Shown here: piece after piece, positions 1 to 64,000 of the stretch
Numbering within the stretch: position 1 is the stretch's first letter
Layout of the letters: every line of letters starts with the position of its first letter
Source of the DNA: Iocasia fonsfrigidae
GTDB taxonomy: Bacteria > Bacillota > Halanaerobiia > Halanaerobiales > DTU029
Reading direction: 5' to 3'
NCBI RefSeq assembly: GCF_017751145.1
Contig: NZ_CP046640.1
Coordinates: 2,522,137-2,586,136 of the forward strand
DNA length: 64,000 nucleotides
Position numbers and translations under genes: made by a program
Notes under the pieces: model-generated
The model's input: the letters and a program-made list of their open reading frames with translations, nothing else
The model's database searches: none
Told to the model about the DNA's origin: nothing

Positions 1-580
1 CTGAATTATCTTTTGTATCATCAACTATTACTGGTTGATTTATGTAAGAAGATATCCTCTTTATAAAATCCCAATCACTTTCCTTATACTGCAATACTAG
101 AGGATAATCTTTTGAGATAAAAACTGTTTCTCCCAATTGATTTGTTGAACAGGAAAAATAAAAATTCTTATTCTCATTATTCAAGATATTAAGTACATCA
201 TTATATCTCGAACCCAGATTTTGATATATACGGTTTCTCCTTTCCCTTGTAAGGAGAATACTATAAGAAAAGGCCCTTAATTGAAGACAATATACCTGAT
301 TTTTATAGACTATCTTATAACTGCTAACTATCCCTTTGAAAATAACTAGCTGCTTATCTTCACTATCATAAGTAATTACTAATGGTGGATCTTCCTGTTC
401 TAAATACCTATTATACTCTTTAATATCATTTTCATTTATTACCCCTTCAATTAACACCCTGCTGTGGTCGTAGATAGATTTTTCTATTTCTAATTTATTT
501 AGACTTTTAAACTCAAAATTATCAAATTTAAGGTCATGGGCAGTAGCATATGTTTTACCCTGCCTTGCTTTCATATTCAT
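1..580 (-). CDS. Partial VgrG/Gp27-like spike protein, runs off the left edge
   Basis: The gene starts with ATG at 580, seven bases after a GGGAG site, and is open to the window edge (about 193 residues visible). It is a clear paralogue of the spike region of the large effector next door: both carry the segment YKESxWDFIKR, an arginine-rich RRRNR/RERRNR turn, and VDDTKDN near the point where the window ends. This is the Gp27-like part of a VgrG or phage-tail spike, which trimerises at the tip of a contractile tube. Unlike its neighbour it has no N-terminal effector; it begins about at the spike domain. It lies 49 bases downstream of the effector gene on the same strand, so it probably belongs to the same operon. 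Family assignment is by motif only. Confidence 0.7.
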   Translation of the reverse strand, partial: MNMKARQGKTYATAHDLKFDNFEFKSLNKLEIEKSIYDHSRVLIEGVINENDIKEYNRYLEQEDPPLVITYDSEDKQLVIFKGIVSSYKIVYKNQVYCLQLRAFSYSILLTRERRNRIYQNLGSRYNDVLNILNNENKNFYFSCSTNQLGETVFISKDYPLVLQYKESDWDFIKRISSYINQPVIVDDTKDNS

Positions 581-629
581 ATTTTTTCTCCCTTCTAAAA
601 ATATTTCTATCCCATCGTTACTTCCCTAA

Positions 630-3600
630 CTAAGAAATATTTATCTCCCCATCCTTAACCTTAATCCCATTACCTCCAAAACCAAACTGTAACACATCTT
701 TATCAATCAACATAAAGGCCTTATCTGCCTTTAGCTTAATATTTTCTTTCATTTTTATGCTGCTGCCATTGCTCTCTAAGTTTATTTCCTTTTCTTTTAA
801 CTCTACTTTGGAGCTCATCTTTGGGGCTGCAAATAGGACACTCTGGTTGTTTAGTCTGATTTGATAGTCCCCTGGTGTTTTGATCATCTTGTCTGCCGGA
901 TCATGGTTTATCTCCCTTTTTTCAACCCTTGTAGTTTTGCCTACTGAGGCATATTTTTCATTGCGGGCCTTAAAGTAGATATCTACTATATCCCCTATTT
1001 CTGGAGCAATAAAGGCAGTGGTATATATCCGGTCTATGGGAAACCAGTGGGCCTTATCTTCTTGAAAGTCATCTGCCAGGTCAATAAATCTTACCTTAGC
1101 CTGGTACTTGTTATTGACTTTAACGACTTCTCCCCTGAAGCTCCGCCCTTCTATCCTTTTTTCCCTGATCTCTTTGACCAGTTTGATGTCTTCTTCTTTG
1201 ACCATGATTAGGTCTGAGCACAGGCGCTGGTTTTTGAGATAGATAACATTTTTAATGATGATTAGTTCCAGGGTTTCTTTGGTTTTGTTACTGATTCTAT
1301 AGTTTACTTTTTTACCGATTTGAAAGATATCGTCTGAACGGTAGTGTTCGTGTTCTTTTATTCTGTAATACTTATATTTGGTGTTTTTCCGCCCGGTTTT
1401 TCTTCCTTCTCCCCCTGCAATATTATTGAGTTCTTGGGCTACATTGTTATGAGGGCCGGCCTGGATATTTATTATTTCCTGATTGTCTTTGGTATCGTCT
1501 ACTATCAGTATCTGGTTTACATATGTGGCCAGTCTTTTGATAAAATCCCATTCACTTTCTTTATACTGGATGACTACCGGGTAGTCTTCATTGATTAGGG
1601 GTGTACTGGCAACTGAAGTGTCGGCAAAGTCGATATGAAATTCCAAGTTTTGACTCTTTATTTTGTCAAATACCCCCTGATAACTTGTCCCTATATTCTG
1701 AAAGACCCTGTTTCTCCTCCTCCTTGCTAAGAGTTTACTGTAGGAGAAGGCTTTGATCCTGAGATAATGGGTCTGGTTTTCTCTGGTACCTAGTCCAAAT
1801 TCTTCGATAATGCCTTTAAAGAGTATTTTCCGGTCATCATTGTCATAGGTGATTGTGATGGTGGGGTCTTCTTGTTCTCGCAGGTATTGATAGTACTTGT
1901 GTCTGTTTTCTTTTTTGATGACCCCCTGTACTTCCAGGACACTGTGCTGGTAAATCTCCCTACTGATTTTGAATTTGTTGAGGATGGCAAATTCAAAGGG
2001 TTCTATTTTAAGCTGGTGTTCTGTATAGGTAAGAGCTGCTGCTTTTTCTTCTTTTGAACGGATTTTTTCCCTTAGTTTGATACCATAGTCTCCGTTCTGG
2101 AAGCCTTCGATGATGAGTTCGTCTTTTTTCTCTGGACCGTAGAAATAGATTAACTCGCCACAGGGTTCTCCATAGATACTTTTTTTGTCTCTGAGGATAA
2201 TGTTATCTCCAAAGTAGCTGTCTCGCAGTGTTTTTGTCCTTTTTCCGATATTAGCCTCATCCCTGTCTATTTCTTCGTATTGTCTGTCTATAGTTATACC
2301 ATCTATTTTTATTATTTTCTCCGGACTGGTATATGGACTGAAGATGGTAAAACCTAGCCCCTGGGTATTATTAAACTCATAGACCTCATCTTCTGAAACA
2401 AGGTATTCTATATCTTTTTCAGGAAAGTAATTACCCTGTCTGTTGGAGCCATAAATACGGTTTTTTGATGGGTCCTGGCATTCCAGTTTCAGCCTCTTTT
2501 CCTGATTGTCAAATTTCAGGGCAGAATCAGAGCTGTAGTATTCTATGACTTTTACCTCTTCTTCTTCTTTTTGGGGACAGAGTATTAATTCTATACCGTC
2601 TCCCCTTATCTCCCAGTTATATAAATCCTGGAGTTCAGCGTTATTCATCTCCTCCATTTGTTCGAGGGCTGCCTGGGCCAGGGGATATACCTTGTCTTTT
2701 TCTGTTAGGAGTTCGGGTTTTTCCTGGAGATAACGGCTCTTAAAGACTCTCTCATCTTCAGCTAGTTTTTTTTGTGATTTCATACTGTGGCGCAGCCTGT
2801 CCTTGATTATCTCCAAAAAATAATCACTATGTCCCCTCCGGGATCGTTTAAACAGTTCTTTTAAGACATTTTTGTCTTTTTTATTGAGGTCAAGAACTAT
2901 GTCTTTGATAAGTGCCTGTAAATAGTCCTGACTGAGTTTGTTAGTCATATTACCTACTGCTGGTTTCCTTCTAAGTCTATTTACAGCTGAGCCACCATTA
3001 GCATTTTCTTTTAATAAAAGAAATGGTACAAACTGATCAAGCCTGGTTTTTAACTCTTTTTCTAATTCCTCTTCCTTTAATTTTTTGATTCTATTGATTA
3101 AAGTAGGGTTTTTCCCTTTTTCAAAACCTTTTAGGTCTTTATCTACTATATAGCTTGCCCCTGCTTTTTCAAATAGATTGGCTATTATATCATCGGAAAT
3201 GATGTAATTTATAATGTTATCATAATTCCCTTCTCCACCTCTAACCCTGGATTCATAGGCCTGATATCGATCTATCAACCTCATCTTTCTTTCAATTATT
3301 AAAGGGTTAAAATTTTTATCAATAATCTCTTTAGCCTGTTTTTCACTTAAATTAAATTTATCTTGATATACACTATATAAAAGCCTCTTCATTTTTAGGG
3401 AATTAATGGTCTGGGCATACTGATTTCTATATTCACTACTGATATTGCCATATTTTATGACACCGCGGTCGATAAGTTCATATAATAGTATGTTCATACT
3501 ATTATTTCCCTGAAGTATTTTACTTAAATAATAGTCTAAACCTATTTTATAACCTAAGAATTCGTTGCCATTAAATTTCAACATCTTACCTATCCCTAAG

Positions 3601-6600
3601 GGATTGTAATTTATCACTTGGTAGTTGGGAAGATATCCTTCTGACATTAACCCGGCATATTGAGCCAGAGCCCCTCCAGCAGAATAAGCCTTTAAAGTAT
3701 ATTGATATTCTTCTCCATTTTCTTCTACTTCCTGACGATAGACCTTTTCTGCTCGATCAAATTCTTCATTGGGAATTCCTATAGCAGCACATAAGTTAAC
3801 TAGTTTATAATCAAGACCACTAGAATCATAATTGATTACCAGGCTTTTTTTTTCTTCATCTTGATATATATCTGCTTTGAATTTCTTCTCAGTTCTTATT
3901 TTTTTCCCTATTTCTTTTAATATTGCTGTATTTTCTTTACTTAAATCTATGCCAAATATATTCCTGGCTATATATGCTTGATTTTGTTTGAAATCCTTAG
4001 CAAACAAATACTGATTAAACTTTAAGGCTTTTTCTTCTATACTCTGCTGGGGGTTTCTATAATTATTTAGATAATATCTTTCTCTATCTGTTTCATCCCA
4101 TGAAGTATCTACCTCTTCAACAGCTAATGATTCTTCACTTTCTTCATAGCCTTTATTTCTAGAAGCTATTAAATACTTAATCTCTTCTTTTTGTTCTTCT
4201 GAAAGACTATTTTTAAGGTTCTCTTTTTCTCCTTCTTTAAGCATAATTAACATAGAGAGCGAAGAAAGTGACTCCTGGGGAGCTAATTTCCTGAATTCTT
4301 TTTTCTGAGCTTCCTTCTTCTCCCTTTCTTTATCTGAGATATTTAAGGCCTTTATCTTTAGTTCTCCCCCCAGGATATAGTCGTCAGGGTTATATTTATA
4401 TTCCAAAGCTGAAGTAGGGTCTATCATTATCAGACCATCAATATCCTCTTTAACAAAAAATACTGCATAACGCCTCTCTACTTCCTTTATATTCTTAACT
4501 TGATAGTATTTTTCAAACTCCTGTATTTCATCTTTAAAGATATCTAAGATACTTTTGTAGTAATAGGGTGATACCTGACAATTTGGTATTTCTTTAATAC
4601 TACCATGGCTTCTGGGGCTGCCGCCCCCATACTGTAATTCATACATGATCATCCTGAATTTTTCATTTATGGTTTTCTCCCCAAAATTATATTCAATTTT
4701 ATTTATATCTTCCTGTCCATATTTGATTTTATTTAATCTATGTTTAAAAGTATAGTTACTTCCTCTTGGTTTGGGGGCTAATTTTTTTAGATAGTAATAT
4801 AATACTGCGCTTTTAAAAACACTGGCTATGTATTCAGACCTTAATTCCTGACTTATTATGCCATCTTCATCTAGATAGGGCATAAAGAAGAACTCATTAT
4901 ATTCATATTCCTCATTGTTTTGACTGATAGTAGGTATCTCCTGTACAACTACAGGTTTATTATCTTCAGGGTAAATGAATTCAAAAATATCATCCTTTTT
5001 CTTAATATAGTTCCTCTGTATTGTCCCTGTTATCTCCATTAGGTTAACTAACATGTTGTATTTAGTTATTTCTTCCTCTTCTTCTTTTAATAAAACATTA
5101 TATGGTACATCACCAAATACCTGTTCTTGGGGTGGATTTGGGTCTTTTTTAAAGGTTCCTTTTATTTCATAGTAACCACTTTTGTTTTTAGCTAACCCCC
5201 AGTACTGGTGTACATAACCTACTGTTTCCTCCTGCGGTCCCAAAATTGCATTATGTACCATTTCCCGTTTAGCTGCTGACCTGCGGTAAAATAGATATTC
5301 AAATTTAACTTCCTGATTTTGCAGTGTAAAACTATAATCTTCTTTTAAAATTTCATTTTTTCCCATGTTAAGCAAAAGATAAACTGCATCCTCTTTTTTT
5401 ATTTTGATTGTATGCTTATTATTTGCTAACGGGGTTGGTGATGTAAATTCAACTGGTTCTGATAATAATAATTGACACTTAATATTCCCTTTAGAATCCG
5501 GGTATTGTCTGATAGGGAATTCAACATAATTATTATGCTCATAGAACTCATCTGTTATATAACCTTTGACTAAATCATCTCCCAGTAATTTTTCAGCTGA
5601 TTTGTCTGTAGCTACAAAACCCAGTTCCTGTAATCTCTTATATGTCTTCTCAGTACATATATCTTTGAGGACTTTTTTAACTACATTCAGTATTCCAATC
5701 AGGATAATTATTACCCCTGCTACTAACAGTGTACTGGTAACCGCTGTTACAGCAACACTTTTAGCTGCCCCAAGTAATAAAAGGGAGTAAAAGGCGTTTT
5801 CTGCCATCTGGTTTGTAATCCCTTTTGCTTCTGAGACTACTATTATAGATATATTACCTATGTACTCTTTGTCTATATCTTCAGGGGTAAAATCTATAAA
5901 ACCCTTTAGAACATCTATTTTATTATAGAAAAGACCTGCCCTGCATTCATCTTTCTCATCTGCAAACAGAGAGTTAATAAACCCCAGGTCTGCTCCCCCT
6001 TCAAACCCGGTAAAGCTTATTTTCGTATTTTGCTTATTATGTTCCCTTTTTATCTTGTCATATACTATTTGAAGATAATCCAGGTCTTCAGGGAGTATCT
6101 TGCTCTGGGGTGTCTTTTTACCTTTATATGAGATTACAATATCATCACCCTTTTTTAAGACCAACACCCTAAAACCTGTATCATGCATTTTCAGACTCTG
6201 GGTTATCTTAACCTTTATATTTTCCTCCAGAATGTCCTCATACCCCTCTACCCTTGTTTTTTCTTCAAGGCTCTCTTGATAATCTTCGGCAATTTCTTTG
6301 CTAAGGTCTTTTGTTATATATAGTCCTGAATTTCTATTAAGATAAGCCAACATAAATAGTTTTATAGAAGGGATTTCTATCTTTTTAGCCAGCTCTTTTA
6401 ATTCATTTCTGGAAACACCCTTTAATATTTCTTTTGTTACTTTTTTTATTTTCCCTGATGAATCTAATTTCTTCTTCCAGATTACTAATGACAGCAGCTT
6501 TTCAGCACAATTTACACCAAACTCTATATTCTCTATATGTTCCTCAGTCTCCTCAACCCCTTCCCTGCTAGGCACCTCCATCTCCCGCATAATCTCTTCA

Positions 6601-7061
6601 TGACTAAGGGTTGTCTCCTGCCCGGTTTTTCCCTTGATACTCTGACGGTAAATATAGTCTAAATAATCCGTTACCACCTTATAACTATCAGCACCATAAA
6701 CAACCTCCCACTCACCCAGAAACTTACCTTCCTTATTCCCCTCATCCTGCCACTTCTCCAGATACTCCATCGCTATACCAGCATTCTGGCGCATCTCAGC
6801 CAGACCTTCGTCTTTTCCTAAATAAGTCCCTTGATTATCTGTACCATAACAATAAATTGGATCTCTCTTTGTTCTGGGATTTTTATAGGCCTTTATAAAT
6901 GAATTTGGGGTTAGGAGGCTGTTGAGTTTATGGTATACAAAAGACACTTTCCCATTCTGATCAGTTTCTTGTTTTGGTTCTATATCTACAAAATGCCAGT
7001 CTAAATTTGTTAAATTACTGAAAGTTAATAACTCTTTATGAGTTATTTTTTTCTCACTCAT
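630..7061 (-). CDS. Giant spike-fused effector: N-terminal adaptor, lipase-like core, VgrG/Gp5-like tail (2143 aa)
   Basis: Predicted specialised effector of a contractile injection system. Residues 1-160 form a domain shared with two truncated neighbours. About 420-465 is strongly hydrophobic, a possible membrane-insertion helix. S1127 lies in AYSAGGALAQ, close to the GxSxGG nucleophile elbow of class 3 lipases (first Gly replaced by Ala), followed by YNPLG, which suggests a phospholipase. From about 1680 it matches VgrG: a Gp27-like part, an OB-fold-like part near 1970-2030, and a repetitive end resembling a beta-helix. I chose ATG 7061 because AAGGAG at 7072-7077 overlaps the stop of the upstream lipoprotein gene; the upstream GTG at 7070 is too close to this site. 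The coupling fits an effector-immunity pair. The lipase activity and the delivery route are inferred. Confidence 0.72.
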   Translation of the reverse strand: MSEKKITHKELLTFSNLTNLDWHFVDIEPKQETDQNGKVSFVYHKLNSLLTPNSFIKAYKNPRTKRDPIYCYGTDNQGTYLGKDEGLAEMRQNAGIAMEYLEKWQDEGNKEGKFLGEWEVVYGADSYKVVTDYLDYIYRQSIKGKTGQETTLSHEEIMREMEVPSREGVEETEEHIENIEFGVNCAEKLLSLVIWKKKLDSSGKIKKVTKEILKGVSRNELKELAKKIEIPSIKLFMLAYLNRNSGLYITKDLSKEIAEDYQESLEEKTRVEGYEDILEENIKVKITQSLKMHDTGFRVLVLKKGDDIVISYKGKKTPQSKILPEDLDYLQIVYDKIKREHNKQNTKISFTGFEGGADLGFINSLFADEKDECRAGLFYNKIDVLKGFIDFTPEDIDKEYIGNISIIVVSEAKGITNQMAENAFYSLLLLGAAKSVAVTAVTSTLLVAGVIIILIGILNVVKKVLKDICTEKTYKRLQELGFVATDKSAEKLLGDDLVKGYITDEFYEHNNYVEFPIRQYPDSKGNIKCQLLLSEPVEFTSPTPLANNKHTIKIKKEDAVYLLLNMGKNEILKEDYSFTLQNQEVKFEYLFYRRSAAKREMVHNAILGPQEETVGYVHQYWGLAKNKSGYYEIKGTFKKDPNPPQEQVFGDVPYNVLLKEEEEEITKYNMLVNLMEITGTIQRNYIKKKDDIFEFIYPEDNKPVVVQEIPTISQNNEEYEYNEFFFMPYLDEDGIISQELRSEYIASVFKSAVLYYYLKKLAPKPRGSNYTFKHRLNKIKYGQEDINKIEYNFGEKTINEKFRMIMYELQYGGGSPRSHGSIKEIPNCQVSPYYYKSILDIFKDEIQEFEKYYQVKNIKEVERRYAVFFVKEDIDGLIMIDPTSALEYKYNPDDYILGGELKIKALNISDKEREKKEAQKKEFRKLAPQESLSSLSMLIMLKEGEKENLKNSLSEEQKEEIKYLIASRNKGYEESEESLAVEEVDTSWDETDRERYYLNNYRNPQQSIEEKALKFNQYLFAKDFKQNQAYIARNIFGIDLSKENTAILKEIGKKIRTEKKFKADIYQDEEKKSLVINYDSSGLDYKLVNLCAAIGIPNEEFDRAEKVYRQEVEENGEEYQYTLKAYSAGGALAQYAGLMSEGYLPNYQVINYNPLGIGKMLKFNGNEFLGYKIGLDYYLSKILQGNNSMNILLYELIDRGVIKYGNISSEYRNQYAQTINSLKMKRLLYSVYQDKFNLSEKQAKEIIDKNFNPLIIERKMRLIDRYQAYESRVRGGEGNYDNIINYIISDDIIANLFEKAGASYIVDKDLKGFEKGKNPTLINRIKKLKEEELEKELKTRLDQFVPFLLLKENANGGSAVNRLRRKPAVGNMTNKLSQDYLQALIKDIVLDLNKKDKNVLKELFKRSRRGHSDYFLEIIKDRLRHSMKSQKKLAEDERVFKSRYLQEKPELLTEKDKVYPLAQAALEQMEEMNNAELQDLYNWEIRGDGIELILCPQKEEEEVKVIEYYSSDSALKFDNQEKRLKLECQDPSKNRIYGSNRQGNYFPEKDIEYLVSEDEVYEFNNTQGLGFTIFSPYTSPEKIIKIDGITIDRQYEEIDRDEANIGKRTKTLRDSYFGDNIILRDKKSIYGEPCGELIYFYGPEKKDELIIEGFQNGDYGIKLREKIRSKEEKAAALTYTEHQLKIEPFEFAILNKFKISREIYQHSVLEVQGVIKKENRHKYYQYLREQEDPTITITYDNDDRKILFKGIIEEFGLGTRENQTHYLRIKAFSYSKLLARRRRNRVFQNIGTSYQGVFDKIKSQNLEFHIDFADTSVASTPLINEDYPVVIQYKESEWDFIKRLATYVNQILIVDDTKDNQEIINIQAGPHNNVAQELNNIAGGEGRKTGRKNTKYKYYRIKEHEHYRSDDIFQIGKKVNYRISNKTKETLELIIIKNVIYLKNQRLCSDLIMVKEEDIKLVKEIREKRIEGRSFRGEVVKVNNKYQAKVRFIDLADDFQEDKAHWFPIDRIYTTAFIAPEIGDIVDIYFKARNEKYASVGKTTRVEKREINHDPADKMIKTPGDYQIRLNNQSVLFAAPKMSSKVELKEKEINLESNGSSIKMKENIKLKADKAFMLIDKDVLQFGFGGNGIKVKDGEINIS

Positions 7062-7073
7062 CTTATCCACTCC

Positions 7074-8135
7074 TTAATTTAAATAAATGTACCTATAATC
7101 TTTTCCAAACAAAATATTATTAATAGTTTTATAATAATGGAAGCCTAATTTATTCTCTTCTTTATATTTTTCATAAGTAGACTTACGAGTAACTTTTAAC
7201 ATATCCAATGAACAAACCCATACTAAAAATTGTTCATTATATTTGTTAATCCCCTTATAACTCAACTCACTCTTCCTAATCCTCCCCATACTAACAAGCA
7301 ACTCTTCCTCACTCATCTCATCTATCTCTCTCTGTAATACCTCAGACATCTCCTTTCTTAAATCCCTTGGAGGTAGATATACTATCTCACCTTCTACCTC
7401 TTTCTCAACTAAATTTGCCGGGTATATATCCCTGGCATACTCCCAATAACTGGGAGCTAAAACCCTTTCATCTATAAAGATTACCCCTAATTCTAAATAC
7501 TTAAATAAGCCTTCCCCCTTCAAATACTGAACATAATCAAAAATCTGCTTTCTCCTCTCCTCTTTCTCTTCATCATTGTCTATTCTATCGAAAATATAGA
7601 CATATAATTCTAATTCTATTCTGTGTTTATCTGGATTAGTGTTGGCTTTTTTTAATAACTCCTTAAAACCAGATACTATTTGCCAGGAAAAGTAATCATT
7701 GCCCTCTTTTCTTAATTTATATTTAACATCTAGTTTTAAGCGTATTCTGTCACCAAATACCTCTTTTGTCTTAGACCTTAAATAATCTTCAGTCTCTAAT
7801 TTTATCTGTACCGTCTCATAACCTGCCCCTACTTCTCCTAATCTTCCCAAAGATTTTTTTTTCACACCTGCTTGAGCACAATAATATGGATCTCCTTCTC
7901 TACTTGTCCCTATAATTGATTTAGGATATATCCTAGCTTCATAATAGGTTCCGCTATTATCACTCCGTGTACCTATCCTCTCTACTACAAATTCCTCCCC
8001 ATATTCTTTATAGAGTGCTTTTTCCATCTTGGCCCTAACAGCCTCTTCATTATGACTGCCCTTACAGGCAGTAAGTGAAAAAATCAGTAAGGGGATTAGT
8101 AATAATAGGACTACTTTTTTTAACTTTCTTTCCAT
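7074..8135 (-). CDS. Lipoprotein, candidate immunity protein (paralogue 1)
   Basis: A 353-residue protein with a lysine-rich start, a hydrophobic segment and the lipobox LTAC (Cys about 24), so it should be lipid-anchored outside the cytoplasmic membrane. It shares two blocks with the paralogues at 8701 and 10494: residues about 30-95 (IGTRSD, ARIYPKSIIGT) and about 180-290 (IELELYVYIFDRID, IFIDERVLA, IRKSELSY). The stretch between these blocks and the last 60 residues differ strongly. Its stop codon overlaps the ribosome binding site of the giant effector. Lipoproteins commonly neutralise lipase effectors of type VI systems, so an immunity role is the natural reading, but I recognise no named family. 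It starts at ATG after GGAGAAGAGGTG. Confidence 0.75.
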   Translation of the reverse strand: MERKLKKVVLLLLIPLLIFSLTACKGSHNEEAVRAKMEKALYKEYGEEFVVERIGTRSDNSGTYYEARIYPKSIIGTSREGDPYYCAQAGVKKKSLGRLGEVGAGYETVQIKLETEDYLRSKTKEVFGDRIRLKLDVKYKLRKEGNDYFSWQIVSGFKELLKKANTNPDKHRIELELYVYIFDRIDNDEEKEERRKQIFDYVQYLKGEGLFKYLELGVIFIDERVLAPSYWEYARDIYPANLVEKEVEGEIVYLPPRDLRKEMSEVLQREIDEMSEEELLVSMGRIRKSELSYKGINKYNEQFLVWVCSLDMLKVTRKSTYEKYKEENKLGFHYYKTINNILFGKDYRYIYLN

Positions 8136-8215
8136 TTAAAAACACCTCTTCTCCTTATTGAAAAACCTTGCATGTATATTATTTAAATTAAATAATCCTT
8201 TAAATTCATGGTATT

Positions 8216-8320
8216 GATAGATTGTAATAATTATTTATAAGCGAAGTTAAGAAACGCCAAACCTCGCTTTCATCCCAAGCAAAGGCATCATTGAGCGTTA
8301 AATAATTATTACAATCTATC
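8216..8320. repeat. Hairpin repeat R1 of the cassette array
   Basis: A 105-bp unit with perfect 22-bp inverted ends (8216-8237 and 8299-8320) around a core that can form a smaller hairpin (AAGCGAAGTT with AACCTCGCTT). It is the same unit as R2 and R3. It begins about 80 bp upstream of lipoprotein gene 1 and ends five bases before the stop codon of the broken effector fragment. Confidence 0.9.
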
Positions 8321-8324
8321 ACTT

Positions 8325-8688
8325 CTAAGTCATAGCTACAGGATTATTTAAAAACTCCCCCTCATCCTGCCACTTCTCCAGATACTCCATCGCTATACCA
8401 GCTTTTTGGCGCATCTTAAACAAGCCTTCTTCTCTATCCTCACTAGTTACCTTTTCTCCCCTTTTCACATCTACATTTTCCATATATTGATACTTTTCAA
8501 TCTTACCCCTGGCATCCTTTCTTGCAAATGAATCCGGGGTTAGGAGGCTGTTGAGTTTTATTCCACCTTTTCCTTCATCATCTTCCTTCATCATCACCTT
8601 TACTCTTTAAATTTACAAAATGCCAATCGAGATTTGTTAAATTACTAAATGTTAATAACTCTTTATGAGTTATGTTATTATTTCCCAT
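8325..8688 (-). pseudogene. Frameshifted N-terminal fragment of the spike-fused effector
   Basis: The frame starting at ATG 8688 encodes MGNNNITHKELLTFSN and continues like the N-terminus of the giant effector, but ends at TGA 8578-8580. The homology resumes in another frame (8597-8325) with KLNSLLTP and MRQKAGIAMEYLEKWQDEG. The shift falls in a low-complexity GATGATGAAGGAAGATGATG stretch. The second frame then ends at TAG 8325-8327, directly at repeat R1, so the gene has no effector core or spike. It follows lipoprotein gene 2 with the same overlapping ribosome-binding-site arrangement as in the other cassettes. Confidence 0.8.
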
Positions 8689-8700
8689 TTTATCATCCCC

Positions 8701-9741
8701 TTAATTTATAAAAATATATTTTTTATATTTTGTATACTGTATATCTTTTAAAGTAGTATAATCTCTTTCTCTATCTTCTTCTGTGATATCATAGTATAAT
8801 TCCAACATTCCAATAGAATAAATCCAGCAATTATACTGTCCGTTATATTCCCTTATTCCATCATAACTCAACTCACTCTTCCTAATCCTCCCCATCCTGA
8901 CAAGCAACTCATCCTCACTCATCCCATCTATCTCTTCCTGTAATACCTCAGACATCTCCTCTCTTAAATCCCTTGGAGGTAGATATACTGTCTCACCTTC
9001 TACCTCTTTCTCAACTAAATTTGCCGGGTATATATCCCTGGCATACTCCCAATAACCGGAAGCTAAAACCCTTTCATCTATAAAGATTACCCCTAATTCC
9101 AGGTACTTAAATAAGCCTTCCTCCTTTAAATACTGAACATAGTCAAAAATCTGCTTCCTCCTCTCTTCTTTTTCTCTTTCACTGTCTATTCTATCGAAGA
9201 TATAGACATATAGTTCTAATTCTATTCTGTTCCTTTCAGGGTCTTCTGCAATATCCTTCCTCATTTCTGCCAGACTTACTGATTTATAACCAGCCCACCA
9301 GCTGCCATCTCCTGTTACTTTATGTGCCACATCAACCTTTAAAACTACCCTTTCACCAAAGGTCTGTTTAGTATAAGGTAATAAATATTTTTCAACATCC
9401 ATATTCCTGGCAACATAACTATAACTATCCCCCGGTTCATCCAGCCTTCCTAAAGTAAGCTTATTTACACTGGCACTGGCATAATAATATGAATCCCCTT
9501 CTCTATTTGTCCCTATAATTGATTTAGGGTATATACGTGCTTGATAAAAACTTCCACTTCTATCACTCCGTGTCCCTATCCTATCTACCACAAACTCTTC
9601 CCCATACTTTTGATAGAGATAGTCTTTTATCTTAGCCCTAACAGCCTCTTCATTATGACTGGCAATTTTACAGGCAGTAAGTGAAAAAATCAGTAAGGGG
9701 GTTAGTAATAATAGGACTATTTTTTTTAGCTTTTTTTCCAT
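8701..9741 (-). CDS. Lipoprotein, candidate immunity protein (paralogue 2)
   Basis: A 346-residue paralogue of the genes at 7074 and 10494, with signal peptide and lipobox LTAC followed by K. The two conserved blocks are present (ARIYPKSIIGTNREGD; IELELYVYIFDRID to IRKSELSY). The segment about 95-165 and the C-terminal 50 residues are its own. About 80 bp upstream of its start is nearly identical to the same interval before paralogues 1 and 3. It is followed by a broken effector start rather than a working effector, so it is an orphan immunity candidate. Confidence 0.75.
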   Translation of the reverse strand: MEKKLKKIVLLLLTPLLIFSLTACKIASHNEEAVRAKIKDYLYQKYGEEFVVDRIGTRSDRSGSFYQARIYPKSIIGTNREGDSYYYASASVNKLTLGRLDEPGDSYSYVARNMDVEKYLLPYTKQTFGERVVLKVDVAHKVTGDGSWWAGYKSVSLAEMRKDIAEDPERNRIELELYVYIFDRIDSEREKEERRKQIFDYVQYLKEEGLFKYLELGVIFIDERVLASGYWEYARDIYPANLVEKEVEGETVYLPPRDLREEMSEVLQEEIDGMSEDELLVRMGRIRKSELSYDGIREYNGQYNCWIYSIGMLELYYDITEEDRERDYTTLKDIQYTKYKKYIFIN

Positions 9742-9820
9742 TTAAAAACACCTCTTCTCCTTATTGAAAAACCTTGCATGTAAATTATTTAAATTAAATC
9801 ACTCTTAAATTAATAGTATT

Positions 9821-9926
9821 GATAGATTCTAATAATTATTTATAAGGGAAGTTAAGGTAACACCAGACCTCACTCCAATTTTAAGCAAAGGCACCATTGA
9901 ACGTTAAATAATTATTAGAATCTATC
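9821..9926. repeat. Hairpin repeat R2 of the cassette array
   Basis: Same unit as R1 and R3, with 22-bp inverted ends at 9821-9842 and 9905-9926. The left arm reads GATTCTAAT where R1 and R3 read GATTGTAAT, and the right arm carries the matching change (ATTAGAATC against ATTACAATC), so pairing is preserved. The core has diverged more than the arms. Confidence 0.9.
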
Positions 9927-9963
9927 ACTTTCAAGTCATCACTTCCTATGCATATGAGGCTAT

Positions 9964-10479
9964 TCATATCCCTTTGATAACCATTTGCAGCTTTTGAATG
10001 GCTTTTTCATTGTCTTTCAAATCATTTCTATCTGGATAGTCAGCTTCAGTCCCATTAATGGCATGAACACTATCAAGGTATTCTGATACTATTTTATAGT
10101 TATCTGCTGCATAAATGACTTCCCACTCCCCTAAAAAACTACCTTCTTCATTTTTCTTATCCTCCCATTTCTCCAGATACTCCATGGCTATCCCGGCTCT
10201 TTGGCGCATCTCTGCTAAGGCCACTTCATCTCCAAGATAATTTCCCCGGTCATCTACACCATATATCGGTTTAGGCTTTTCTTCTCCTGTTTTAGGGTCT
10301 GTATACTTCTTTGCAAATTCTTTAGGGGTTAGAAGGTCGTTGAGTTTTGTTGACCTCGTTCTTGAAAGCCCATTTGTATCTGTAATTGTCTTTTCTAAAT
10401 TAACAAAATGCCAATCCAAATTTGTTAAGTTACTGAAAGTTAATAACTCTTTATGTTTAATTTTTCCTTCATTACTCAT
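9964..10479 (-). CDS. Truncated effector N-terminal domain (171 aa)
   Basis: The protein begins MSNEGKIKHKELLTFSNLTN and follows the first 150 residues of the giant effector closely, including LLTPKEF, AEMRQRAGIAMEYLEKW and LGEWEVIYAADNYKIVSEYLD. It then ends in an unrelated tail shortly before repeat R2. The start ATG 10479 is placed by the upstream AGAAGGGTG site; an earlier GTG (10488) lies inside that site. It could be a free-standing adaptor domain or a remnant of an effector whose toxic part was lost. The frame is intact, so it may be expressed. Confidence 0.7.
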   Translation of the reverse strand: MSNEGKIKHKELLTFSNLTNLDWHFVNLEKTITDTNGLSRTRSTKLNDLLTPKEFAKKYTDPKTGEEKPKPIYGVDDRGNYLGDEVALAEMRQRAGIAMEYLEKWEDKKNEEGSFLGEWEVIYAADNYKIVSEYLDSVHAINGTEADYPDRNDLKDNEKAIQKLQMVIKGI

Positions 10480-10493
10480 TTTTATCACCCTTC

Positions 10494-11582
10494 TTAATTA
10501 TTAATATACATGTAATTATATGGTCTCTCTAAAATTATATTATCCAATACATCATATTTATTTTTTTTATCTTCTTCAGTAATTGAAGAAGGATACTTTT
10601 CTTCAAGAATTCCTAATGAATAGACAAGCGCAATGGAATGCATATTATATTTAATAAGGTCTTTCAACTCACTCTTCCTAATCTTACCCATACTTGCCAA
10701 CAGTTCTTCTTCACTCATACCATCTACCTCTCTCTGCAATACCTCTGACATTTCTTTTCTTAATTCTATTGGCGGTAATTTCACTGTTTCTCCATCTATA
10801 ACTTCTTTTACCCTCTCACTACAATTTATCTTCTGTCTGTATTCCCTGTAACCAGTTGCTAAGACCCTTTCATCTATGAAGATAACCCCTAACTCAAGGT
10901 ACTTAAATAAGCCTTCCTGTTTTAAATACTGGACAAAGTCAAAGATCTGCTTCCTCCTCTCTTCTTTTTCATTGTCTATTCTATCGAAGATATAGATATA
11001 TAATTCTATTTCTAATCTGTTATTTTTAGGGTCATTTATTACTCTTTTTCTAGCCACTCTAAAATCTGATTCTTTATATCCTAAAAATGCATCTACTCCA
11101 TTACTATTTTTATCTCTTTTTCTATATTCTTTTACTATTAAATCATCCCGTCCCCATACTTTTAGTTCACTATCTACCTTTAAAAGCACCCTATCACCAA
11201 ATATTTCTTTAACTTTAGGCATTAAATATTTTTCTCCTGTTAAATTCATTTTTACATAACTATAACTATCTCCAGGTTCATCTAATCTACCAAATGATAG
11301 TTTGTCAACACTTGCACTACCGTAATAATACGAATCTCCTTCTTTATTTGTCCCAATTATTGACTTCGGATATATCCTTGCTACATATTCTGTTATTCCA
11401 TCATCATTCCTCGTCCCTATCCTGTCTACTATAAATTCCTCTCCATACTTTTGATAAAGATAATCTTTTATTTTAGCCCTAACAGCCTCTTCATTATGAC
11501 TGCCAATTTTACAGGCAGTAAGTGAAAAAATCAGTAAGGGGGTTAGTAATAATAGGACTATTTTTTTTAGCTTTTTTTCCAT
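10494..11582 (-). CDS. Lipoprotein, candidate immunity protein (paralogue 3)
   Basis: A 362-residue paralogue of the other two lipoproteins, with lipobox LTAC and the conserved blocks ARIYPKSIIGTNKEGD and IELYIYIFDRID to IRKSELKD. It has the longest variable middle (about 110-180, rich in charged residues) and a distinct C-terminus. It is the first gene after the tube-gene terminator and repeat R3, so its expression probably needs a promoter within or near R3. The gene after it is the truncated effector domain at 9964. Confidence 0.75.
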   Translation of the reverse strand: MEKKLKKIVLLLLTPLLIFSLTACKIGSHNEEAVRAKIKDYLYQKYGEEFIVDRIGTRNDDGITEYVARIYPKSIIGTNKEGDSYYYGSASVDKLSFGRLDEPGDSYSYVKMNLTGEKYLMPKVKEIFGDRVLLKVDSELKVWGRDDLIVKEYRKRDKNSNGVDAFLGYKESDFRVARKRVINDPKNNRLEIELYIYIFDRIDNEKEERRKQIFDFVQYLKQEGLFKYLELGVIFIDERVLATGYREYRQKINCSERVKEVIDGETVKLPPIELRKEMSEVLQREVDGMSEEELLASMGKIRKSELKDLIKYNMHSIALVYSLGILEEKYPSSITEEDKKNKYDVLDNIILERPYNYMYINN

Positions 11583-11662
11583 TTAAAAACACCTCTTCTC
11601 CTTATTGAAAAATCTTGCGTGTGAATTATTTAAATTAAATCACTCTTTAAATTCATGGCATT

Positions 11663-11766
11663 GATAGATTGTAATAATTATTTATAAGCGAAGTCAAGAA
11701 ACGCCAGACCTCGCTTTATCCCAAGCAAAGGCATCATTGAGCGTTAAATAATTATTACAATCTATC
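11663..11766. repeat. Hairpin repeat R3 of the cassette array
   Basis: The inverted ends are at 11663-11684 and 11745-11766. On the minus strand its second half reads TTGACT, 18 bases, TACAAT, a fair sigma-A promoter pointing at lipoprotein gene 3. In R1 and R2 the -35 element is weaker (TTAACT). It sits between the sheath-tube terminator and the first cassette. Confidence 0.88.
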
Positions 11767-11879
11767 ACTTCTACCTCATATATTCTTTTCGTCTTTCTCT
11801 TTATATTTCATTATCCTGACCCCTAAAAAAGTATAGCCAGACTTTTATCAATAAATTATTATATCTTCTAAAATCTAGA

Positions 11880-11912
11880 AAAAAGGGGATAAATAATTAA
11901 ATTTATCCCCCC
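11880..11912 (-). terminator. Terminator after the tube gene
   Basis: A GGGGATAAAT / ATTTATCCCC stem-loop is followed on the minus strand by a run of T. It lies 12 bases after the tube stop codon and separates sheath and tube from the cassettes. Confidence 0.75.
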
Positions 11913-11923
11913 TGTGCAATTAC

Positions 11924-12355
11924 TTATTCAGCTGCATAACCACCATCAATAGTAACAAGTTCGTTCCTATCTTTCTTCTGTCTCAGCACTAATTCAAATT
12001 TCCCAGTACCTTCAGTGTGATCAAATTCTTCAGTATAATCAACAACGAATGCATTTGGGAAGTAAACTTTCCTGATCACCTGATCAGCGGCTATGATCTC
12101 CAGAGTGGCTTTTCGATATGCATCTGCTTTCTCAGCCTTAACCAGTGACCAGATCGCAAGTTTTCTAGTATCATCAGCCTCTTCTCCATCTACAGCAGTT
12201 ATAATTTTACCTTTAATAATTACAGAAGAACCAATATCTGATGCCCTGGCATTTGAATCATCTGGTGTATCTGATTCATAAGTTACCGCCATGATATTAT
12301 CTGACCCCAACTGAATTGTTTCATCTGCGCTTTCGATAATTAATCTAGAACTCAT
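11924..12355 (-). CDS. Contractile injection system inner tube protein (Hcp-like, 143 aa)
   Basis: A small, mostly beta-strand protein, MSSRLIIESADETI onward, ending in a strand pair (FPNAFVVDYTEEF, KFELVLRQKKDR) that resembles clostridial phage-tail-tube/Hcp-like proteins. Such proteins stack as hexamer rings inside the contractile sheath. It follows the sheath gene by about 130 bases, the usual sheath-then-tube order. ATG 12355 is preferred because GGAGG at 12358-12365 precedes it; GTG 12364 lies within that site. The terminator just after it suggests sheath and tube are made in excess over the tip components. Confidence 0.72.
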   Translation of the reverse strand: MSSRLIIESADETIQLGSDNIMAVTYESDTPDDSNARASDIGSSVIIKGKIITAVDGEEADDTRKLAIWSLVKAEKADAYRKATLEIIAADQVIRKVYFPNAFVVDYTEEFDHTEGTGKFELVLRQKKDRNELVTIDGGYAAE

Positions 12356-12483
12356 AGTATTCACCTCCTTTATTTAATATTTATTTATATTAATACAATA
12401 GTCATATTGTACTAATATCATTATTAAAATACTTATGTAATATATCCTAAAGGATGTAAACTTTTTTATTTGAAAATATCAAT

Positions 12484-14661
12484 TTATCCTACAGCAGTAG
12501 TACTCTTAGTAATATTAACCTCAAGATTTTTAATATTACCGTTAAATACAATATTTAAATGGCAGACATTATTATCCAAATCAATCTCATAAGAAATATC
12601 ATCCCCAGTCTGTAAAACAGAATTTACAAACCCTTTATTATTAATCCAGATACTCTTTTGACTATTAGGATTATTACTAAAAAACCTTATAATCTTATCT
12701 TGTTTAAAATCACTTGTCTGGAATCTCAAAATTCTTTCTATATATGTACTAACTAAGGTCTTATATATTGAGTCAAAGCCATCATCTGTAATCGCCATAC
12801 TCCTTGCCTTATAAACAGTGATTCTATTTATTGTCATTCCATTCATCTGTGCATTTTCAGAGGAAAATACAAAACCAAAATTATTCTTATTAATTGTATT
12901 TTTAATCTTATTTGTAAATCCAGTAATTTCTTTGGCTAGTGTTGTAGGTATCTTAAGGGCATTATCACCACTTTCAATGTCAAATCTAATACCTGGGAAC
13001 ATATTAGTAACATTTTTGAAATTTTTATCAAGATAATCTGGGCATTGATAAGCTGCTACAGTTCCTGCTGCAACATATGAAGCATCAATATAAACCCCCT
13101 TAAGCCATAATTTCAAGATATCTTCCCTTTGTTGAGATAAGGCCACACCACCATCTTTACTTTTTACCATTTTCTTATCCAAAATAACACCTGATTTATC
13201 TTCAGGTATGACACTAAAATTCGGTAAACATGGTATTGCAAACTCACTATAATTTTGCCTTAATAATACCTCTGTCTTATTTAAGTACTTGTCCATTCCC
13301 TTAGTTGCTATATCATTAAATGTCGTTGCCTCATTAGCCTGGAAGTTAAAGAATATTTGAATCTTATATTTCATTGCTAAGTCTAAAATAGCAGTTAACG
13401 ATTCCAGAGTATTACCAGGTGGCATATCATCTTTATCTGTTCCTTTAAATCTCTCTCTCCTGGTTTCAATACGATCAACTGAATCCATCTCGACAGCAGG
13501 GAAAATACCAAACCAAATAGTATTTTCAAAGCTATTCTTTCCATTTACTGTATTTAAATAAGTATCAATTCGTGGTTTATTATTTGTCTTTACCATCATG
13601 TCCACTTTACAATTAGTCACTAATAAGGTAGGGCGCATACCATTATCATCTGTTTGATACTGGTCAAAAAACATCTTTACGCCTAATATTTTTTCTATTA
13701 AGGGTTTTGCTGTCTGTACAAAATTATCCTTAGATTGTTTATAAAACTCCAGATAATTATTATAATTAGCTATTTCCCTTTCAACATCAACATTACTATC
13801 AGTAACAGCAATCGGAGCAAAAGTCCTTGTTACTAAGTCCTTTACATAGGGTGTCGGATTTTCTGTAATTTCCTCATAATCTTCCTCAAAAATCTCAACT
13901 AAAGCTGCACTCCTTTCTTCATCTACTGAAACAGGCAGTGCTTCTTGTTCTTCTTTGGAAATTTCCACTATTTTTAATTCGCCTTCATCCCCCATTGTTA
14001 ACATACCAATTTGAACTTCTTCAGCCTCGGCTTCGTCCTGACTCTCCCCGAGCAAAAGTCTTGTTTTTACATCTTCAATTGCTAATGGCAGCATCCCTAG
14101 AACATTATTATAATTACGGCTGGCTTCTTCAAATTTTACATTTAGTTTGTCACCTAGTTTTAATTTCTTGGGGTCTTCCTCTTCCAATTTCTCATATTTT
14201 TCATATAAATAATTTATTTCCTTTCTAACCTGTTTTATATCTTCCATCACTTTTTTAGGGGAAATCATATCAAGTACATTTTCAAACTTAAAATCAACAT
14301 TTCTCCTGCCCTGATTTTTTTTTGTATCAATTAATGTAAATAACATTTTTAAGAAATCGTTATTCTGATCTAAACGGATTTCAGATACATTATTTTCTGG
14401 TACACCTTCAGGTCTTTCCAGTGTATAGATAATTCTTTGACTTGCAGCATTATAATATGAATAAATTGTAGGAGTAAACTTATCTAAAAAATCCTGAAAA
14501 TCCCTGATTAATAGATGTTCGTTAATCTCTTTTATTTTTTCATCATCAAGACTTTCTACTCCTTTCACATTACCAATTAAGGTTATTAAATCTAATTTCT
14601 CCGGATTCACCTCCTCAAGAAGTACAGTTCTGTTTGTTTGCCTAATTATTTCCATTCTCAC
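12484..14661 (-). CDS. Contractile sheath-like protein (725 aa)
   Basis: The C-terminal half looks like a tail sheath. It has FGIFPAVEMD with a preceding long beta/alpha domain, IFFNFQANE, DASYVAAGTVAAYQCPDYLD (compare the sheath pattern of a surface loop followed by AAxxA), FPGIRFDIE, and near the end INRITVYKARSMA and a YIERILRF helix. The N-terminal third is different, rich in charged coiled-coil (about 115-160), and might correspond to a fused small-sheath subunit (TssB-like) or a chaperone-binding extension. Type VI TssC and most tail sheaths are roughly 450-500 residues, so this protein is long. It is first in the module. GTG 14661 is six bases from AAGG; ATG 14655 is the alternative. 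Confidence 0.6.
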   Translation of the reverse strand: MRMEIIRQTNRTVLLEEVNPEKLDLITLIGNVKGVESLDDEKIKEINEHLLIRDFQDFLDKFTPTIYSYYNAASQRIIYTLERPEGVPENNVSEIRLDQNNDFLKMLFTLIDTKKNQGRRNVDFKFENVLDMISPKKVMEDIKQVRKEINYLYEKYEKLEEEDPKKLKLGDKLNVKFEEASRNYNNVLGMLPLAIEDVKTRLLLGESQDEAEAEEVQIGMLTMGDEGELKIVEISKEEQEALPVSVDEERSAALVEIFEEDYEEITENPTPYVKDLVTRTFAPIAVTDSNVDVEREIANYNNYLEFYKQSKDNFVQTAKPLIEKILGVKMFFDQYQTDDNGMRPTLLVTNCKVDMMVKTNNKPRIDTYLNTVNGKNSFENTIWFGIFPAVEMDSVDRIETRRERFKGTDKDDMPPGNTLESLTAILDLAMKYKIQIFFNFQANEATTFNDIATKGMDKYLNKTEVLLRQNYSEFAIPCLPNFSVIPEDKSGVILDKKMVKSKDGGVALSQQREDILKLWLKGVYIDASYVAAGTVAAYQCPDYLDKNFKNVTNMFPGIRFDIESGDNALKIPTTLAKEITGFTNKIKNTINKNNFGFVFSSENAQMNGMTINRITVYKARSMAITDDGFDSIYKTLVSTYIERILRFQTSDFKQDKIIRFFSNNPNSQKSIWINNKGFVNSVLQTGDDISYEIDLDNNVCHLNIVFNGNIKNLEVNITKSTTAVG

Positions 14662-14990
14662 ATTTCACCTTCCCTCAAAAACCCCCATTTAAATTTAATT
14701 TTTTCTAAACATAGTTGTTTAGATGCATAGATTTACATTTCTTAATATTATATACTATTTTTTATTGGAAAAAAATACTTTTTATGCAATTTCCAAAAAA
14801 TAGTACTTATTTACTACTGCTAACTAATAGATTTTTTTGTAAATAATATCTAATTTTGTCGAAAAACTCTTTTTCTAACTCATCAGTAATATAATAATAT
14901 ATTTTTTCATAACGATTTTTGTAATCCTAATGTATAACTAAAACAGTTATAATAAAAAAACATGAATATCTAGCCAAACTAGATGCCCAT
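14662..14990. other. Gene-free AT-rich stretch upstream of the sheath operon
   Basis: About 330 bp without a convincing gene. A TATAAT-like -10 on the minus strand near 14738-14745 may serve the sheath gene, but I see no matching -35. A short open stretch without a start (minus strand, about 14800-14930) encodes a charged, tyrosine-rich peptide that I cannot assign. Confidence 0.4.
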
Positions 14991-14993
14991 GTC

Positions 14994-15146
14994 TTGAAAA
15001 GCAAAATCTTAAAAGGAAAGGTATTTGCTTATATGAGCATCACCGGTCCATCACCCCGTTTTCCGGATAATAAAATAGAGGAGTATTCCAGATTATTAAT
15101 GGAGGTAACCAATAAAATATCCAGGCAATTAGGCTGGCCTGGATAA
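14994..15146 (+). pseudogene. C-terminal remnant of an IclR-family regulator
   Basis: The plus-strand frame ending at TAA 15144-15146 reads GKVFAYMSITGPSPRF, then NKIEEYSRLLMEVTNKISRQLG. This is the characteristic end of the IclR effector-binding domain (a GPS-x-R motif followed by a helix ending in S-x-x-LG). Nothing upstream encodes the rest of the domain or a winged helix, so only the last roughly 45 residues survive. It converges on the alcohol dehydrogenase gene. Confidence 0.6.
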
Positions 15147-15157
15147 GCTTATTTTTT
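15119..15157 (+). terminator. Terminator of the lost IclR gene
   Basis: ATCCAGGC / GCCTGGAT stem overlaps the remnant's stop codon and is followed by a T-rich run (TTATTTTTTAAT). Confidence 0.65.
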
Positions 15158-15164
15158 AATAAAT

Positions 15165-15212
15165 AATATAAAGAAAGGAAAAGAACCTCCATAATAAAGA
15201 AGGCTCTTTTCC
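15165..15212 (-). terminator. Terminator of the alcohol dehydrogenase gene
   Basis: GGAAAAGAACCT at 15177-15188 pairs with AGGCTCTTTTCC at 15201-15212 (one G-T pair). On the minus strand it is followed by TTTCTTTATATT, just past the dehydrogenase stop. Confidence 0.65.
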
Positions 15213-15226
15213 TATCTACTTTAATA

Positions 15227-16369
15227 CTATTCACCATAAAAAGACTTCTTATAGAGCTCTTTCATGTCTTCAATAGTCGGTTGCTCAGGATTGGTAAGTG
15301 TACAAGGGTCTTCCAGGGCATTTTGTGACATTCTATCTAAAACAGCTTCAAAATCATCAGCTGTAAAGTCCATCCAGTCAATATCATTAAAACTGGCAGG
15401 TATATTGACCTTTTTGTTTAATTCCCGGATAGCATCAGCTAGACTATCAATACCTAAAAACCTTTCTACATATTCAAATTTCTCCCTGGCAGCCTCATAG
15501 TTAAATTCAATTACATATGGTAGTAATATTGCATTTGCCAATCCATGTGTAATATGGAGTTCCCCACCAATCTTATGGGCCAAACTATGAATAATCCCTA
15601 AAGAGGCATTGGAAAAAGCCATCCCAGCCATAGTAGAGGCATTGTGCATTTTCTCACGAGCAGTCATATCGTTACCGTCTTTAACTGCATCTGCTAAATA
15701 TTTAAAGACAAGGTCAATGGCCCTTAAAGCCAATGGGTCTGTATAATCACTGGCATTTGTCGATACAAAGGATTCAACTGCATGAGCCATTACATCCATC
15801 CCAGTATTAGCAGTTATATGTGAAGGCATTGTTGCTGGTATTTCTGGATCAATAATTGCTATATCAGGAATAATTTCTGGTGATACAATAGGATATTTTA
15901 TTTTTTTCTTGCTATCAGTAATTACCGAAAAGGCAGTAATCTCCGAGGCAGTTCCACTTGTTGAAGGAATAGCAATAAATTTAGCCTTCTTCCTTAACTC
16001 AGGGATTGAACCAACTTCAATTATATCACTAAACTCCAGTTCAGGGTATTCATAAAACGCCCACATTATCTTAGCTGCATCAAGGGCTGAACCCCCACCA
16101 ATTGCTATTACCCAGTCTGGTTCAAACTCAAGCATTGCTTTTTTCCCTCTTTCCACAGTTTCAACTGAAGGATTAGGTTCTACACCGTCAACAATTATCG
16201 ATTTTATTCCGGCCTCTTTTAAGTAATCAACAGTTTTATCAAGAAATCCAAATTTTTTCATAGAACTACCGCCTGTTACTAAAACAGCACGACTACCCTT
16301 AAGGTCTTTCAAATATGCCAGCGAATCAGCCTCAAATTCAATGTCTGGTGGTATTAAAAAAGATTTCAT
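15227..16369 (-). CDS. Iron-containing alcohol dehydrogenase (380 aa)
   Basis: Group III (Fe-dependent) NAD(P)-linked alcohol dehydrogenase, interconverting aldehydes and alcohols in the cytoplasm. It shows the NAD-binding GGGSALDAAK motif near residue 90, the PSTSGTASE motif near 137, and the metal-binding segments GMDVMAHAVE and HSLAHKIGGELHITHG, whose histidines and aspartate coordinate iron. The length is typical for the family. I place the start at ATG 16369 (MKSFLIPPDIEF), after AAAAGGAG at 16382-16389; the frame extends upstream to a TTG at 16405, but that start precedes the ribosome binding site. It stands alone with its own terminator, and the regulator that once faced it (IclR) is degraded. 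The substrate cannot be told from sequence. Confidence 0.92.
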   Translation of the reverse strand: MKSFLIPPDIEFEADSLAYLKDLKGSRAVLVTGGSSMKKFGFLDKTVDYLKEAGIKSIIVDGVEPNPSVETVERGKKAMLEFEPDWVIAIGGGSALDAAKIMWAFYEYPELEFSDIIEVGSIPELRKKAKFIAIPSTSGTASEITAFSVITDSKKKIKYPIVSPEIIPDIAIIDPEIPATMPSHITANTGMDVMAHAVESFVSTNASDYTDPLALRAIDLVFKYLADAVKDGNDMTAREKMHNASTMAGMAFSNASLGIIHSLAHKIGGELHITHGLANAILLPYVIEFNYEAAREKFEYVERFLGIDSLADAIRELNKKVNIPASFNDIDWMDFTADDFEAVLDRMSQNALEDPCTLTNPEQPTIEDMKELYKKSFYGE

Positions 16370-16499
16370 AACACTATACATCTCCTTTTGTGATTTATTT
16401 AACAAAGCAAAGCTTAAAAAATTGTTTGTTAATTTTTTAACAATATAAGTATAGCATATTTATGTCTGTTTTTCAAGAGCAATTTGTAATTTAATGTAG

Positions 16500-16530
16500 A
16501 AAAAATCCCCTTTTAAAAAAGGGGATTATA
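16500..16530 (-). terminator. Terminator after nicotinate phosphoribosyltransferase
   Basis: ATCCCCTTTT / AAAAGGGGAT stem (16505-16526) followed on the minus strand by TTTTTTC. Confidence 0.85.
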
Positions 16531-16562
16531 CTATCGTATGGTTAATACTTTTTAATGATTTT

Positions 16563-18005
16563 CTACTTTGCGGAATGCTGTTGCAGCAGCTCCTGTTTCA
16601 TCTCCCAGAGAGGTTCAGAAAGGTCAACGAAATACTTATGTGGGTTTTCAAACCTGACTACTGCATCCCACAAAGTTTCTATTTGCTGCTGACAGTAATG
16701 CTTTACCTCTGATAGTTCAGGGCATTTATAAACACAGCTGCCTTTATCAAAAATCTTCTTTAAAAGCCTTTTAGCCTTGAAATTTCGGACTGTCTTTCTT
16801 TTCCAGGTGTGTTCAGGGTCAAATAATTCATAGGGTTTACTTTCATCTATAATTTCATCATGCATAGTTAAGACATCAGCCATCGCTTTTCCAGTATCTT
16901 TATCAAAAAAACGCCAGACCTGTTTAAACCCAGGATTAGTAATCTTGGCTACATTTTCACTCAATTTTATCCTGGGAACTATCCTGCCATTTTCTTCTAT
17001 AGCAACTAGCTTATAAACACCACCAAAAACCGGTTCAGATTTGGAGGTTATTAAACGTTCACCAACACCAAACTGATCTACCTCTGCACCCTGTAATAAT
17101 ATATCCCTGATAATGTACTCATCCAGAGAATTAGACGCTACAACCTTACAATCTTCAAATCCTGCCTCATCAAGGGCTTTCCTGGCTTCCCTGGAAAGGT
17201 AGGTAATATCACCACTATCTATCCTTATTCCTTGCGGCCTAAACCCCTTAGGTACTATTTCTTCATTAAATACCTTGATGGCATTAGGGATACCTGATTT
17301 CAATACATTATATGTATCAACAAGTAAAACACAATTATCAGGATAAACCCTGGCATAAGCCCTGAAGGCATCTAATTCAGAGGGAAAAAGTTGAACCCAG
17401 CTGTGAGCCATAGTACCAATGGCTGGAATATTAAATTCCCTCTCAGCAATAGTACAGGCTGTACCGACACATCCACCTATATATGCCGCCCTTGCCCCAT
17501 AGATAGCTCCATCATAACCATGGGCCCTCCTTGAACCAAATTCCATAACAGCTCGCCCCTGGGCAGCCCTTACTATCCTATTAGCTTTGGTAGCAATCAA
17601 ACTTTGATGATTTATAGTCAGTAAAATCATAGTTTCAACAAACTGGGCCTCAATAACAGGACCTCTGACAGTTACAACCGGTTCATTGGGAAATATTGGA
17701 GTCCCTTCTGGAATAGCCCAGACATCACATCTAAACTCAAAATTTTGTAGATATTCCAGGAATTTTTCACTAAATACCCCTTTACTCCTTAAATATTCAA
17801 TATCCCTTTCATCAAAACTAAGATTTTTAAAATATTGAATTAGCTGCTCAACACCGGTCATAATAGCAAATCCCCCATTATCCGGAACCTTTCTAAAAAA
17901 CATGTCAAAATAGGCTATTTTATCACCTAAACCATTCTCTAAATATCCATTTGCCATAGTTAATTCATAGAAATCAGTTAGTAGTGTTAAATTTATTTTG
18001 TCCAC
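16563..18005 (-). CDS. pncB: Nicotinate phosphoribosyltransferase (480 aa)
   Basis: Converts nicotinate and PRPP to nicotinate mononucleotide for NAD salvage. It starts MDKINLTLLTDFYELTMANGY, the classic N-terminus of the long bacterial family. Other markers are MEFGSRRAHG (about 155-165, phosphate and substrate binding), GTMAHSWVQ with the phosphorylatable-type histidine, DTYNVLKSG and the IRIDSGDI phosphoribosyl-binding stretch. The length matches the Firmicute homologues. It is monocistronic between a perfect promoter (18077-18105) and a terminator. An imperfect palindrome ACAATCATTGT just downstream of the -10 may be an operator. Confidence 0.95.
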   Translation of the reverse strand: MDKINLTLLTDFYELTMANGYLENGLGDKIAYFDMFFRKVPDNGGFAIMTGVEQLIQYFKNLSFDERDIEYLRSKGVFSEKFLEYLQNFEFRCDVWAIPEGTPIFPNEPVVTVRGPVIEAQFVETMILLTINHQSLIATKANRIVRAAQGRAVMEFGSRRAHGYDGAIYGARAAYIGGCVGTACTIAEREFNIPAIGTMAHSWVQLFPSELDAFRAYARVYPDNCVLLVDTYNVLKSGIPNAIKVFNEEIVPKGFRPQGIRIDSGDITYLSREARKALDEAGFEDCKVVASNSLDEYIIRDILLQGAEVDQFGVGERLITSKSEPVFGGVYKLVAIEENGRIVPRIKLSENVAKITNPGFKQVWRFFDKDTGKAMADVLTMHDEIIDESKPYELFDPEHTWKRKTVRNFKAKRLLKKIFDKGSCVYKCPELSEVKHYCQQQIETLWDAVVRFENPHKYFVDLSEPLWEMKQELLQQHSAK

Positions 18006-18047
18006 TAATAATGTGCCTCCTCAAAAAGAAAAATCACCATCTCTATA

Positions 18048-18105
18048 TATAACAATCATTGTAGTATATTACTAACATTATAATACTACCTTACTGACTT
18101 GTCAA
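18048..18105 (-). promoter_or_regulatory. Sigma-A promoter and possible operator of pncB
   Basis: On the minus strand TTGACA (18105-18100), 17 bases, TATAAT (18082-18077): an exact consensus promoter. The palindrome ACAAT-C-ATTGT near 18048-18060 lies at the expected transcription start, where a repressor would block initiation; which repressor is not known. Confidence 0.8.
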
Positions 18106-18120
18106 AACAATAACCATTAT

Positions 18121-18903
18121 TTACAAATTAAAAATCCTCTGAATTTCTTTTACCTTTGAACGGCTAACAACTACCTCTGTCTCCCTCTTATCATTCATTA
18201 CCACCTGATAATTTCCCTTAAACCAAGGGATAATCTCCTTAACTTTATTTAAATTAATTATATAGCTGCGATGTATCCTTAAAAACTTATGCCTCTGTAG
18301 CTTTTCAGCCAATTCACAGAGTGTTGCCGAGACTTCATACTCTTCATCAACAGTTTTAGCATATATCCTGGAACTTTTGGAGTGTAATAAAACAATATCA
18401 TCATATTTTACTAATTTCAGATGTCCGCGCTTACCCTGTACAGCCAGCTTATTAATTCCTGTATTTTCCCTTTTTTGTTCAGTACCTGCTATCTTATCAA
18501 TTAAAACCTCTAACTTATCTTTCATTTTCTTATTATAAATTGTTTTTTTAACCTTTTTAATGATTTCACTCAATCTATCTTCTTCATATGGTTTAAGCAA
18601 ATAATCGACCGCATTAACTGCAAAGGCTTCTACTGCATACTGGTCATAGGCTGTCACAAAGACTATCACAGGCTCAAACTTAGTATCCTTTATCTCCCTG
18701 GCCACCTCCATCCCGGTTTTCCCAGGCATTTGAATATCTAAGAATACTAAGTCTGGCTCTGCCTTTTTTATATATTCCAGGGCTTCAAGACCATTTTCGG
18801 CCTGATAAAGCAGCTCAACTTCATTGATATTCTCCAGCAAAAAAGCCAGTTCGTTTCGTGCTGGATATTCGTCATCAGCAATAATTGTCCTGATCTTAGT
18901 CAT
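18121..18903 (-). CDS. LytTR-family response regulator (260 aa)
   Basis: Receiver domain at residues 1-120 with the acidic pair D10-D11, phospho-acceptor D56 (LDIQMPG), the T/S switch in VTAYDQYAV and the lysine in LLKPYE. A LytTR DNA-binding domain follows at about 160-258 (RIHRSYIINLNKVKEI, VVSRSKVKEI). It is the partner of the LytS-type kinase encoded just upstream. The nearest divergent gene encodes a CstA transporter, matching the known BtsSR/YpdAB and LytST logic in which such pairs control transport of pyruvate or similar compounds. The target here is inferred from position. Confidence 0.93.
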   Translation of the reverse strand: MTKIRTIIADDEYPARNELAFLLENINEVELLYQAENGLEALEYIKKAEPDLVFLDIQMPGKTGMEVAREIKDTKFEPVIVFVTAYDQYAVEAFAVNAVDYLLKPYEEDRLSEIIKKVKKTIYNKKMKDKLEVLIDKIAGTEQKRENTGINKLAVQGKRGHLKLVKYDDIVLLHSKSSRIYAKTVDEEYEVSATLCELAEKLQRHKFLRIHRSYIINLNKVKEIIPWFKGNYQVVMNDKRETEVVVSRSKVKEIQRIFNL

Positions 18904-18938
18904 AAATAACCCCTTCCATCTAGTAGTTAATGAGTCTG

Positions 18939-19095
18939 TTCGAAAAGTACCAGTATATATCGCTGGGGATTATACATCCCTTCACTCAACTAACACCACA
19001 GGCACTCCGTATTTAAACAAACCATACTAGAACAGTTTAAGGTTGTACCTTAACTTCCTTCAGAGAATATAATCCCCTATTTATATCTTTTCGAA
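18939..19095. repeat. Palindromic repeat Y1 between the two-component genes
   Basis: A 157-bp unit with perfect 9-bp inverted ends TTCGAAAAG (18939-18947) and CTTTTCGAA (19087-19095), and an inner GGGGATTATACATCCC / ATATAATCCCC stem. About 150 bp recur at 20838-20984. A 50-base core, CACCACAGGCACTCCG onward, also resembles the core of the larger repeats at 44128 and 55427. Confidence 0.85.
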
Positions 19096-19108
19096 CATAC
19101 ACTTAATA

Positions 19109-20794
19109 TTAATTGACTTTTAAAGGAAGTTTAATCTTAACTATAGTCCCCTGTCCTACTTGACTATCAATATCTATACCATATTCTGTACCGCAGATTT
19201 TCTGAATTCTTTGATTGGCATTACTTATACCAATACCACAGTCCTGTCCATAACCAGGCTGTAGAATATTTTTAATATATTCTGCTGGAATACCAGCGCC
19301 ATTATCTTGAACATAAATCAATAAGTTGTGTTCTGCTCTTTCAGCTGTCATAGTTATCTTACCTAGATCAGTTTTATTAGCAAACCCATGCTTGATGGCA
19401 TTCTCCACCACAGGCTGCAAAACAAAAGGAGGCATCTGACAATTTAATAATTCATCTGCAATTTCTATTTCTATCTCCAGCTTTGAACCAAAACGAGCCT
19501 TTTCTATTTCAATATAATAAGAAGTAGATCGTAACTCTTCCTGAAGGGTTACTGACCCCTTATTTTCTTTTAATGTCTGCCGGAAAAACTTAGCCAGTTT
19601 TATTAAAAGACCCCTGGCTGCTTGAGGATTGGTCCTACAAAATGAGCTTATAGTATTTAGGGCATTAAAAAGAAAGTGGGGATTAATCTGAGCCTGAAGG
19701 GCTTTTAATTCCATCTCTGTTGTCAGTTGAGCCTGTTTCTCCAGATTAGAAATCTGTAACTGTGTGGACAAAAGCCTGGATATTCCCCTGGCCAGTTCTA
19801 TATCTACCTCTGTAATACTATCTTCCTGGTCTTTATATAATTTAATTACCCCAATAACATCATTATTATGCTTTAAAGGGGCAATAACCGCTGATTTTAA
19901 GGTACAGTTTTTTACCGGACAACCCACTTCTTCTTTACTTGCAGCAACAGTCAACCTAGCTGTTTTCAGGACTTCTTTAGTAGCCCTAGTGATCATCGCC
20001 TCCCCTGCTTGATGATGGTCTTCTCCCATTCCACAATGGGCCAGTATCTTTTCCCGATCTGTTATTGAAACCGCATTAACCTCGGTTATTTTTAAAATAA
20101 TTCTAGCTGTTTCCAGTGCTGAATCATAGTTTAACCCATCTCTTAGATAAGATATTGTTTGGTTAGCTATCTTTAAGGCCTTATATGACTGCAGAGCAAG
20201 TAACTCCTGCCTCTTTTTCTGATTGTTATGCAGAACATTAATAAATAACATTATCCCCAGGGCATTACTGGTAATCATCGGTAAGGCAATAATCTTTACC
20301 AATTCCACAGCTTCATAAAATGGTTGACTTAAATAAGCCACCAATAGCATCTCCAATGATTCAATAAGCACTCCTAATACAAAACTCTCCAGAAGGCTTA
20401 TTTTATCATAGGACCTATAGTAATAAACCAGGCCTCCTATTAGACCTGCCAGGGTTGTTGATAAGGCACAGGCAACAGCAGTAAATCCACCCAGAAAATA
20501 ACGGTGTAAACCCCCGATTAAGCCAGCTGAAAAACCAACCAGGGGACCACCGAGCAAGCCGCCAATAACAGCACCAATAGCCCTGATGTTAGCATAAGCA
20601 CCATGGATATATATTCCTAGATAGGTCCCAGATAGGGATAACAAACCAAAGAAAACTATTAATAGTAATTTATATTTCTTCTGCAGACGGCGTGAAGTTA
20701 AACGGGAGAACAAAGAGGTTTCCATTACAAGCAGCCGGGCAGCAACTGCTACAACAGCCATACTCTTAATTAAATCAAATAATAATTGTGTCAT
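19109..20794 (-). CDS. LytS-type sensor histidine kinase (561 aa)
   Basis: Membrane sensor kinase. Residues 1-190 form the LytS-type multi-helix region (5TM-5TMR_LYT), with glycine-rich loops such as GAVIGGLLGGPLVG. A GAF-like domain follows at about 220-345 with an unusual cysteine cluster (CPVKNC). The His_kinase phospho-acceptor is in QAQINPHFLFNALNT, and the ATPase part has VENAIKHG and DNGAGIP. ATG 20794 follows a TTGGAG site; an in-frame ATG at 20812 lies before that site. It is followed by the response regulator but separated from it by repeat Y1, and repeat Y2 lies just upstream. Confidence 0.92.
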   Translation of the reverse strand: MTQLLFDLIKSMAVVAVAARLLVMETSLFSRLTSRRLQKKYKLLLIVFFGLLSLSGTYLGIYIHGAYANIRAIGAVIGGLLGGPLVGFSAGLIGGLHRYFLGGFTAVACALSTTLAGLIGGLVYYYRSYDKISLLESFVLGVLIESLEMLLVAYLSQPFYEAVELVKIIALPMITSNALGIMLFINVLHNNQKKRQELLALQSYKALKIANQTISYLRDGLNYDSALETARIILKITEVNAVSITDREKILAHCGMGEDHHQAGEAMITRATKEVLKTARLTVAASKEEVGCPVKNCTLKSAVIAPLKHNNDVIGVIKLYKDQEDSITEVDIELARGISRLLSTQLQISNLEKQAQLTTEMELKALQAQINPHFLFNALNTISSFCRTNPQAARGLLIKLAKFFRQTLKENKGSVTLQEELRSTSYYIEIEKARFGSKLEIEIEIADELLNCQMPPFVLQPVVENAIKHGFANKTDLGKITMTAERAEHNLLIYVQDNGAGIPAEYIKNILQPGYGQDCGIGISNANQRIQKICGTEYGIDIDSQVGQGTIVKIKLPLKVN

Positions 20795-20837
20795 AATATA
20801 TCTCCAATACATTATTATATTTCTATGTTACTTAAAA

Positions 20838-20984
20838 AATTTTCACCGCCAGGGATTATATATCCCTTAACTCAACGGTAACACCACAGGCACTCCGTAT
20901 TTAAACAAACCATACTAGAACAGTTTAAGGTTGCACCTTAACTTCGTTCAGGGATATATAATCCCCTATTTATATTTTTTCGAA
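20838..20984. repeat. Palindromic repeat Y2 upstream of the sensor kinase
   Basis: Second copy of Y1 in the same orientation. It keeps the inner stem (AGGGATTATATATCCC / GGGATATATAATCCC) and the right end TTTTTTCGAA, but lacks the left TTCGAAAAG terminus. Confidence 0.83.
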
Positions 20985-21217
20985 CACACACTTAAAGAAT
21001 AATAAATTAATTTGTAATTGTCAATTAATAAGCAGTAAAACTCCCTTGTATCATTGTTATTTATCTTCAGATAATGTAAATTAACCTCGATTTTTAACTA
21101 TTCAGCGGAAATTTATTATTTTATTTAAAAGTTGTTTTATAATAATCATATGTTAACAATAAATTTATAACTTCCATAAGTAGTTAACAAAATACTTTCA
21201 AGGAGGATAAATAAACT
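20985..21217 (+). promoter_or_regulatory. Leader of the CstA gene with a repeated GTTAACAA motif
   Basis: This stretch holds no gene. GTTAACAA occurs at 21152-21159 and again at 21183-21190, 31 bp (about three helical turns) apart, close upstream of the start codon. LytTR regulators usually bind such direct repeats, so these are candidate sites; the match to known LytTR consensus sequences is not strong. Confidence 0.3.
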
Positions 21218-22636
21218 ATGATATCTTTTATGACAGCATTACTGGTCTTAATTCTTGGTTACTGGATTTATGGTAAGATGGTCGAAAGGGTTTTTGGGGC
21301 TGACGCAAATCACAAAACCCCAGCATATCTCAAAGAAGACGCAGTAGATTATGTCCCATTAAGCTGGCCTAGGGTTTTTTTGATTCAATTGCTAAACATT
21401 GCCGGCCTTGGTCCTATTTTTGGGGCAATTGCTGGAGCATTATTTGGTCCAGCAGCATTTCTATGGATAGTATTGGGGTCTATCTTTGCCGGAGGTGTTC
21501 ATGATTATCTATCAGGGATGTTATCTGTACGTAATGGAGGAGCCAGTATCTCAGAGATAGTAGGTGAATACTTAGGAGAAGGTGCCCGTAAATTCATGAG
21601 AGTCTTTTCCATTATCTTACTGGTTTTAGTTGGAACAGTTTTCATGACTGGTCCAGCTGGATTACTGGCTAATATGACGGGTTTCCACCTTAATTTCTGG
21701 TTAGCCATTATAATTGCCTATTACTTCCTGGCAACTGTTTTACCAGTAGATAAGATAATTGCCAAATTTTATCCTGTTTTAGGTGGTTCTTTATTGATTA
21801 TGGCAGTTGGTATTGCTGGAGGATTAATTATCGGCGACTACAATATCCCTGAAATCACTTTAAGCAACCTTCATCCCCAGGGATTGCCTTTCTGGCCTTT
21901 ATTATTTGTAACCATAGCCTGTGGAGCTATTAGTGGTTTTCATGCTACCCAATCACCTTTAATGGCTAGATGCTTACAAAATGAAAAACACGGTAGAAAA
22001 ACCTTCTATGGTGCCATGATTGCCGAAGGTGTAATCGCCCTGATCTGGGCAGCAGCAGCTATGACATTATTTGGTAGTACTGAGGGCCTGGCAACTGCCA
22101 TGGCCAATAATGGTGGAGCAGCCGGAATCGTAAAACTGGTCAGTGATAATATGTTAGGAGTCTTTGGCGGTATATTAGCTATGTTAGGTGTTATAGCCCT
22201 ACCTGTAAGTTCTGGTGATACTGCTTTTCGTAGTGCACGCCTGATCCTGGCGGATATCTTTAAGCTAGAACAGACCAATAAGGCCAATAGATTCAAATTG
22301 GCTATACCAATGTTTATTATTGGAATCATTCTATCCCAGATGGATTTTAGCATAATCTGGCGTTATTTTGCCTGGTCTAACCAAACACTAGCTATGATAG
22401 CCCTCTGGGCAGGAGCAGCCTATTTAAAATTAAACAAGAGATTTCACTGGATAGCCAGTATACCTGCTACCTTTATGACTGCTGTTTCTATCTCCTATAT
22501 TATAATTGCCCCTGAAGGGCTTGGTATCCAGGGTCCAATATCATCTATCATTGGTATTCTAGCAGCCCTGACTGCTCTAGTAACTTTCCTTATTAAAGGG
22601 GGAGAAAAAGTTCAGATTGATAATAAGGCGGCTTAA
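21218..22636 (+). CDS. CstA-family transporter (472 aa)
   Basis: Carbon-starvation-protein family membrane transporter, a family that includes pyruvate and peptide importers. Family signatures are present: an N-terminal helix with GYWIYGKMVERVFG, VPLSWPRVFLIQLLNIAGLGPIFGAI, GGVHDYLSGMLSVRNGG and SGFHATQSPLMARCL. About a dozen hydrophobic helices are visible. At 472 residues it is the short clostridial form; E. coli CstA is about 700. It is divergent from the LytS/LytT genes and starts after AAGGAGG at a good distance. Substrate is probably a small carboxylate such as pyruvate by family analogy; this is inference. Confidence 0.9.
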   Translation: MISFMTALLVLILGYWIYGKMVERVFGADANHKTPAYLKEDAVDYVPLSWPRVFLIQLLNIAGLGPIFGAIAGALFGPAAFLWIVLGSIFAGGVHDYLSGMLSVRNGGASISEIVGEYLGEGARKFMRVFSIILLVLVGTVFMTGPAGLLANMTGFHLNFWLAIIIAYYFLATVLPVDKIIAKFYPVLGGSLLIMAVGIAGGLIIGDYNIPEITLSNLHPQGLPFWPLLFVTIACGAISGFHATQSPLMARCLQNEKHGRKTFYGAMIAEGVIALIWAAAAMTLFGSTEGLATAMANNGGAAGIVKLVSDNMLGVFGGILAMLGVIALPVSSGDTAFRSARLILADIFKLEQTNKANRFKLAIPMFIIGIILSQMDFSIIWRYFAWSNQTLAMIALWAGAAYLKLNKRFHWIASIPATFMTAVSISYIIIAPEGLGIQGPISSIIGILAALTALVTFLIKGGEKVQIDNKAA

Positions 22637-22664
22637 AGAACAATGCTTAAAACTTAATATAAAA

Positions 22665-22701
22665 ATTGCAAAAGGGATAAAAAAATTATCCCTTTTGCAA
22701 T
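22665..22701 (+). terminator. Terminator-like hairpin after cstA
   Basis: Perfect 16-bp stem ATTGCAAAAGGGATAA / TTATCCCTTTTGCAAT, with five bases in the loop. The following bases are only moderately T-rich. Confidence 0.65.
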
Positions 22702-22733
22702 GATATATTGAAAGTTTGATTTATATAAATATC

Positions 22734-22817
22734 CTAGTCACAGATGACTATCATATCAGGCTGCTCAATATTTTTATCTTCTTGTTTATGCCTGAATATA
22801 AATAAAAAGCCAGTATC
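22734..22817 (-). pseudogene. Possible Uma2-type nuclease remnant
   Basis: A 27-codon open stretch ending at TAG 22734 reads KNIEQPDMIVICD, similar to the QPDxxVVCD active-site strand of Uma2 (DUF820) nucleases. There is no start and no further homology, so this is a weak call. Confidence 0.25.
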
Positions 22818-22831
22818 TAATTAAATTAATT

Positions 22832-23989
22832 CTAAAAAGTCCCCTCAACATTCAGGACCTTATTTCCACTTGCCTTTTTATTAAAACTTGAATTATCAAT
22901 TCTTTCCTGTAATTTTTCATAAAAGAGGTCTTCATCTATGGGCAGGTCTACCCAGTCATCAGTCCAGGAGGATAAAAGCATTGCATTTGACAGCATTAAA
23001 GCATTGATTCCCTCTTCACCAGGTGCTATTAAGCTACTACCATTTAAGATTGCAGCCACCCAGTTGTTCAGAATTCCAATATGTTCTGGATTATCCCCAT
23101 CTATAGGTATTTCACATTCCCAACATTCCGGCTGTCCAAATCCCCCCTGATATTCTTTGTTAAACTGTCTTTCTGGGGTCCGCAACCTCCTGAAAGTAAG
23201 TCTATCCCCTTCAACAATAATTTTTCCTCTGTTACCTGCGATTTCAAAACGATTTGTTTCTGGAGAGATACCAGTAGATGTGACAAAAACACCAGTAGCA
23301 CCATTTTCATATTCTACATAAGCAGTTACATCATCTTCTACTTCAATATCATGATATTTACCAAAATGTGAAAAGGCACGTACTCTTACAGGCATACCAC
23401 AGGTCCACTGCCAGATATCAAGCTGGTGTGGATCCTGGTTTAATAAAACACCACCACCTTCCCCTTTCCAGGTAGCCCTCCAGCCCCCATGATCATAATA
23501 ACTTTGTGGACGGTACCAATCAATTACCCAGTTAGTTCTCTTGATTTCACCAAGTTCTCCTGCATCCAGTAAATCCTTTAATTTCCGGTAGATAGGCCTA
23601 GTCCTTTGATTATACATAATAGAGAATACTTTATCAGCTTTAGCCGCTACTTCATTCATTTTACGAACTGCCTTAGTATAAACACCTGCCGGTTTTTCAA
23701 TCATTACATGTAAACCATGTCCAAAACCCTCAATCGCCAGTGCTGGATGATGATAATGAGGGGTGGCAATAATAACCCCCTCTATATCAGCATCTCTATA
23801 AAAATCATCTGTATTATTAAAAAGTTCTACTTCATTACCCAACTCTTCCCGGGCCCAATCAAGTCTGGTCTGATCAAGGTCACATACTGCTGTAAGCAGG
23901 GCATTTTTCACCTTCCCTTTAATTATATTAACTGCATGACTGCTGCCCATGTTACCAAGACTAATAATTCCAATTTTTACCTTATTCAT
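22832..23989 (-). CDS. Gfo/Idh/MocA-family oxidoreductase (385 aa)
   Basis: NAD(P)-dependent sugar or polyol dehydrogenase. The N-terminal Rossmann fold has GIISLGNMGSSHA, then the signature EKPAGVYTKA near residue 95, and the C-terminal domain carries DPHQLDIWQW with the catalytic-type His. The length is normal. Its ATG overlaps the stop of the upstream isomerase (ATGA, 4 bp), so the two are translationally coupled. Oxidoreductase plus TIM-barrel isomerase is the arrangement of inositol-like or keto-sugar pathways; the substrate is unknown. Confidence 0.88.
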   Translation of the reverse strand: MNKVKIGIISLGNMGSSHAVNIIKGKVKNALLTAVCDLDQTRLDWAREELGNEVELFNNTDDFYRDADIEGVIIATPHYHHPALAIEGFGHGLHVMIEKPAGVYTKAVRKMNEVAAKADKVFSIMYNQRTRPIYRKLKDLLDAGELGEIKRTNWVIDWYRPQSYYDHGGWRATWKGEGGGVLLNQDPHQLDIWQWTCGMPVRVRAFSHFGKYHDIEVEDDVTAYVEYENGATGVFVTSTGISPETNRFEIAGNRGKIIVEGDRLTFRRLRTPERQFNKEYQGGFGQPECWECEIPIDGDNPEHIGILNNWVAAILNGSSLIAPGEEGINALMLSNAMLLSSWTDDWVDLPIDEDLFYEKLQERIDNSSFNKKASGNKVLNVEGTF

Positions 23990-24909
23990 TGTTTAAGCTC
24001 CTCCTTAATTCCCGTCTGTATCTCATCAATAAGTTCCATAAAACGTTTTCCATATTCTACATAGGTATTATATTTAGCATCTTCTTCACTAATATCATTA
24101 TTTTCATGATAAACCATACCCATATGTGGTTCTATAGAAAAACCACCATCATAACCATTTTTCAGTAGGTCCTTAACTATCCTTTTTACTTCTCCATCTC
24201 CCTCTCCTGGAAAAGTATATTCCATCTCCGGAAAGATACCATCAGTATCTTTCAGAAAGCGGCCATCTTTAATGTGAACATATTTAATATGGTCTTTTAA
24301 TTGTTGATAAGCCTCCCAGGAAGTCTGTTTTTTATATGGAAGTTTACCTATTCTATTATCAGCCATTAAGGGATTACCAGTATCAAAAACAATCTTAAAA
24401 TATGGAGAGTCCACTCTATCCAGTAATTTATTCATGTGCTCATAAGACTGGGAAAAATAGTTCATACAATTTTCATGAACATATATAATTCCGTTTTCTT
24501 CACACATTTTAACTAAAATATTCAACCTATCAATTATCTTTTCTTCTAAGTCAGGATTTACCGGTGGTAGGTTTTTAAGAATACCAAAACTCATCCCCCT
24601 GATCATCCTGGTGCCTAACTTTTTCATTCTGGGAATTGCCCTTGCTAACTCTGTAATACTAGTTTTAAATGACTGCTCATCTCTAGGGTCTTTAGCCCAA
24701 TTAGCTACAGTACTGCCAAAACAATTTACTTTAATACCATTTTCCTGAAGTTTTTGATAGACCTCTGCAAACTCTTCATCAGAAATATCAGTAATATTAC
24801 AACTATCAATATTCCTTGCTTCGATATTTTTCCATTCCAATTCTTTTGTCGCCTCTATTTGCCTATTAATCGAAATAGCAGCTTCATCTGCAAAACCTGA
24901 ATAATACAT
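23986..24909 (-). CDS. Sugar phosphate isomerase/epimerase, TIM-barrel family (307 aa)
   Basis: Xylose-isomerase-like TIM barrel (AP endonuclease 2 superfamily, relatives of IolE and hydroxypyruvate isomerase). Visible markers are ENCMNYFSQ at about 147, DTGNPL at about 180, HIKDGRF at about 213 and a GEGDGEV loop followed by SIEPHMG, which together give the usual acidic and histidine metal ligands. It is first in a two-gene operon with the coupled dehydrogenase. A role in isomerising an oxidised sugar produced or used by the dehydrogenase is inferred from the pairing. Confidence 0.85.
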   Translation of the reverse strand: MYYSGFADEAAISINRQIEATKELEWKNIEARNIDSCNITDISDEEFAEVYQKLQENGIKVNCFGSTVANWAKDPRDEQSFKTSITELARAIPRMKKLGTRMIRGMSFGILKNLPPVNPDLEEKIIDRLNILVKMCEENGIIYVHENCMNYFSQSYEHMNKLLDRVDSPYFKIVFDTGNPLMADNRIGKLPYKKQTSWEAYQQLKDHIKYVHIKDGRFLKDTDGIFPEMEYTFPGEGDGEVKRIVKDLLKNGYDGGFSIEPHMGMVYHENNDISEEDAKYNTYVEYGKRFMELIDEIQTGIKEELKQ

Positions 24910-25097
24910 TTTAATCCCCCTTATTTTATGTTTTTAAAATCTAATAATTAGTTCATAATATAATTATAAATCATTTTTTCGATAAAAACAAAACACCCTT
25001 GTTGTTACAGAGGAAACATAATTTTTAGAATAAATCTTAATTGTAACAGGTAAAATAAGCAAAGTAAATCTAATTTCCACAAGAAGGTGTTCATTAT

Positions 25098-27824
25098 ATG
25101 AAATATTATCAAGAGAAAATTGAAGAGATTTTTTCCACATTAAATACCGATATAGAAGGCCTTTCCAATAAAGAAGCCGAGAAAAGATTAACAAAATATG
25201 GAGAAAACAAGCTATCAGTTAAAAAAGAACGTAGTAAATTACTTCTTTTCTTTTCACAATTTAAAGATATATTAACAATTATGTTATTAGTAGCGTCTAC
25301 TTTATCCTTATTTATCGGTAGTTACCGTGATGCAGGTATCATGCTTGCCATAGTAATTATTAATGTTATAGTGGGTTTTGCTCAGGAAAATAAGGCTGAA
25401 GCAATCATGTCTTCCCTAAAAAAACTCGTTCAATCGCCTGCTAAAGTTTACAGAGATAAAAAAATTCAAAAACTTAAACAGGAGAAAATAGTACCGGGTG
25501 ATATTGTAGTTCTGGAAGAAGGAGATAAAACCCCAGCAGATTTAAGGATTATAGAGGCATTTAACCTCAGAATTAATGAAGTATCATTAACGGGTGAATC
25601 TTTACCCCAGGAAAAACATAGTAACTGTCTTAAGGAAGAGAGTTCTCTAGGTGACCAGGCTAATATGGCTTTTCTGGGAACTAATGTAGCTTCTGGCTCA
25701 GCTAAAGGGGTAGTAGTCAGAACTGGCATGGAAACAGAAATGGGGAAAATAGCCTCTTTAACCCAAGAAGAAAACAAATCACAAACACCCTTACAAAAAG
25801 AGCTAGGAGTTGTAGCCAGTAGACTGGCTATTTTTGCCATAATAATTGGATTTATCTTATTTGGAATAAGTCTATACCGGGGACTAGGCCTATACTTTGC
25901 TCTACTTTACGGACTAGGGATTACAGTTGCTATTGTCCCCCAGGCCCTGCCTATGCAGATCACAGTAGCACTTTCCCAGGGGGTAGACCGTCTTGCCCAG
26001 AAAAATGCTGTTGTAAAAAAACTCTCTTCTGCTGAAACCCTCGGTTCAACAAATGTTATTGCTACTGATAAAACTGGTACCCTTACCAAAAATGAGATGA
26101 CTGTTAAAACTGTCTGGTTTGACGGTAAAGAGTATGAGATTACTGGACTGGGGTACCAACCTGAGGGGGATATCCTTGACCAAAATGGCAAAGCACTGGA
26201 TAAAAAAGAAATTGAAAAACTCTCCTGTTTATTTGAGGCTGCAACAATGGCCTCTAATGCAGAAATTCACCCACCAGATGAAAACCATGCTAACTGGTAT
26301 CCCATAGGTGATCCTACTGAGGCCGCTTTAATAACACTTTCAACCAAGCTAGGTGTACGTTCACCTAATGAAGATAAAGAAAACCCGGAAATACATGAAT
26401 TCAGTTTTGATTCCAAGCGTAAAAGAATGAGTTCGATCAGGGAAATTGAGGATAAAAACATTTTAACTATGAAAGGTGCTATTAATAGCATCCTCACAAT
26501 TACAAGACATATCTATTGTGATGGTAAAAAAGTAACCATTACTGAAAAAGATAAAAAAGAGCTAAATAAATTAAATGAAAAATACTCAAAAAATGCCATG
26601 CGGGTACTGGCTGTTGCCTACCGCAGACTAGAACAGAGTGAAAAAGATTATGTGATAGAGGAAATTGAGAGGGATGTTGTTTTTCTGGGTCTAGTCGCCA
26701 TGATTGACCCCCCTAAAGAAGGGGTCAAAGAAGCAATTGCTGATGCCCATACTGCCCAGATAGACACCTTTATCATGACCGGAGACCATGCTATTACCGC
26801 TAAAGCCATTGGAGAAGAGATAAATTTAGGTGCAGGAAAGGATATACCTGTTTTTACCAGTAAAGAACTAAACGACATTTCAGACAATAAATTAAAAAAA
26901 ATAATGCAGCAACATAAATCCTTAATTTTTTCCCGGGTCTCACCTGAAGATAAACTACGTATCGTCAAAAATCTGAAAGAACAAAATAAAATCGTAGCTG
27001 TTACTGGAGATGGGGTTAATGATGCTCCGGCACTGAAAAGTGCCCATATCGGTGTTGCCATGGGGCAAATGGGTACCGATGTCTCCAAAGAAGCAGCAGA
27101 ACTTGTACTACTCGATGACAGTTACCCCACACTGGTACAGGCCATTAAAGAAGGAAGAACCATCTATAATAATCTAAAAAAAACAGTGCTGGCTTCCCTG
27201 ACAACCAATGGTGCTGAACTGGCAATTGTTCTTTTTGGGTTAATTGCTTCTACCCTACTGGACTGGCCGATACCTATCCTCGCCATTCAGATCCTCTCTA
27301 TTGACTTATTAGCAGAAATCTTACCGTTAACTGCCCTAACCTTTGACCCTGCTTCCAGAGATTTGATGATTAGAGCACCCCGGGATAAAGATGAACATAT
27401 GCTTAATACCAGTACTGTTCTTGAAGTAGGCTTTTTAGGCCTCCTTATGGGACTACTGGCTTTTATAAACTACTACATCTTTGCTAGTGGAAGAGTAAAT
27501 TTTACAGCTGAACACCCTTTATACCCAAGGGCCACAACGATAACATATTTAACCATTGTTATCTGCCAATTTATCAATATTATGTCCAGACGGTACAAAT
27601 TTAGCTCAATATTCAGTAGTAATTTCTTTAGTAATCGGAAAATGATTTACTCTTTAATTATCTCTATCGCACTGGTTCTGCTAGTTATCTATACACCGAT
27701 AAATTCCTATCTTGAATTTACTCCCCCTTTAACAACAGACTGGCTACTAATTTTCACTGCAGGGGCTATTTATTTACTAAGTTTCGAAGTAATAAAATGG
27801 TTTAAGAGGAAAAACAAATTATAA
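25098..27824 (+). CDS. P-type cation-transporting ATPase, P2-like (908 aa)
   Basis: Membrane cation pump. It has the N-terminal cation-ATPase domain, the actuator motif LTGES, the phosphorylation motif DKTGTLT, the nucleotide-domain stretch FSFDSKRKRMS, and the hinge TGDGVNDAP. About ten helices are visible. In helix 4 the calcium-pump motif PEGLP is replaced by PQALP, so the ion-binding glutamate is missing; helix 5 keeps N-x-x-E (TTNGAE), and helix 6 reads SIDLLAEILP rather than NLVTDGLP. Ion specificity may therefore not be calcium. The gene is monocistronic, facing away from the isomerase operon. It starts at ATG 25098 after AAGAAGG. Confidence 0.9.
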   Translation: MKYYQEKIEEIFSTLNTDIEGLSNKEAEKRLTKYGENKLSVKKERSKLLLFFSQFKDILTIMLLVASTLSLFIGSYRDAGIMLAIVIINVIVGFAQENKAEAIMSSLKKLVQSPAKVYRDKKIQKLKQEKIVPGDIVVLEEGDKTPADLRIIEAFNLRINEVSLTGESLPQEKHSNCLKEESSLGDQANMAFLGTNVASGSAKGVVVRTGMETEMGKIASLTQEENKSQTPLQKELGVVASRLAIFAIIIGFILFGISLYRGLGLYFALLYGLGITVAIVPQALPMQITVALSQGVDRLAQKNAVVKKLSSAETLGSTNVIATDKTGTLTKNEMTVKTVWFDGKEYEITGLGYQPEGDILDQNGKALDKKEIEKLSCLFEAATMASNAEIHPPDENHANWYPIGDPTEAALITLSTKLGVRSPNEDKENPEIHEFSFDSKRKRMSSIREIEDKNILTMKGAINSILTITRHIYCDGKKVTITEKDKKELNKLNEKYSKNAMRVLAVAYRRLEQSEKDYVIEEIERDVVFLGLVAMIDPPKEGVKEAIADAHTAQIDTFIMTGDHAITAKAIGEEINLGAGKDIPVFTSKELNDISDNKLKKIMQQHKSLIFSRVSPEDKLRIVKNLKEQNKIVAVTGDGVNDAPALKSAHIGVAMGQMGTDVSKEAAELVLLDDSYPTLVQAIKEGRTIYNNLKKTVLASLTTNGAELAIVLFGLIASTLLDWPIPILAIQILSIDLLAEILPLTALTFDPASRDLMIRAPRDKDEHMLNTSTVLEVGFLGLLMGLLAFINYYIFASGRVNFTAEHPLYPRATTITYLTIVICQFINIMSRRYKFSSIFSSNFFSNRKMIYSLIISIALVLLVIYTPINSYLEFTPPLTTDWLLIFTAGAIYLLSFEVIKWFKRKNKL

Positions 27825-27825
27825 A

Positions 27826-27858
27826 AGGACCTTATCTTTTTTAATAAGATCCTTTTTC
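27826..27858 (+). terminator. Terminator after the P-type ATPase
   Basis: AAAAGGACCTTAT pairs imperfectly with ATAAGATCCTTTTT, followed by T. Confidence 0.7.
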
Positions 27859-27887
27859 ATGGAAGTATTTATATATAAATAAATATA

Positions 27888-28001
27888 TTAGAAATTAACA
27901 CCAGATGATAATATTATATTAGCATATGCTGTTGTTTCCCCACTTCTAACTACAGCCTTAGCCTCTTTAGTCATTTCTTTGAAGTCCTGGTAGCTAACCT
28001 T
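27888..28001 (-). pseudogene. C-terminal remnant of RbsD (D-ribose pyranase)
   Basis: A frame ending at TAA 27888 reads YQDFKEMTKEAKAVVRSG, then ETTAYANIILSSGVNF. This is the RbsD/FucU C-terminus (usually AVIRTGE-x-TPYANIIL-x-xGV-x-F). It overlaps the end of the isomerase gene in another frame and has no upstream part, so a deletion appears to have joined the end of rbsD to the operon. Confidence 0.7.
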
Positions 28002-29418
28002 TATGATTATAAACATCCCATCCCAGGTAATTATTAAAAGCCTCTTCCAGTATATCAGCCACAGAAGAGAGATTAATTGCTACATGGTGTTCAAAACCAT
28101 TTGAACAAATATAATTCATCAACTTTTGTAAACCGGCAACCCTGGCAACCCCCCAGGAGCCAAATGTATCTAATGACTCTTCTGTTATCTCACCTTCAGC
28201 AAGATAAACCTGTATCTTACCAGTAGTATCATCAGTACTAACCCTGGCAAAGCTAATCTCATCAGCTTTAATCCTACCCTCAATAGCACCATAGGTATTT
28301 TCCTGTCCCAGTGTTGAACCCAGTATTTCAGGGTAATTTACTTTAGGACACTCATTACCTGAACAAGAGTAAATATCCCTGGCAAAATTACCACAATGGA
28401 AGATCACTGCTTTATCAGGGGCATTCTGATAATTATTATTCCAATCTACAATACCACTGGGTAGTTTTGAAGCAGCCTGGAGGGCATACATACTCAAAGC
28501 CCCCATAACATCACTTTCACAAGCAGATGGCACACCTTCATTAGATAAGATGCTCATCACTGTACAGGGGTTGATACCCAACGCTCCCTGAAGGGAATCC
28601 CAGCATTGAAAAGCTACTGCATCTATTTCATTATCAACAACCCAATCCCGGTAGACCAACAGTAATTTGGCCATTTTCAGTAGAGAATCCCCAGGAACAC
28701 TATCAATATTCAGATATGACTCTATTTCTTTTAATCCCTCTTTAACCCTCTGTTCACTGTCTTCCAGCAATTCAATTCTATTCATTAAATCAAGTAACCC
28801 AATAGGTTCAACAAATATTCCATTATGCTGTAGTATTTTTTCACTAAAACGTACGGTATTAAAATCAGCCGGTCTGGCCCCAATTAAACCTATTCTGGCT
28901 CCTTTAATCTTATCAAAGACATTACATACCCCAATAAATTTGTCCAGGTCATCCTGGAACTGCTCTATATCAGGGTCAATAGTATGTGAACTGGTCAGGG
29001 TATAATTAATACCATACTGTCTTAAATTATTACAGACCGATATCTTACCACAAAAACTATCTCTCCGATGAATATAATCCATTTTTTCAATATCATCAGA
29101 AAAGGCATGAACTAGTACTGGTACATCCAAACCGCTCATTTTAATAGTTTCTACAATACTTTTTTCATCACCAAAATTAGGCAGAGTAACAATAATCCCT
29201 TTAATTTTTTCACTATGTTTTTTAAATAAAGCAGCACTTTTGCGGGCATCATCCCTGTTCTGGACACTACCGTAAACCCCTTCATCCTCATCAAGGATAA
29301 TAGGATTAATACCCTTCGATTCCAGAATAGGTAATAATCTCTCTCTACCTTCCTTACATAATTCATCAGCGAAAAAATCCCGGTTACCAATTATCACACC
29401 TAAAGTAATCTTATCCAT
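27994..29418 (-). CDS. L-fucose/L-arabinose isomerase-like protein (474 aa)
   Basis: Cytoplasmic sugar isomerase superfamily (FucI/AraA-like). It has the two N-terminal Rossmann-like domains (GVIIGNRDFF; RIGLIGARPADFN), an AFQCWDSLQ segment with metal-site character, CESDVMGALSMYAL near residue 315, and HCGNFARD with a conserved histidine. ATG 29418 follows GAGGAG; an in-frame ATG 15 bases upstream precedes that site. It is last in the long LacI-headed operon. The likely role is aldose-ketose isomerisation of the sugar imported by the ABC transporter. Exact substrate is unknown. Confidence 0.8.
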   Translation of the reverse strand: MDKITLGVIIGNRDFFADELCKEGRERLLPILESKGINPIILDEDEGVYGSVQNRDDARKSAALFKKHSEKIKGIIVTLPNFGDEKSIVETIKMSGLDVPVLVHAFSDDIEKMDYIHRRDSFCGKISVCNNLRQYGINYTLTSSHTIDPDIEQFQDDLDKFIGVCNVFDKIKGARIGLIGARPADFNTVRFSEKILQHNGIFVEPIGLLDLMNRIELLEDSEQRVKEGLKEIESYLNIDSVPGDSLLKMAKLLLVYRDWVVDNEIDAVAFQCWDSLQGALGINPCTVMSILSNEGVPSACESDVMGALSMYALQAASKLPSGIVDWNNNYQNAPDKAVIFHCGNFARDIYSCSGNECPKVNYPEILGSTLGQENTYGAIEGRIKADEISFARVSTDDTTGKIQVYLAEGEITEESLDTFGSWGVARVAGLQKLMNYICSNGFEHHVAINLSSVADILEEAFNNYLGWDVYNHKG

Positions 29419-29465
29419 AGATAACTCCTCCATCTTTAGTTTTAAACCTATATATTTATAAAGTT

Positions 29466-30527
29466 TTATTTGCCATTAACCTGCATAGCTGCCTTCTTTT
29501 CCATCCTATTTTGTAATTGATCAACAATAACAGCTGTTACAATTACTATTCCTTTAATAACCATCTGCCAGAATTCTGAAACACCCATCATTACCAATCC
29601 ATCACCTAAAACACCAATTACAAAAGCACCAACTATGGTACCTCCAATCTTACCAACACCACCACTGAGTGATGTCCCACCCAGTACTGTAGCTGCTATT
29701 GCACTCATCTCCCAGGTCTCACCTGTAGCAGGATGAGAAGCAACTAATTCTGAAGCAACTATTAGACCAACAATAGCACACATTAAACCAGAGAACATAT
29801 AGACAAACATCTTTGTTTTCTTAACCTTAATTCCAGAAATTTTAGCCGCCTTTTCATTACCACCTATAGCGTAAATATGCCACCCAAGTGGTGTCTTTTT
29901 AGAGATATAGACTGCAATCAGTGCTACAACAAACAATATCCAGATTTGATTTGGTATACCAAGTATTCTCCCTGAACCCAATACCGGAAAACCTGTATTA
30001 CCTAGTTCAGTTTTACCAATCAAATTGGAGAAAGTTCCACCACCTGACCTGAGCATAGCAAAACCCCTGGCAATATAAAGAGTACCCAGTGTTGCTATAA
30101 AAGGAGGTACATTAAAACGGCTAATTAAAAAACCATTAAAGGCACCTGCTAAAACACCCAGAGCCAGTGTAATCAGGGCAATTATAAATACATTAAAATA
30201 AATAGCTACACCAAACATTGGTAAAACCAGCCCCTGATTTATTAAACCACCAGCAATCATAGCGGAAAGTCCAACAATTGAACCAACAGATAAATCAATA
30301 CCACCACTGATAATTACAAAGGTCATCCCAATAGCTAATAAGGCATACTGAGCCACATGTTTTGTCATAATAAATACATTGGTAACTGATAAAAAGTTGG
30401 GAACAAAAATACTAAAGAAGATAATCAATAATATTAAGGCAATAAATGTCCTCATCTTCATTAGAAGCATTCCCAGAGTCATATCGCCAAATAACCCTTT
30501 TTTATTGTCAAGTAAAGATATGTTCAT
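29466..30527 (-). CDS. Sugar ABC transporter permease, RbsC family (353 aa)
   Basis: Integral membrane permease with about ten hydrophobic segments. Family motifs include GMTFVIISGGIDLSVGS, NVPPFIATLGT, GRILGIPNQI and SAIAATVLGGTSLSGGVG. ATG 30527 follows GAGGGAG nine bases away. The gene sits between the ATPase and isomerase genes in the operon, so the transporter is complete (binding protein, ATPase, permease). Confidence 0.92.
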   Translation of the reverse strand: MNISLLDNKKGLFGDMTLGMLLMKMRTFIALILLIIFFSIFVPNFLSVTNVFIMTKHVAQYALLAIGMTFVIISGGIDLSVGSIVGLSAMIAGGLINQGLVLPMFGVAIYFNVFIIALITLALGVLAGAFNGFLISRFNVPPFIATLGTLYIARGFAMLRSGGGTFSNLIGKTELGNTGFPVLGSGRILGIPNQIWILFVVALIAVYISKKTPLGWHIYAIGGNEKAAKISGIKVKKTKMFVYMFSGLMCAIVGLIVASELVASHPATGETWEMSAIAATVLGGTSLSGGVGKIGGTIVGAFVIGVLGDGLVMMGVSEFWQMVIKGIVIVTAVIVDQLQNRMEKKAAMQVNGK

Positions 30528-30548
30528 AGTTATATACTCCCTCTTCAA

Positions 30549-32099
30549 TTATTTTTCAACAGAATGTCCAACTGATGACGCCCTAACTAATTTTTCCTCT
30601 GTCATTTCAGCCCTGGTAAATTCACCTGTTATTTTACCTTCAGACATAACAATAACCCTATCAGATACGGCCATAATCTGTTTTAGCTCTGAAGCAACAA
30701 ATATTATCCCTAATCCCTGTGAAGCAAGTTCATCCATTATCTTAAATACATCTTCCTTGGCCCCAACATCTATCCCCCGGGTAGGTTCATCTAAAAGTAA
30801 AACCTCTGGTTCTGTTAAAATACCCTTACCTATAACTACCTTCTGTTGATTGCCACCACTCAATGAATCAACAGTTAAATCCATGTCTGCTACTTTAATA
30901 GCTAAATCTTCAATCATTCTATTGACAGCGTTATTAACTTCATTATCCACCAGATGGAAGCCCCTACAAAATTTTGCTAAACTGGATAAGGTAGTATTCT
31001 TTTTGACAGATAATACTGGGACCAATCCCTCAGTCTGTCTGTTTTCAGGAATATGTGCTAATCCATGTTTGATCTGGCCGCTTATCGAGCTGATTTTACA
31101 CTTTTCTCCCTTTAAATAAATACTATTATCTATCTCAGTGTGAAACCCCATTAAGGTCTCCAATAGTTCTGTTCGTCCAGCCCCGAGCAAACCATAAATA
31201 CCCAGTATTTCCCCTTTATGTAGAGAAAATGAAACATGGTCTACCAGATAACCACCTGCTGGATCAGGTAGAATTACAGAGTCAGCCCTCAATACCTCTT
31301 CATCACTAACCACATGTTTCATATCTATATCCAGGATTTCACGGCCCAACATTTTATTAACAATCCAGCTAATATCAATCTCACTTACTTTTCTCTCATC
31401 TATTTTTAGACCATCCCGCAGTACTGTTATATAATCAGCAATATTTATTATCTCCTCTAATCTATGTGAGATATATACTATTGAGATCCCTTCTTTTTTA
31501 AGGTCATTAATTATCTTAAACAATATCTCAACCTCAGATGAACTTAATGAAGATGTTGGTTCATCCATAATTAAGACATGTAGGTTATCCTGTAATAAAC
31601 TCTTGGCTATCTCCACAATCTGCTGCTGACCTGCCCTAAGGTTACCAACCTTTGTCTGGGGATCAATATCCTGTTTTAATCTATCCAGAACAGCCCTGGT
31701 CTCTTGATAATGTTTCTTCTGATCAAGCATAAGTCCGTGCTTAACACTCTCTCTGGTCATAAAAAGATTTTGAGCAACTGTTAAGTCTTCAAAGAGATTT
31801 AATTCCTGATGGATAATACCTATTCCCTTCTGTTGGGCATCACGGGTACTAAAAAAAGTTGTTTCTTCTCCATTCAGGTAGATACAACCCTCATTAGGTC
31901 TTATTACACCAGCAATTATCTTCATTAAGGTAGATTTACCAGCACCATTTTCACCAACCAGGGCATTGACTTTACCCCGATATATATTAAAATCAACATC
32001 ATTTAAAGCAATTGTACCAGGATAAATTTTTTTTATCCCCCTGGTACTTAGACAAATTTCACTGCTGTAATCCCCTTGTTCCTTTAATTTTTGGTTCAT
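30549..32099 (-). CDS. Sugar ABC transporter ATPase, RbsA family (516 aa)
   Basis: Two fused ATPase domains. The first has Walker A GENGAGKST and Walker B LIMDEPTSSL; the second has the degenerate GLLGAGRTE, signature SGGNQQKV and LLLDEPTRGID. This is the standard layout of ribose/galactose-type importers. Its start codon shares a base with the stop of the DUF2291 gene, and the permease follows 21 bases after its stop. Confidence 0.93.
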   Translation of the reverse strand: MNQKLKEQGDYSSEICLSTRGIKKIYPGTIALNDVDFNIYRGKVNALVGENGAGKSTLMKIIAGVIRPNEGCIYLNGEETTFFSTRDAQQKGIGIIHQELNLFEDLTVAQNLFMTRESVKHGLMLDQKKHYQETRAVLDRLKQDIDPQTKVGNLRAGQQQIVEIAKSLLQDNLHVLIMDEPTSSLSSSEVEILFKIINDLKKEGISIVYISHRLEEIINIADYITVLRDGLKIDERKVSEIDISWIVNKMLGREILDIDMKHVVSDEEVLRADSVILPDPAGGYLVDHVSFSLHKGEILGIYGLLGAGRTELLETLMGFHTEIDNSIYLKGEKCKISSISGQIKHGLAHIPENRQTEGLVPVLSVKKNTTLSSLAKFCRGFHLVDNEVNNAVNRMIEDLAIKVADMDLTVDSLSGGNQQKVVIGKGILTEPEVLLLDEPTRGIDVGAKEDVFKIMDELASQGLGIIFVASELKQIMAVSDRVIVMSEGKITGEFTRAEMTEEKLVRASSVGHSVEK

Positions 32100-32788
32100 T
32101 ATTTTCTTCCTCCTATTACTTCTATTTTCACAGGGGTCAGAACAATTTCAGAAGATTGGACAACAAACACACCTTGAAAATCTATCACACTACCCTCTAA
32201 TTCCTCAAAATTAATATTCTGCAGAAATTCCTTATTAATCTTCTTATTTATTGCTGTAGAAAATTTGGCATATTCTATCTGATTACCAAAATTATTAAAT
32301 GAAATATAGTTAAGTGAATCTCTGATCGAACTGCCTCGAATAACTGGTCCTATCTGTATTGTTAAATCCTGATTTTGGTCAAATGGTTCTACATCAAGAT
32401 CTATGGTTCCATTACGTGATTCAGTATTAACAGATAAAATTTTACCCTTACCTTTAACAATGAACTTCCATGGTTTTCCAGGTGCTTCTTTGATACCATA
32501 TTTCTCACCAGCTGTATCAAGGTCTTTATCTATTTCATTTATAACTAGATTAATATTAACAGCTCCATTATTTATATAAGAAATAATTTTATCATTCCAG
32601 ACAGAATTGACATAATCTTCCAGTTCTCTTTCCTCACCATTTATAGTAACCATTGTTTCATTTTCAGAAGTACTATCTTTATTTAGTTCAACAACTGTCC
32701 ATAATCGGCATGAACTTAACACCATCATAGAACAAGCTAATAAAATAATAAGTAAAATATACTTTAAAAAATTATTTTTAAGTTTCAT
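32099..32788 (-). CDS. DUF2291-family lipoprotein (229 aa)
   Basis: Lipoprotein with lipobox SSC near residue 26 (MVLSSCRLW). The body, with EKYGIKEAPGKPWKF, SRNGTIDLDV, IGPVIRGSSIRDSL and YISFNNFGNQIEYA, matches the DUF2291 family, which is commonly encoded inside Rbs-type sugar transporter operons. Its role is not established; position suggests an accessory to the transporter. It overlaps the ATPase gene by one base. Confidence 0.8.
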   Translation of the reverse strand: MKLKNNFLKYILLIILLACSMMVLSSCRLWTVVELNKDSTSENETMVTINGEERELEDYVNSVWNDKIISYINNGAVNINLVINEIDKDLDTAGEKYGIKEAPGKPWKFIVKGKGKILSVNTESRNGTIDLDVEPFDQNQDLTIQIGPVIRGSSIRDSLNYISFNNFGNQIEYAKFSTAINKKINKEFLQNINFEELEGSVIDFQGVFVVQSSEIVLTPVKIEVIGGRK

Positions 32789-32841
32789 TATTATTCACCT
32801 GCAATATTAGTAATATAATTCATTAAATTAAAAATCTTTTT

Positions 32842-32874
32842 ACTACAGGGATGATTAACAATCATCCCTGTAGT
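32842..32874 (-). promoter_or_regulatory. Strong intercistronic hairpin after the binding-protein gene
   Basis: Perfect 15-bp stem ACTACAGGGATGATT with loop GTT. It is not followed by a T run on the minus strand, so it is more likely a transcript-end stabiliser or processing site than a terminator. It would keep binding-protein mRNA more abundant than the downstream transporter mRNA. Confidence 0.6.
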
Positions 32875-32889
32875 TTAAACACCTATCTA

Positions 32890-33846
<957 letters not shown>

Positions 33847-33965
33847 TTAATAATTACTCCATATACTTAACGACTTTTTATGCCCCCCTTCCCAGTAATT
33901 ATTCAATGGAGTGTGAATATAATAAAATTTTTAAATAAAGCAAATTTTAAATTAATTATAAAAAT

Positions 33966-35450
33966 TTATTTATTTAAGGTTCTCTTAACTGCAGTCTGCC
34001 AGCCATGATAATATTTGCTGCGCAAAGTTTTATCCATTTTCGCTTGATAAGTCTTGGAATTATTATTTAGGTTTTTAATGTCATCAATCGATTTCCAGAT
34101 ACCAATACTCAAGCCAGAAATATACGCAGCCCCAAGGGCCGACAATTCTGCAATCTCTGAGACTGCTACTTCTTTATTTAGCAATCCTGCCTGAAATTCC
34201 ATTAAAAATTGATTGCTGGTAGCACCACCATCTGCCCTTAAAACCTTTAGAGAAACCCCTGATTCCTCAACCATCAAATTAATTGCATCTGTAATCTGAT
34301 AGGCAATAGATTCTACCGCAGCCCTGATAATATGCCTCCTATCAGTCTTTTTAGTCATACCTACAATCGCTGCCCTGGCTGTCATATCCCAATAAGGAAC
34401 ACCCATACCAGAAAAAGCAGGTACTAAATAAACACCCTCATTATCCGCTATTTCTCTAATCAGGGGTTCAACCTCCTGGAAATCTTGGAAAAGACCTAGA
34501 TTATCCTTTACCCATTTTAAGGTATCACCTGAACTACGTATAATACCTTCAAAGGCATAATCAACCCTCCCATTCAAACCCCAGGCAATTGAGGTGACTA
34601 GCTTTTCTTTAAAGACAGGTTTTTTACCAATGTTTAACAAAACAGATGTGCCAGTTCCATAGGTCGCCTTGGCCATACCCGGTTGAAAACATTTTTGTCC
34701 AAAAAGCGCCCCCTGTGAATCCCCAATCACCCCTACTATAGGTATTTCCCTGGGGAGTAAATTGTTTAAATTGGTATAGGCAAAGACCTCATCAGGTGGT
34801 TTTACATCAGGAAGAATATCCTTATTCAATCCAAAGATATCTAATAGTTCTTCATCCCAGGATAGTTCTTTAATATTAAATAATAGTGTCCTACTTGCAT
34901 TAGTATAATCTGTTAGATGTACAGAACCACTGGTAAAATTCCAGATTAGCCATGAATCTATAGTCCCCATTAATAAGTTATTATCCCTCATTTTTTCCCT
35001 GGCCACATTAACATTATCTAATATCCATTTAATCTTTGTTGCCGAAAAATAGGGGTTAAGTAATAAACCCGTCTTCTCTTTTATCTTCTTATTAAGAAGC
35101 GGACTAGCCAGTTTATCACAGGCCTCTGCAGTCCTATTACACTGCCATACAATAGCATTATATACTGGTTCACCAGTATTCTTGTCCCAGGCCATTATTG
35201 TTTCCCGCTGGTTAGTTATGGCCAGAGACTCTATCTGATTTAAGTCAATATTACTTTCACTTAAGACATTTTCTATCAAAGAAATTATATTATTATAAAT
35301 TTCCCTGGGGTCATGTTCTACCCATCCGGATTGTGGATAATACTGTTGGTGTGGCTTAGATTTCTTTATTACAATATCCCCGCTTTCATCAATCAGAAGC
35401 ACCTTAGAACCTGATGTACTCTGATCAAGGGTTAAGATATATTTACTCAC
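33966..35450 (-). CDS. FGGY-family carbohydrate kinase, GlpK-like (494 aa)
   Basis: Phosphorylates a sugar or polyol with ATP. It is close to glycerol kinase: LDQSTSGSKVLLID, SGWVEHDPREIY, AITNQRETIMAWD, NAIVWQCNRT, GDSQGALFG, GTGTSVLLN, AFSGMGVPYWD and ADGGATSNQFLMEFQA. It is embedded in a transketolase/ABC-transporter operon with a LacI regulator and no glycerol facilitator, so the substrate is probably the product of the isomerase (a ketose) rather than glycerol. A GTG start follows TAGGTGATA, four bases after the transketolase stop. Confidence 0.85.
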   Translation of the reverse strand: MSKYILTLDQSTSGSKVLLIDESGDIVIKKSKPHQQYYPQSGWVEHDPREIYNNIISLIENVLSESNIDLNQIESLAITNQRETIMAWDKNTGEPVYNAIVWQCNRTAEACDKLASPLLNKKIKEKTGLLLNPYFSATKIKWILDNVNVAREKMRDNNLLMGTIDSWLIWNFTSGSVHLTDYTNASRTLLFNIKELSWDEELLDIFGLNKDILPDVKPPDEVFAYTNLNNLLPREIPIVGVIGDSQGALFGQKCFQPGMAKATYGTGTSVLLNIGKKPVFKEKLVTSIAWGLNGRVDYAFEGIIRSSGDTLKWVKDNLGLFQDFQEVEPLIREIADNEGVYLVPAFSGMGVPYWDMTARAAIVGMTKKTDRRHIIRAAVESIAYQITDAINLMVEESGVSLKVLRADGGATSNQFLMEFQAGLLNKEVAVSEIAELSALGAAYISGLSIGIWKSIDDIKNLNNNSKTYQAKMDKTLRSKYYHGWQTAVKRTLNK

Positions 35451-35454
35451 ATTA

Positions 35455-36393
35455 TCACCTACTATTACTTAATAGTTTTTTAGCCTCTTCTACTATAGAA
35501 GGAGTAGATAAACCATAATACTCATAGACTTCCTCTGCTTTACCAGCAATAGCTGGTTCATCTGGAATACCAATTATCTTCATCGATACAGGACTGTTTT
35601 GTGCTAAAACCTCTGCCACAGCAGAACCCAAGCCACCATATATACTATGTTCTTCCAGGGTAATAATATGACCAGTCTCTGCAGCTGACTTAATAATTAT
35701 TTCATCATCAAGCGGTTTTAAGGTATGCATATTTATTACCCGACAGCTGATACCCAATTTACTCAATTCCTCTGCACTATCCAGGGCAGTTCTAACCATC
35801 CTGCCACAGGCAATGATACTAAGATCAGAGCCATCTCTCATTACAACACCCTTAGCAATTTCAAAATCGACTTCACCCTGATATACATCAGGAACCGGAT
35901 TACGCCCGACGCGTATATAGACAGGGTCTTCATTATTGACCAGAACCTCAATCATCTTCTTACTTTCATATCTATCAGCAGGCATAATGACCTTTAGATT
36001 AGGAATAGCCCTCATTACTGCTATATCCTGAACAGCATGATGTGACATACCTAAAGGGCCATAGCTTAAACCACCACTAATCCCTATAACCTTGACATTA
36101 GTCTTTGAATAAGCCACATCTACTTTAATCTGTTCAATACTCCTCATGGATAAAAAAGCAGCATATGATGCAATATAGGGTTTTTTACCGGAAGCAGCCA
36201 GACCAGCTGCTATGCCTACCAGATTTTGTTCAGCTATCCCTACCTCTATCAACTGCTCAGGAAGCTCATCAGCAAATTTTGTCATTGAAGCCGAACCCCT
36301 GGAATCACTTGTTAAGACAACAATATCTCTGTCTATTTTAGCTAAATCAATTAATGTATCACAAATTGCTGCTTTATTTGCTAGTTCAGCCAT
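35455..36393 (-). CDS. Transketolase C-terminal subunit (312 aa)
   Basis: Split transketolase, second half: pyrimidine-binding and C-terminal domains. Motifs are AEQNLVGIAAGLA (the catalytic glutamate), SYAAFLSMRSIEQIK, GLSYGPLGMSHHAVQDIA and the end domain with ACGRMVRTALD and EEHSIYGGLGSAVAE. ATG 36393 overlaps the upstream half by eight bases. Together the halves give a thiamine-diphosphate enzyme that transfers a two-carbon unit. Confidence 0.92.
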   Translation of the reverse strand: MAELANKAAICDTLIDLAKIDRDIVVLTSDSRGSASMTKFADELPEQLIEVGIAEQNLVGIAAGLAASGKKPYIASYAAFLSMRSIEQIKVDVAYSKTNVKVIGISGGLSYGPLGMSHHAVQDIAVMRAIPNLKVIMPADRYESKKMIEVLVNNEDPVYIRVGRNPVPDVYQGEVDFEIAKGVVMRDGSDLSIIACGRMVRTALDSAEELSKLGISCRVINMHTLKPLDDEIIIKSAAETGHIITLEEHSIYGGLGSAVAEVLAQNSPVSMKIIGIPDEPAIAGKAEEVYEYYGLSTPSIVEEAKKLLSNSR

Positions 36394-37222
36394 CAATATC
36401 AACCCCTATAAGTGGACTTAACTCCTCTACAGCCTGATTTAATTCAGATGCTGAAGGTACACGGTGGTGCCAGCCAGCCTTATTCTCAATAAAGGATACA
36501 CCTTTACCTTTGATTGTATTAGCCAATATCATAGTTGGTTTGCCTTCCTCTACCGGTGTTGATGAAAGACACTTTTTAAGCTCTCCATAATTATGACCAT
36601 CTATTTCCAAAACCTGCCAACCGAAATTCCTCCATTTTCCTACCAACGGCTCAATACCCATAACCTCTTCTGTAGCTCCTGTAATCTGCAGTCTGTTCCT
36701 GTCAATAATTCCAATAAGATTATCAAGACCAAAATGGGCCCCTGCCATGGCTGCTTCCCACACTGAACCCTCTGCCTGTTCACCATCACCCATCAAAACA
36801 AAAACCCTGTAGTCCTTATTATCCATTTTAGCTGCTTTAGCCATTCCGACTGCTATTGACAATCCATGACCCAGTGCACCGGTATTCATCTCAATACCTG
36901 GTACCTTATTATTGGGATGACCTATTAACCTGGTCTGATACTGACAGAAGGTATTAAGTTCCTCCTTATCGATAAAACCCATATCTGCCAGGATACAATA
37001 ATATGATTCAACTGCATGACCTTTACTTAAGATAAATCTATCCCGTTCTTCCCAGTCAGGTTCATCAACTCTCAACTGCATAACATCATAATATAAGGTA
37101 GTTAAAATATCAGTGTCAGATAAAGAAGACCCGGTATGACCCATTTTTGCCTTAAAAATCATTTTAAGAAGATTCAATCTTATCTCAGCTGCTTTCCCTG
37201 CTAAAAATTGAACATCAGCCAA
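36386..37222 (-). CDS. Transketolase N-terminal subunit (278 aa)
   Basis: Split transketolase, first half: thiamine-diphosphate binding domain with ALGHGLSIAVGMA, MGDGEQAEGSVWEAAMAG and the metal-binding continuation NLIGIIDRNRLQ, plus IKGKGVSFIENKAGWHHR. Housekeeping transketolase is usually one polypeptide; split forms are frequent in sugar-catabolic operons. It starts with TTG after AAAGGGGGG. Confidence 0.92.
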   Translation of the reverse strand: MADVQFLAGKAAEIRLNLLKMIFKAKMGHTGSSLSDTDILTTLYYDVMQLRVDEPDWEERDRFILSKGHAVESYYCILADMGFIDKEELNTFCQYQTRLIGHPNNKVPGIEMNTGALGHGLSIAVGMAKAAKMDNKDYRVFVLMGDGEQAEGSVWEAAMAGAHFGLDNLIGIIDRNRLQITGATEEVMGIEPLVGKWRNFGWQVLEIDGHNYGELKKCLSSTPVEEGKPTMILANTIKGKGVSFIENKAGWHHRVPSASELNQAVEELSPLIGVDIDG

Positions 37223-37252
37223 TTTTATCCCCCCTTTAATTAATAATTGCTG

Positions 37253-38290
37253 TTACCTTTTTAGTACACTCTCCCTTGCAATTAATTCAGTATTTATTTC
37301 TATCTTTTGGTTCTGCAGGTCATTATTATTAATCTTCTCTATTAGTCTTTTGACAACTAAACCCCCATAGTATTGCTTAGGTACCCGTACAGTCGTCATT
37401 TTTGGGGTGCTAATCTCACAATAAGGCATATCATCAAACCCTATAATTGAAACCTCTTCAGGTATCTTAATCCCCTTTTCCTGTAAAGCCTTCATCGCCC
37501 CAAAAGCAATAATATCATTATCTGCAAAAAAAGCGGTTGGCAAGGCTGGATTGTGTTTTAAAAATTCACTCATATCACGATATGAGCCCTCCAGTGTAGG
37601 TTCAAGGTTAAATTGATATTTTTCATTTATTTCCATACCATGTTCCTGTAAAGTACTTCTAAAACCCTGTTTTCTATAGTAAAAGTTATTAATATAGACT
37701 GAACTATGTAAATAACCAATTCTAGAATGACCATGCTGAATTAAATAATTAGTCGCCTTAAAAGCAGCCTCAAAATTATTTATCAAGACAAAATCAAAAT
37801 CCTCATGTTTAAAATAACTATCCAGTAAAACAAGTGGTTTATTCAAAACCTTAAATTGCTCTAAATCCTCTTTAATCATTTCAGTAGCCAGTATTAAATA
37901 ACCTGATGACTCATCATTCTTTATATCCTGAATAATACTACCAAAGTCATCTAAACCCTCTGTAAGATGTGTAACCATCATTTCATAATCCTCTACCCGA
38001 CATTCCTTTTGAATACCTTCAATTAAATTAGCAAAGAAAGGGGTGTCAGAATAAACATAACCATGTTTTTTGTACAGAATAATCCTGATCGCCTTTTTCT
38101 CACCATTACTGCCGTTATTTGAATTTGTTTTTTTATAGCCCATATCACTGGCAATTCTTAAAATTTCTTCTTTAGTCTGTTCACTTACCCCTTTTTTATC
38201 ATTTAAGGCATTTGAAACAGTCGCTTTTGATACACCAGCTGTAGCAGCAATATCATCAAGGTTTACTTTTTTAATCGCATTTTTTTCCAT
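37253..38290 (-). CDS. LacI-family transcription regulator (345 aa)
   Basis: N-terminal LacI helix-turn-helix ([22 protein letters not shown]) with the hinge, then a periplasmic-binding-like sensor domain ([52 protein letters not shown]). First gene of the transketolase/ABC operon, so it probably represses it and responds to the sugar or a phosphorylated derivative. Candidate operators lie upstream. Confidence 0.93.
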
Positions 38291-38350
38291 GACTAATAAC
38301 CTTCTTAAATTAAGTTTTTATAAATTTTATTTAATTCTTAATTAAATTAT

Positions 38351-38506
38351 AACTAAACAAAACTAAATTGTCAAGTAAACTTTTATAAACAATTTAGTAA
38401 TTTCAATTAATATTTATCAAAATTTAGTTGATAAAGTGTTATTGTAAACAAATATTTGGATTTAAATATTTATTTATAAAAAAAAACTCATTTTTTGTTT
38501 AGTAAA
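38351..38506. promoter_or_regulatory. Candidate LacI-family operators upstream of the sugar operon
   Basis: The motif TTTAGT/ACTAAA recurs five times (38351, 38361, 38391, 38421 and 38497). ACTAAATTGT (38362-38371) and ACAATTTAGT (38389-38398) form a perfect inverted repeat, and TTTATCAA (38413-38420) with TTGATAAA (38428-38435) forms another. The density of sites in an otherwise empty 320-bp region suggests operator binding; assignment to the adjacent regulator is inferred. Confidence 0.5.
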
Positions 38507-38571
38507 TTTTATTTATAGTTTAAATAAATACATAACTATGGAATTATAGAAAAAACATATTTCCTTGAAAT

Positions 38572-38602
38572 AAAAAAGAAGAGACATAAATGCCTCCTCT
38601 TT
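38572..38602 (-). terminator. Terminator after desulfoferrodoxin
   Basis: AAGAG / CTCTT stem with a longer imperfect extension, followed on the minus strand by a T run. Confidence 0.55.
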
Positions 38603-38613
38603 AACAGTTAAAT

Positions 38614-38994
38614 CTATTTATTTTCCCACAGGCCATGTATTGTACAATACTCCCTGACAGCCTTAACCTCAGATTTATCAATCTTAAACTCAGCCTCCGG
38701 ATTATTACCCGGCTTTAATTCTGCCCGAATTACTTTATCACCTGTTAAGACTTCAATAAATTTAATAAAATGTTCATCTTCCATTGGATGGGCTATATCA
38801 CCTACCTTTACTAAGATACCATTGTCTGTTTCTTCTAAAACAGGTAGGTGTTTTTCACCACCTGTATCCTCAGTTTTAGGAATCAATTTCTTCATATCTT
38901 CCCCACAACAAACCAATGCTGGAGCACCCTCATGTGTAATCTCTACTACATTTCCACAAACATCACACTTATAAAGTTCTCTTAGTTTTGTCAT
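38614..38994 (-). CDS. dfx: Desulfoferrodoxin (superoxide reductase, 126 aa)
   Basis: Reduces superoxide to hydrogen peroxide in anaerobes. The N-terminal desulforedoxin domain has YKCDVCGN and a CC pair (LVCCGEDM) that bind one iron. The second domain has GDIAHPMEDEHFIKFIEV with histidine ligands and the C-terminal EYCTIHGLWE, giving the Cys and His of the catalytic iron centre. This is the two-iron form. It is monocistronic, with a perfect promoter and Fur/PerR-like sites overlapping the transcription start. Confidence 0.96.
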   Translation of the reverse strand: MTKLRELYKCDVCGNVVEITHEGAPALVCCGEDMKKLIPKTEDTGGEKHLPVLEETDNGILVKVGDIAHPMEDEHFIKFIEVLTGDKVIRAELKPGNNPEAEFKIDKSEVKAVREYCTIHGLWENK

Positions 38995-39019
38995 TAAAAT
39001 ACCTCCCTATGTACTAAAA

Positions 39020-39054
39020 TTATAATAATTATTGTTTATTAGTAATAATTATTG
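39020..39054 (-). promoter_or_regulatory. Fur/PerR-like operator of desulfoferrodoxin
   Basis: TTATAATAATTATTG (39020-39034) is close to the PerR box TTATAATNATTATAA, and a second TAATAATTATTG follows 20 bp away (39043-39054). Both lie downstream of the -10 box, where a repressor would block transcription. Peroxide-dependent derepression is inferred. Confidence 0.55.
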
Positions 39055-39059
39055 TTTTT

Positions 39060-39088
39060 ATTATACTATAGTAAATTCTTTATGTCAA
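39060..39088 (-). promoter_or_regulatory. Sigma-A promoter of desulfoferrodoxin
   Basis: Minus strand TTGACA (39088-39083), 17 bases, TATAAT (39065-39060). Exact consensus. Confidence 0.85.
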
Positions 39089-39099
39089 GAAAGAAGTAT

Positions 39100-39128
39100 T
39101 TGATTATTTATTAAAATAAGTATAAAAT
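39100..39128 (+). promoter_or_regulatory. Sigma-A promoter of typA
   Basis: TTGATT (39100-39105), 17 bases, TAAAAT (39123-39128), 35 bases before the start codon. Confidence 0.6.
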
Positions 39129-39162
39129 AAACAGGTATTCTTAGAAAGAAAGGAAATAAAAT

Positions 39163-40977
39163 ATGCCAAAAAAGAAAAAAATTATTAATTTAGCTGTAAT
39201 TGCTCATGTAGATGCAGGGAAATCCACTCTAGTTGATGCTTTCTTAACTCAAAGTGGTGTTTTTAGAGAAAACGAAGAGGTTTTAGACTGTGTAATGGAT
39301 AATAATGAATTAGAAAGGGAGCGCGGTATTACTATCTACTCTAAGAATTGTTCCATAGAATATAAGGACTACAAGATAAATATTGTAGATACACCTGGAC
39401 ATGCTGATTTTTCTTCTGAAGTAGAAAGGGTTATTAAAGCAGTAGATACTGCTATTCTTATAGTTGATTCAAGTGAAGGGCCAATGCCCCAGACCCGCTT
39501 TGTTTTAAAGAAATGCCTTGAACTGGGAATTAGACCAATTTTATTTATCAATAAAATGGATAAAAAAAATGCCAGAGCTCAGGAAGTTGAAGATATGGTA
39601 CTGGATCTCTTTATAGACCTGAAGGCAAGTGATGAACAATTAGATTTCCCCACAGTTTATGGAGTTGCCAAAGATGGTATTGCTCGAAAAAGTATTAATG
39701 ACACAAATGATGATTTAACACCATTATTTGAAACAATTCTAGATAATATCAATACCTATCCAGATAATGATGAAAAACCACTTCAATTACAAATATATGA
39801 CCTGGCCTATGATGATTACTTAGGTAGAATTGGTATTGGAAGGATATATCAGGGAACTATCAAAACTGGTCAGTCAGTTAAGATCTCAAAAAGAGATAAC
39901 AGTATAAAAGATAGTAAGATTAATCAATTATTTGTTTATGAAGGGCTAAAACAAACAGCTGTCGAAAAGGCTTATAGTGGAGATATAGTTGCTCTGGCAG
40001 GTATTGATGATATATCAATTGGTGAAACAGTATGTAACCCTGGAGAGGTATTACCTATGGAGATGATTAAAATAGAAGAACCTACTCTATCAATGAATTT
40101 TTTTATCAATGACTCACCTTTTGCCGGGCAGAGCGGAAAATTTTTGACTACCAGACACCTTAAAGCAAGGCTGGATAAAGAACTGGAAGTAAATATGGGA
40201 TTAAAGGTAGAACAACAATCAAACACAGAATCCTTTAAAGTCTCCGGCCGTGGGGAGCTACACCTCTCTATCCTTTTAGAAAAAATGCGCCGGGAGGGAT
40301 ATGAGATCTCTGTCTCAAAACCAGAGGTTTTAATGCATAATGATAACGGTCAGGTACAGGAACCTGTGGAAAAAGTTAATATTGATGTTCCAGAGAAATA
40401 CTCCGGGACAGTAATTTCAAAACTTAATCAAAGAAAAGGGATTATGCAGTCTATGAAAATAGAAAATAACTATGTAAAACTGGAATATCTTGTCCCTACA
40501 AGAGGCTTGATCGGTTTTAAAAGTGAATTTATTAATGATACCAGTGGTGAAGGAACCCTAATACGTTCATTTGAAAAATATGAAAAATACAAAGGGGATA
40601 TAGCTGAGAGGTTAAATGGGGTTTTAATATCACAAAATAACGGAACAGCTATGGCTTATTCCCTATATAACCTAAGTGAACGGGGTACTATGTTTATCAA
40701 GGCCGGCACCAAAGTATATGAAGGAATGATAATTGGAATGAACAACCGGAATAATGACCTTACTGTAAACCCCTGCAAAAACAAAAAACTAACTAATACA
40801 AGGGCCGCCGGTTCTGATGATGCCCTTAACCTTTCACCACCTAGAACATTTACTCTGGAAGAGGCCTTGGAATTTATCAATAATGATGAATTAGTAGAAA
40901 TAACACCTGATGCTATAAGATTAAGAAAAAAAATCCTGAATGAAAAAGACCGGATTAAATACAATAAGAATAAATAA
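39163..40977 (+). CDS. typA: TypA/BipA ribosome-associated GTPase (604 aa)
   Basis: Translational GTPase involved in ribosome assembly and stress or cold growth. P-loop AHVDAGKSTL at about 15 (the common form is HVDHGKTTL), switch region RERGIT, DTPGHADFSSEVER, NKMDKKNARAQEV, then EF-G-like domains III and V and the BipA-specific C-terminus. The length is normal. Confidence 0.95.
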   Translation: MPKKKKIINLAVIAHVDAGKSTLVDAFLTQSGVFRENEEVLDCVMDNNELERERGITIYSKNCSIEYKDYKINIVDTPGHADFSSEVERVIKAVDTAILIVDSSEGPMPQTRFVLKKCLELGIRPILFINKMDKKNARAQEVEDMVLDLFIDLKASDEQLDFPTVYGVAKDGIARKSINDTNDDLTPLFETILDNINTYPDNDEKPLQLQIYDLAYDDYLGRIGIGRIYQGTIKTGQSVKISKRDNSIKDSKINQLFVYEGLKQTAVEKAYSGDIVALAGIDDISIGETVCNPGEVLPMEMIKIEEPTLSMNFFINDSPFAGQSGKFLTTRHLKARLDKELEVNMGLKVEQQSNTESFKVSGRGELHLSILLEKMRREGYEISVSKPEVLMHNDNGQVQEPVEKVNIDVPEKYSGTVISKLNQRKGIMQSMKIENNYVKLEYLVPTRGLIGFKSEFINDTSGEGTLIRSFEKYEKYKGDIAERLNGVLISQNNGTAMAYSLYNLSERGTMFIKAGTKVYEGMIIGMNNRNNDLTVNPCKNKKLTNTRAAGSDDALNLSPPRTFTLEEALEFINNDELVEITPDAIRLRKKILNEKDRIKYNKNK

Positions 40978-40989
40978 ATCCAGATTCAG

Positions 40990-41030
40990 AAAAAACCCTG
41001 ACTACTTTTTAATAAGTAGGCCAGGGTTAA
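40990..41030 (+). terminator. Terminator between typA and csp
   Basis: AACCCTG...CTACTT pairs with AAGTAG...CAGGGTT. A-rich and T-rich flanks on both sides allow it to serve the convergent genes. Confidence 0.75.
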
Positions 41031-41056
41031 ATTACTATATTTATAGTATTTTCTTT

Positions 41057-41260
41057 TTATAGAGCAACAACATTTGCTGCCTGTGGTCCGCGATCCCCTT
41101 CAACAATCTCAAATTCAACTTCTTGACCCTCTTCTAAATTTTTAAAGCCTTCCTGCTGTATAGCAGAAAAATGTACAAAAACGTCATCTCCTTCATCTCT
41201 TTCAATAAATCCAAAACCCTTTTTGCCATCAAACCATTTTACTTTACCATTGTAAATCAT
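41057..41260 (-). CDS. Cold-shock protein (67 aa)
   Basis: Single CSD-fold RNA chaperone with both RNA-binding motifs: KGFGFIERD (RNP1) and VFVHFSAI (RNP2). It starts [13 protein letters not shown] and has the usual length. It is preceded by a promoter and a short leader with a hairpin. Confidence 0.96.
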
Positions 41261-41286
41261 TAAATATATTCCTCCTATGTTCTATC

Positions 41287-41356
41287 CTGGGTAAATTACT
41301 GCTATATTTTTATTACCCAGCGCTAATAATATAACATGTTATCTATTATTTGTCAA
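41287..41356 (-). promoter_or_regulatory. Promoter and leader hairpin of the cold-shock gene
   Basis: Minus strand TTGACA (41356-41351), 17 bases, TATATT (41333-41328). Directly after the expected start site, CTGGGTAA (41320-41313) pairs with TTACCCAG (41294-41287). The hairpin is at the 5' end of the transcript, ahead of the ribosome binding site. Confidence 0.7.
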
Positions 41357-41478
41357 ATTAAATTTATTATAATTCCAGTTTATTCCAAAACTCTTAACGC
41401 TTGATTTGACAGACAACTCTTAAAATGTTAACATTAACAGACGTAAGGGTATAAATAAATAAATGAGGTGAACTATTA

Positions 41479-41829
41479 ATGTCAATTTTAGAAAAAGCCA
41501 AATCACTTGGTGAAGAAATAGTAGATTCCAGCGAATATAAAGAACTTAAAACAAGTGAGACAGCTATGTATGAAGATGAAAATGCCAAAACACTACTAAA
41601 TGAGTTCAGCACTAAACAAAGGCGCTTACAGATGGCCCAGTCCAATGGTAAGGCAATTACAAAAGAACAACAGAAAGAACTCCAGAACATCCAGGTTAAA
41701 ATGCAGGCCAATGAAAAGGTGAAGGAATTTATGGAGGCCCAGCAGAAATTTAATAAAGTAATGGAATCAGTTAATCAAACAATTTCATCTGTTCTAGAAA
41801 ATAATCCTAGCAGTACAGAGACAAAATAA
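41479..41829 (+). CDS. YlbF/YmcA-family protein (116 aa)
   Basis: Helical protein of the YlbF/YmcA family, SILEKAKSLGEEIVDSSEYKEL onward, with the long helix ALNEFSTKQRRLQMAQ and FMEAQQKFNKVMESVNQTI. In Bacillus subtilis such proteins form the Y-complex that adjusts RNase Y activity. It starts at ATG after GAGGTG. Monocistronic, with a terminator. Confidence 0.85.
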   Translation: MSILEKAKSLGEEIVDSSEYKELKTSETAMYEDENAKTLLNEFSTKQRRLQMAQSNGKAITKEQQKELQNIQVKMQANEKVKEFMEAQQKFNKVMESVNQTISSVLENNPSSTETK

Positions 41830-41837
41830 ACAAACTG

Positions 41838-41865
41838 CCACAGGAAATTAAAAACCCTGTGGTCT
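41838..41865 (+). terminator. Terminator after the ylbF-like gene
   Basis: CCACAGG (41838-41844) / CCTGTGG (41856-41862) followed by TCTTTTATATTTTT. Confidence 0.85.
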
Positions 41866-41900
41866 TTTATATTTTTACTCTGTATTTGTAAAATTAATAA

Positions 41901-42047
41901 TTAATCCAGTGTATATTTTCCCTCAAGATACATATAGATTATCCGATCAAGAAATTCGTTAAAACTCATTCCATCATCGATTAATTTCTTCATAAGTTTT
42001 CTGTGCTTTTCTTTATCCAGCTTATACATGGATCGTTTCATCCTCAT
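41901..42047 (-). CDS. Small protein, ribbon-helix-helix-like (48 aa)
   Basis: ATG 42047 follows GGGAGG at 42055-42060. The protein MRMKRSMYKLDKEKHRKLM continues with DDGMSFNEFLDRIIYMYLEG. It matches the second half of the neighbour at 42070 (EFDEFLDRTIELYLNEK), so the two are tandem paralogues. The pattern of a short basic strand and two helices (G-x-S/E-F-x-EFLDR) resembles Arc/MetJ ribbon-helix-helix DNA-binding proteins, often antitoxins; no toxin gene is next to it. Confidence 0.6.
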   Translation of the reverse strand: MRMKRSMYKLDKEKHRKLMKKLIDDGMSFNEFLDRIIYMYLEGKYTLD

Positions 42048-42069
42048 AAAAAAACCTCCCTATTAACAG

Positions 42070-42258
42070 CTAATTGTTTTCTTCCATCCATCTCCCCCAT
42101 CCTTCAGAATCAAGTTTGGGATCGAGTTTTTCATTCAAATACAGCTCTATAGTCCTGTCCAAGAATTCATCAAATTCTATGCCCTGTTCTGCTAATTTTT
42201 CCTCAACTTTGTTATACTTAATCTCAGGCAAACGATATGCCATTCTCCTTATTCCCAT
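42070..42258 (-). CDS. Small protein, ribbon-helix-helix-like (62 aa)
   Basis: ATG 42258 follows AGGAGGGTT. The protein MGIRRMAYRLPEIKYNKVEE then AEQGIEFDEFLDRTIELYL, with an acidic tail (EGWGRWMEENN). Same pattern as the 48-residue neighbour 22 bases downstream. A longer reading from 42378 has no ribosome binding site. Probably a DNA-binding small protein; function unknown. Confidence 0.6.
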   Translation of the reverse strand: MGIRRMAYRLPEIKYNKVEEKLAEQGIEFDEFLDRTIELYLNEKLDPKLDSEGWGRWMEENN

Positions 42259-42505
42259 GATAACCCTCCTTTTATTTATATAATCTGTATAGCTTAAAAT
42301 AATATTGTATTTTATCTGTTTTTGCCTATTACTATTATAACCAATAAGGAAAAGTAAAACAAAAAAATTCCCATCCAAAAATTATCTCCTATATTTAAAT
42401 TATATAAAAAAAAATATATTCCTTTATATTTCGTCAATTTTTTATATAATTTTATGCTAAGATAATAAACTATATTATCTAACACAATTAAGCAAGCCCA
42501 CTAAG

Positions 42506-42529
42506 CTGAACAAAATGGCTCCGCCACCC
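42506..42529. repeat. 24-bp motif M, left copy
   Basis: CTGAACAAAATGGCTCCGCC plus ACCC. It recurs exactly at 44104-44127 and in degraded form at about 44486 (TTGAACAAAGTGGCTTAACT) and 55402 (AGAACAAATTAACTTCGCCA). It contains a GGC-GGA-GCC hairpin. Confidence 0.85.
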
Positions 42530-42798
42530 TACTGCAACTCAGAATCCCCTTCTGTTTTACGGTAGGGGTATTTAATATAAGATGATTCAAAAACCATCTT
42601 TGTAAGACATTCAGGACATGCCACTCCAGGCATTTCCCCTTCTTTCAATTTTTGAACCATTGCAAACTCATCTACTACAAAATCAGGTACATGATCATCC
42701 ATCCCACACTTTGGACATCTATAAACATACCATTCTTCTTGGTGGTCCGGGGAATGGAATGGTAGTTCCCAGTTGTCTCGCTCTTTTTCGTCTTTCAA
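42529..42798 (-). CDS. Zinc-ribbon companion protein of the IS91-like element (89 aa)
   Basis: Begins at TTG 42798, nine bases after GGAGGAGG, and overlaps the end of the transposase gene in another frame by 80 bases. Two CxxC pairs (CPKCGMDD and CPECLTKM) suggest one zinc ribbon. Stop codon TAG lies next to motif M. Role unknown; the good ribosome binding site and position suggest it is made with the transposase. Confidence 0.65.
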   Translation of the reverse strand: MKDEKERDNWELPFHSPDHQEEWYVYRCPKCGMDDHVPDFVVDEFAMVQKLKEGEMPGVACPECLTKMVFESSYIKYPYRKTEGDSELQ

Positions 42799-44044
42799 TT
42801 CTAGGATCCTCCTCCCATGGATATCTTTTTATATGTCGTCCATTTTCATCTGTATGTTCAAAATGATAAATAAAATCATGTTTAGGACTCCATATCTCAT
42901 ATAATACCATCTCCGAACCACATTTCCTACATATTAATGGGTCTCTATCAAAACTTTTTATAATATTTTCTCGCCATCTCATTACTCTTTTTTTCTTTTC
43001 TACCACTATTAGTTTTAACTGTCTTTTCTTCATGTATTTCCATAGTGATACTATCTTTTTTACTTTTTTATTAAAACCTCTACTATATAACCCATATCTT
43101 CTTACCATCTTAAAATACTTTTTAGGTACATGCATTATCAATCTACCTATAAAGTCTAATACATCAAGCAGTAATTCTTTTCTTTTTTTCGTATTATGGT
43201 CTTCATACCAAAACCTTACCTTCTTACCATCATACTCTAGTATTCTATATTCAGCCATAGCTGGACGTGCTAGATATCTACCAATATATCTAGTTGCACC
43301 TCTAGCATTAATTAGTCTAGATTCAGCATTTACATAAAATCCATTAGGATATTTTTGATACAGTTCTCTTACTAAATTCTGAACCTTTAAGTCCTCTTTG
43401 AAATACTTTCGAAATATATTAAGTAATACTTTCTGCCATGACTTTCTTAAATATGGATATGAAATATATCCAATATGCTTCCACTGCTTATATTTATCTA
43501 ATGCTCCTTCTGTTAATAGAGCATGGATATGAGGATTAAACCCTACATCCCTCCCAAAAGTATGAACTACTGTTATTACTCCAACTTGATATTCTTTTTC
43601 CTTTGATTGTTTATCATAGTAATCTTGAATTAATTCATTTACTGCATCGCACATATCTTTCAATAAATCTCTATGCCAATATACATACCCTCTTAATTGT
43701 TCTGGTAATGTAAATACTAAATGTCTATGACTTGTATCAAGTATATTCTCTACTTGTTTCTCAACCCAATTATCTATATATTTCTTGCCACATCGTACAC
43801 AAAAACGACTTTTACAGCTAAATCCAATTATATGCTCATGACCACATTCAAGACATTTATATAAAGTATATCCATTTTCAGGATTTCCACAACCCAATGC
43901 CCTTTCAACCTGTTCAATTACATCATCTATCATATCAGCTGGAACCACTTCTGATAATCTGTTATCTTTAAAGATTTTCCAGTTATTATTATGAGTAAAT
44001 ATTTTTTTAATCGTATGTTGTTTTTGTATCTCTTTTCTTTTCAT
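42719..44044 (-). CDS. IS91-family transposase (441 aa)
   Basis: Rolling-circle transposase. An N-terminal zinc-binding domain with CLECGHEH and CKSRFCVRCGKKY is followed by the HUH motif GFNPHIHALLTEG and a catalytic tyrosine region ATRYIGRYLARPAMAEYR. Near the C-terminus a second zinc pair (CRKCGSEM) appears. The frame stays open to GTG 44125 in motif M, but that part is probably untranslated; ATG 44044 (MKRKEIQKQHTIKK) is the likely start, with a weak ribosome binding site. The gene looks intact. Confidence 0.85.
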   Translation of the reverse strand: MKRKEIQKQHTIKKIFTHNNNWKIFKDNRLSEVVPADMIDDVIEQVERALGCGNPENGYTLYKCLECGHEHIIGFSCKSRFCVRCGKKYIDNWVEKQVENILDTSHRHLVFTLPEQLRGYVYWHRDLLKDMCDAVNELIQDYYDKQSKEKEYQVGVITVVHTFGRDVGFNPHIHALLTEGALDKYKQWKHIGYISYPYLRKSWQKVLLNIFRKYFKEDLKVQNLVRELYQKYPNGFYVNAESRLINARGATRYIGRYLARPAMAEYRILEYDGKKVRFWYEDHNTKKRKELLLDVLDFIGRLIMHVPKKYFKMVRRYGLYSRGFNKKVKKIVSLWKYMKKRQLKLIVVEKKKRVMRWRENIIKSFDRDPLICRKCGSEMVLYEIWSPKHDFIYHFEHTDENGRHIKRYPWEEDPRIERRKRARQLGTTIPFPGPPRRMVCL

Positions 44045-44103
44045 AATACTTATTAATTCTATTAAGTTATCCACAAACCTGCTTAACACATAATTTCCTA
44101 TAC

Positions 44104-44127
44104 CTGAACAAAATGGCTCCGCCACCC
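44104..44127. repeat. 24-bp motif M, right copy
   Basis: Identical to 42506-42529. It stands between the transposase gene and the structured repeat X1, so it is both the right edge of one unit and the left edge of the next. Confidence 0.85.
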
Positions 44128-44460
44128 AGACTTAATCACTAATTATTAATTTTTTCTTAGAACCACTTTTCACTCAAAGTTAACTACTCATCATAATAAA
44201 CCAGCCCAATATATTTACTGGACGACTCTAGAAATTGTCTGGAGGCATGGAACTTGGCCTCGATGGCCTGATACTGACTCGACCATGCGTTATAAAAAGA
44301 AGAGTCAGTGAGCCGGAAGACAATTTCTCGACAGTAAACGAAGGCAGGACGCCATAGTGCAACCTTAATTTTCTTGTACGCTCTGCTTAGACCGCGGAGT
44401 GCCTGCGGTGCACGACAAGGTAAGTAAATATACTGGTCGGTCTTTAAAGTTATCCACAAT
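44128..44460. repeat. Structured non-coding repeat X1
   Basis: About 330 bp, matching X2 (55427-55754) at nearly every base over the central 260. Hairpins are evident: TAGAAATTGTCT with AGACAATTTCT, ACTGACTC with GAGTCAGT, GGCCTCGATGGCC, and on the minus strand a CTTGT/ACAAG-closed part holding two small hairpins. It is flanked by motif M on the left and a degraded M on the right. The short frame at 44184-44558 overlaps another gene and is not supported. Confidence 0.8.
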
Positions 44461-44517
44461 TTCAAAATTGCATAGTTTCCTAAACTTGAACAAAGTGGCT
44501 TAACTGCCATCCAGACT

Positions 44518-45405
44518 CTAAGAATCTCTTTTCTTCCTATGTACATAAGTAACTGCATTTAAGCCAGCTACCTGTCCCTGTCCAACAGCCCTGGCCAATT
44601 GATATGGTGTGCCTGTACAATCACCGGCAGCATAAACACCGGGTAAATTAGAAGCCATATTCTCATCTACTTTAATATGCCCTTTTTCATCTAAAGCAAG
44701 CCCATATAATAACTTATCAGCAGGGGTTACTTCCCTTAAGATAAAAACCCCATCAAGGTCTATTGTCTGTTTTTTTAACCTTAAACCCTCTACCCTGACA
44801 TCACCTTCAATACCTAAGGGACTGTCCTTAATTGTCTTAATATTGGAGATATTAAAACCATCTTCAAAGTCAAACTGTGGAATAAAATAGACGGTATCCA
44901 CTATTTCAGCCAGGTATTCACTCTCTTCTATCCCTTCTTCTGTATAGGCAATTACAGCTACATCCTTATTTCTGTATAATGCCCCATCACAAGTAGCACA
45001 ATAACTAACACCACTACCAAGCAATTCCTCTTCCCCGGGTAAATATTTATTGTTACTAACCCCAGGCGCCAGTACTAAAGTATAGGCATGGTAAGTCTTA
45101 TCTCTGGAGGCAAGTGTATAATAATCATCCTGTAGATAAATATTATCTATCCGGGAACGGCTTATATCTATCCCCATCTCTGCTATATGGGCAATAAATT
45201 TTTTCATCAATTCCTCTCCACTTAGATTATAATAACCTAAATAATTATTGACTTTTTCTGCTCGATATAACTTAGGACTACAAATCTCTGCTCCCAGGAG
45301 GAGCAAGGACTTTTTTCTAATAGAAATATTTACTGCTGCTGATAATCCTGCTGGCCCACACCCTACTACAGCAATATCATTAATTTTAGCTTTATTTTCT
45401 TCCAA
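44518..45405 (-). CDS. Thioredoxin-reductase-like flavoprotein (295 aa)
   Basis: FAD/NAD(P)-binding pyridine-nucleotide disulfide reductase of the TrxB family: FAD motif VVGCGPAGLSAAV, redox-active CATC (SYCATCDGALY) and the C-terminal GVYAAGDCTGTPYQLARAVGQG. The NADPH-binding segment reads VAVIAYTEEG rather than GGG-x-SA, so the nucleotide site is unusual. TTG 45405 follows GAGGTG; an in-frame ATG 42 bases earlier has no ribosome binding site. No thioredoxin gene is nearby. Confidence 0.85.
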   Translation of the reverse strand: MEENKAKINDIAVVGCGPAGLSAAVNISIRKKSLLLLGAEICSPKLYRAEKVNNYLGYYNLSGEELMKKFIAHIAEMGIDISRSRIDNIYLQDDYYTLASRDKTYHAYTLVLAPGVSNNKYLPGEEELLGSGVSYCATCDGALYRNKDVAVIAYTEEGIEESEYLAEIVDTVYFIPQFDFEDGFNISNIKTIKDSPLGIEGDVRVEGLRLKKQTIDLDGVFILREVTPADKLLYGLALDEKGHIKVDENMASNLPGVYAAGDCTGTPYQLARAVGQGQVAGLNAVTYVHRKKRDS

Positions 45406-45482
45406 AAAATCACCTCGTTTTTTATAAACAAATCCTGAGCCTGGCATTAGTTTATGAATAAAAACAAAAAAAATACCAATAA

Positions 45483-45512
45483 AACGCCTCTTATAAATTA
45501 AGAGACGCTTTT
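45483..45512. terminator. Terminator after the MocA-family oxidoreductase
   Basis: ACGCCTCTTA / TAAGAGACGC stem with A and T runs on the two sides, just beyond the stop codon at 45515. Confidence 0.75.
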
Positions 45513-45514
45513 TA

Positions 45515-46501
45515 TTATTTATCAGCTGGATATCTCAAATTAATCTTATCACGTATTTTATCAAGAGTTTCCATAACATCCAGACTTTCTTTGAGAGGCA
45601 TGACAGCACTCTCCTTCTTACCTGACCTCAAATATTTATTAACCTCAACCGCCTCATAATTTAAACCATTTCCTTCCAGAGGTTGCTCAAATTCCTTAAT
45701 AACCTTTCCTTCACGGTATACTCTGGCAGATGAAGGGCTGTGAAATTCAGGAATAACAATATAACCCCTGGTCCCGGTTATACAGGCCTCTTCTCTAGTC
45801 TTGGTCCGGATAGCACAGGATAATTGAGCCATCTTTCCCTGTTTGTATTTAAAAATAACAGCAGTCTGTTCATCAACACCAGTCTCACCAATTTCTGCTG
45901 CAGCTTTAATACTCGATGGTTGTCTGCCAAAAACCATAGAAGCCAGAGAAACTGGATAAATACCGACATCAAGTAGAGCCCCTCCACCTAGTTCCAGGTT
46001 ATAGAGACGCCCGGACGGTTTTACTGGTTTATTAATTCCAAAATCAGCCTCCAACCATTTAACCTCACCAATCAAACCTTCAGCTAACCATTCCCTCACC
46101 TTTTCCATGACCAGGAAATAACGGGTCCACATTGCTTCCATCAAAAAAATATTTTTTGACCTTGCCAGAGATACCATTTCTTCAGCCTCTGCCAGATTTA
46201 CTGCAAATGGTTTTTCACAAAGCACAGGTTTTCCAGCCTTAAGACACATTATTGTATTATCTTTATGATATGTATGAGGTGTAGCAATATAGATAACATC
46301 AATCTCCTGCGCCAGAACAAGTTCCTGATAACTACTATAGGAATGCTGAATATTAAAACAATCCGCAAATTCTTTAGCCCTTTCTTCAGAACGTGATGCA
46401 ACCCCGGCAATATTAACATCTGGTAAAATACTAAGACCCTCTGCAAATTGGTGGGCAATATTACCAGTACCAATAATACCCCAGTTAATCTTCTTATTCA
46501 T
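45515..46501 (-). CDS. Gfo/Idh/MocA-family oxidoreductase (328 aa)
   Basis: NAD(P)-dependent oxidoreductase with WGIIGTGNIAHQF, ATPHTYHKDN, CEKPFAVN and the GGGALLDVGIYPVSLA segment typical of dimeric dihydrodiol dehydrogenase/xylose dehydrogenase-like members. It is monocistronic. The substrate cannot be named from sequence. Confidence 0.88.
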   Translation of the reverse strand: MNKKINWGIIGTGNIAHQFAEGLSILPDVNIAGVASRSEERAKEFADCFNIQHSYSSYQELVLAQEIDVIYIATPHTYHKDNTIMCLKAGKPVLCEKPFAVNLAEAEEMVSLARSKNIFLMEAMWTRYFLVMEKVREWLAEGLIGEVKWLEADFGINKPVKPSGRLYNLELGGGALLDVGIYPVSLASMVFGRQPSSIKAAAEIGETGVDEQTAVIFKYKQGKMAQLSCAIRTKTREEACITGTRGYIVIPEFHSPSSARVYREGKVIKEFEQPLEGNGLNYEAVEVNKYLRSGKKESAVMPLKESLDVMETLDKIRDKINLRYPADK

Positions 46502-46639
46502 TATCTAACCCCCTCGTATGTTAGAAGTACTTATTTTACTAAACCATTATAATTAATATAACTTAATTTACCCTATACTTATTTAATTCTATAAAAAATT
46601 TAAAGTCCCTACTAACTTTTAAAAATCATATTTTTTAGG

Positions 46640-49510
46640 CTACTTATTAATTCCCGCAGTAAGAAAATCTATTAATTTCTCTTGACTGGTATTATTGAAT
46701 CTACCATCATCTAATTTCCAGAACTGTATATTTGAATCATTATCCTTGATTAATTTTACCAGATGAGGATGGCAGGTCAAGAGAAAGACCTGATGTGTCT
46801 CTGCTAATTCCTGAATTAAAACAAGTGTTTCCTGAAGGTGAAAGCTATCGAAATTCACAAAACTATCATCAATAATTACTGGCAGGGGAGGACTTATTTC
46901 TTTAATTCTATTTAACCGTACTGCCAGAAAAAGTTGTTCAACAGTACCCCGGCTTAATTCCTTAATACCGCCCTGTATACTTCCATCTGCTAACTGGGCC
47001 TGAAAATCATTATCAAGAACCTCTTCGGCCGGTAAAATTCTCTGGTATTTACCCCTGGTAATCCTTTTGAAGTATTTACTGGCATCAGCCAGCAGATCAT
47101 CCTTTACCCTCTTAATAACCCCTTCTCTAGCCCTTTTTAATATAAAAGCAGCAGCCTTATTGACAGCATATTCCTCTGCTATAACACCCAATTCCTGTCT
47201 GGCCTTATCAATGATAGAGGAAGCCTGTCTTAGTTTGTCATCTGTAGCTAATTCCTTTAATTCCTGCTTAAGTATTTGTTTCTTATCCCTTAGTTTATTT
47301 AATCGATCCCTGGCTAAATTTAATTCCTGTCGTTTATTTTGATAATCTTCTTCCACATCTTCCAAGGAAATATAGCTATTATAGAATCCCCTGAAAGAAT
47401 CTAACATACTATCATCAGTTACCCCCATTGACTCCCGGATCAATTCTGTATTAAGAGCACTCCCCAGTTGTCTTATTAACTGCTCATATTCCTTTTTAAC
47501 TGCCTGGTATTCTTCCATTTTTTTAGCCCATCTTAGATAGTCTTCCAACAAACTAGCTGTTTCTTGCTTTTTATCCCTCAGATTTAAACCACTTTCTTCA
47601 TATAAACAGATAGTCTCCTGTCTAAGATCAGACAATTTATCTTCATAACCTGATAACAACATGAACCTATCCAAGGCTTGAACTAATTCCTCAAATAAAG
47701 AGACTATCATATCATATTGCTGAAGGAGCTCATCTCCTGATGTCATCATGTTTAAAGATACTATTTCATTAAACTCTTTGAGAATATTTAGAAGTCCACC
47801 CAGCCTTTTTTCTATTTCAATCTTATTACTATTAAGTCCTTTCCTCTGCTGTCTTATCCCTTTCAGTTTATCTTTAAAACCCTGAACCTGTCGAAAATTT
47901 TCTCTCAATAACTGAGGTGAAGCCTCTTGATCTAAGCCCAGAATTGTTCTGTATCTATTAAGCATTTTTTGCAGTGGCATTAAGCTTGTTTTATAGTCTC
48001 CTATTTTATTTTTGCTGGACAAGATCTCATTTTTGACATCCTCCAGTTCATTAGAAATTATTTTTTTAAGATTAATTCTATCCCTAGCCAGGGTATAGAT
48101 ATAAAGACTATATAATCCAATACCAACTGTACCAAGGAAACTAATGCTGATATAAATAGTTCTTAAAAAGGACAGACCTATTCCACTTAACAGACAAACT
48201 ATTGAGAAAATGAAATACAAGCTTAGATTTTTACCGGGATTACTTGCCTTTAGTGAAGTCAGTTTCTGCTCCAACTGTCTCCCCTTCTCTACTAATACAT
48301 CTAGCCTTTCCCTTTCCTGCTGATAAGATAGCCTTAATCTATTATATTCCTCAAGGTCATCCTGTAAATTAAGATAGTTTATTTCATCTACCTTGATATT
48401 ATCTATAATTTTAAAACCATCTACCCACTCTTCATTAAAACTGGTAATAGCCCTCTCCAGTTTCTCCTCTTCCACGATTACCCTGTTCAGATTTTCACGA
48501 TAATATTTGACCTGTTCAGACAAACCAGTAATTCTGTGATGAAAAAACTTTATTTTATCCTGGTATTTAATAAACTTATTCTTTAATTGATTAATATGTT
48601 TAATCCCTATCTCCTGCTTTAATGTTAAAAGCTGTCCTTCCCTTTTTTCCCTGAGCTGATGGTATCTTTTAAAAATTTCACTGGCTCTCTCTGGATAAGC
48701 CTGTTTATCAAGACCCAGGTATTTATCGGACTTTAAACTCTGGAGTTTACTCTCCAGTTTATTGAGCTGACTACAGATTTCATAGTGATTTTTTAAGAGG
48801 TCAAGCCGGTTAACCCCTTTCTCTAACACTGATATTTCTTTCCTAATATCTTCTATTTTAGAGCCAGCCTCCAGCAGCAATTCTTTTTTTTGATAATAAT
48901 CTTTAACCTGGGCTGAGGCAGCATGTTTCATTTCAATCCCCTGCTCTATCTGCTGATAATAGGGCTTAAAATCCTTTACTCCAGGGTCCCCATTTTTCCC
49001 GCCAATCTTCTCGGCATTTTTGGCAAAATAATCCTCTATCTGTGGTAAGAGTAGCAGCTCTTTTAATCCAGCTCCCAGAAGAATAGAATTTAATCTCTTC
49101 AATTCCTTTTTAGCTAATCCTGTATTCCTGGATTGCAATTCATCCAGGCTGATAGTAAACAACTGTTGATATGTAAAAAAATCAAGGCCGTTATATAATT
49201 CTACTGCAGAATCTATCTTTCTTTCTCCCTTGATAACACTTACAACTGGTTCAGCAAATCCCTTTAGGTTTAAGCTGAATTCTTCCCTATTACTGGTCTG
49301 AACAACCGCTTCAAGTTCATGTTTCTGACGGGCTGGAATAAAATCATTGTTACGGGGAAAACCATAACCAATATACCTTAACAACTTAAAGAAACTCGTC
49401 TTCCCTGAACGGTTATATCCACCTATTACAAGCAGTCCAGGGGATATATCCTCAATTAATTCATTATAAAATATACCAAAATCCTTAATAAATAAGCTCT
49501 TTATATTCAA
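46640..49510 (-). CDS. YhaN-type SMC-like ATPase (956 aa)
   Basis: SbcC/Rad50-like ATPase that works with the adjacent nuclease in DNA double-strand-break handling (YhaN/YhaO, also called SbcE/SbcF). Walker A GGYNRSGKTS at about 33, long coiled coils in the middle, the signature LSRGTVEQLFLAVRL and Walker B LPVIIDDSFVNFD near the C-terminus. Between the coiled coils two hydrophobic segments (about 420-475, ISFLGTVGIGLY) suggest membrane attachment, also seen in Bacillus YhaN. TTG 49510 overlaps the nuclease stop by four bases. Confidence 0.85.
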   Translation of the reverse strand: MNIKSLFIKDFGIFYNELIEDISPGLLVIGGYNRSGKTSFFKLLRYIGYGFPRNNDFIPARQKHELEAVVQTSNREEFSLNLKGFAEPVVSVIKGERKIDSAVELYNGLDFFTYQQLFTISLDELQSRNTGLAKKELKRLNSILLGAGLKELLLLPQIEDYFAKNAEKIGGKNGDPGVKDFKPYYQQIEQGIEMKHAASAQVKDYYQKKELLLEAGSKIEDIRKEISVLEKGVNRLDLLKNHYEICSQLNKLESKLQSLKSDKYLGLDKQAYPERASEIFKRYHQLREKREGQLLTLKQEIGIKHINQLKNKFIKYQDKIKFFHHRITGLSEQVKYYRENLNRVIVEEEKLERAITSFNEEWVDGFKIIDNIKVDEINYLNLQDDLEEYNRLRLSYQQERERLDVLVEKGRQLEQKLTSLKASNPGKNLSLYFIFSIVCLLSGIGLSFLRTIYISISFLGTVGIGLYSLYIYTLARDRINLKKIISNELEDVKNEILSSKNKIGDYKTSLMPLQKMLNRYRTILGLDQEASPQLLRENFRQVQGFKDKLKGIRQQRKGLNSNKIEIEKRLGGLLNILKEFNEIVSLNMMTSGDELLQQYDMIVSLFEELVQALDRFMLLSGYEDKLSDLRQETICLYEESGLNLRDKKQETASLLEDYLRWAKKMEEYQAVKKEYEQLIRQLGSALNTELIRESMGVTDDSMLDSFRGFYNSYISLEDVEEDYQNKRQELNLARDRLNKLRDKKQILKQELKELATDDKLRQASSIIDKARQELGVIAEEYAVNKAAAFILKRAREGVIKRVKDDLLADASKYFKRITRGKYQRILPAEEVLDNDFQAQLADGSIQGGIKELSRGTVEQLFLAVRLNRIKEISPPLPVIIDDSFVNFDSFHLQETLVLIQELAETHQVFLLTCHPHLVKLIKDNDSNIQFWKLDDGRFNNTSQEKLIDFLTAGINK

Positions 49511-50844
49511 GCCCTTTCACGCCTTTCCAGTAATTCTTCAATAATCAACCCTCTGGCATAATCAATAAGATCATATAATTTTTGATCGTCCAGTTGAAAA
49601 CTAGCAGCTTTGCTATCCTCCCGGTCAGATTTATCAGTCCATATAAAACCAAACTCTGACAGCAGTTCATCCTTGAGACCCTGTTTATTCTTCAAAACAG
49701 CAATTACATCTTCTATTTCCTTAAAAATAGGACTATCCCCTAACAAACCCTCATCAAGTAATTTGCCAGTACGATCAGTAATCTTTCTAGTCCAGATAAA
49801 GGGTTTTCTTGAGAGGAATTCCTTTTGTAGACTATCAAGTAGAAAAGACCCCAATTCATCCCTCTGACCTTTTATTAATTCACTTAGCTCTCCTCTTCCC
49901 GTCAAAACCCAATCAACAATAATACCCTCTAATTCTTGTAATGGTTCAATCTGGTCACAATTAAGATTAATACAATTACTATCAATTTTTTTTAATTCTT
50001 TAGCCTTATTATTTATCAACCTTTTCAGGTCAGAAAAATTACCATTAGCAATACTATTAATAGATATTTCCTTTTTTTGATAAATAATCTTAGAGGTTGG
50101 CAAAAAACTTATTACCGGTTGGCAGTCAGGTATTAACTCTACCAGTAGCGCCCCTTTAATACCAGCTTCACCAGCATCCCTTCCCTGTGGAATGCCAGGA
50201 TAAGCTACTGCCCTATTGATAGATCTATTTATTATTCTAGCCTGATGTATATGCCCTAAAGCCCAGTAGTGAATATCACCTCTGGCCAACAAATCCTCCA
50301 ATGAGCAGGGCATATAGTTGATATTATCAGGGTCTAACTGGGTATGTAACAAAGCAATATTCCAGATACCTGGTATTGTCTCATAATCCCGATAAAGCCG
50401 GCGCGAATCCGCCTTACCCCTATATGAACAACCTGATACCTGGGCAATTAACTCATCTTTATCATTATAAATCTCTCTGCTATCAACCTGACGGCTACTG
50501 AAAATATAAACATTATCAGGACTATTAATTAATTCATTATCCTCATTTAAAGGGTCATGGTTGCCAGCAATAAGCAGGACCGGAATTCCTTTTTTCGCTA
50601 AACGCTTACACTGTTTATTAAAAAAATGGTTGGCCAGTACAGAACGGTTTTCCCGGTCATATATATCACCACTCAATAATACAAAATCAACACTATATTC
50701 CAAGGCATAGTCACAAATATTTTCAAAGGCTTTAAAGACTGCCTGTGTAAATATTTTTTCCAGCTCTGCTGGACCCTTACCACCTATATTTATTGTGCTG
50801 CCTAAATGCAGGTCTGCTGTATGAATAAAGCTTATTCTCTGCAA
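49507..50844 (-). CDS. YhaO-type DNA repair metallophosphoesterase (445 aa)
   Basis: Nuclease of the Mre11/SbcD type. The metal-binding motifs are HTADLHLGS near residue 8, LLSGDIYDRE near 57, AGNHDP near 92 and WALGHIHQ near 190, with an additional helical C-terminal half for ATPase binding. It is coupled to the ATPase gene and overlaps the upstream radical-SAM gene by 13 bases. It starts with TTG after GGGGGATGAG. Confidence 0.88.
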   Translation of the reverse strand: MQRISFIHTADLHLGSTINIGGKGPAELEKIFTQAVFKAFENICDYALEYSVDFVLLSGDIYDRENRSVLANHFFNKQCKRLAKKGIPVLLIAGNHDPLNEDNELINSPDNVYIFSSRQVDSREIYNDKDELIAQVSGCSYRGKADSRRLYRDYETIPGIWNIALLHTQLDPDNINYMPCSLEDLLARGDIHYWALGHIHQARIINRSINRAVAYPGIPQGRDAGEAGIKGALLVELIPDCQPVISFLPTSKIIYQKKEISINSIANGNFSDLKRLINNKAKELKKIDSNCINLNCDQIEPLQELEGIIVDWVLTGRGELSELIKGQRDELGSFLLDSLQKEFLSRKPFIWTRKITDRTGKLLDEGLLGDSPIFKEIEDVIAVLKNKQGLKDELLSEFGFIWTDKSDREDSKAASFQLDDQKLYDLIDYARGLIIEELLERRERA

Positions 50845-51797
50845 TCTCTCATCCCCCTTAAGGCCTTGCCCCCTAAATAATCAAATTTATCACCTTGTTT
50901 AAGCCCCTTTTGCTTCATCTCCTTAATAATCATATCATGAATTTTCCACCAACTGTAATCCCAGTTAACAAACAGGGTTCCTTCTTCAGGCGCCCTGCCC
51001 AGCAAGCGCTGTACAGCAATGTCTGGACTTAAATACTGCAGAAACTCAATCACCCTGGCTATATATTCATCCAGGGTGATTAACTCCAGATTACCCTCCT
51101 GATATTCTCTAGCTAGAGTAGTACCTTCCCTGATATAAAGGGCATGGAGTTTTACATTAGCAACCCCCAGGGCAGACACTATTTTGGCATTTTCAATAAC
51201 ATCACAGTCATTGTCACCAGGTAGGTTCAAAATCAAATGTGTTCCAACAGGAATATTAAAATCCCTTGCTAAAATAACTGCTTCAATAAACTCAGCCAGG
51301 GTGTGGCCACGGTTAATCACCTTTAGTGTATGATAATTAACCGTTTGAAGCCCTAGTTCAAAAGAAAGTCCTACTGCTGGATTATTCCTATTTATTACTT
51401 CCTTTATCCCCTCAATATACCTTTTATTGATACAATCAGGTCTGGTAGAAAGAACTATCTCAACAATGCCTTCAATCGCAAAAACATCCTGGAGATATTC
51501 TTTTAATTTAGCAAGGGGCAGATATGTATTAGAGTAGTTCTGAAAATAGGCAATAAATTTCTTAGCACCATACCGGCTGCCAATATATTCCCTGTTTTTT
51601 AAAAGCTGTTTACTAACAGATAAATTCCCTGTCAGGCTTTCATGTGCCCCGGCATCTTCACCACAAAAACTACAACCAGTCCTGCCGAGAAAACCGTCTC
51701 TATTGGGACAGGTCAGTGGTAGATTAACTGGTAGCTTATATGTCTTTTCTCCATGTTTTTTCCTTAAATATGCCGAATATTTATAATAAACACTCAT
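50832..51797 (-). CDS. Radical SAM protein, TIGR01212/YtqA family (321 aa)
   Basis: Radical-SAM enzyme with an unusual cluster spacing: a cysteine in LTCPNRDG and the pair CSFCGED later. Further motifs are STRPDCINKRY, LSFELGLQTVNYHTLKVINRGHT and HLILNLPGD. The YtqA family is conserved in Firmicutes with unproven function, and its usual companion (YtqB-like methyltransferase) is next door, 10 bases away. Confidence 0.88.
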   Translation of the reverse strand: MSVYYKYSAYLRKKHGEKTYKLPVNLPLTCPNRDGFLGRTGCSFCGEDAGAHESLTGNLSVSKQLLKNREYIGSRYGAKKFIAYFQNYSNTYLPLAKLKEYLQDVFAIEGIVEIVLSTRPDCINKRYIEGIKEVINRNNPAVGLSFELGLQTVNYHTLKVINRGHTLAEFIEAVILARDFNIPVGTHLILNLPGDNDCDVIENAKIVSALGVANVKLHALYIREGTTLAREYQEGNLELITLDEYIARVIEFLQYLSPDIAVQRLLGRAPEEGTLFVNWDYSWWKIHDMIIKEMKQKGLKQGDKFDYLGGKALRGMRDCRE

Positions 51798-51807
51798 AGA
51801 AAACCCC

Positions 51808-52371
51808 TTATCTTTTTTTTATTGCTAATACTTCAGGAGAACAGTCCTGATTAATAAAATGATAGTATAAGACATTATACTTATCCTGGTTTAATCCAGC
51901 AGAATAGTTCAGGAGTATTTCCCTTTCAGTTTTTCCGCCCTTATGTCCAGTATAAATTACTATTACTATAATACCACTTTTCTTAAGTAATGTTAAACCA
52001 CTTTTAAGAGCAGTCAGACTCGTTTCAGGTCTGGTTTTTATATCTTTCTTCCCACCAGGCCTGTATCCCAGGTTAAAGATAATTGCCCCTACATCTTCAC
52101 TAACCATATCCAAAATATTTTCATGACCGGTATGACAAAGCCTCACTCTATCCCCCATCCTGGCCAGTCGCAATCGTTCCCTCGTATTATCAATCGCCTC
52201 TTGCTGAATATCAAAGGAATATACATTACCACTGTTTCCAACTAATTCAGCCAAAAACAAAGTATCATATCCATTTCCAGCAGTAGCATCTATTACCGTC
52301 TCACCTTCCTTAACATGTTGCTTTAAAAGCTGATGTGACATCTCAACACCCTGTGTAAAATCCCGTTTCAC
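51808..52371 (-). CDS. SAM-dependent methyltransferase, YtqB family (187 aa)
   Basis: Class I methyltransferase. Motif I is VIDATAGNGYDTLFLA, then YSFDIQQEAID, and IIFNLGYRPGGKK with a final KSGIIVIVIYTGHKGGK. This matches the putative rRNA methylase family represented by YtqB. It starts with GTG after AGGAAGG, two bases from the regulator stop. Substrate unknown. Confidence 0.85.
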   Translation of the reverse strand: MKRDFTQGVEMSHQLLKQHVKEGETVIDATAGNGYDTLFLAELVGNSGNVYSFDIQQEAIDNTRERLRLARMGDRVRLCHTGHENILDMVSEDVGAIIFNLGYRPGGKKDIKTRPETSLTALKSGLTLLKKSGIIVIVIYTGHKGGKTEREILLNYSAGLNQDKYNVLYYHFINQDCSPEVLAIKKR

Positions 52372-52373
52372 TA

Positions 52374-52808
52374 TTATCCTTCCTCCTTACTACAGGCAGG
52401 ACAAAGACCATATAGTTTTACTCTATGGTCTATAATCTTATAGCCTGTCTCAGAACTCAACTCAAGAAGATAGTTTTTCAGAGGACATTCCAGGGGAAGT
52501 ATTTCCCCACATTCCAGACAGATCATATGATGATGATGCCCCCTGTTCTTTAATTCATAGTAACTCTCTTTCTTTTCAATGTTTAATTCCATCATCTTTA
52601 CCATATTTTTAGCTGTAAAATGATTTAAATTGCGGTAGATAGTCGAAAGACGGATACCAGGATATTTGGCAGCAAGCTCATCAAAAATACCTCGAGCCGA
52701 TACCGGCTTTGAACTATTATCAAGCACCCCCAGAATAGCAATACGCTGCCTGGTAACCCTGATTCCCTTTTCTTTTAGAAAATTTTCCCAATCTATAGAA
52801 TTACTCAT
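52374..52808 (-). CDS. zur: Fur-family metal regulator, probably Zur (144 aa)
   Basis: Fur fold: N-terminal winged helix (GIRVTRQRIAILGVLD, STIYRNLNHF), the regulatory-site HHHHM with CLECGEILPLE, and a second CxxC (GLCPAC) for structural zinc. It lies directly after the ZnuABC genes in the same orientation, so zinc is the most likely signal. PerR is the alternative. Confidence 0.85.
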   Translation of the reverse strand: MSNSIDWENFLKEKGIRVTRQRIAILGVLDNSSKPVSARGIFDELAAKYPGIRLSTIYRNLNHFTAKNMVKMMELNIEKKESYYELKNRGHHHHMICLECGEILPLECPLKNYLLELSSETGYKIIDHRVKLYGLCPACSKEEG

Positions 52809-52818
52809 AGAAATCCCC

Positions 52819-53643
52819 CTATGAATAAGTTTTTAAACCGGCTGTTCTTTTACTAATGAGCACTGCAATAAAATAACTAAATCCAGCAAGTAAAACTATT
52901 GAAGCCCCAGAAGAAATATTAAATTGATAGGAAATCCATAAACCCGCTAATGAGAAAAACATACTAAAAAAAATAGCATAAAAGATCATCTTTTTTAAAT
53001 CATAAGAAAATAATTTAGCAATAGCCGGAGGAGCGGTTAATAAAGCAATCACCAGTATTATACCGACCACCCTGATTAAAGCAACAATAGCTAAGGCTAT
53101 TAATATAAAAAGAAGATATTCTAATAATTTCGTTTTAATTCCAATTACAGAAGAAAATTGACTATCAAATAAATATGCCTTCCAGTAATTAAATAGAGCT
53201 GAGATTGTAAAAACCAACACTATCGTAAAAATAAGAATAATTTTTATATCAAAACTGGTAACTGTCAGGATATTACCAAATAAATAAGATGATATATCCG
53301 GGGGATAGCCAGGTGTAAAGGCTATAAACAAAATGCCTAAAGCCATACCCACAGCCCAGAAAATTCCCATTAATGTATCTGAATTAACTTTTATTTTCCG
53401 CCTAATAGTAATTAGCCCAATAGCAGCCAGGATAGAAAAGAAAAGCGCCCCAATTATAGGCTCTATTTTTAAAAAATAGCCCAGGCCAATACCTCCAAAT
53501 GAAGTATGGGCTATCCCTCCACTCATCATTACTAATTTCTCTTCTATAATAATCGTCCCGATAATTCCACAAATAATACTGGCCAGTAGTGCACTAAAAA
53601 CTGCATTTTGCAAAAAAGTGTATTCCATAAAGGCCTTAATCAT
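52819..53643 (-). CDS. znuB: Zinc/manganese ABC transporter permease, ZnuB-like (274 aa)
   Basis: Eight to nine hydrophobic segments, with the family motifs GGIAHTSFGGIGLGYFL, GIFWAVGMALGILFI and TAPPAIAKL. ATG 53643 follows GAGGAG; the frame extends to 53694 but that part overlaps the ATPase gene. The gene lies five bases after it. Confidence 0.88.
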   Translation of the reverse strand: MIKAFMEYTFLQNAVFSALLASIICGIIGTIIIEEKLVMMSGGIAHTSFGGIGLGYFLKIEPIIGALFFSILAAIGLITIRRKIKVNSDTLMGIFWAVGMALGILFIAFTPGYPPDISSYLFGNILTVTSFDIKIILIFTIVLVFTISALFNYWKAYLFDSQFSSVIGIKTKLLEYLLFILIALAIVALIRVVGIILVIALLTAPPAIAKLFSYDLKKMIFYAIFFSMFFSLAGLWISYQFNISSGASIVLLAGFSYFIAVLISKRTAGLKTYS

Positions 53644-53647
53644 TATA

Positions 53648-54403
53648 TCACTCCTCATGGGCCCTGAAAACTCGATGTGGTACTCCGTGGGCAATCAATT
53701 CTATAGGGCATCCGTAAACCTTTTTCAGAGCCGCTTCTTCAAGTTCTTTATCACCATGGTAGTGCAGGTCTTTATTTAAACAGGCAACACTATCAAAATA
53801 GGTAGAGATTGCTGCCATATCATGGGTTACAGCAACAATAGTCATCTCTTTCTTGAGATCATTTAAGATAGAATAAATCTTATTTCTGGAATTAAGATCA
53901 ACACTTGCTGTTGGTTCATCAAGCAACATAATTTTTGGCTCTACTGCCAGTGCACGAGCAATTAAAACCCTCTGTAACTGCCCACTTGATAATTGCCCGA
54001 TCTGCCTTTCCTTAAGATCAGCTAATTCCAGTCTATCCATAATATCAACAGCCTTTTGGACATCTTCTTTAGAATAACTGTGAAAGAAAGTAAAATTACT
54101 CCTTAAGCGCCCCATTAGGATAACATCCCGAACACTGATAGGGAAATTCCTATCAAATTCTATTGCCTGAGGTACATACCCGATTAATTTTTCTCTTTTC
54201 TTGATACTATTTCCAAAAACCTTTACTTCTCCATTTACCGGTCTAATAAGACCCAGTATTACTTTTAATAATGTGCTTTTACCTGCACCATTAGGTCCAA
54301 TAATCGCCAGAAATTCATTCTCACTAATCTCAAGGTTAACATCCCTTATTGCACAGACATTATCATAATATACACTTACATCACTTACTTCGATGGCCTT
54401 CAT
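53648..54403 (-). CDS. znuC: Zinc/manganese ABC transporter ATPase, ZnuC-like (251 aa)
   Basis: Walker A GPNGAGKST, signature LSSGQLQRV, Walker B IMLLDEPTASVD and the switch histidine VTHDM. Metal-ABC context on both sides defines its role. Confidence 0.92.
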   Translation of the reverse strand: MKAIEVSDVSVYYDNVCAIRDVNLEISENEFLAIIGPNGAGKSTLLKVILGLIRPVNGEVKVFGNSIKKREKLIGYVPQAIEFDRNFPISVRDVILMGRLRSNFTFFHSYSKEDVQKAVDIMDRLELADLKERQIGQLSSGQLQRVLIARALAVEPKIMLLDEPTASVDLNSRNKIYSILNDLKKEMTIVAVTHDMAAISTYFDSVACLNKDLHYHGDKELEEAALKKVYGCPIELIAHGVPHRVFRAHEE

Positions 54404-54414
54404 AAAAGCCCTCC

Positions 54415-55287
54415 TTAATTAAGGATATCATTAAAAACCTCAGCTGTTTTTTGTAGATTTTTTATGTAATCAGCTGCAAGAGGGTCAACCTGAATTGTTT
54501 TTCCACCAATCTCTTCGGCTATAGCCTGAGACTGCCTACTATCTATCTCTGCCTGATAGAAAATTGCTTTAATATTTTCTTTTTTCGCTAGATCAATTAT
54601 TTTCTGGACCCTTCTGGGAGTAGCCTCTTTTCCTTCTTCCTCTATAGCCAGCATTTCCAGTCCATAGTCATCAGCAAAATAACCAAAAGCGGGGTGATAA
54701 ACAATAAAAGTCTTATTTTTTAGCTTTGATAGTGAATTACTAATTTCTTGGTCTAATTTATTAAGTTTATTAATATACTCATCAGCATTTTTTTGATAAA
54801 CATTTCGGTTTTTTTCATCAATCTCTGCCAGTTCCCTGGCAATAATCCTGACCATTATCTTAGCCCTTTTTGGTGATAACCAGATATGGGGGTCCCTTTT
54901 GCCTGGAGAAAACTCTCGGTCAGGATATACCTCATTAACCTCTGCAAAAAGCTTAACTACCTTAATATCAGGGTTAATCTCCTCTGCTTTTGCTAAAATA
55001 TTTGTCAGATCTGCCGGCACCCCCATAGCAAAATAGATACCGGAATCACTAAATTTAGTTAATTCTTTGGGTGAAGGCGAATAATTTGCCGGGCTGTTTC
55101 CTGGAGGAATCATAGTTACAACATCAAGTAGTTCCCCAGCCACGGCTTTAACAAAAGTAGCTTCTGGAACAATCGACACCGCCACTGCAAGTTTATCACT
55201 TTTCCCACTGACCTGACAAGCAGTACCTGAAACAAAGATTATTACCACTACAAACAACAAAACAACGATCCTAGCTATTTTCCTCAT
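54415..55287 (-). CDS. znuA: Zinc/manganese-binding lipoprotein, ZnuA-like (290 aa)
   Basis: Metal-binding lipoprotein (lipobox GTAC near residue 24) of the cluster 9 family: SIVPEATFVKAVAG, PHIWLSPKRAKIM with the metal His, FIVYHPAFGYFADDYG with the second His, and a final Asp-like DPLAADYI. It has no long histidine-rich loop, common in zinc-specific members, so manganese is not excluded. First gene of the znu operon. Confidence 0.9.
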   Translation of the reverse strand: MRKIARIVVLLFVVVIIFVSGTACQVSGKSDKLAVAVSIVPEATFVKAVAGELLDVVTMIPPGNSPANYSPSPKELTKFSDSGIYFAMGVPADLTNILAKAEEINPDIKVVKLFAEVNEVYPDREFSPGKRDPHIWLSPKRAKIMVRIIARELAEIDEKNRNVYQKNADEYINKLNKLDQEISNSLSKLKNKTFIVYHPAFGYFADDYGLEMLAIEEEGKEATPRRVQKIIDLAKKENIKAIFYQAEIDSRQSQAIAEEIGGKTIQVDPLAADYIKNLQKTAEVFNDILN

Positions 55288-55426
55288 ATTTTAACACCCT
55301 TTCTTTAATATATATATCTAGACTTAAATTAAAATATTTATTTTTACAAACAATCTCCATAAATAGCCCATTAATTGCTTTTTGCAAGTCATTTGCATCA
55401 AAGAACAAATTAACTTCGCCAGCCAG
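55288..55426. other. Gene-free interval upstream of znuA
   Basis: AT-rich, without a gene. It ends in a degraded copy of motif M (about 55402-55425). I see no clear Zur box here. Confidence 0.4.
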
Positions 55427-55754
55427 ACTTAACAATAATTATTAATTTTTACTATAGGAATTCTTTTTACACAAAGTCAACTTGTTATCATAATACAGAC
55501 AAATATATTTACTGGACGACTCTAGAAATTATCCGTAGGCATGGAACTTGGCCTCGATGGCCTGATACTGACTCGACCATGCGTTATAAAAAGAAGAGTC
55601 AGTGAGCCGGAAGACAATTTCTCGACAGTAAACGAAGGCAGGACGCCATAGTGCAACCTTAAACTGTTCTTGTACGCTCCGCTTAGATGCGGAGCACCTG
55701 CGGTGCACGACAAGGCAAGTAAATATATTGGTCGGTCTTTAAAGTTATCCACGA
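55427..55754. repeat. Structured non-coding repeat X2
   Basis: Second copy of X1. It includes a perfect GCTCCGC...GCGGAGC hairpin where X1 has a mismatched version, next to a GCACC-TGC-GGTGC hairpin. Its left flank has a degraded motif M; its right end stops at AAAGTTATCCACG, before the place where X1 has another M. There is no transposase beside it. Confidence 0.8.
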
Positions 55755-55876
55755 TTTAAAAACAACATTTCCACTAATAATAACTATTATCATATAAAAC
55801 ATTATATCATTAAAATTTATATTTTACAAGATATTACTTAATATATGCTATAGTATATACAAAAAATTACTAATTA

Positions 55877-56800
55877 TTAAGACAAAGTTGTTAATCTCAT
55901 AAAAACATCATGAAGAGTCGCTTCCCGGGAATGGATACTCAATACCTTTGACTTTGAACGTATTTTATCTAATCTTAGACCTACGTCATTATTAATAAGT
56001 GATAATTTTATAGTCATTATGTTATCATCCAATTCTAAGATGTCATCCTGATTAATTATTTCTTCAAACATCTCAGCAGATTCTTGCCCTTTATCTAATA
56101 ATACCTTAATTTCTATATATGACTCCCCATACCTTTCCTTTAAGACCACTGGTCTTTCTACTGCAATTAAACTACCTTTATTAATGAAAGCAAGACGGTC
56201 ACATAAGCTATCAGCCTCTTCCATATAATGTGTACTTAAAAACACAGTCTTTCCAGCATTCCTAAATTCCTCTATTGCCTGATGGATAATTTCAACAGAC
56301 ATAGGGTCAAGACCACTGGTTGGTTCATCAAGTATTAAAAGCTTAGGGTCATGGAGTAAAGCACGGCAGATAAGTAGTCTCTGTTTCATACCCTTGGAAT
56401 AACTTTTTACCGGTCTTTTAGCAGCATCAAGTAGGGCAAATTTCTCTAATAGATAATAAACTATATCATTATCAAGTTGATACATACTGGCAAAAAACCT
56501 GAGGTTCTTTTCTCCTGATAATCTCATATAAAGATTATTATTTTCAAAAACAATACCTATCTTTCTATAAAAATCACTACCAATCCCACTTATCTCCTCA
56601 CCTAGAACCTTACAGCAACCTGAACTGGCCGGCAGAAGACCGGTCATTATTCTAATAGTCGTTGTTTTACCCGCCCCATTAGGACCCAAAAAACCAAAAA
56701 CCTCCCCCTTCTTGACCTGTAATGAAATATCTTCTACAGCAGTTGTTTTTTTATATATTTTACTTATATTTTTTACTTCTATATCATATAAATTAGGCAC
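55877..56800 (-). CDS. ABC-2-type exporter ATPase (307 aa)
   Basis: Drug/lipid-type ABC ATPase: Walker A GPNGAGKTT, signature SKGMKQRL, Walker B LLILDEPTSGLD, switch STHYMEEAD, and a C-terminal extension of about 80 residues usual for CcmA-type members. It starts with GTG after GGGGGA. Third gene of a three-gene operon. Confidence 0.9.
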   Translation of the reverse strand: MPNLYDIEVKNISKIYKKTTAVEDISLQVKKGEVFGFLGPNGAGKTTTIRIMTGLLPASSGCCKVLGEEISGIGSDFYRKIGIVFENNNLYMRLSGEKNLRFFASMYQLDNDIVYYLLEKFALLDAAKRPVKSYSKGMKQRLLICRALLHDPKLLILDEPTSGLDPMSVEIIHQAIEEFRNAGKTVFLSTHYMEEADSLCDRLAFINKGSLIAVERPVVLKERYGESYIEIKVLLDKGQESAEMFEEIINQDDILELDDNIMTIKLSLINNDVGLRLDKIRSKSKVLSIHSREATLHDVFMRLTTLS

Positions 56801-56814
56801 TTATGATCATCCCC

Positions 56815-57300
56815 CTACTCAATCGCTGCCGGGTCCCACAGGAAATATAAATTATCTCCTTCAAGACAGAGATAGACATCCTTTTCAACCTCACGTTCCC
56901 TCTCTTTTCCCAGATAATAAGAAAGCAAATAGCTTATTGAGACACTATAATAATCCTGCTCATCTGTCTTACTAAGATATTCCTCAAATTCCCCTGGGAT
57001 TTTATCTAAAGACTTAACACCCTTGACTCGAACCTGAGAGATGGACATCTTGTGTTTATTACTAGTCTCCTCTTGAAAATTAATATAGTCTTCATCTGAC
57101 ATTATTCCCTTGATATCAGGGTGTAGGTACTTATAGACAGCATCAAAATCCTTGGCCATGTACACTTGATAAACCTCAGTAACAAAATCAGCTATTTCCT
57201 TATTCTCTATTGCACTCGCGATAGTAGAGAAAACAGGTATTACAAGCAAAAAAACTATTATATTAATTATAAGTATAACCCTTTCTCTGCTTAATCCCAT
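56815..57300 (-). CDS. Membrane-anchored NTF2-like protein (161 aa)
   Basis: One N-terminal membrane segment (VILIINIIVFLLVIPVF), then a small domain with FVTEVYQVYMAKDFDAVYKYL, close to the NTF2/DUF4878-like pattern in which helices pack against a sheet. No active site visible. Located between the permease and ATPase genes with one-base and 14-base gaps, so it is probably an accessory of the exporter. Confidence 0.6.
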   Translation of the reverse strand: MGLSRERVILIINIIVFLLVIPVFSTIASAIENKEIADFVTEVYQVYMAKDFDAVYKYLHPDIKGIMSDEDYINFQEETSNKHKMSISQVRVKGVKSLDKIPGEFEEYLSKTDEQDYYSVSISYLLSYYLGKEREREVEKDVYLCLEGDNLYFLWDPAAIE

Positions 57301-57301
57301 G

Positions 57302-58333
57302 CTAGTTTTTCACCCCTTTAAATATAAAATAAGCCAGTATTGAAAATATTACAGCAAGTCCTAACAAAATATATACATCTCCAAAGAGACCGCTTATATT
57401 TTTAGGATATAACAGTATCCTTTCCAAGGCTTTAAATAAATAATAAGTAGGAAATAAACCTGCCAGGATCCTGGTAAATTCAGTTAGATCATAGATTAAT
57501 GTTGGAAATAACAGGGGAAAATAAACTAATGTCCCAATCGATCTAGCAGAAGACTGTGATGTTGTTATAATACCAATTAAAAGACCAATTGCAGTAAAAC
57601 AGGCTGATGATGATAAAATAGTAATGATAAATACAAAAAGAATAATCCAGTTTACAAATACAACCCCATTTAGAATGCACATTAAGAAAACGGTTAATAA
57701 ACTTAAGATAAGGCCATAAATACCCTTGGCCAGAAATATGCCGAGACTACTGGCTGGAGTAATCATCATCGCCTCCATAGTTTTATTCTCTTTCTCTTCA
57801 GCAAAATTACCAGAAATTATTAAAACACCAATCATTGTAATCGTAATGGTAAGCCAGATAGGTAAAAAAGATAGGCGAGTAGCAGGATTATTAATACTTC
57901 TTACAGTAAACTTAAACGGCTTTTTTACCCTATGATATGATTCCAGTATTTCCTCAACACTATCTTTGATAAAAAGATATGTCAGTCCATGCTGGCCTGA
58001 TAAATACAGGAGATAATCTTTACTTTCTTGATCATTTATTACTAATAGGGCATCCAGAGAACCCTCCTCAATTGCTCTCCTGCCTGCCGCAACCTGTTCA
58101 TAGCTATGTGGGATAAAATTAATAAGATTATCTTCTATAAAATGCCCTATTTCAAACCCTTTGTCTCCACTGATTCCTATATTAAAATTCTTATCTGCGC
58201 TCTGATTATCAATTACTGTAAATAATAATGATGCCAGTATCGGCAGTAAAATCACTATCAATATAGTTTTATTTCTAATAGATTCATAAAAATCCTTTTT
58301 TATAATACTCCATATAATTCCCACCATTCTCAT
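57302..58333 (-). CDS. ABC-2-type exporter permease (343 aa)
   Basis: Permease with a first helix (ILIVILLPILASLLF), a large outer domain, and five C-terminal helices including NFAEEKENKTMEAMMITPAS, a classic ABC-2 motif. The start is uncertain: ATG 58333 lies about six bases after AAGG, but ATG 58339 and 58327 are alternatives. First gene of the operon. Confidence 0.85.
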   Translation of the reverse strand: MRMVGIIWSIIKKDFYESIRNKTILIVILLPILASLLFTVIDNQSADKNFNIGISGDKGFEIGHFIEDNLINFIPHSYEQVAAGRRAIEEGSLDALLVINDQESKDYLLYLSGQHGLTYLFIKDSVEEILESYHRVKKPFKFTVRSINNPATRLSFLPIWLTITITMIGVLIISGNFAEEKENKTMEAMMITPASSLGIFLAKGIYGLILSLLTVFLMCILNGVVFVNWIILFVFIITILSSSACFTAIGLLIGIITTSQSSARSIGTLVYFPLLFPTLIYDLTEFTRILAGLFPTYYLFKALERILLYPKNISGLFGDVYILLGLAVIFSILAYFIFKGVKN

Positions 58334-58395
58334 TCTCATCCTTTTTATGAGTATATAGTAAAAATACATTAGAACAAAACAGCTATATCAAAAAA

Positions 58396-58436
58396 ACTGG
58401 GAAAAATAACCTATTTAATAAGTTATCTCCCCCAGT
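58396..58436 (-). terminator. Terminator of the purine permease operon
   Basis: CTGGG...AATAACCTATT / AATAAGTTATT...CCCAG stem, followed on the minus strand by TTTTTTT. Confidence 0.75.
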
Positions 58437-58461
58437 CTACTCTTTAAAAATAATATAAAAA

Positions 58462-58533
58462 TTATGGAGTTGCATTATTTAAAAAGTAAACTAATGCCCA
58501 AACCACAACAACTGCCCCGATTAATTCAAGCAT
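58462..58533 (-). CDS. Small hydrophobic peptide (23 aa) after the purine permease
   Basis: ATG 58533 follows GGGGGGGGAG, a very strong site. The product MLELIGAVVVVWALVYFLNN plus ATP is one hydrophobic helix with a short polar tail. It lies between the permease and the terminator. Small single-helix partners are known for other transporters (for example MetS-like subunits); whether this is one is unknown. Confidence 0.55.
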   Translation of the reverse strand: MLELIGAVVVVWALVYFLNNATP

Positions 58534-58685
58534 CAAATCTCCCCCCCCTTTTTTGTATGTAAAAAATTAAAGAGATAAAAATCAGCTATTAATTATATAT
58601 TCTAGACTTTCGGCAAATATCCTCTTTTATATTATTTAAAAACTATATTTTGATGTTTTCCCAGGAATAATTTAAAATAATATCT
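58534..58685. other. Interval between the permease and the small peptide
   Basis: About 150 bp, AT-rich, with no gene or clear terminator; consistent with one transcript reaching the small-peptide gene. Confidence 0.35.
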
Positions 58686-60011
58686 TTAAAGCCAGATAAA
58701 ATAGGCCAAAAAGACAATACCTAAAACATATACTAACCAGTGGACCTCTTTACCCTTACCAGTAAATAATTTAATAAGTGGATAAGTAATAAAACCAAAG
58801 GCAATACCATCTGATATTGAATAAGCCAGAGGCATAATTAGCATAGTCATAAAAGCAGGTAATACCTCAGTAAAATCATCCCAATCAATCTTAGTAATAT
58901 TTGAAATCATCATTGTTCCTACAATTATCAGGGCAGGTGCTGTTGCAGCCCCAGGAATCATCTTAACCAGCGGGAGAAAAAACAATGATAAAAAGAATAA
59001 AATAGAAACAACTACACCTGTTAAACCGGTACGACCACCATCAGCTACACCAGAAGCAGATTCAACATATGTTGTAACAGTACTTGTCCCAAATAATGCG
59101 CCACCTGTGGTGCCAATAGCATCAGCAAGTAGGGCCTTACTTGCTTTTGGTAAATTACCCTCATCATCCAGATAACCAGCCTGCTGACTAACACCAATAA
59201 GAGTACCGGCAGTATCAAACATATCTACAAATAAGAAAGTTAGTAAAATACCAATAAAACTAATATTAAAGGCCCCAGCAATATCTAACTGCCCAAAAAT
59301 TTCTGCCCAATCACTAACACTTGGCAGTTCAAAAATACCTGCCGCTCCAACATCCACAACACCTTCAATCAAACCACGTGCAGTCAAAATCCAGGCAATA
59401 ACAGTAGTTAAAATAATTCCTATAAAAATAGAACCCTTAACACCCCTGGCCATCAATATACCAGTAATTACCAATCCTATAACTGCCACTAAAGCAGCAC
59501 CCGATAAAAGATTTGGTGTCAAGGCAATTAAAGTAGCCTCATCACTAATAATAATTCCAGCACCCTGTAAACCTATAAAAGCAATAAACAATCCTATCCC
59601 TGCACTTATACCTGATTTCAATCCCATGGGAATAGAATTTACAATCATCTCTCTTACAGGAAGTATACTCAAGATAATAAATAATATACCTTCAATAAAG
59701 ATTAGGCCCAGAGCAATTTGCCAGCTAACTCCAAGTGCCCCACAAACATAAAAAGCAAAAAAAGCATTTAAACCCATACCAGATGCCAGTGCAAAAGGAT
59801 AATTTGTTAAAAAAGCCATTGCTAATGTACCAAGAATTATACCGGCTATCGTAGCAATAAACACACCATTAAAAGGCATTCCAGCAGCAGATAAAATGTT
59901 AGGATTTACTATAATTATGTAAGCCATTGTCATAAATGTTGTAAATCCGGCCACAACCTCTGTCTTCACATCAGTACCATTTTCCTTCAGCTTAAAAAGA
60001 TTTTCCAGCAT
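58686..60011 (-). CDS. NCS2-family purine permease, AzgA/PbuG-like (441 aa)
   Basis: Guanine/hypoxanthine uptake protein with about 12 hydrophobic segments. Motifs are GFTTFMTMAYIIIVNPNIL, SGMGLNAFFAF, GLFIAFIGLQGAG, LFVDMFDTAGTLIGVS and TSTVTTYVESASGV. ATG 60011 follows GGGGG at a good distance; a longer frame to 60104 would run through the terminator hairpin and is not real. Expression is controlled by a tandem guanine/ykkC-class leader. Confidence 0.93.
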   Translation of the reverse strand: MLENLFKLKENGTDVKTEVVAGFTTFMTMAYIIIVNPNILSAAGMPFNGVFIATIAGIILGTLAMAFLTNYPFALASGMGLNAFFAFYVCGALGVSWQIALGLIFIEGILFIILSILPVREMIVNSIPMGLKSGISAGIGLFIAFIGLQGAGIIISDEATLIALTPNLLSGAALVAVIGLVITGILMARGVKGSIFIGIILTTVIAWILTARGLIEGVVDVGAAGIFELPSVSDWAEIFGQLDIAGAFNISFIGILLTFLFVDMFDTAGTLIGVSQQAGYLDDEGNLPKASKALLADAIGTTGGALFGTSTVTTYVESASGVADGGRTGLTGVVVSILFFLSLFFLPLVKMIPGAATAPALIIVGTMMISNITKIDWDDFTEVLPAFMTMLIMPLAYSISDGIAFGFITYPLIKLFTGKGKEVHWLVYVLGIVFLAYFIWL

Positions 60012-60072
60012 TATTGTACCCCCTTGATAAATTAAACCATCTGGGTAATGACTTGAGTTTTTTAACCCAGAT

Positions 60073-60136
60073 AAAAAAGCCTGGTGGGTAGCTTCCCTGT
60101 ACATAGTTGCACGAAGGAACCTACCCGCCCAGGCTT
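60073..60136 (-). terminator. Riboswitch terminator upstream of the purine permease
   Basis: AAAGCCTGG...GGGTAG pairs with CTACCC...CCAGGCTTT, followed on the minus strand by T. Its 5' side is also the conserved 3' end of the ykkC-type aptamer, so the two structures exclude each other. Confidence 0.88.
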
Positions 60137-60232
60137 TTATCCATACGGTGTAATCCCACAGTCAACTGTGGAACCTGCACCCCTCGGACCAGTCCCCTGT
60201 AAGAATTTCATAGAGCGGAACCCTAGGTGCAC
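60122..60232 (-). ncRNA. ykkC-class aptamer, probably PRPP riboswitch
   Basis: The minus strand carries the ykkC signatures in order: CTAGGGTTCCG, then ACTGGTCCGAGGGG, and GGATAAAAGCCTGGGCGGG at the 3' end. Subtype 1 senses guanidine and subtype 2 members sense ppGpp or PRPP. Placement after a guanine aptamer and before a purine permease points to PRPP, following the published tandem guanine-PRPP class. PRPP binding would hold the 5' side of the terminator and favour expression. Confidence 0.82.
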
Positions 60233-60234
60233 TC

Positions 60235-60307
60235 CCCCCGTAGTTCGGATAGTTTACGGCTTTCCGGTAGAGACTTGTGAACCATATTTTCACAGTTATA
60301 CGAGGTC
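60235..60307 (-). ncRNA. Guanine riboswitch aptamer
   Basis: Minus strand: CGTATAAC, P2 GTGAA/TTCAC with loop AATATGG, junction AAGTCTCTACC, P3 CGGA/TCCG with loop containing CCGTAAA, and the last junction AACTACG. The C in ACTACG is at the ligand-pairing position (C74 type), which specifies guanine rather than adenine. One junction base (C in AAGTCT) differs from the usual U. Confidence 0.88.
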
Positions 60308-60327
60308 ATTTAATTTTTCTTAATATA

Positions 60328-60356
60328 ATTATACGAAATTGCCCTCAACTTGTCAA
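60328..60356 (-). promoter_or_regulatory. Sigma-A promoter of the purine permease leader
   Basis: TTGACA (60356-60351), 17 bases, TATAAT (60333-60328); exact consensus, 20 bases before the guanine aptamer. Confidence 0.9.
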
Positions 60357-60372
60357 CTTTTCTGCTCAAATA

Positions 60373-61053
60373 CTAAATTACAATCTCACCGGCAAACTCC
60401 ATCTGAGTAAGGTCTGTCCGAATATAAATCTTTTCAATTCCAATTGGTATCTTATTTAATAAAACTGTTCTTTCACTTAGCAGTACATTACCATTATCCT
60501 GGAAAAAACGCTTTATAATTTCTTTAGGACTCTCTACAGTAATAATGTTATTCATGAATTGAAGGTGATTTATACCCTTTCTTCCCAACAAATCATAGAT
60601 TGATTCCAGATTTTCAATCCTCTCTTGATTAAGCTCTTTTTCCATAAAGGTTATCAGTTCATGTACACAATAGGGGTTATCATCTACATACTGAACCTGA
60701 TATATCTTTACCAGTTCATCACCTTGTCCAATCCTTTCAATACTGGGATAGTCATTTTCATCAGCCTCTTCGATCTCAATATTACCAGTATTCAGATTAT
60801 TATAACTATATTCCTCCCTGAGACTTACTTTCGCCTGTAATTCACTGTGTTCATCATTTTTTAACCTCTGTTCCATATTACGGGCATATTTCTCCCGTAA
60901 TTTCATCAATGAAATATTGGCTTCTGATAAAATAGTCCTTACATACCGCGGAGTAGTCTGTACACATTCTGCAATATCACTAATCTTTAAAAATGGATCA
61001 CTCTGAGCAAAATTAATAATCTGCTCTTTTTTGGTTAATTCATCAACTGCCAC
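60373..61053 (-). CDS. Helix-turn-helix protein A (226 aa)
   Basis: N-terminal helix-turn-helix: DPFLKISDIAECVQTTPRYV then RTILSEANISLMKLREKYAR, with no recognised sensor domain after it. The C-terminal half has a pattern of alternating strands (VLLNKIPIGIEKIYIRTDL) that may be a small UTRA-like ligand domain. It is 40-45% similar by eye to the next gene over the helix-turn-helix only. GTG start after GAGGGGGG. Family unknown. Confidence 0.65.
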   Translation of the reverse strand: MAVDELTKKEQIINFAQSDPFLKISDIAECVQTTPRYVRTILSEANISLMKLREKYARNMEQRLKNDEHSELQAKVSLREEYSYNNLNTGNIEIEEADENDYPSIERIGQGDELVKIYQVQYVDDNPYCVHELITFMEKELNQERIENLESIYDLLGRKGINHLQFMNNIITVESPKEIIKRFFQDNGNVLLSERTVLLNKIPIGIEKIYIRTDLTQMEFAGEIVI

Positions 61054-61160
61054 TAAAAAATCCCCCCTCAGTTAAAGGTTTTTGTTTACTCATATTATAA
61101 ACCATTCAACTTAAAATTATACATCTAAAAACAAACTGAGGTAAGATTTTTGAATTTGGA

Positions 61161-61874
61161 TTAAACTGCCATCTCTTTTTTCTTTAAAATAAGGCCCCTA
61201 TTAGGAGAAACATTCAAACTCACCTGCCTGGTATCAAAATAAGCCAACATCACTGCATAAACACTATCACTACTACCCAAGGTTTGTTTAACCCGGTAGA
61301 TAGGTACTAAAGGTGTAATATTAATACTGTCAGCTATCTGCCCATTAGCTATTTCAATATCAATTATCAGATCCGATATTTCAATCCCTGATTCCTTAAC
61401 TTCATAACATAATAAATCAACAAGGTCATTAAAACTATGCAAAATCTCCCCATCTATTATTTTATCCTTTTTTATAAACAAAGTACATACAGACCAGGGA
61501 GTATCTTTAATAATATGTAAAAAGGAATAATAGCTATAGTCCTCTTTTATATTGACTCCCAGTTCAGATAAATCAGCACTATTGTTTAGATACAGCTTAT
61601 CAGTCAATATTGATTTAACATTATTTTGATAAGGAAAACGGGTTAAATGATAGAAGAACAACTTATCTTTTACCGCAATATTCATATTTTCCACTTTCCT
61701 GGCATAATCTTTTCTAAGTTTCATCAAGGAAATATCAGATTCTGATAAAATCGTCCGCACATAACGAGATGTTGTTTTAGCCATTTTAGCCAGGTCTTCT
61801 ATTTTAAGAAACGGGTCTTTATGCGCATTCTCCACAATAATTTCTTTTTTCGTTTTCCACTGATAATTACTCAT
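61161..61874 (-). CDS. Helix-turn-helix protein B (237 aa)
   Basis: Paralogue of protein A, with KDPFLKIEDLAKMAKTTSRY then VRTILSESDISLMKLRKDYA. The C-terminal part differs but again ends in short strands (YRVKQTLGSSDSVYAVMLAYF). ATG 61874 follows GGGGATGAG. The two are likely regulators; neighbours are an oligopeptide transporter upstream and the purine permease downstream. Targets unknown. Confidence 0.65.
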   Translation of the reverse strand: MSNYQWKTKKEIIVENAHKDPFLKIEDLAKMAKTTSRYVRTILSESDISLMKLRKDYARKVENMNIAVKDKLFFYHLTRFPYQNNVKSILTDKLYLNNSADLSELGVNIKEDYSYYSFLHIIKDTPWSVCTLFIKKDKIIDGEILHSFNDLVDLLCYEVKESGIEISDLIIDIEIANGQIADSINITPLVPIYRVKQTLGSSDSVYAVMLAYFDTRQVSLNVSPNRGLILKKKEMAV

Positions 61875-61952
61875 CAACTCATCCCCTATTAATTATTTTA
61901 TAAAAGGACAAAAAAGTTAGAGTCCCTTCTTACTCTAATACTAACTACTATA

Positions 61953-62933
61953 CTAATCCAATAGATGACAAGCAACATAATGTCCATTTCCATAATCTTT
62001 AAACTCAGGTTCTTTACTACTACATAGGTCTATTGCTTTAGGACAACGCGGGTGAAAACGACAACCAGTAGGGGGATCTACAGGACTTGGTACATCACCT
62101 TCAAGAATAATACGTTCTTTTTTAAAACTCGGATCAGGTATCGGTATGGCAGATAATAGTGACTGGGTATATGGGTGTAGGGGGTTTAGATATATTTCAT
62201 CTTTATCGGTCATTTCTACAATTTTACCCAAATACATAACAGCAACTCGATCACTAATATGTTTTACCACACTCAAATCATGGGCAATAAAAAGATAAGT
62301 TAACCCATATTCCTGTTGTAAATCCTGTAAAATATTGATAACCTGTGCCTGAACAGAGACATCTAAAGCCGAAACTGGTTCATCAGCAATTATTAATTTG
62401 GGATTTACTGCCAATGCCCTGGCTATACCAATCCTTTGTCTCTGTCCACCACTAAATTCATGTGGATAACGCTTCATCTGTTCTACGGTTAGACCAACAT
62501 TATTCATCAACTGACTAACTCTTTCATATTTTTCTTGCTTATTTTTAACTAAATTATGGATATCTAATGGTTCACCAACTATATCAGCAACTGTCATTCG
62601 TGGATTTAAAGATGCATAAGGGTCTTGGAAAATGATCTGCATCTCTTTACGAATTTCACGTAATTTACCTTTGTTTAAGGATAAAATATCTCTTCCATCA
62701 AATATAACCTCCCCTGCTGTTGCTTCAAGGAGACGCAAAATAGTGGCCCCTGCTGTTGATTTACCACAACCTGACTCACCAACCAAACCAAGTGTCTCAC
62801 CTTTCTTAATAAAAAAACTTATATCATCAACAGCCTTAACATAAGCTACTGTTTTTTTAAAAACACCTGCTTTAACAGGAAAATACTTCTTTAGATTATT
62901 TATTTCGAGTAACTTTTTTTCCTCTAATGCCAA
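61953..62933 (-). CDS. oppF: Oligopeptide/dipeptide ABC transporter ATPase, OppF-like (326 aa)
   Basis: Walker [10 protein letters not shown], signature FSGGQRQRI, Walker [13 protein letters not shown] and the family's cysteine-rich C-terminal domain ([16 protein letters not shown]), which binds an iron-sulfur cluster in some members. TTG 62933 follows GGAGGTGAGAGT; a GTG nine bases upstream lies within that site. Confidence 0.9.
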
Positions 62934-62963
62934 GACTCTCACCTCCAGTAAGAATATATTTGT

Positions 62964-63971
62964 TTATGCTAATTCAGTTTGGTCACTCAGTTCTCCTAAT
63001 CTATCTAAATGCCAGCACCTTACCTGATGCCCATCTTCAGTCACCCTCATCTCTGGTTCAGCAGCTAAACATTTATCATCAGCCAGGGGGCATCTTGTAT
63101 TATACTTACATCCCTCTGGAAAATCATAAGGGCTCGGCACTATACCCGGTATAGTAGTTAATCTAGCAACTTTTTTATCCAAACGAGGTACTGAATTAAG
63201 AAGTCCCCAGGTATAAGGGTGTTGTGGATTAGCAAAGATTGTATTAACATCCGTATATTCAACAACTTTACCAGCATACATTACAGCAACCCGATCTGAT
63301 ACTTCAGCAATTACACCTAAATCATGAGTAATCATCATAATGGACATCTCAAATTTATCTTTCAAGTCATTCATCAAATCCAGTATTTGGGCCTGAATTG
63401 TTACATCAAGAGCAGTTGTCGGTTCATCGGCAATTAATAATGCCGGGTCACAGGAAAGAGCCATCGCGATCATTACCCTCTGCCTCATACCACCACTTAG
63501 TTGATGAGGATATTCACTAATTCTTTGTTCTGGTAATGGTATACCGACCTTTCTTAACATCTCCACCGAGTGTTCCCTCGCCTCTTCTTTGGAAACCTTT
63601 TGATGAAGTATAACCACCTCAGAGATCTGCTCCCCTATTGTAAATACAGGATTAAGTGAAGTCATAGGTTCTTGAAAAATCATAGATATCTCATTTCCCC
63701 TAATCTCTCTCATCTCAGCCTGACTTAATTTAGTTAGATCCCTTCCCTTAAAAAATATATTCCCATCGATTATCTTTCCCGGAGGTTCAGGAACCAAACG
63801 CATAATTGATAAAGAGGTAACACTCTTTCCACAACCTGATTCACCAACAATACCCAGAGTCTCGCCAGGGTATATCTCAAAGTCTACCCCATCTACGGCT
63901 TTAGAAACCCCCTGTTCTGTATAAAAGTAGGTTTTCAATCTCTTCATTTCAAGTAATTTTTCTTTAGACAA
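62964..63971 (-). CDS. oppD: Oligopeptide/dipeptide ABC transporter ATPase, OppD-like (335 aa)
   Basis: Walker [10 protein letters not shown], signature LSGGMRQRV, Walker B LLIADEPTTALD and C-terminal GCKYNTRCPLADDKC. Starts with TTG after GAAGGTG. Permease and binding-protein genes would lie beyond the right edge. Confidence 0.92.
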   Translation of the reverse strand: MSKEKLLEMKRLKTYFYTEQGVSKAVDGVDFEIYPGETLGIVGESGCGKSVTSLSIMRLVPEPPGKIIDGNIFFKGRDLTKLSQAEMREIRGNEISMIFQEPMTSLNPVFTIGEQISEVVILHQKVSKEEAREHSVEMLRKVGIPLPEQRISEYPHQLSGGMRQRVMIAMALSCDPALLIADEPTTALDVTIQAQILDLMNDLKDKFEMSIMMITHDLGVIAEVSDRVAVMYAGKVVEYTDVNTIFANPQHPYTWGLLNSVPRLDKKVARLTTIPGIVPSPYDFPEGCKYNTRCPLADDKCLAAEPEMRVTEDGHQVRCWHLDRLGELSDQTELA

Positions 63972-64000
63972 GTAAATACACCTTCTTTCACCTTAGTTTT

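What the first reader, a model, noticed from the sequence alone, without database searches (positions are those of the whole stretch)
60073..60356. Tandem guanine + ykkC-class (probably PRPP) riboswitch with one shared terminator
An exact consensus promoter is followed by a guanine aptamer, a ykkC-type aptamer and a single terminator whose 5' arm lies inside the second aptamer. This matches the reported tandem guanine-PRPP logic gate, here before a purine permease with a 23-residue companion rather than biosynthesis genes.
Basis: partly seen in the sequence, partly recalled or inferred. Interest (0 to 1): 0.6.

Follow-up and report, generated by a model that had tools for sequence, protein, structure and literature searches.

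The report
Two-sensor RNA switch before purine permease
An RNA switch that reads guanine and, most likely, the nucleotide precursor PRPP sits before a purine-uptake gene; the device is a known kind, but it controls purine import as well as purine synthesis, and this copy has two odd bases in its ligand pockets.

Summary
On the minus strand an exact TTGACA-17-TATAAT promoter (60356-60328) is followed by a guanine-type purine aptamer (Rfam 74.6 bits), a ykkC-class aptamer (63.2 bits in Rfam, 92.5 bits in a model built here from 20 tandem elements) and one terminator. The terminator's 5' arm is the 3' strand of the second aptamer. The second aptamer has the PRPP marks: helix P0, G96, C75-A76-C77-C78 and G104-G105. 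So the guanine-PRPP reading is supported by sequence; no binding was tested. Two pocket deviations separate this copy from its orthologs: G instead of C/U at position 49, and an extra A beside the guanine-pairing C74.

The permease context is not rare. Of about 95 tandem loci found by a context-blind scan of GTDB genomes, 25 precede the same AzgA/PbuG-type permease, about 41 precede xpt-pbuX, and about 21 precede de novo purine genes. The founding paper says the tandem system serves only de novo genes. This genome has three tandem copies: before purD, before this permease, and before a nucleoside ABC transporter, where the PRPP pocket is eroded. The 23-residue "companion" is a real conserved microprotein, but it is not specific to the permease.

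The parts
60328..60356 (-). sigma-70 promoter, TTGACA-17-TATAAT
   Evidence: 12 of 12 consensus; TTGAC and TATAAT conserved in all ten aligned relatives
60236..60306 (-). guanine-type purine aptamer core (Rfam match 60323-60221); P1 = 60305-60299 with 60242-60236
   Evidence: RF00167 74.6 bits; coordinates
60243..60246 (-). J3/1 reads G-A-A-C: one extra A beside the guanine-pairing C74 (60243)
   Evidence: a base in that column occurs in 1 of 92 other tandem guanine aptamers, plus own third copy L003
60115..60239 (-). ykkC subtype 2b-like (PRPP) aptamer with P0, P1, P2, P3
   Evidence: R1 92.5 bits; RF00442 63.2 bits; covariation in P0-P3
60233..60242 (-). 5' strand of extended P0; 60242-60236 is also the 3' strand of guanine P1
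   Evidence: 10-bp duplex with 60119-60110, -11.4 kcal/mol
60110..60119 (-). 3' strand of extended P0, also part of the terminator 5' arm
60182..60182 (-). position 49 (T. mathranii numbering) = G; C or U in nearly all other tandem elements
60129..60129 (-). position 96 = G, the PRPP-versus-ppGpp determinant
   Evidence: PMC6031431
60073..60138 (-). intrinsic terminator; 5' arm overlaps P3 and P0 3' strands; U6 at 60078-60073
   Evidence: same overlap in 136 of 138 elements tested with a loose tail rule
58686..60011 (-). NCS2 purine permease, AzgA/PbuG (adenine/guanine permease) type, 441 aa
   Evidence: PF00860 154.6 bits; plant AZG1 structure sequences E 1.6e-72
58462..58533 (-). 23-aa single-TM microprotein ORF MLELIGAVVVVWALVYFLNNATP
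   Evidence: E below 0.003 in 26 of 38 genomes of the order, no Pfam or NCBIfam match

Best explanation
This is a tandem guanine-PRPP transcription attenuator that gates a purine-base permease. After the promoter the RNA first folds the guanine aptamer. Guanine (OFF ligand) locks its P1 helix, which holds the strand (60242-60236) that would otherwise build P0 of the second aptamer. P0/P3 then fail, and their 3' strands are free to form the terminator, so the permease is not made. PRPP (ON ligand) stabilises P3 and P0, which ties up the terminator's 5' arm and displaces guanine P1, so RNA polymerase reads into the permease gene even when guanine is present. The effect would be to import bases only when guanine is scarce or when PRPP, the co-substrate that turns imported bases into nucleotides, is plentiful. 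Shown here: the sequence elements, the mutually exclusive pairings and the conservation. Inferred: ligands, ON/OFF directions and physiology, from PMC5912903 and PMC6031431.
For: Both aptamers and the promoter match well above chance. The PRPP pocket is met at A5, G6, G48, C75-C78, G96, G104 and G105. P0, P1, P2 and P3 show compensatory changes across 20 elements. Among 54 columns at least 95% conserved in 40 order-level elements the window departs at one, an A-U to G-U change in P0. Guanine P1 (60305-60299/60242-60236) and the 10-bp extended P0 (60242-60233/60119-60110, -11.4 kcal/mol) share the whole P1 3' strand; family orthologs make the same 8-10 bp helix at -9.7 to -13.3 kcal/mol. The terminator uses the 3' strands of P3 and P0. 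Orthologous tandems precede the same permease in 5 of 8 genomes of the family; a sixth breaks off at a contig end.
Against: Position 49 is G. In T. mathranii C49 uses its O2 to hold the metal at the 5'-phosphate of PRPP (PMC6031431), so affinity may be lowered or changed. J3/1 of the guanine aptamer has an extra A. Beyond the four inner P0 pairs, strict in-register complementarity across all tandems is not significantly better than with swapped partners (725 of 5000 permutations reach it). No binding or termination data exist for this RNA.
Confidence: 0.74

Rival explanations
1. Guanine-only OFF switch: the second aptamer no longer binds PRPP well because of G49 and serves only as a passive antiterminator scaffold.
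For: G49 is at a metal/phosphate contact; it is the only purine at 49 among 43 order-level elements. The third copy in this genome shows that PRPP contacts can be lost while the terminator is kept.
Against: All other pocket bases and the P0-P3 pairs are kept, with only one departure at 54 strongly conserved columns. A purL-linked tandem, L081, also has G49 and scores 109 bits.
Confidence: 0.14
2. The second aptamer has changed ligand (ppGpp, ADP or another phosphorylated nucleotide) through G49.
For: ykkC aptamers switch ligand by single pocket changes (PMC6031431: G96A moves preference from PRPP to ppGpp about 40,000-fold).
Against: G96, which pairs with C75 and excludes the guanine of ppGpp, is intact. 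The tandem with a guanine aptamer is described for the PRPP subtype. Orthologs in the same position have U49 and nearly complete PRPP pockets.
Confidence: 0.07
3. Guanidine-I riboswitch, as the Rfam label RF00442 suggests.
For: RF00442 at 63.2 bits, 0.2 above its cut-off.
Against: Guanidine-I needs A at 49 and lacks P0; here 49 is G and P0 is present. Two true guanidine-I loci in the set (L044, L095) have A49, no guanine aptamer, and score only 42 bits with R1. The gene is a purine permease.
Confidence: 0.02
4. The extra A in J3/1 makes the first aptamer insensitive to guanine or selective for another purine (xanthine, 2'-deoxyguanosine).
For: Joining-region changes underlie known purine variants (PMC9295807); the insertion lies beside C74.
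Against: The known variants change J2-3 (for example U51G in xanthine-II); here J2-3 keeps the guanine form. The BMP-linked copies of G005 and of this genome also have a base at that place, though in this genome's copy it may only lengthen P3.
Confidence: 0.1

Closest known systems
Tandem guanine-PRPP riboswitch (Sherlock et al. 2018, PMC5912903), Boolean IMPLY gate
   Same: Aptamer order, close spacing, one shared terminator overlapping the second aptamer, PRPP pocket marks, P1/P0 competition.
   Different: Controls a purine permease rather than de novo purine genes; G at position 49; extra A in guanine J3/1.
PRPP aptamer of Thermoanaerobacter mathranii (PMC6031431, 6CK5), ykkC subtype 2b
   Same: P0, C75-A76-C77-C78, G96, G104-G105, A5-G6.
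   Different: G49 instead of C49; G101 instead of A101 (a position reported as more than 75% purine).
Guanine riboswitches before purine permeases and xpt-pbuX (general knowledge; RF00167)
   Same: Guanine OFF control of purine uptake and salvage genes.
   Different: No expression platform of its own: the terminator belongs to the second aptamer.

Membership tests
ykkC subtype 2b (PRPP) | P0 helix formed by conserved 5' and 3' tails | tested here: met
   P0 pairs with compensatory changes in 20 elements; window pairs GC, GC, GU, AU
ykkC subtype 2b (PRPP) | G at position 96 (more than 97% in PRPP; A, C, U or absent in ppGpp) | tested here: met
   60129 = G; G in 42 of 43 order-level elements; A in the non-tandem L066
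ykkC subtype 2b (PRPP) | pyrimidine at position 49 (A in guanidine-I) | tested here: not met
   60182 = G; the only purine among 43 order-level elements; L081 also has G
ykkC subtype 2b (PRPP) | phosphate and ribose contacts A5, G6, G48, C77, C78, G104, G105 | tested here: met
   all present
ykkC subtype 2b (PRPP) | binds PRPP selectively and promotes read-through | not testable with these tools
   needs in-line probing and termination assays
Tandem guanine-PRPP riboswitch | guanine aptamer directly upstream, with no terminator between | tested here: met
   the two aptamers abut at 60236; only one terminator
Tandem guanine-PRPP riboswitch | single terminator whose 5' arm overlaps the PRPP aptamer | tested here: met
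Tandem guanine-PRPP riboswitch | controls only de novo purine genes up to IMP (as stated in PMC5912903) | tested here: not met
   permease here; about 68 of about 95 tandem loci precede uptake or salvage genes. This is a published association, not a structural criterion
Guanine riboswitch (guanine-I) | three-stem junction, loop-loop sequences, J1/2 and J2/3 core, C74 | tested here: met
   RF00167 74.6 bits; C74 = 60243
Guanine riboswitch (guanine-I) | J3/1 of standard length | tested here: inconclusive
   one extra A; effect on binding unknown
Guanidine-I riboswitch | A at position 49 and no P0 | tested here: not met
   G49 and P0 present
ppGpp riboswitch (subtype 2a) | no G at position 96 | tested here: not met
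   G96 present

The most novel reading that the evidence does not exclude
Tandem guanine-PRPP gates are regulators of purine uptake and salvage as much as of de novo synthesis. In this genome three copies coordinate all three routes, and pocket changes (G49 here; A96 and loss of G104/G105 in the nucleoside-transporter copy) retune each gate's PRPP threshold or ligand for its own pathway.
Probability: 0.2. Interest if true: 0.6.

Novelty: new variant of a known kind. Interest (0 to 1): 0.42.

Why it matters
The published rationale for this RNA logic gate is that it serves only de novo genes up to IMP, so that it favours AMP during starvation. Finding the same gate mostly before base permeases and salvage genes calls for a simpler rationale: PRPP is the co-substrate for salvage, so import is opened when the cell can use the bases. 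It also shows that Rfam labels such elements guanidine-I or misses them.

Tried and rejected
A T. mathranii sequence recalled from memory was off register at the reported positions, so it was dropped. Numbering was instead anchored on the residues named in PMC6031431. Guanidine-I and ppGpp readings were rejected on positions 49 and 96 and on P0. The idea that the 23-aa ORF is a permease subunit was rejected, because most relatives lie beside other genes. Strict in-register covariation of the extended P0 across all tandems was tested and is not significant, although looser duplex energies are better for own partners than for swapped ones (0 of 5000 permutations, relatedness not controlled). Weak RF00442 and R1 hits elsewhere in the genome (598407; 2124416) look like chance.

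Full report
What is there. The finding is on the minus strand. Reading 5' to 3': an exact promoter (60356-60328), a purine aptamer (60323-60221, 74.6 bits), a ykkC-class aptamer (60237-60124, 63.2 bits against a cut-off of 63), one terminator (60138-60073, -41.6 kcal/mol with z -8.6 for the folded stretch), an SD and a 441-aa permease (60011-58686). The permease is PF00860 and its nearest solved relatives are the plant adenine/guanine permeases AZG1 and AZG2. Rfam has no separate PRPP family among its matches here, so the second aptamer is listed under Guanidine-I; of 20 loci scanned together, nearly all with tandems, only three elements reached that family's cut-off.

Which ligand. Numbering follows T. 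mathranii (PMC6031431) and was anchored on the residues that the paper names. The window has A5, G6, G48, C75-A76-C77-C78, G95-G96-G97, A103, G104 and G105. G96 separates PRPP from ppGpp aptamers. P0, absent from guanidine-I, is supported by compensatory changes. A model built from 20 tandem elements (R1, window included) gives the window 92.5 bits and gives two true guanidine-I loci (L044, L095) about 42 bits; those two have A49 and no guanine aptamer. The first aptamer keeps C74 and the J1/2 and J2/3 core of guanine riboswitches.

Two odd bases. Position 49 is G. It is C or U in all other true order-level elements and A in guanidine-I. Among the wider set only L081 (before purL, 109 bits) and the non-tandem L066 have G. 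C49 holds a metal at the 5'-phosphate of PRPP, so the change could matter. The guanine aptamer has an extra A in J3/1; a base in that column occurs in 1 of 92 others and in the third copy of this genome. Orthologs before the same permease have neither change. Because the pyrimidine at 49 was used in the literature as a sorting mark, strict membership in subtype 2b is not claimed; the element works like one and meets every other sequence mark tested.

How it works. Guanine P1 pairs 60305-60299 with 60242-60236. P0 of the second aptamer, extended to 10 bp in the window, pairs 60242-60233 with 60119-60110 (-11.4 kcal/mol), so the whole 3' strand of P1 is shared. Family orthologs make the same 8-10 bp helix. 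The terminator in turn uses the 3' strands of P3 and P0; 136 of 138 elements tested show the same overlap, with a loose rule for the U-rich tail. These exclusive helices fit the published model: guanine favours termination, PRPP favours read-through and overrides guanine (PMC5912903, PMC6031431). Across 100 tandems own P0 partners form stronger duplexes than swapped ones (0 of 5000 permutations), but relatedness was not controlled, and strict register pairing beyond the four inner pairs is not significant.

Gene context. A pattern scan of one genome per GTDB species, blind to context, gave 106 loci. About 95 of them have a guanine aptamer, counting by pattern plus inspection of the rest. Of these, 25 precede an AzgA/PbuG-type permease like the window's, about 41 precede xpt-pbuX, 2 precede a BMP-type nucleoside ABC transporter, and about 21 precede de novo purine genes. 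The genes were named by sequence motifs, not by profile searches. The sample is weighted toward Paenibacillus and its relatives, so proportions are rough. PMC5912903 states that the tandem system's genes are only those for de novo synthesis up to IMP (with codA named for the PRPP subtype), and the 2022 review repeats the IMP rationale (PMC9481103). Searches for PRPP riboswitch with permease or xpt found no paper in the held library. Supplementary alignments could not be read, so earlier authors may have held such loci unreported.

In this genome. All three purine aptamers are in tandem with a ykkC aptamer: before purD (L008), before this permease, and before a 409-aa protein plus BMP/ABC nucleoside transporter (L009). 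In the third, R1 falls to 47.5 bits and PRPP contacts are lost (A96, A104, A105) while the terminator pairing persists. Across the order, 33 of 38 genomes carry the second aptamer; purD is the commonest context, and the permease context is concentrated in the window's own family.

Verdict. Observation confirmed, main reading supported by sequence, no biochemistry. The device is of a known kind; what is notable is its wide use for purine uptake and salvage and the two unusual pocket bases in this copy.

Noticed in passing
window 58533-58462 (minus): 23-aa single-TM microprotein with a W-xx-YFLNN-(M)AP tail; relatives at E below 0.003 in 26 of 38 genomes of the order, no Pfam or NCBIfam match. 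It follows the permease in only a few genomes and often precedes an ABC-2 membrane protein or lies beside unrelated genes.
   Followed up: partly
L009:5043-5246 (minus; third tandem copy in the same genome): Guanine aptamer intact, but the ykkC aptamer has A96, A104 and A105; the terminator complement is kept. It precedes a 409-aa protein without Pfam match and a BMP/ABC nucleoside transporter.
   Followed up: partly
L011, L028, L039, L040, L047, L106 and others (Paenibacillus-type xpt-pbuX leaders): A sub-group of tandem elements before xpt-pbuX has A or C instead of G at the position of G105 while keeping G96; possibly a different PRPP affinity, or an alignment-register effect.
   Followed up: no
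window 60373-61053 and 61161-61877 (minus): Two adjacent proteins with similar N-terminal ends directly upstream of the switch; one has a sub-threshold UTRA match (19 bits), so they may be regulators.
   Followed up: no
window 60073-60036 (minus): An 8-bp inverted repeat ATCTGGGT/ACCCAGAT between the terminator and the permease SD; it was not evident in most relatives.
   Followed up: no
L042, L052, L056, L082, L089, L093: Two ykkC/PRPP-type elements 1.0-2.4 kb apart in one locus.
   Followed up: no
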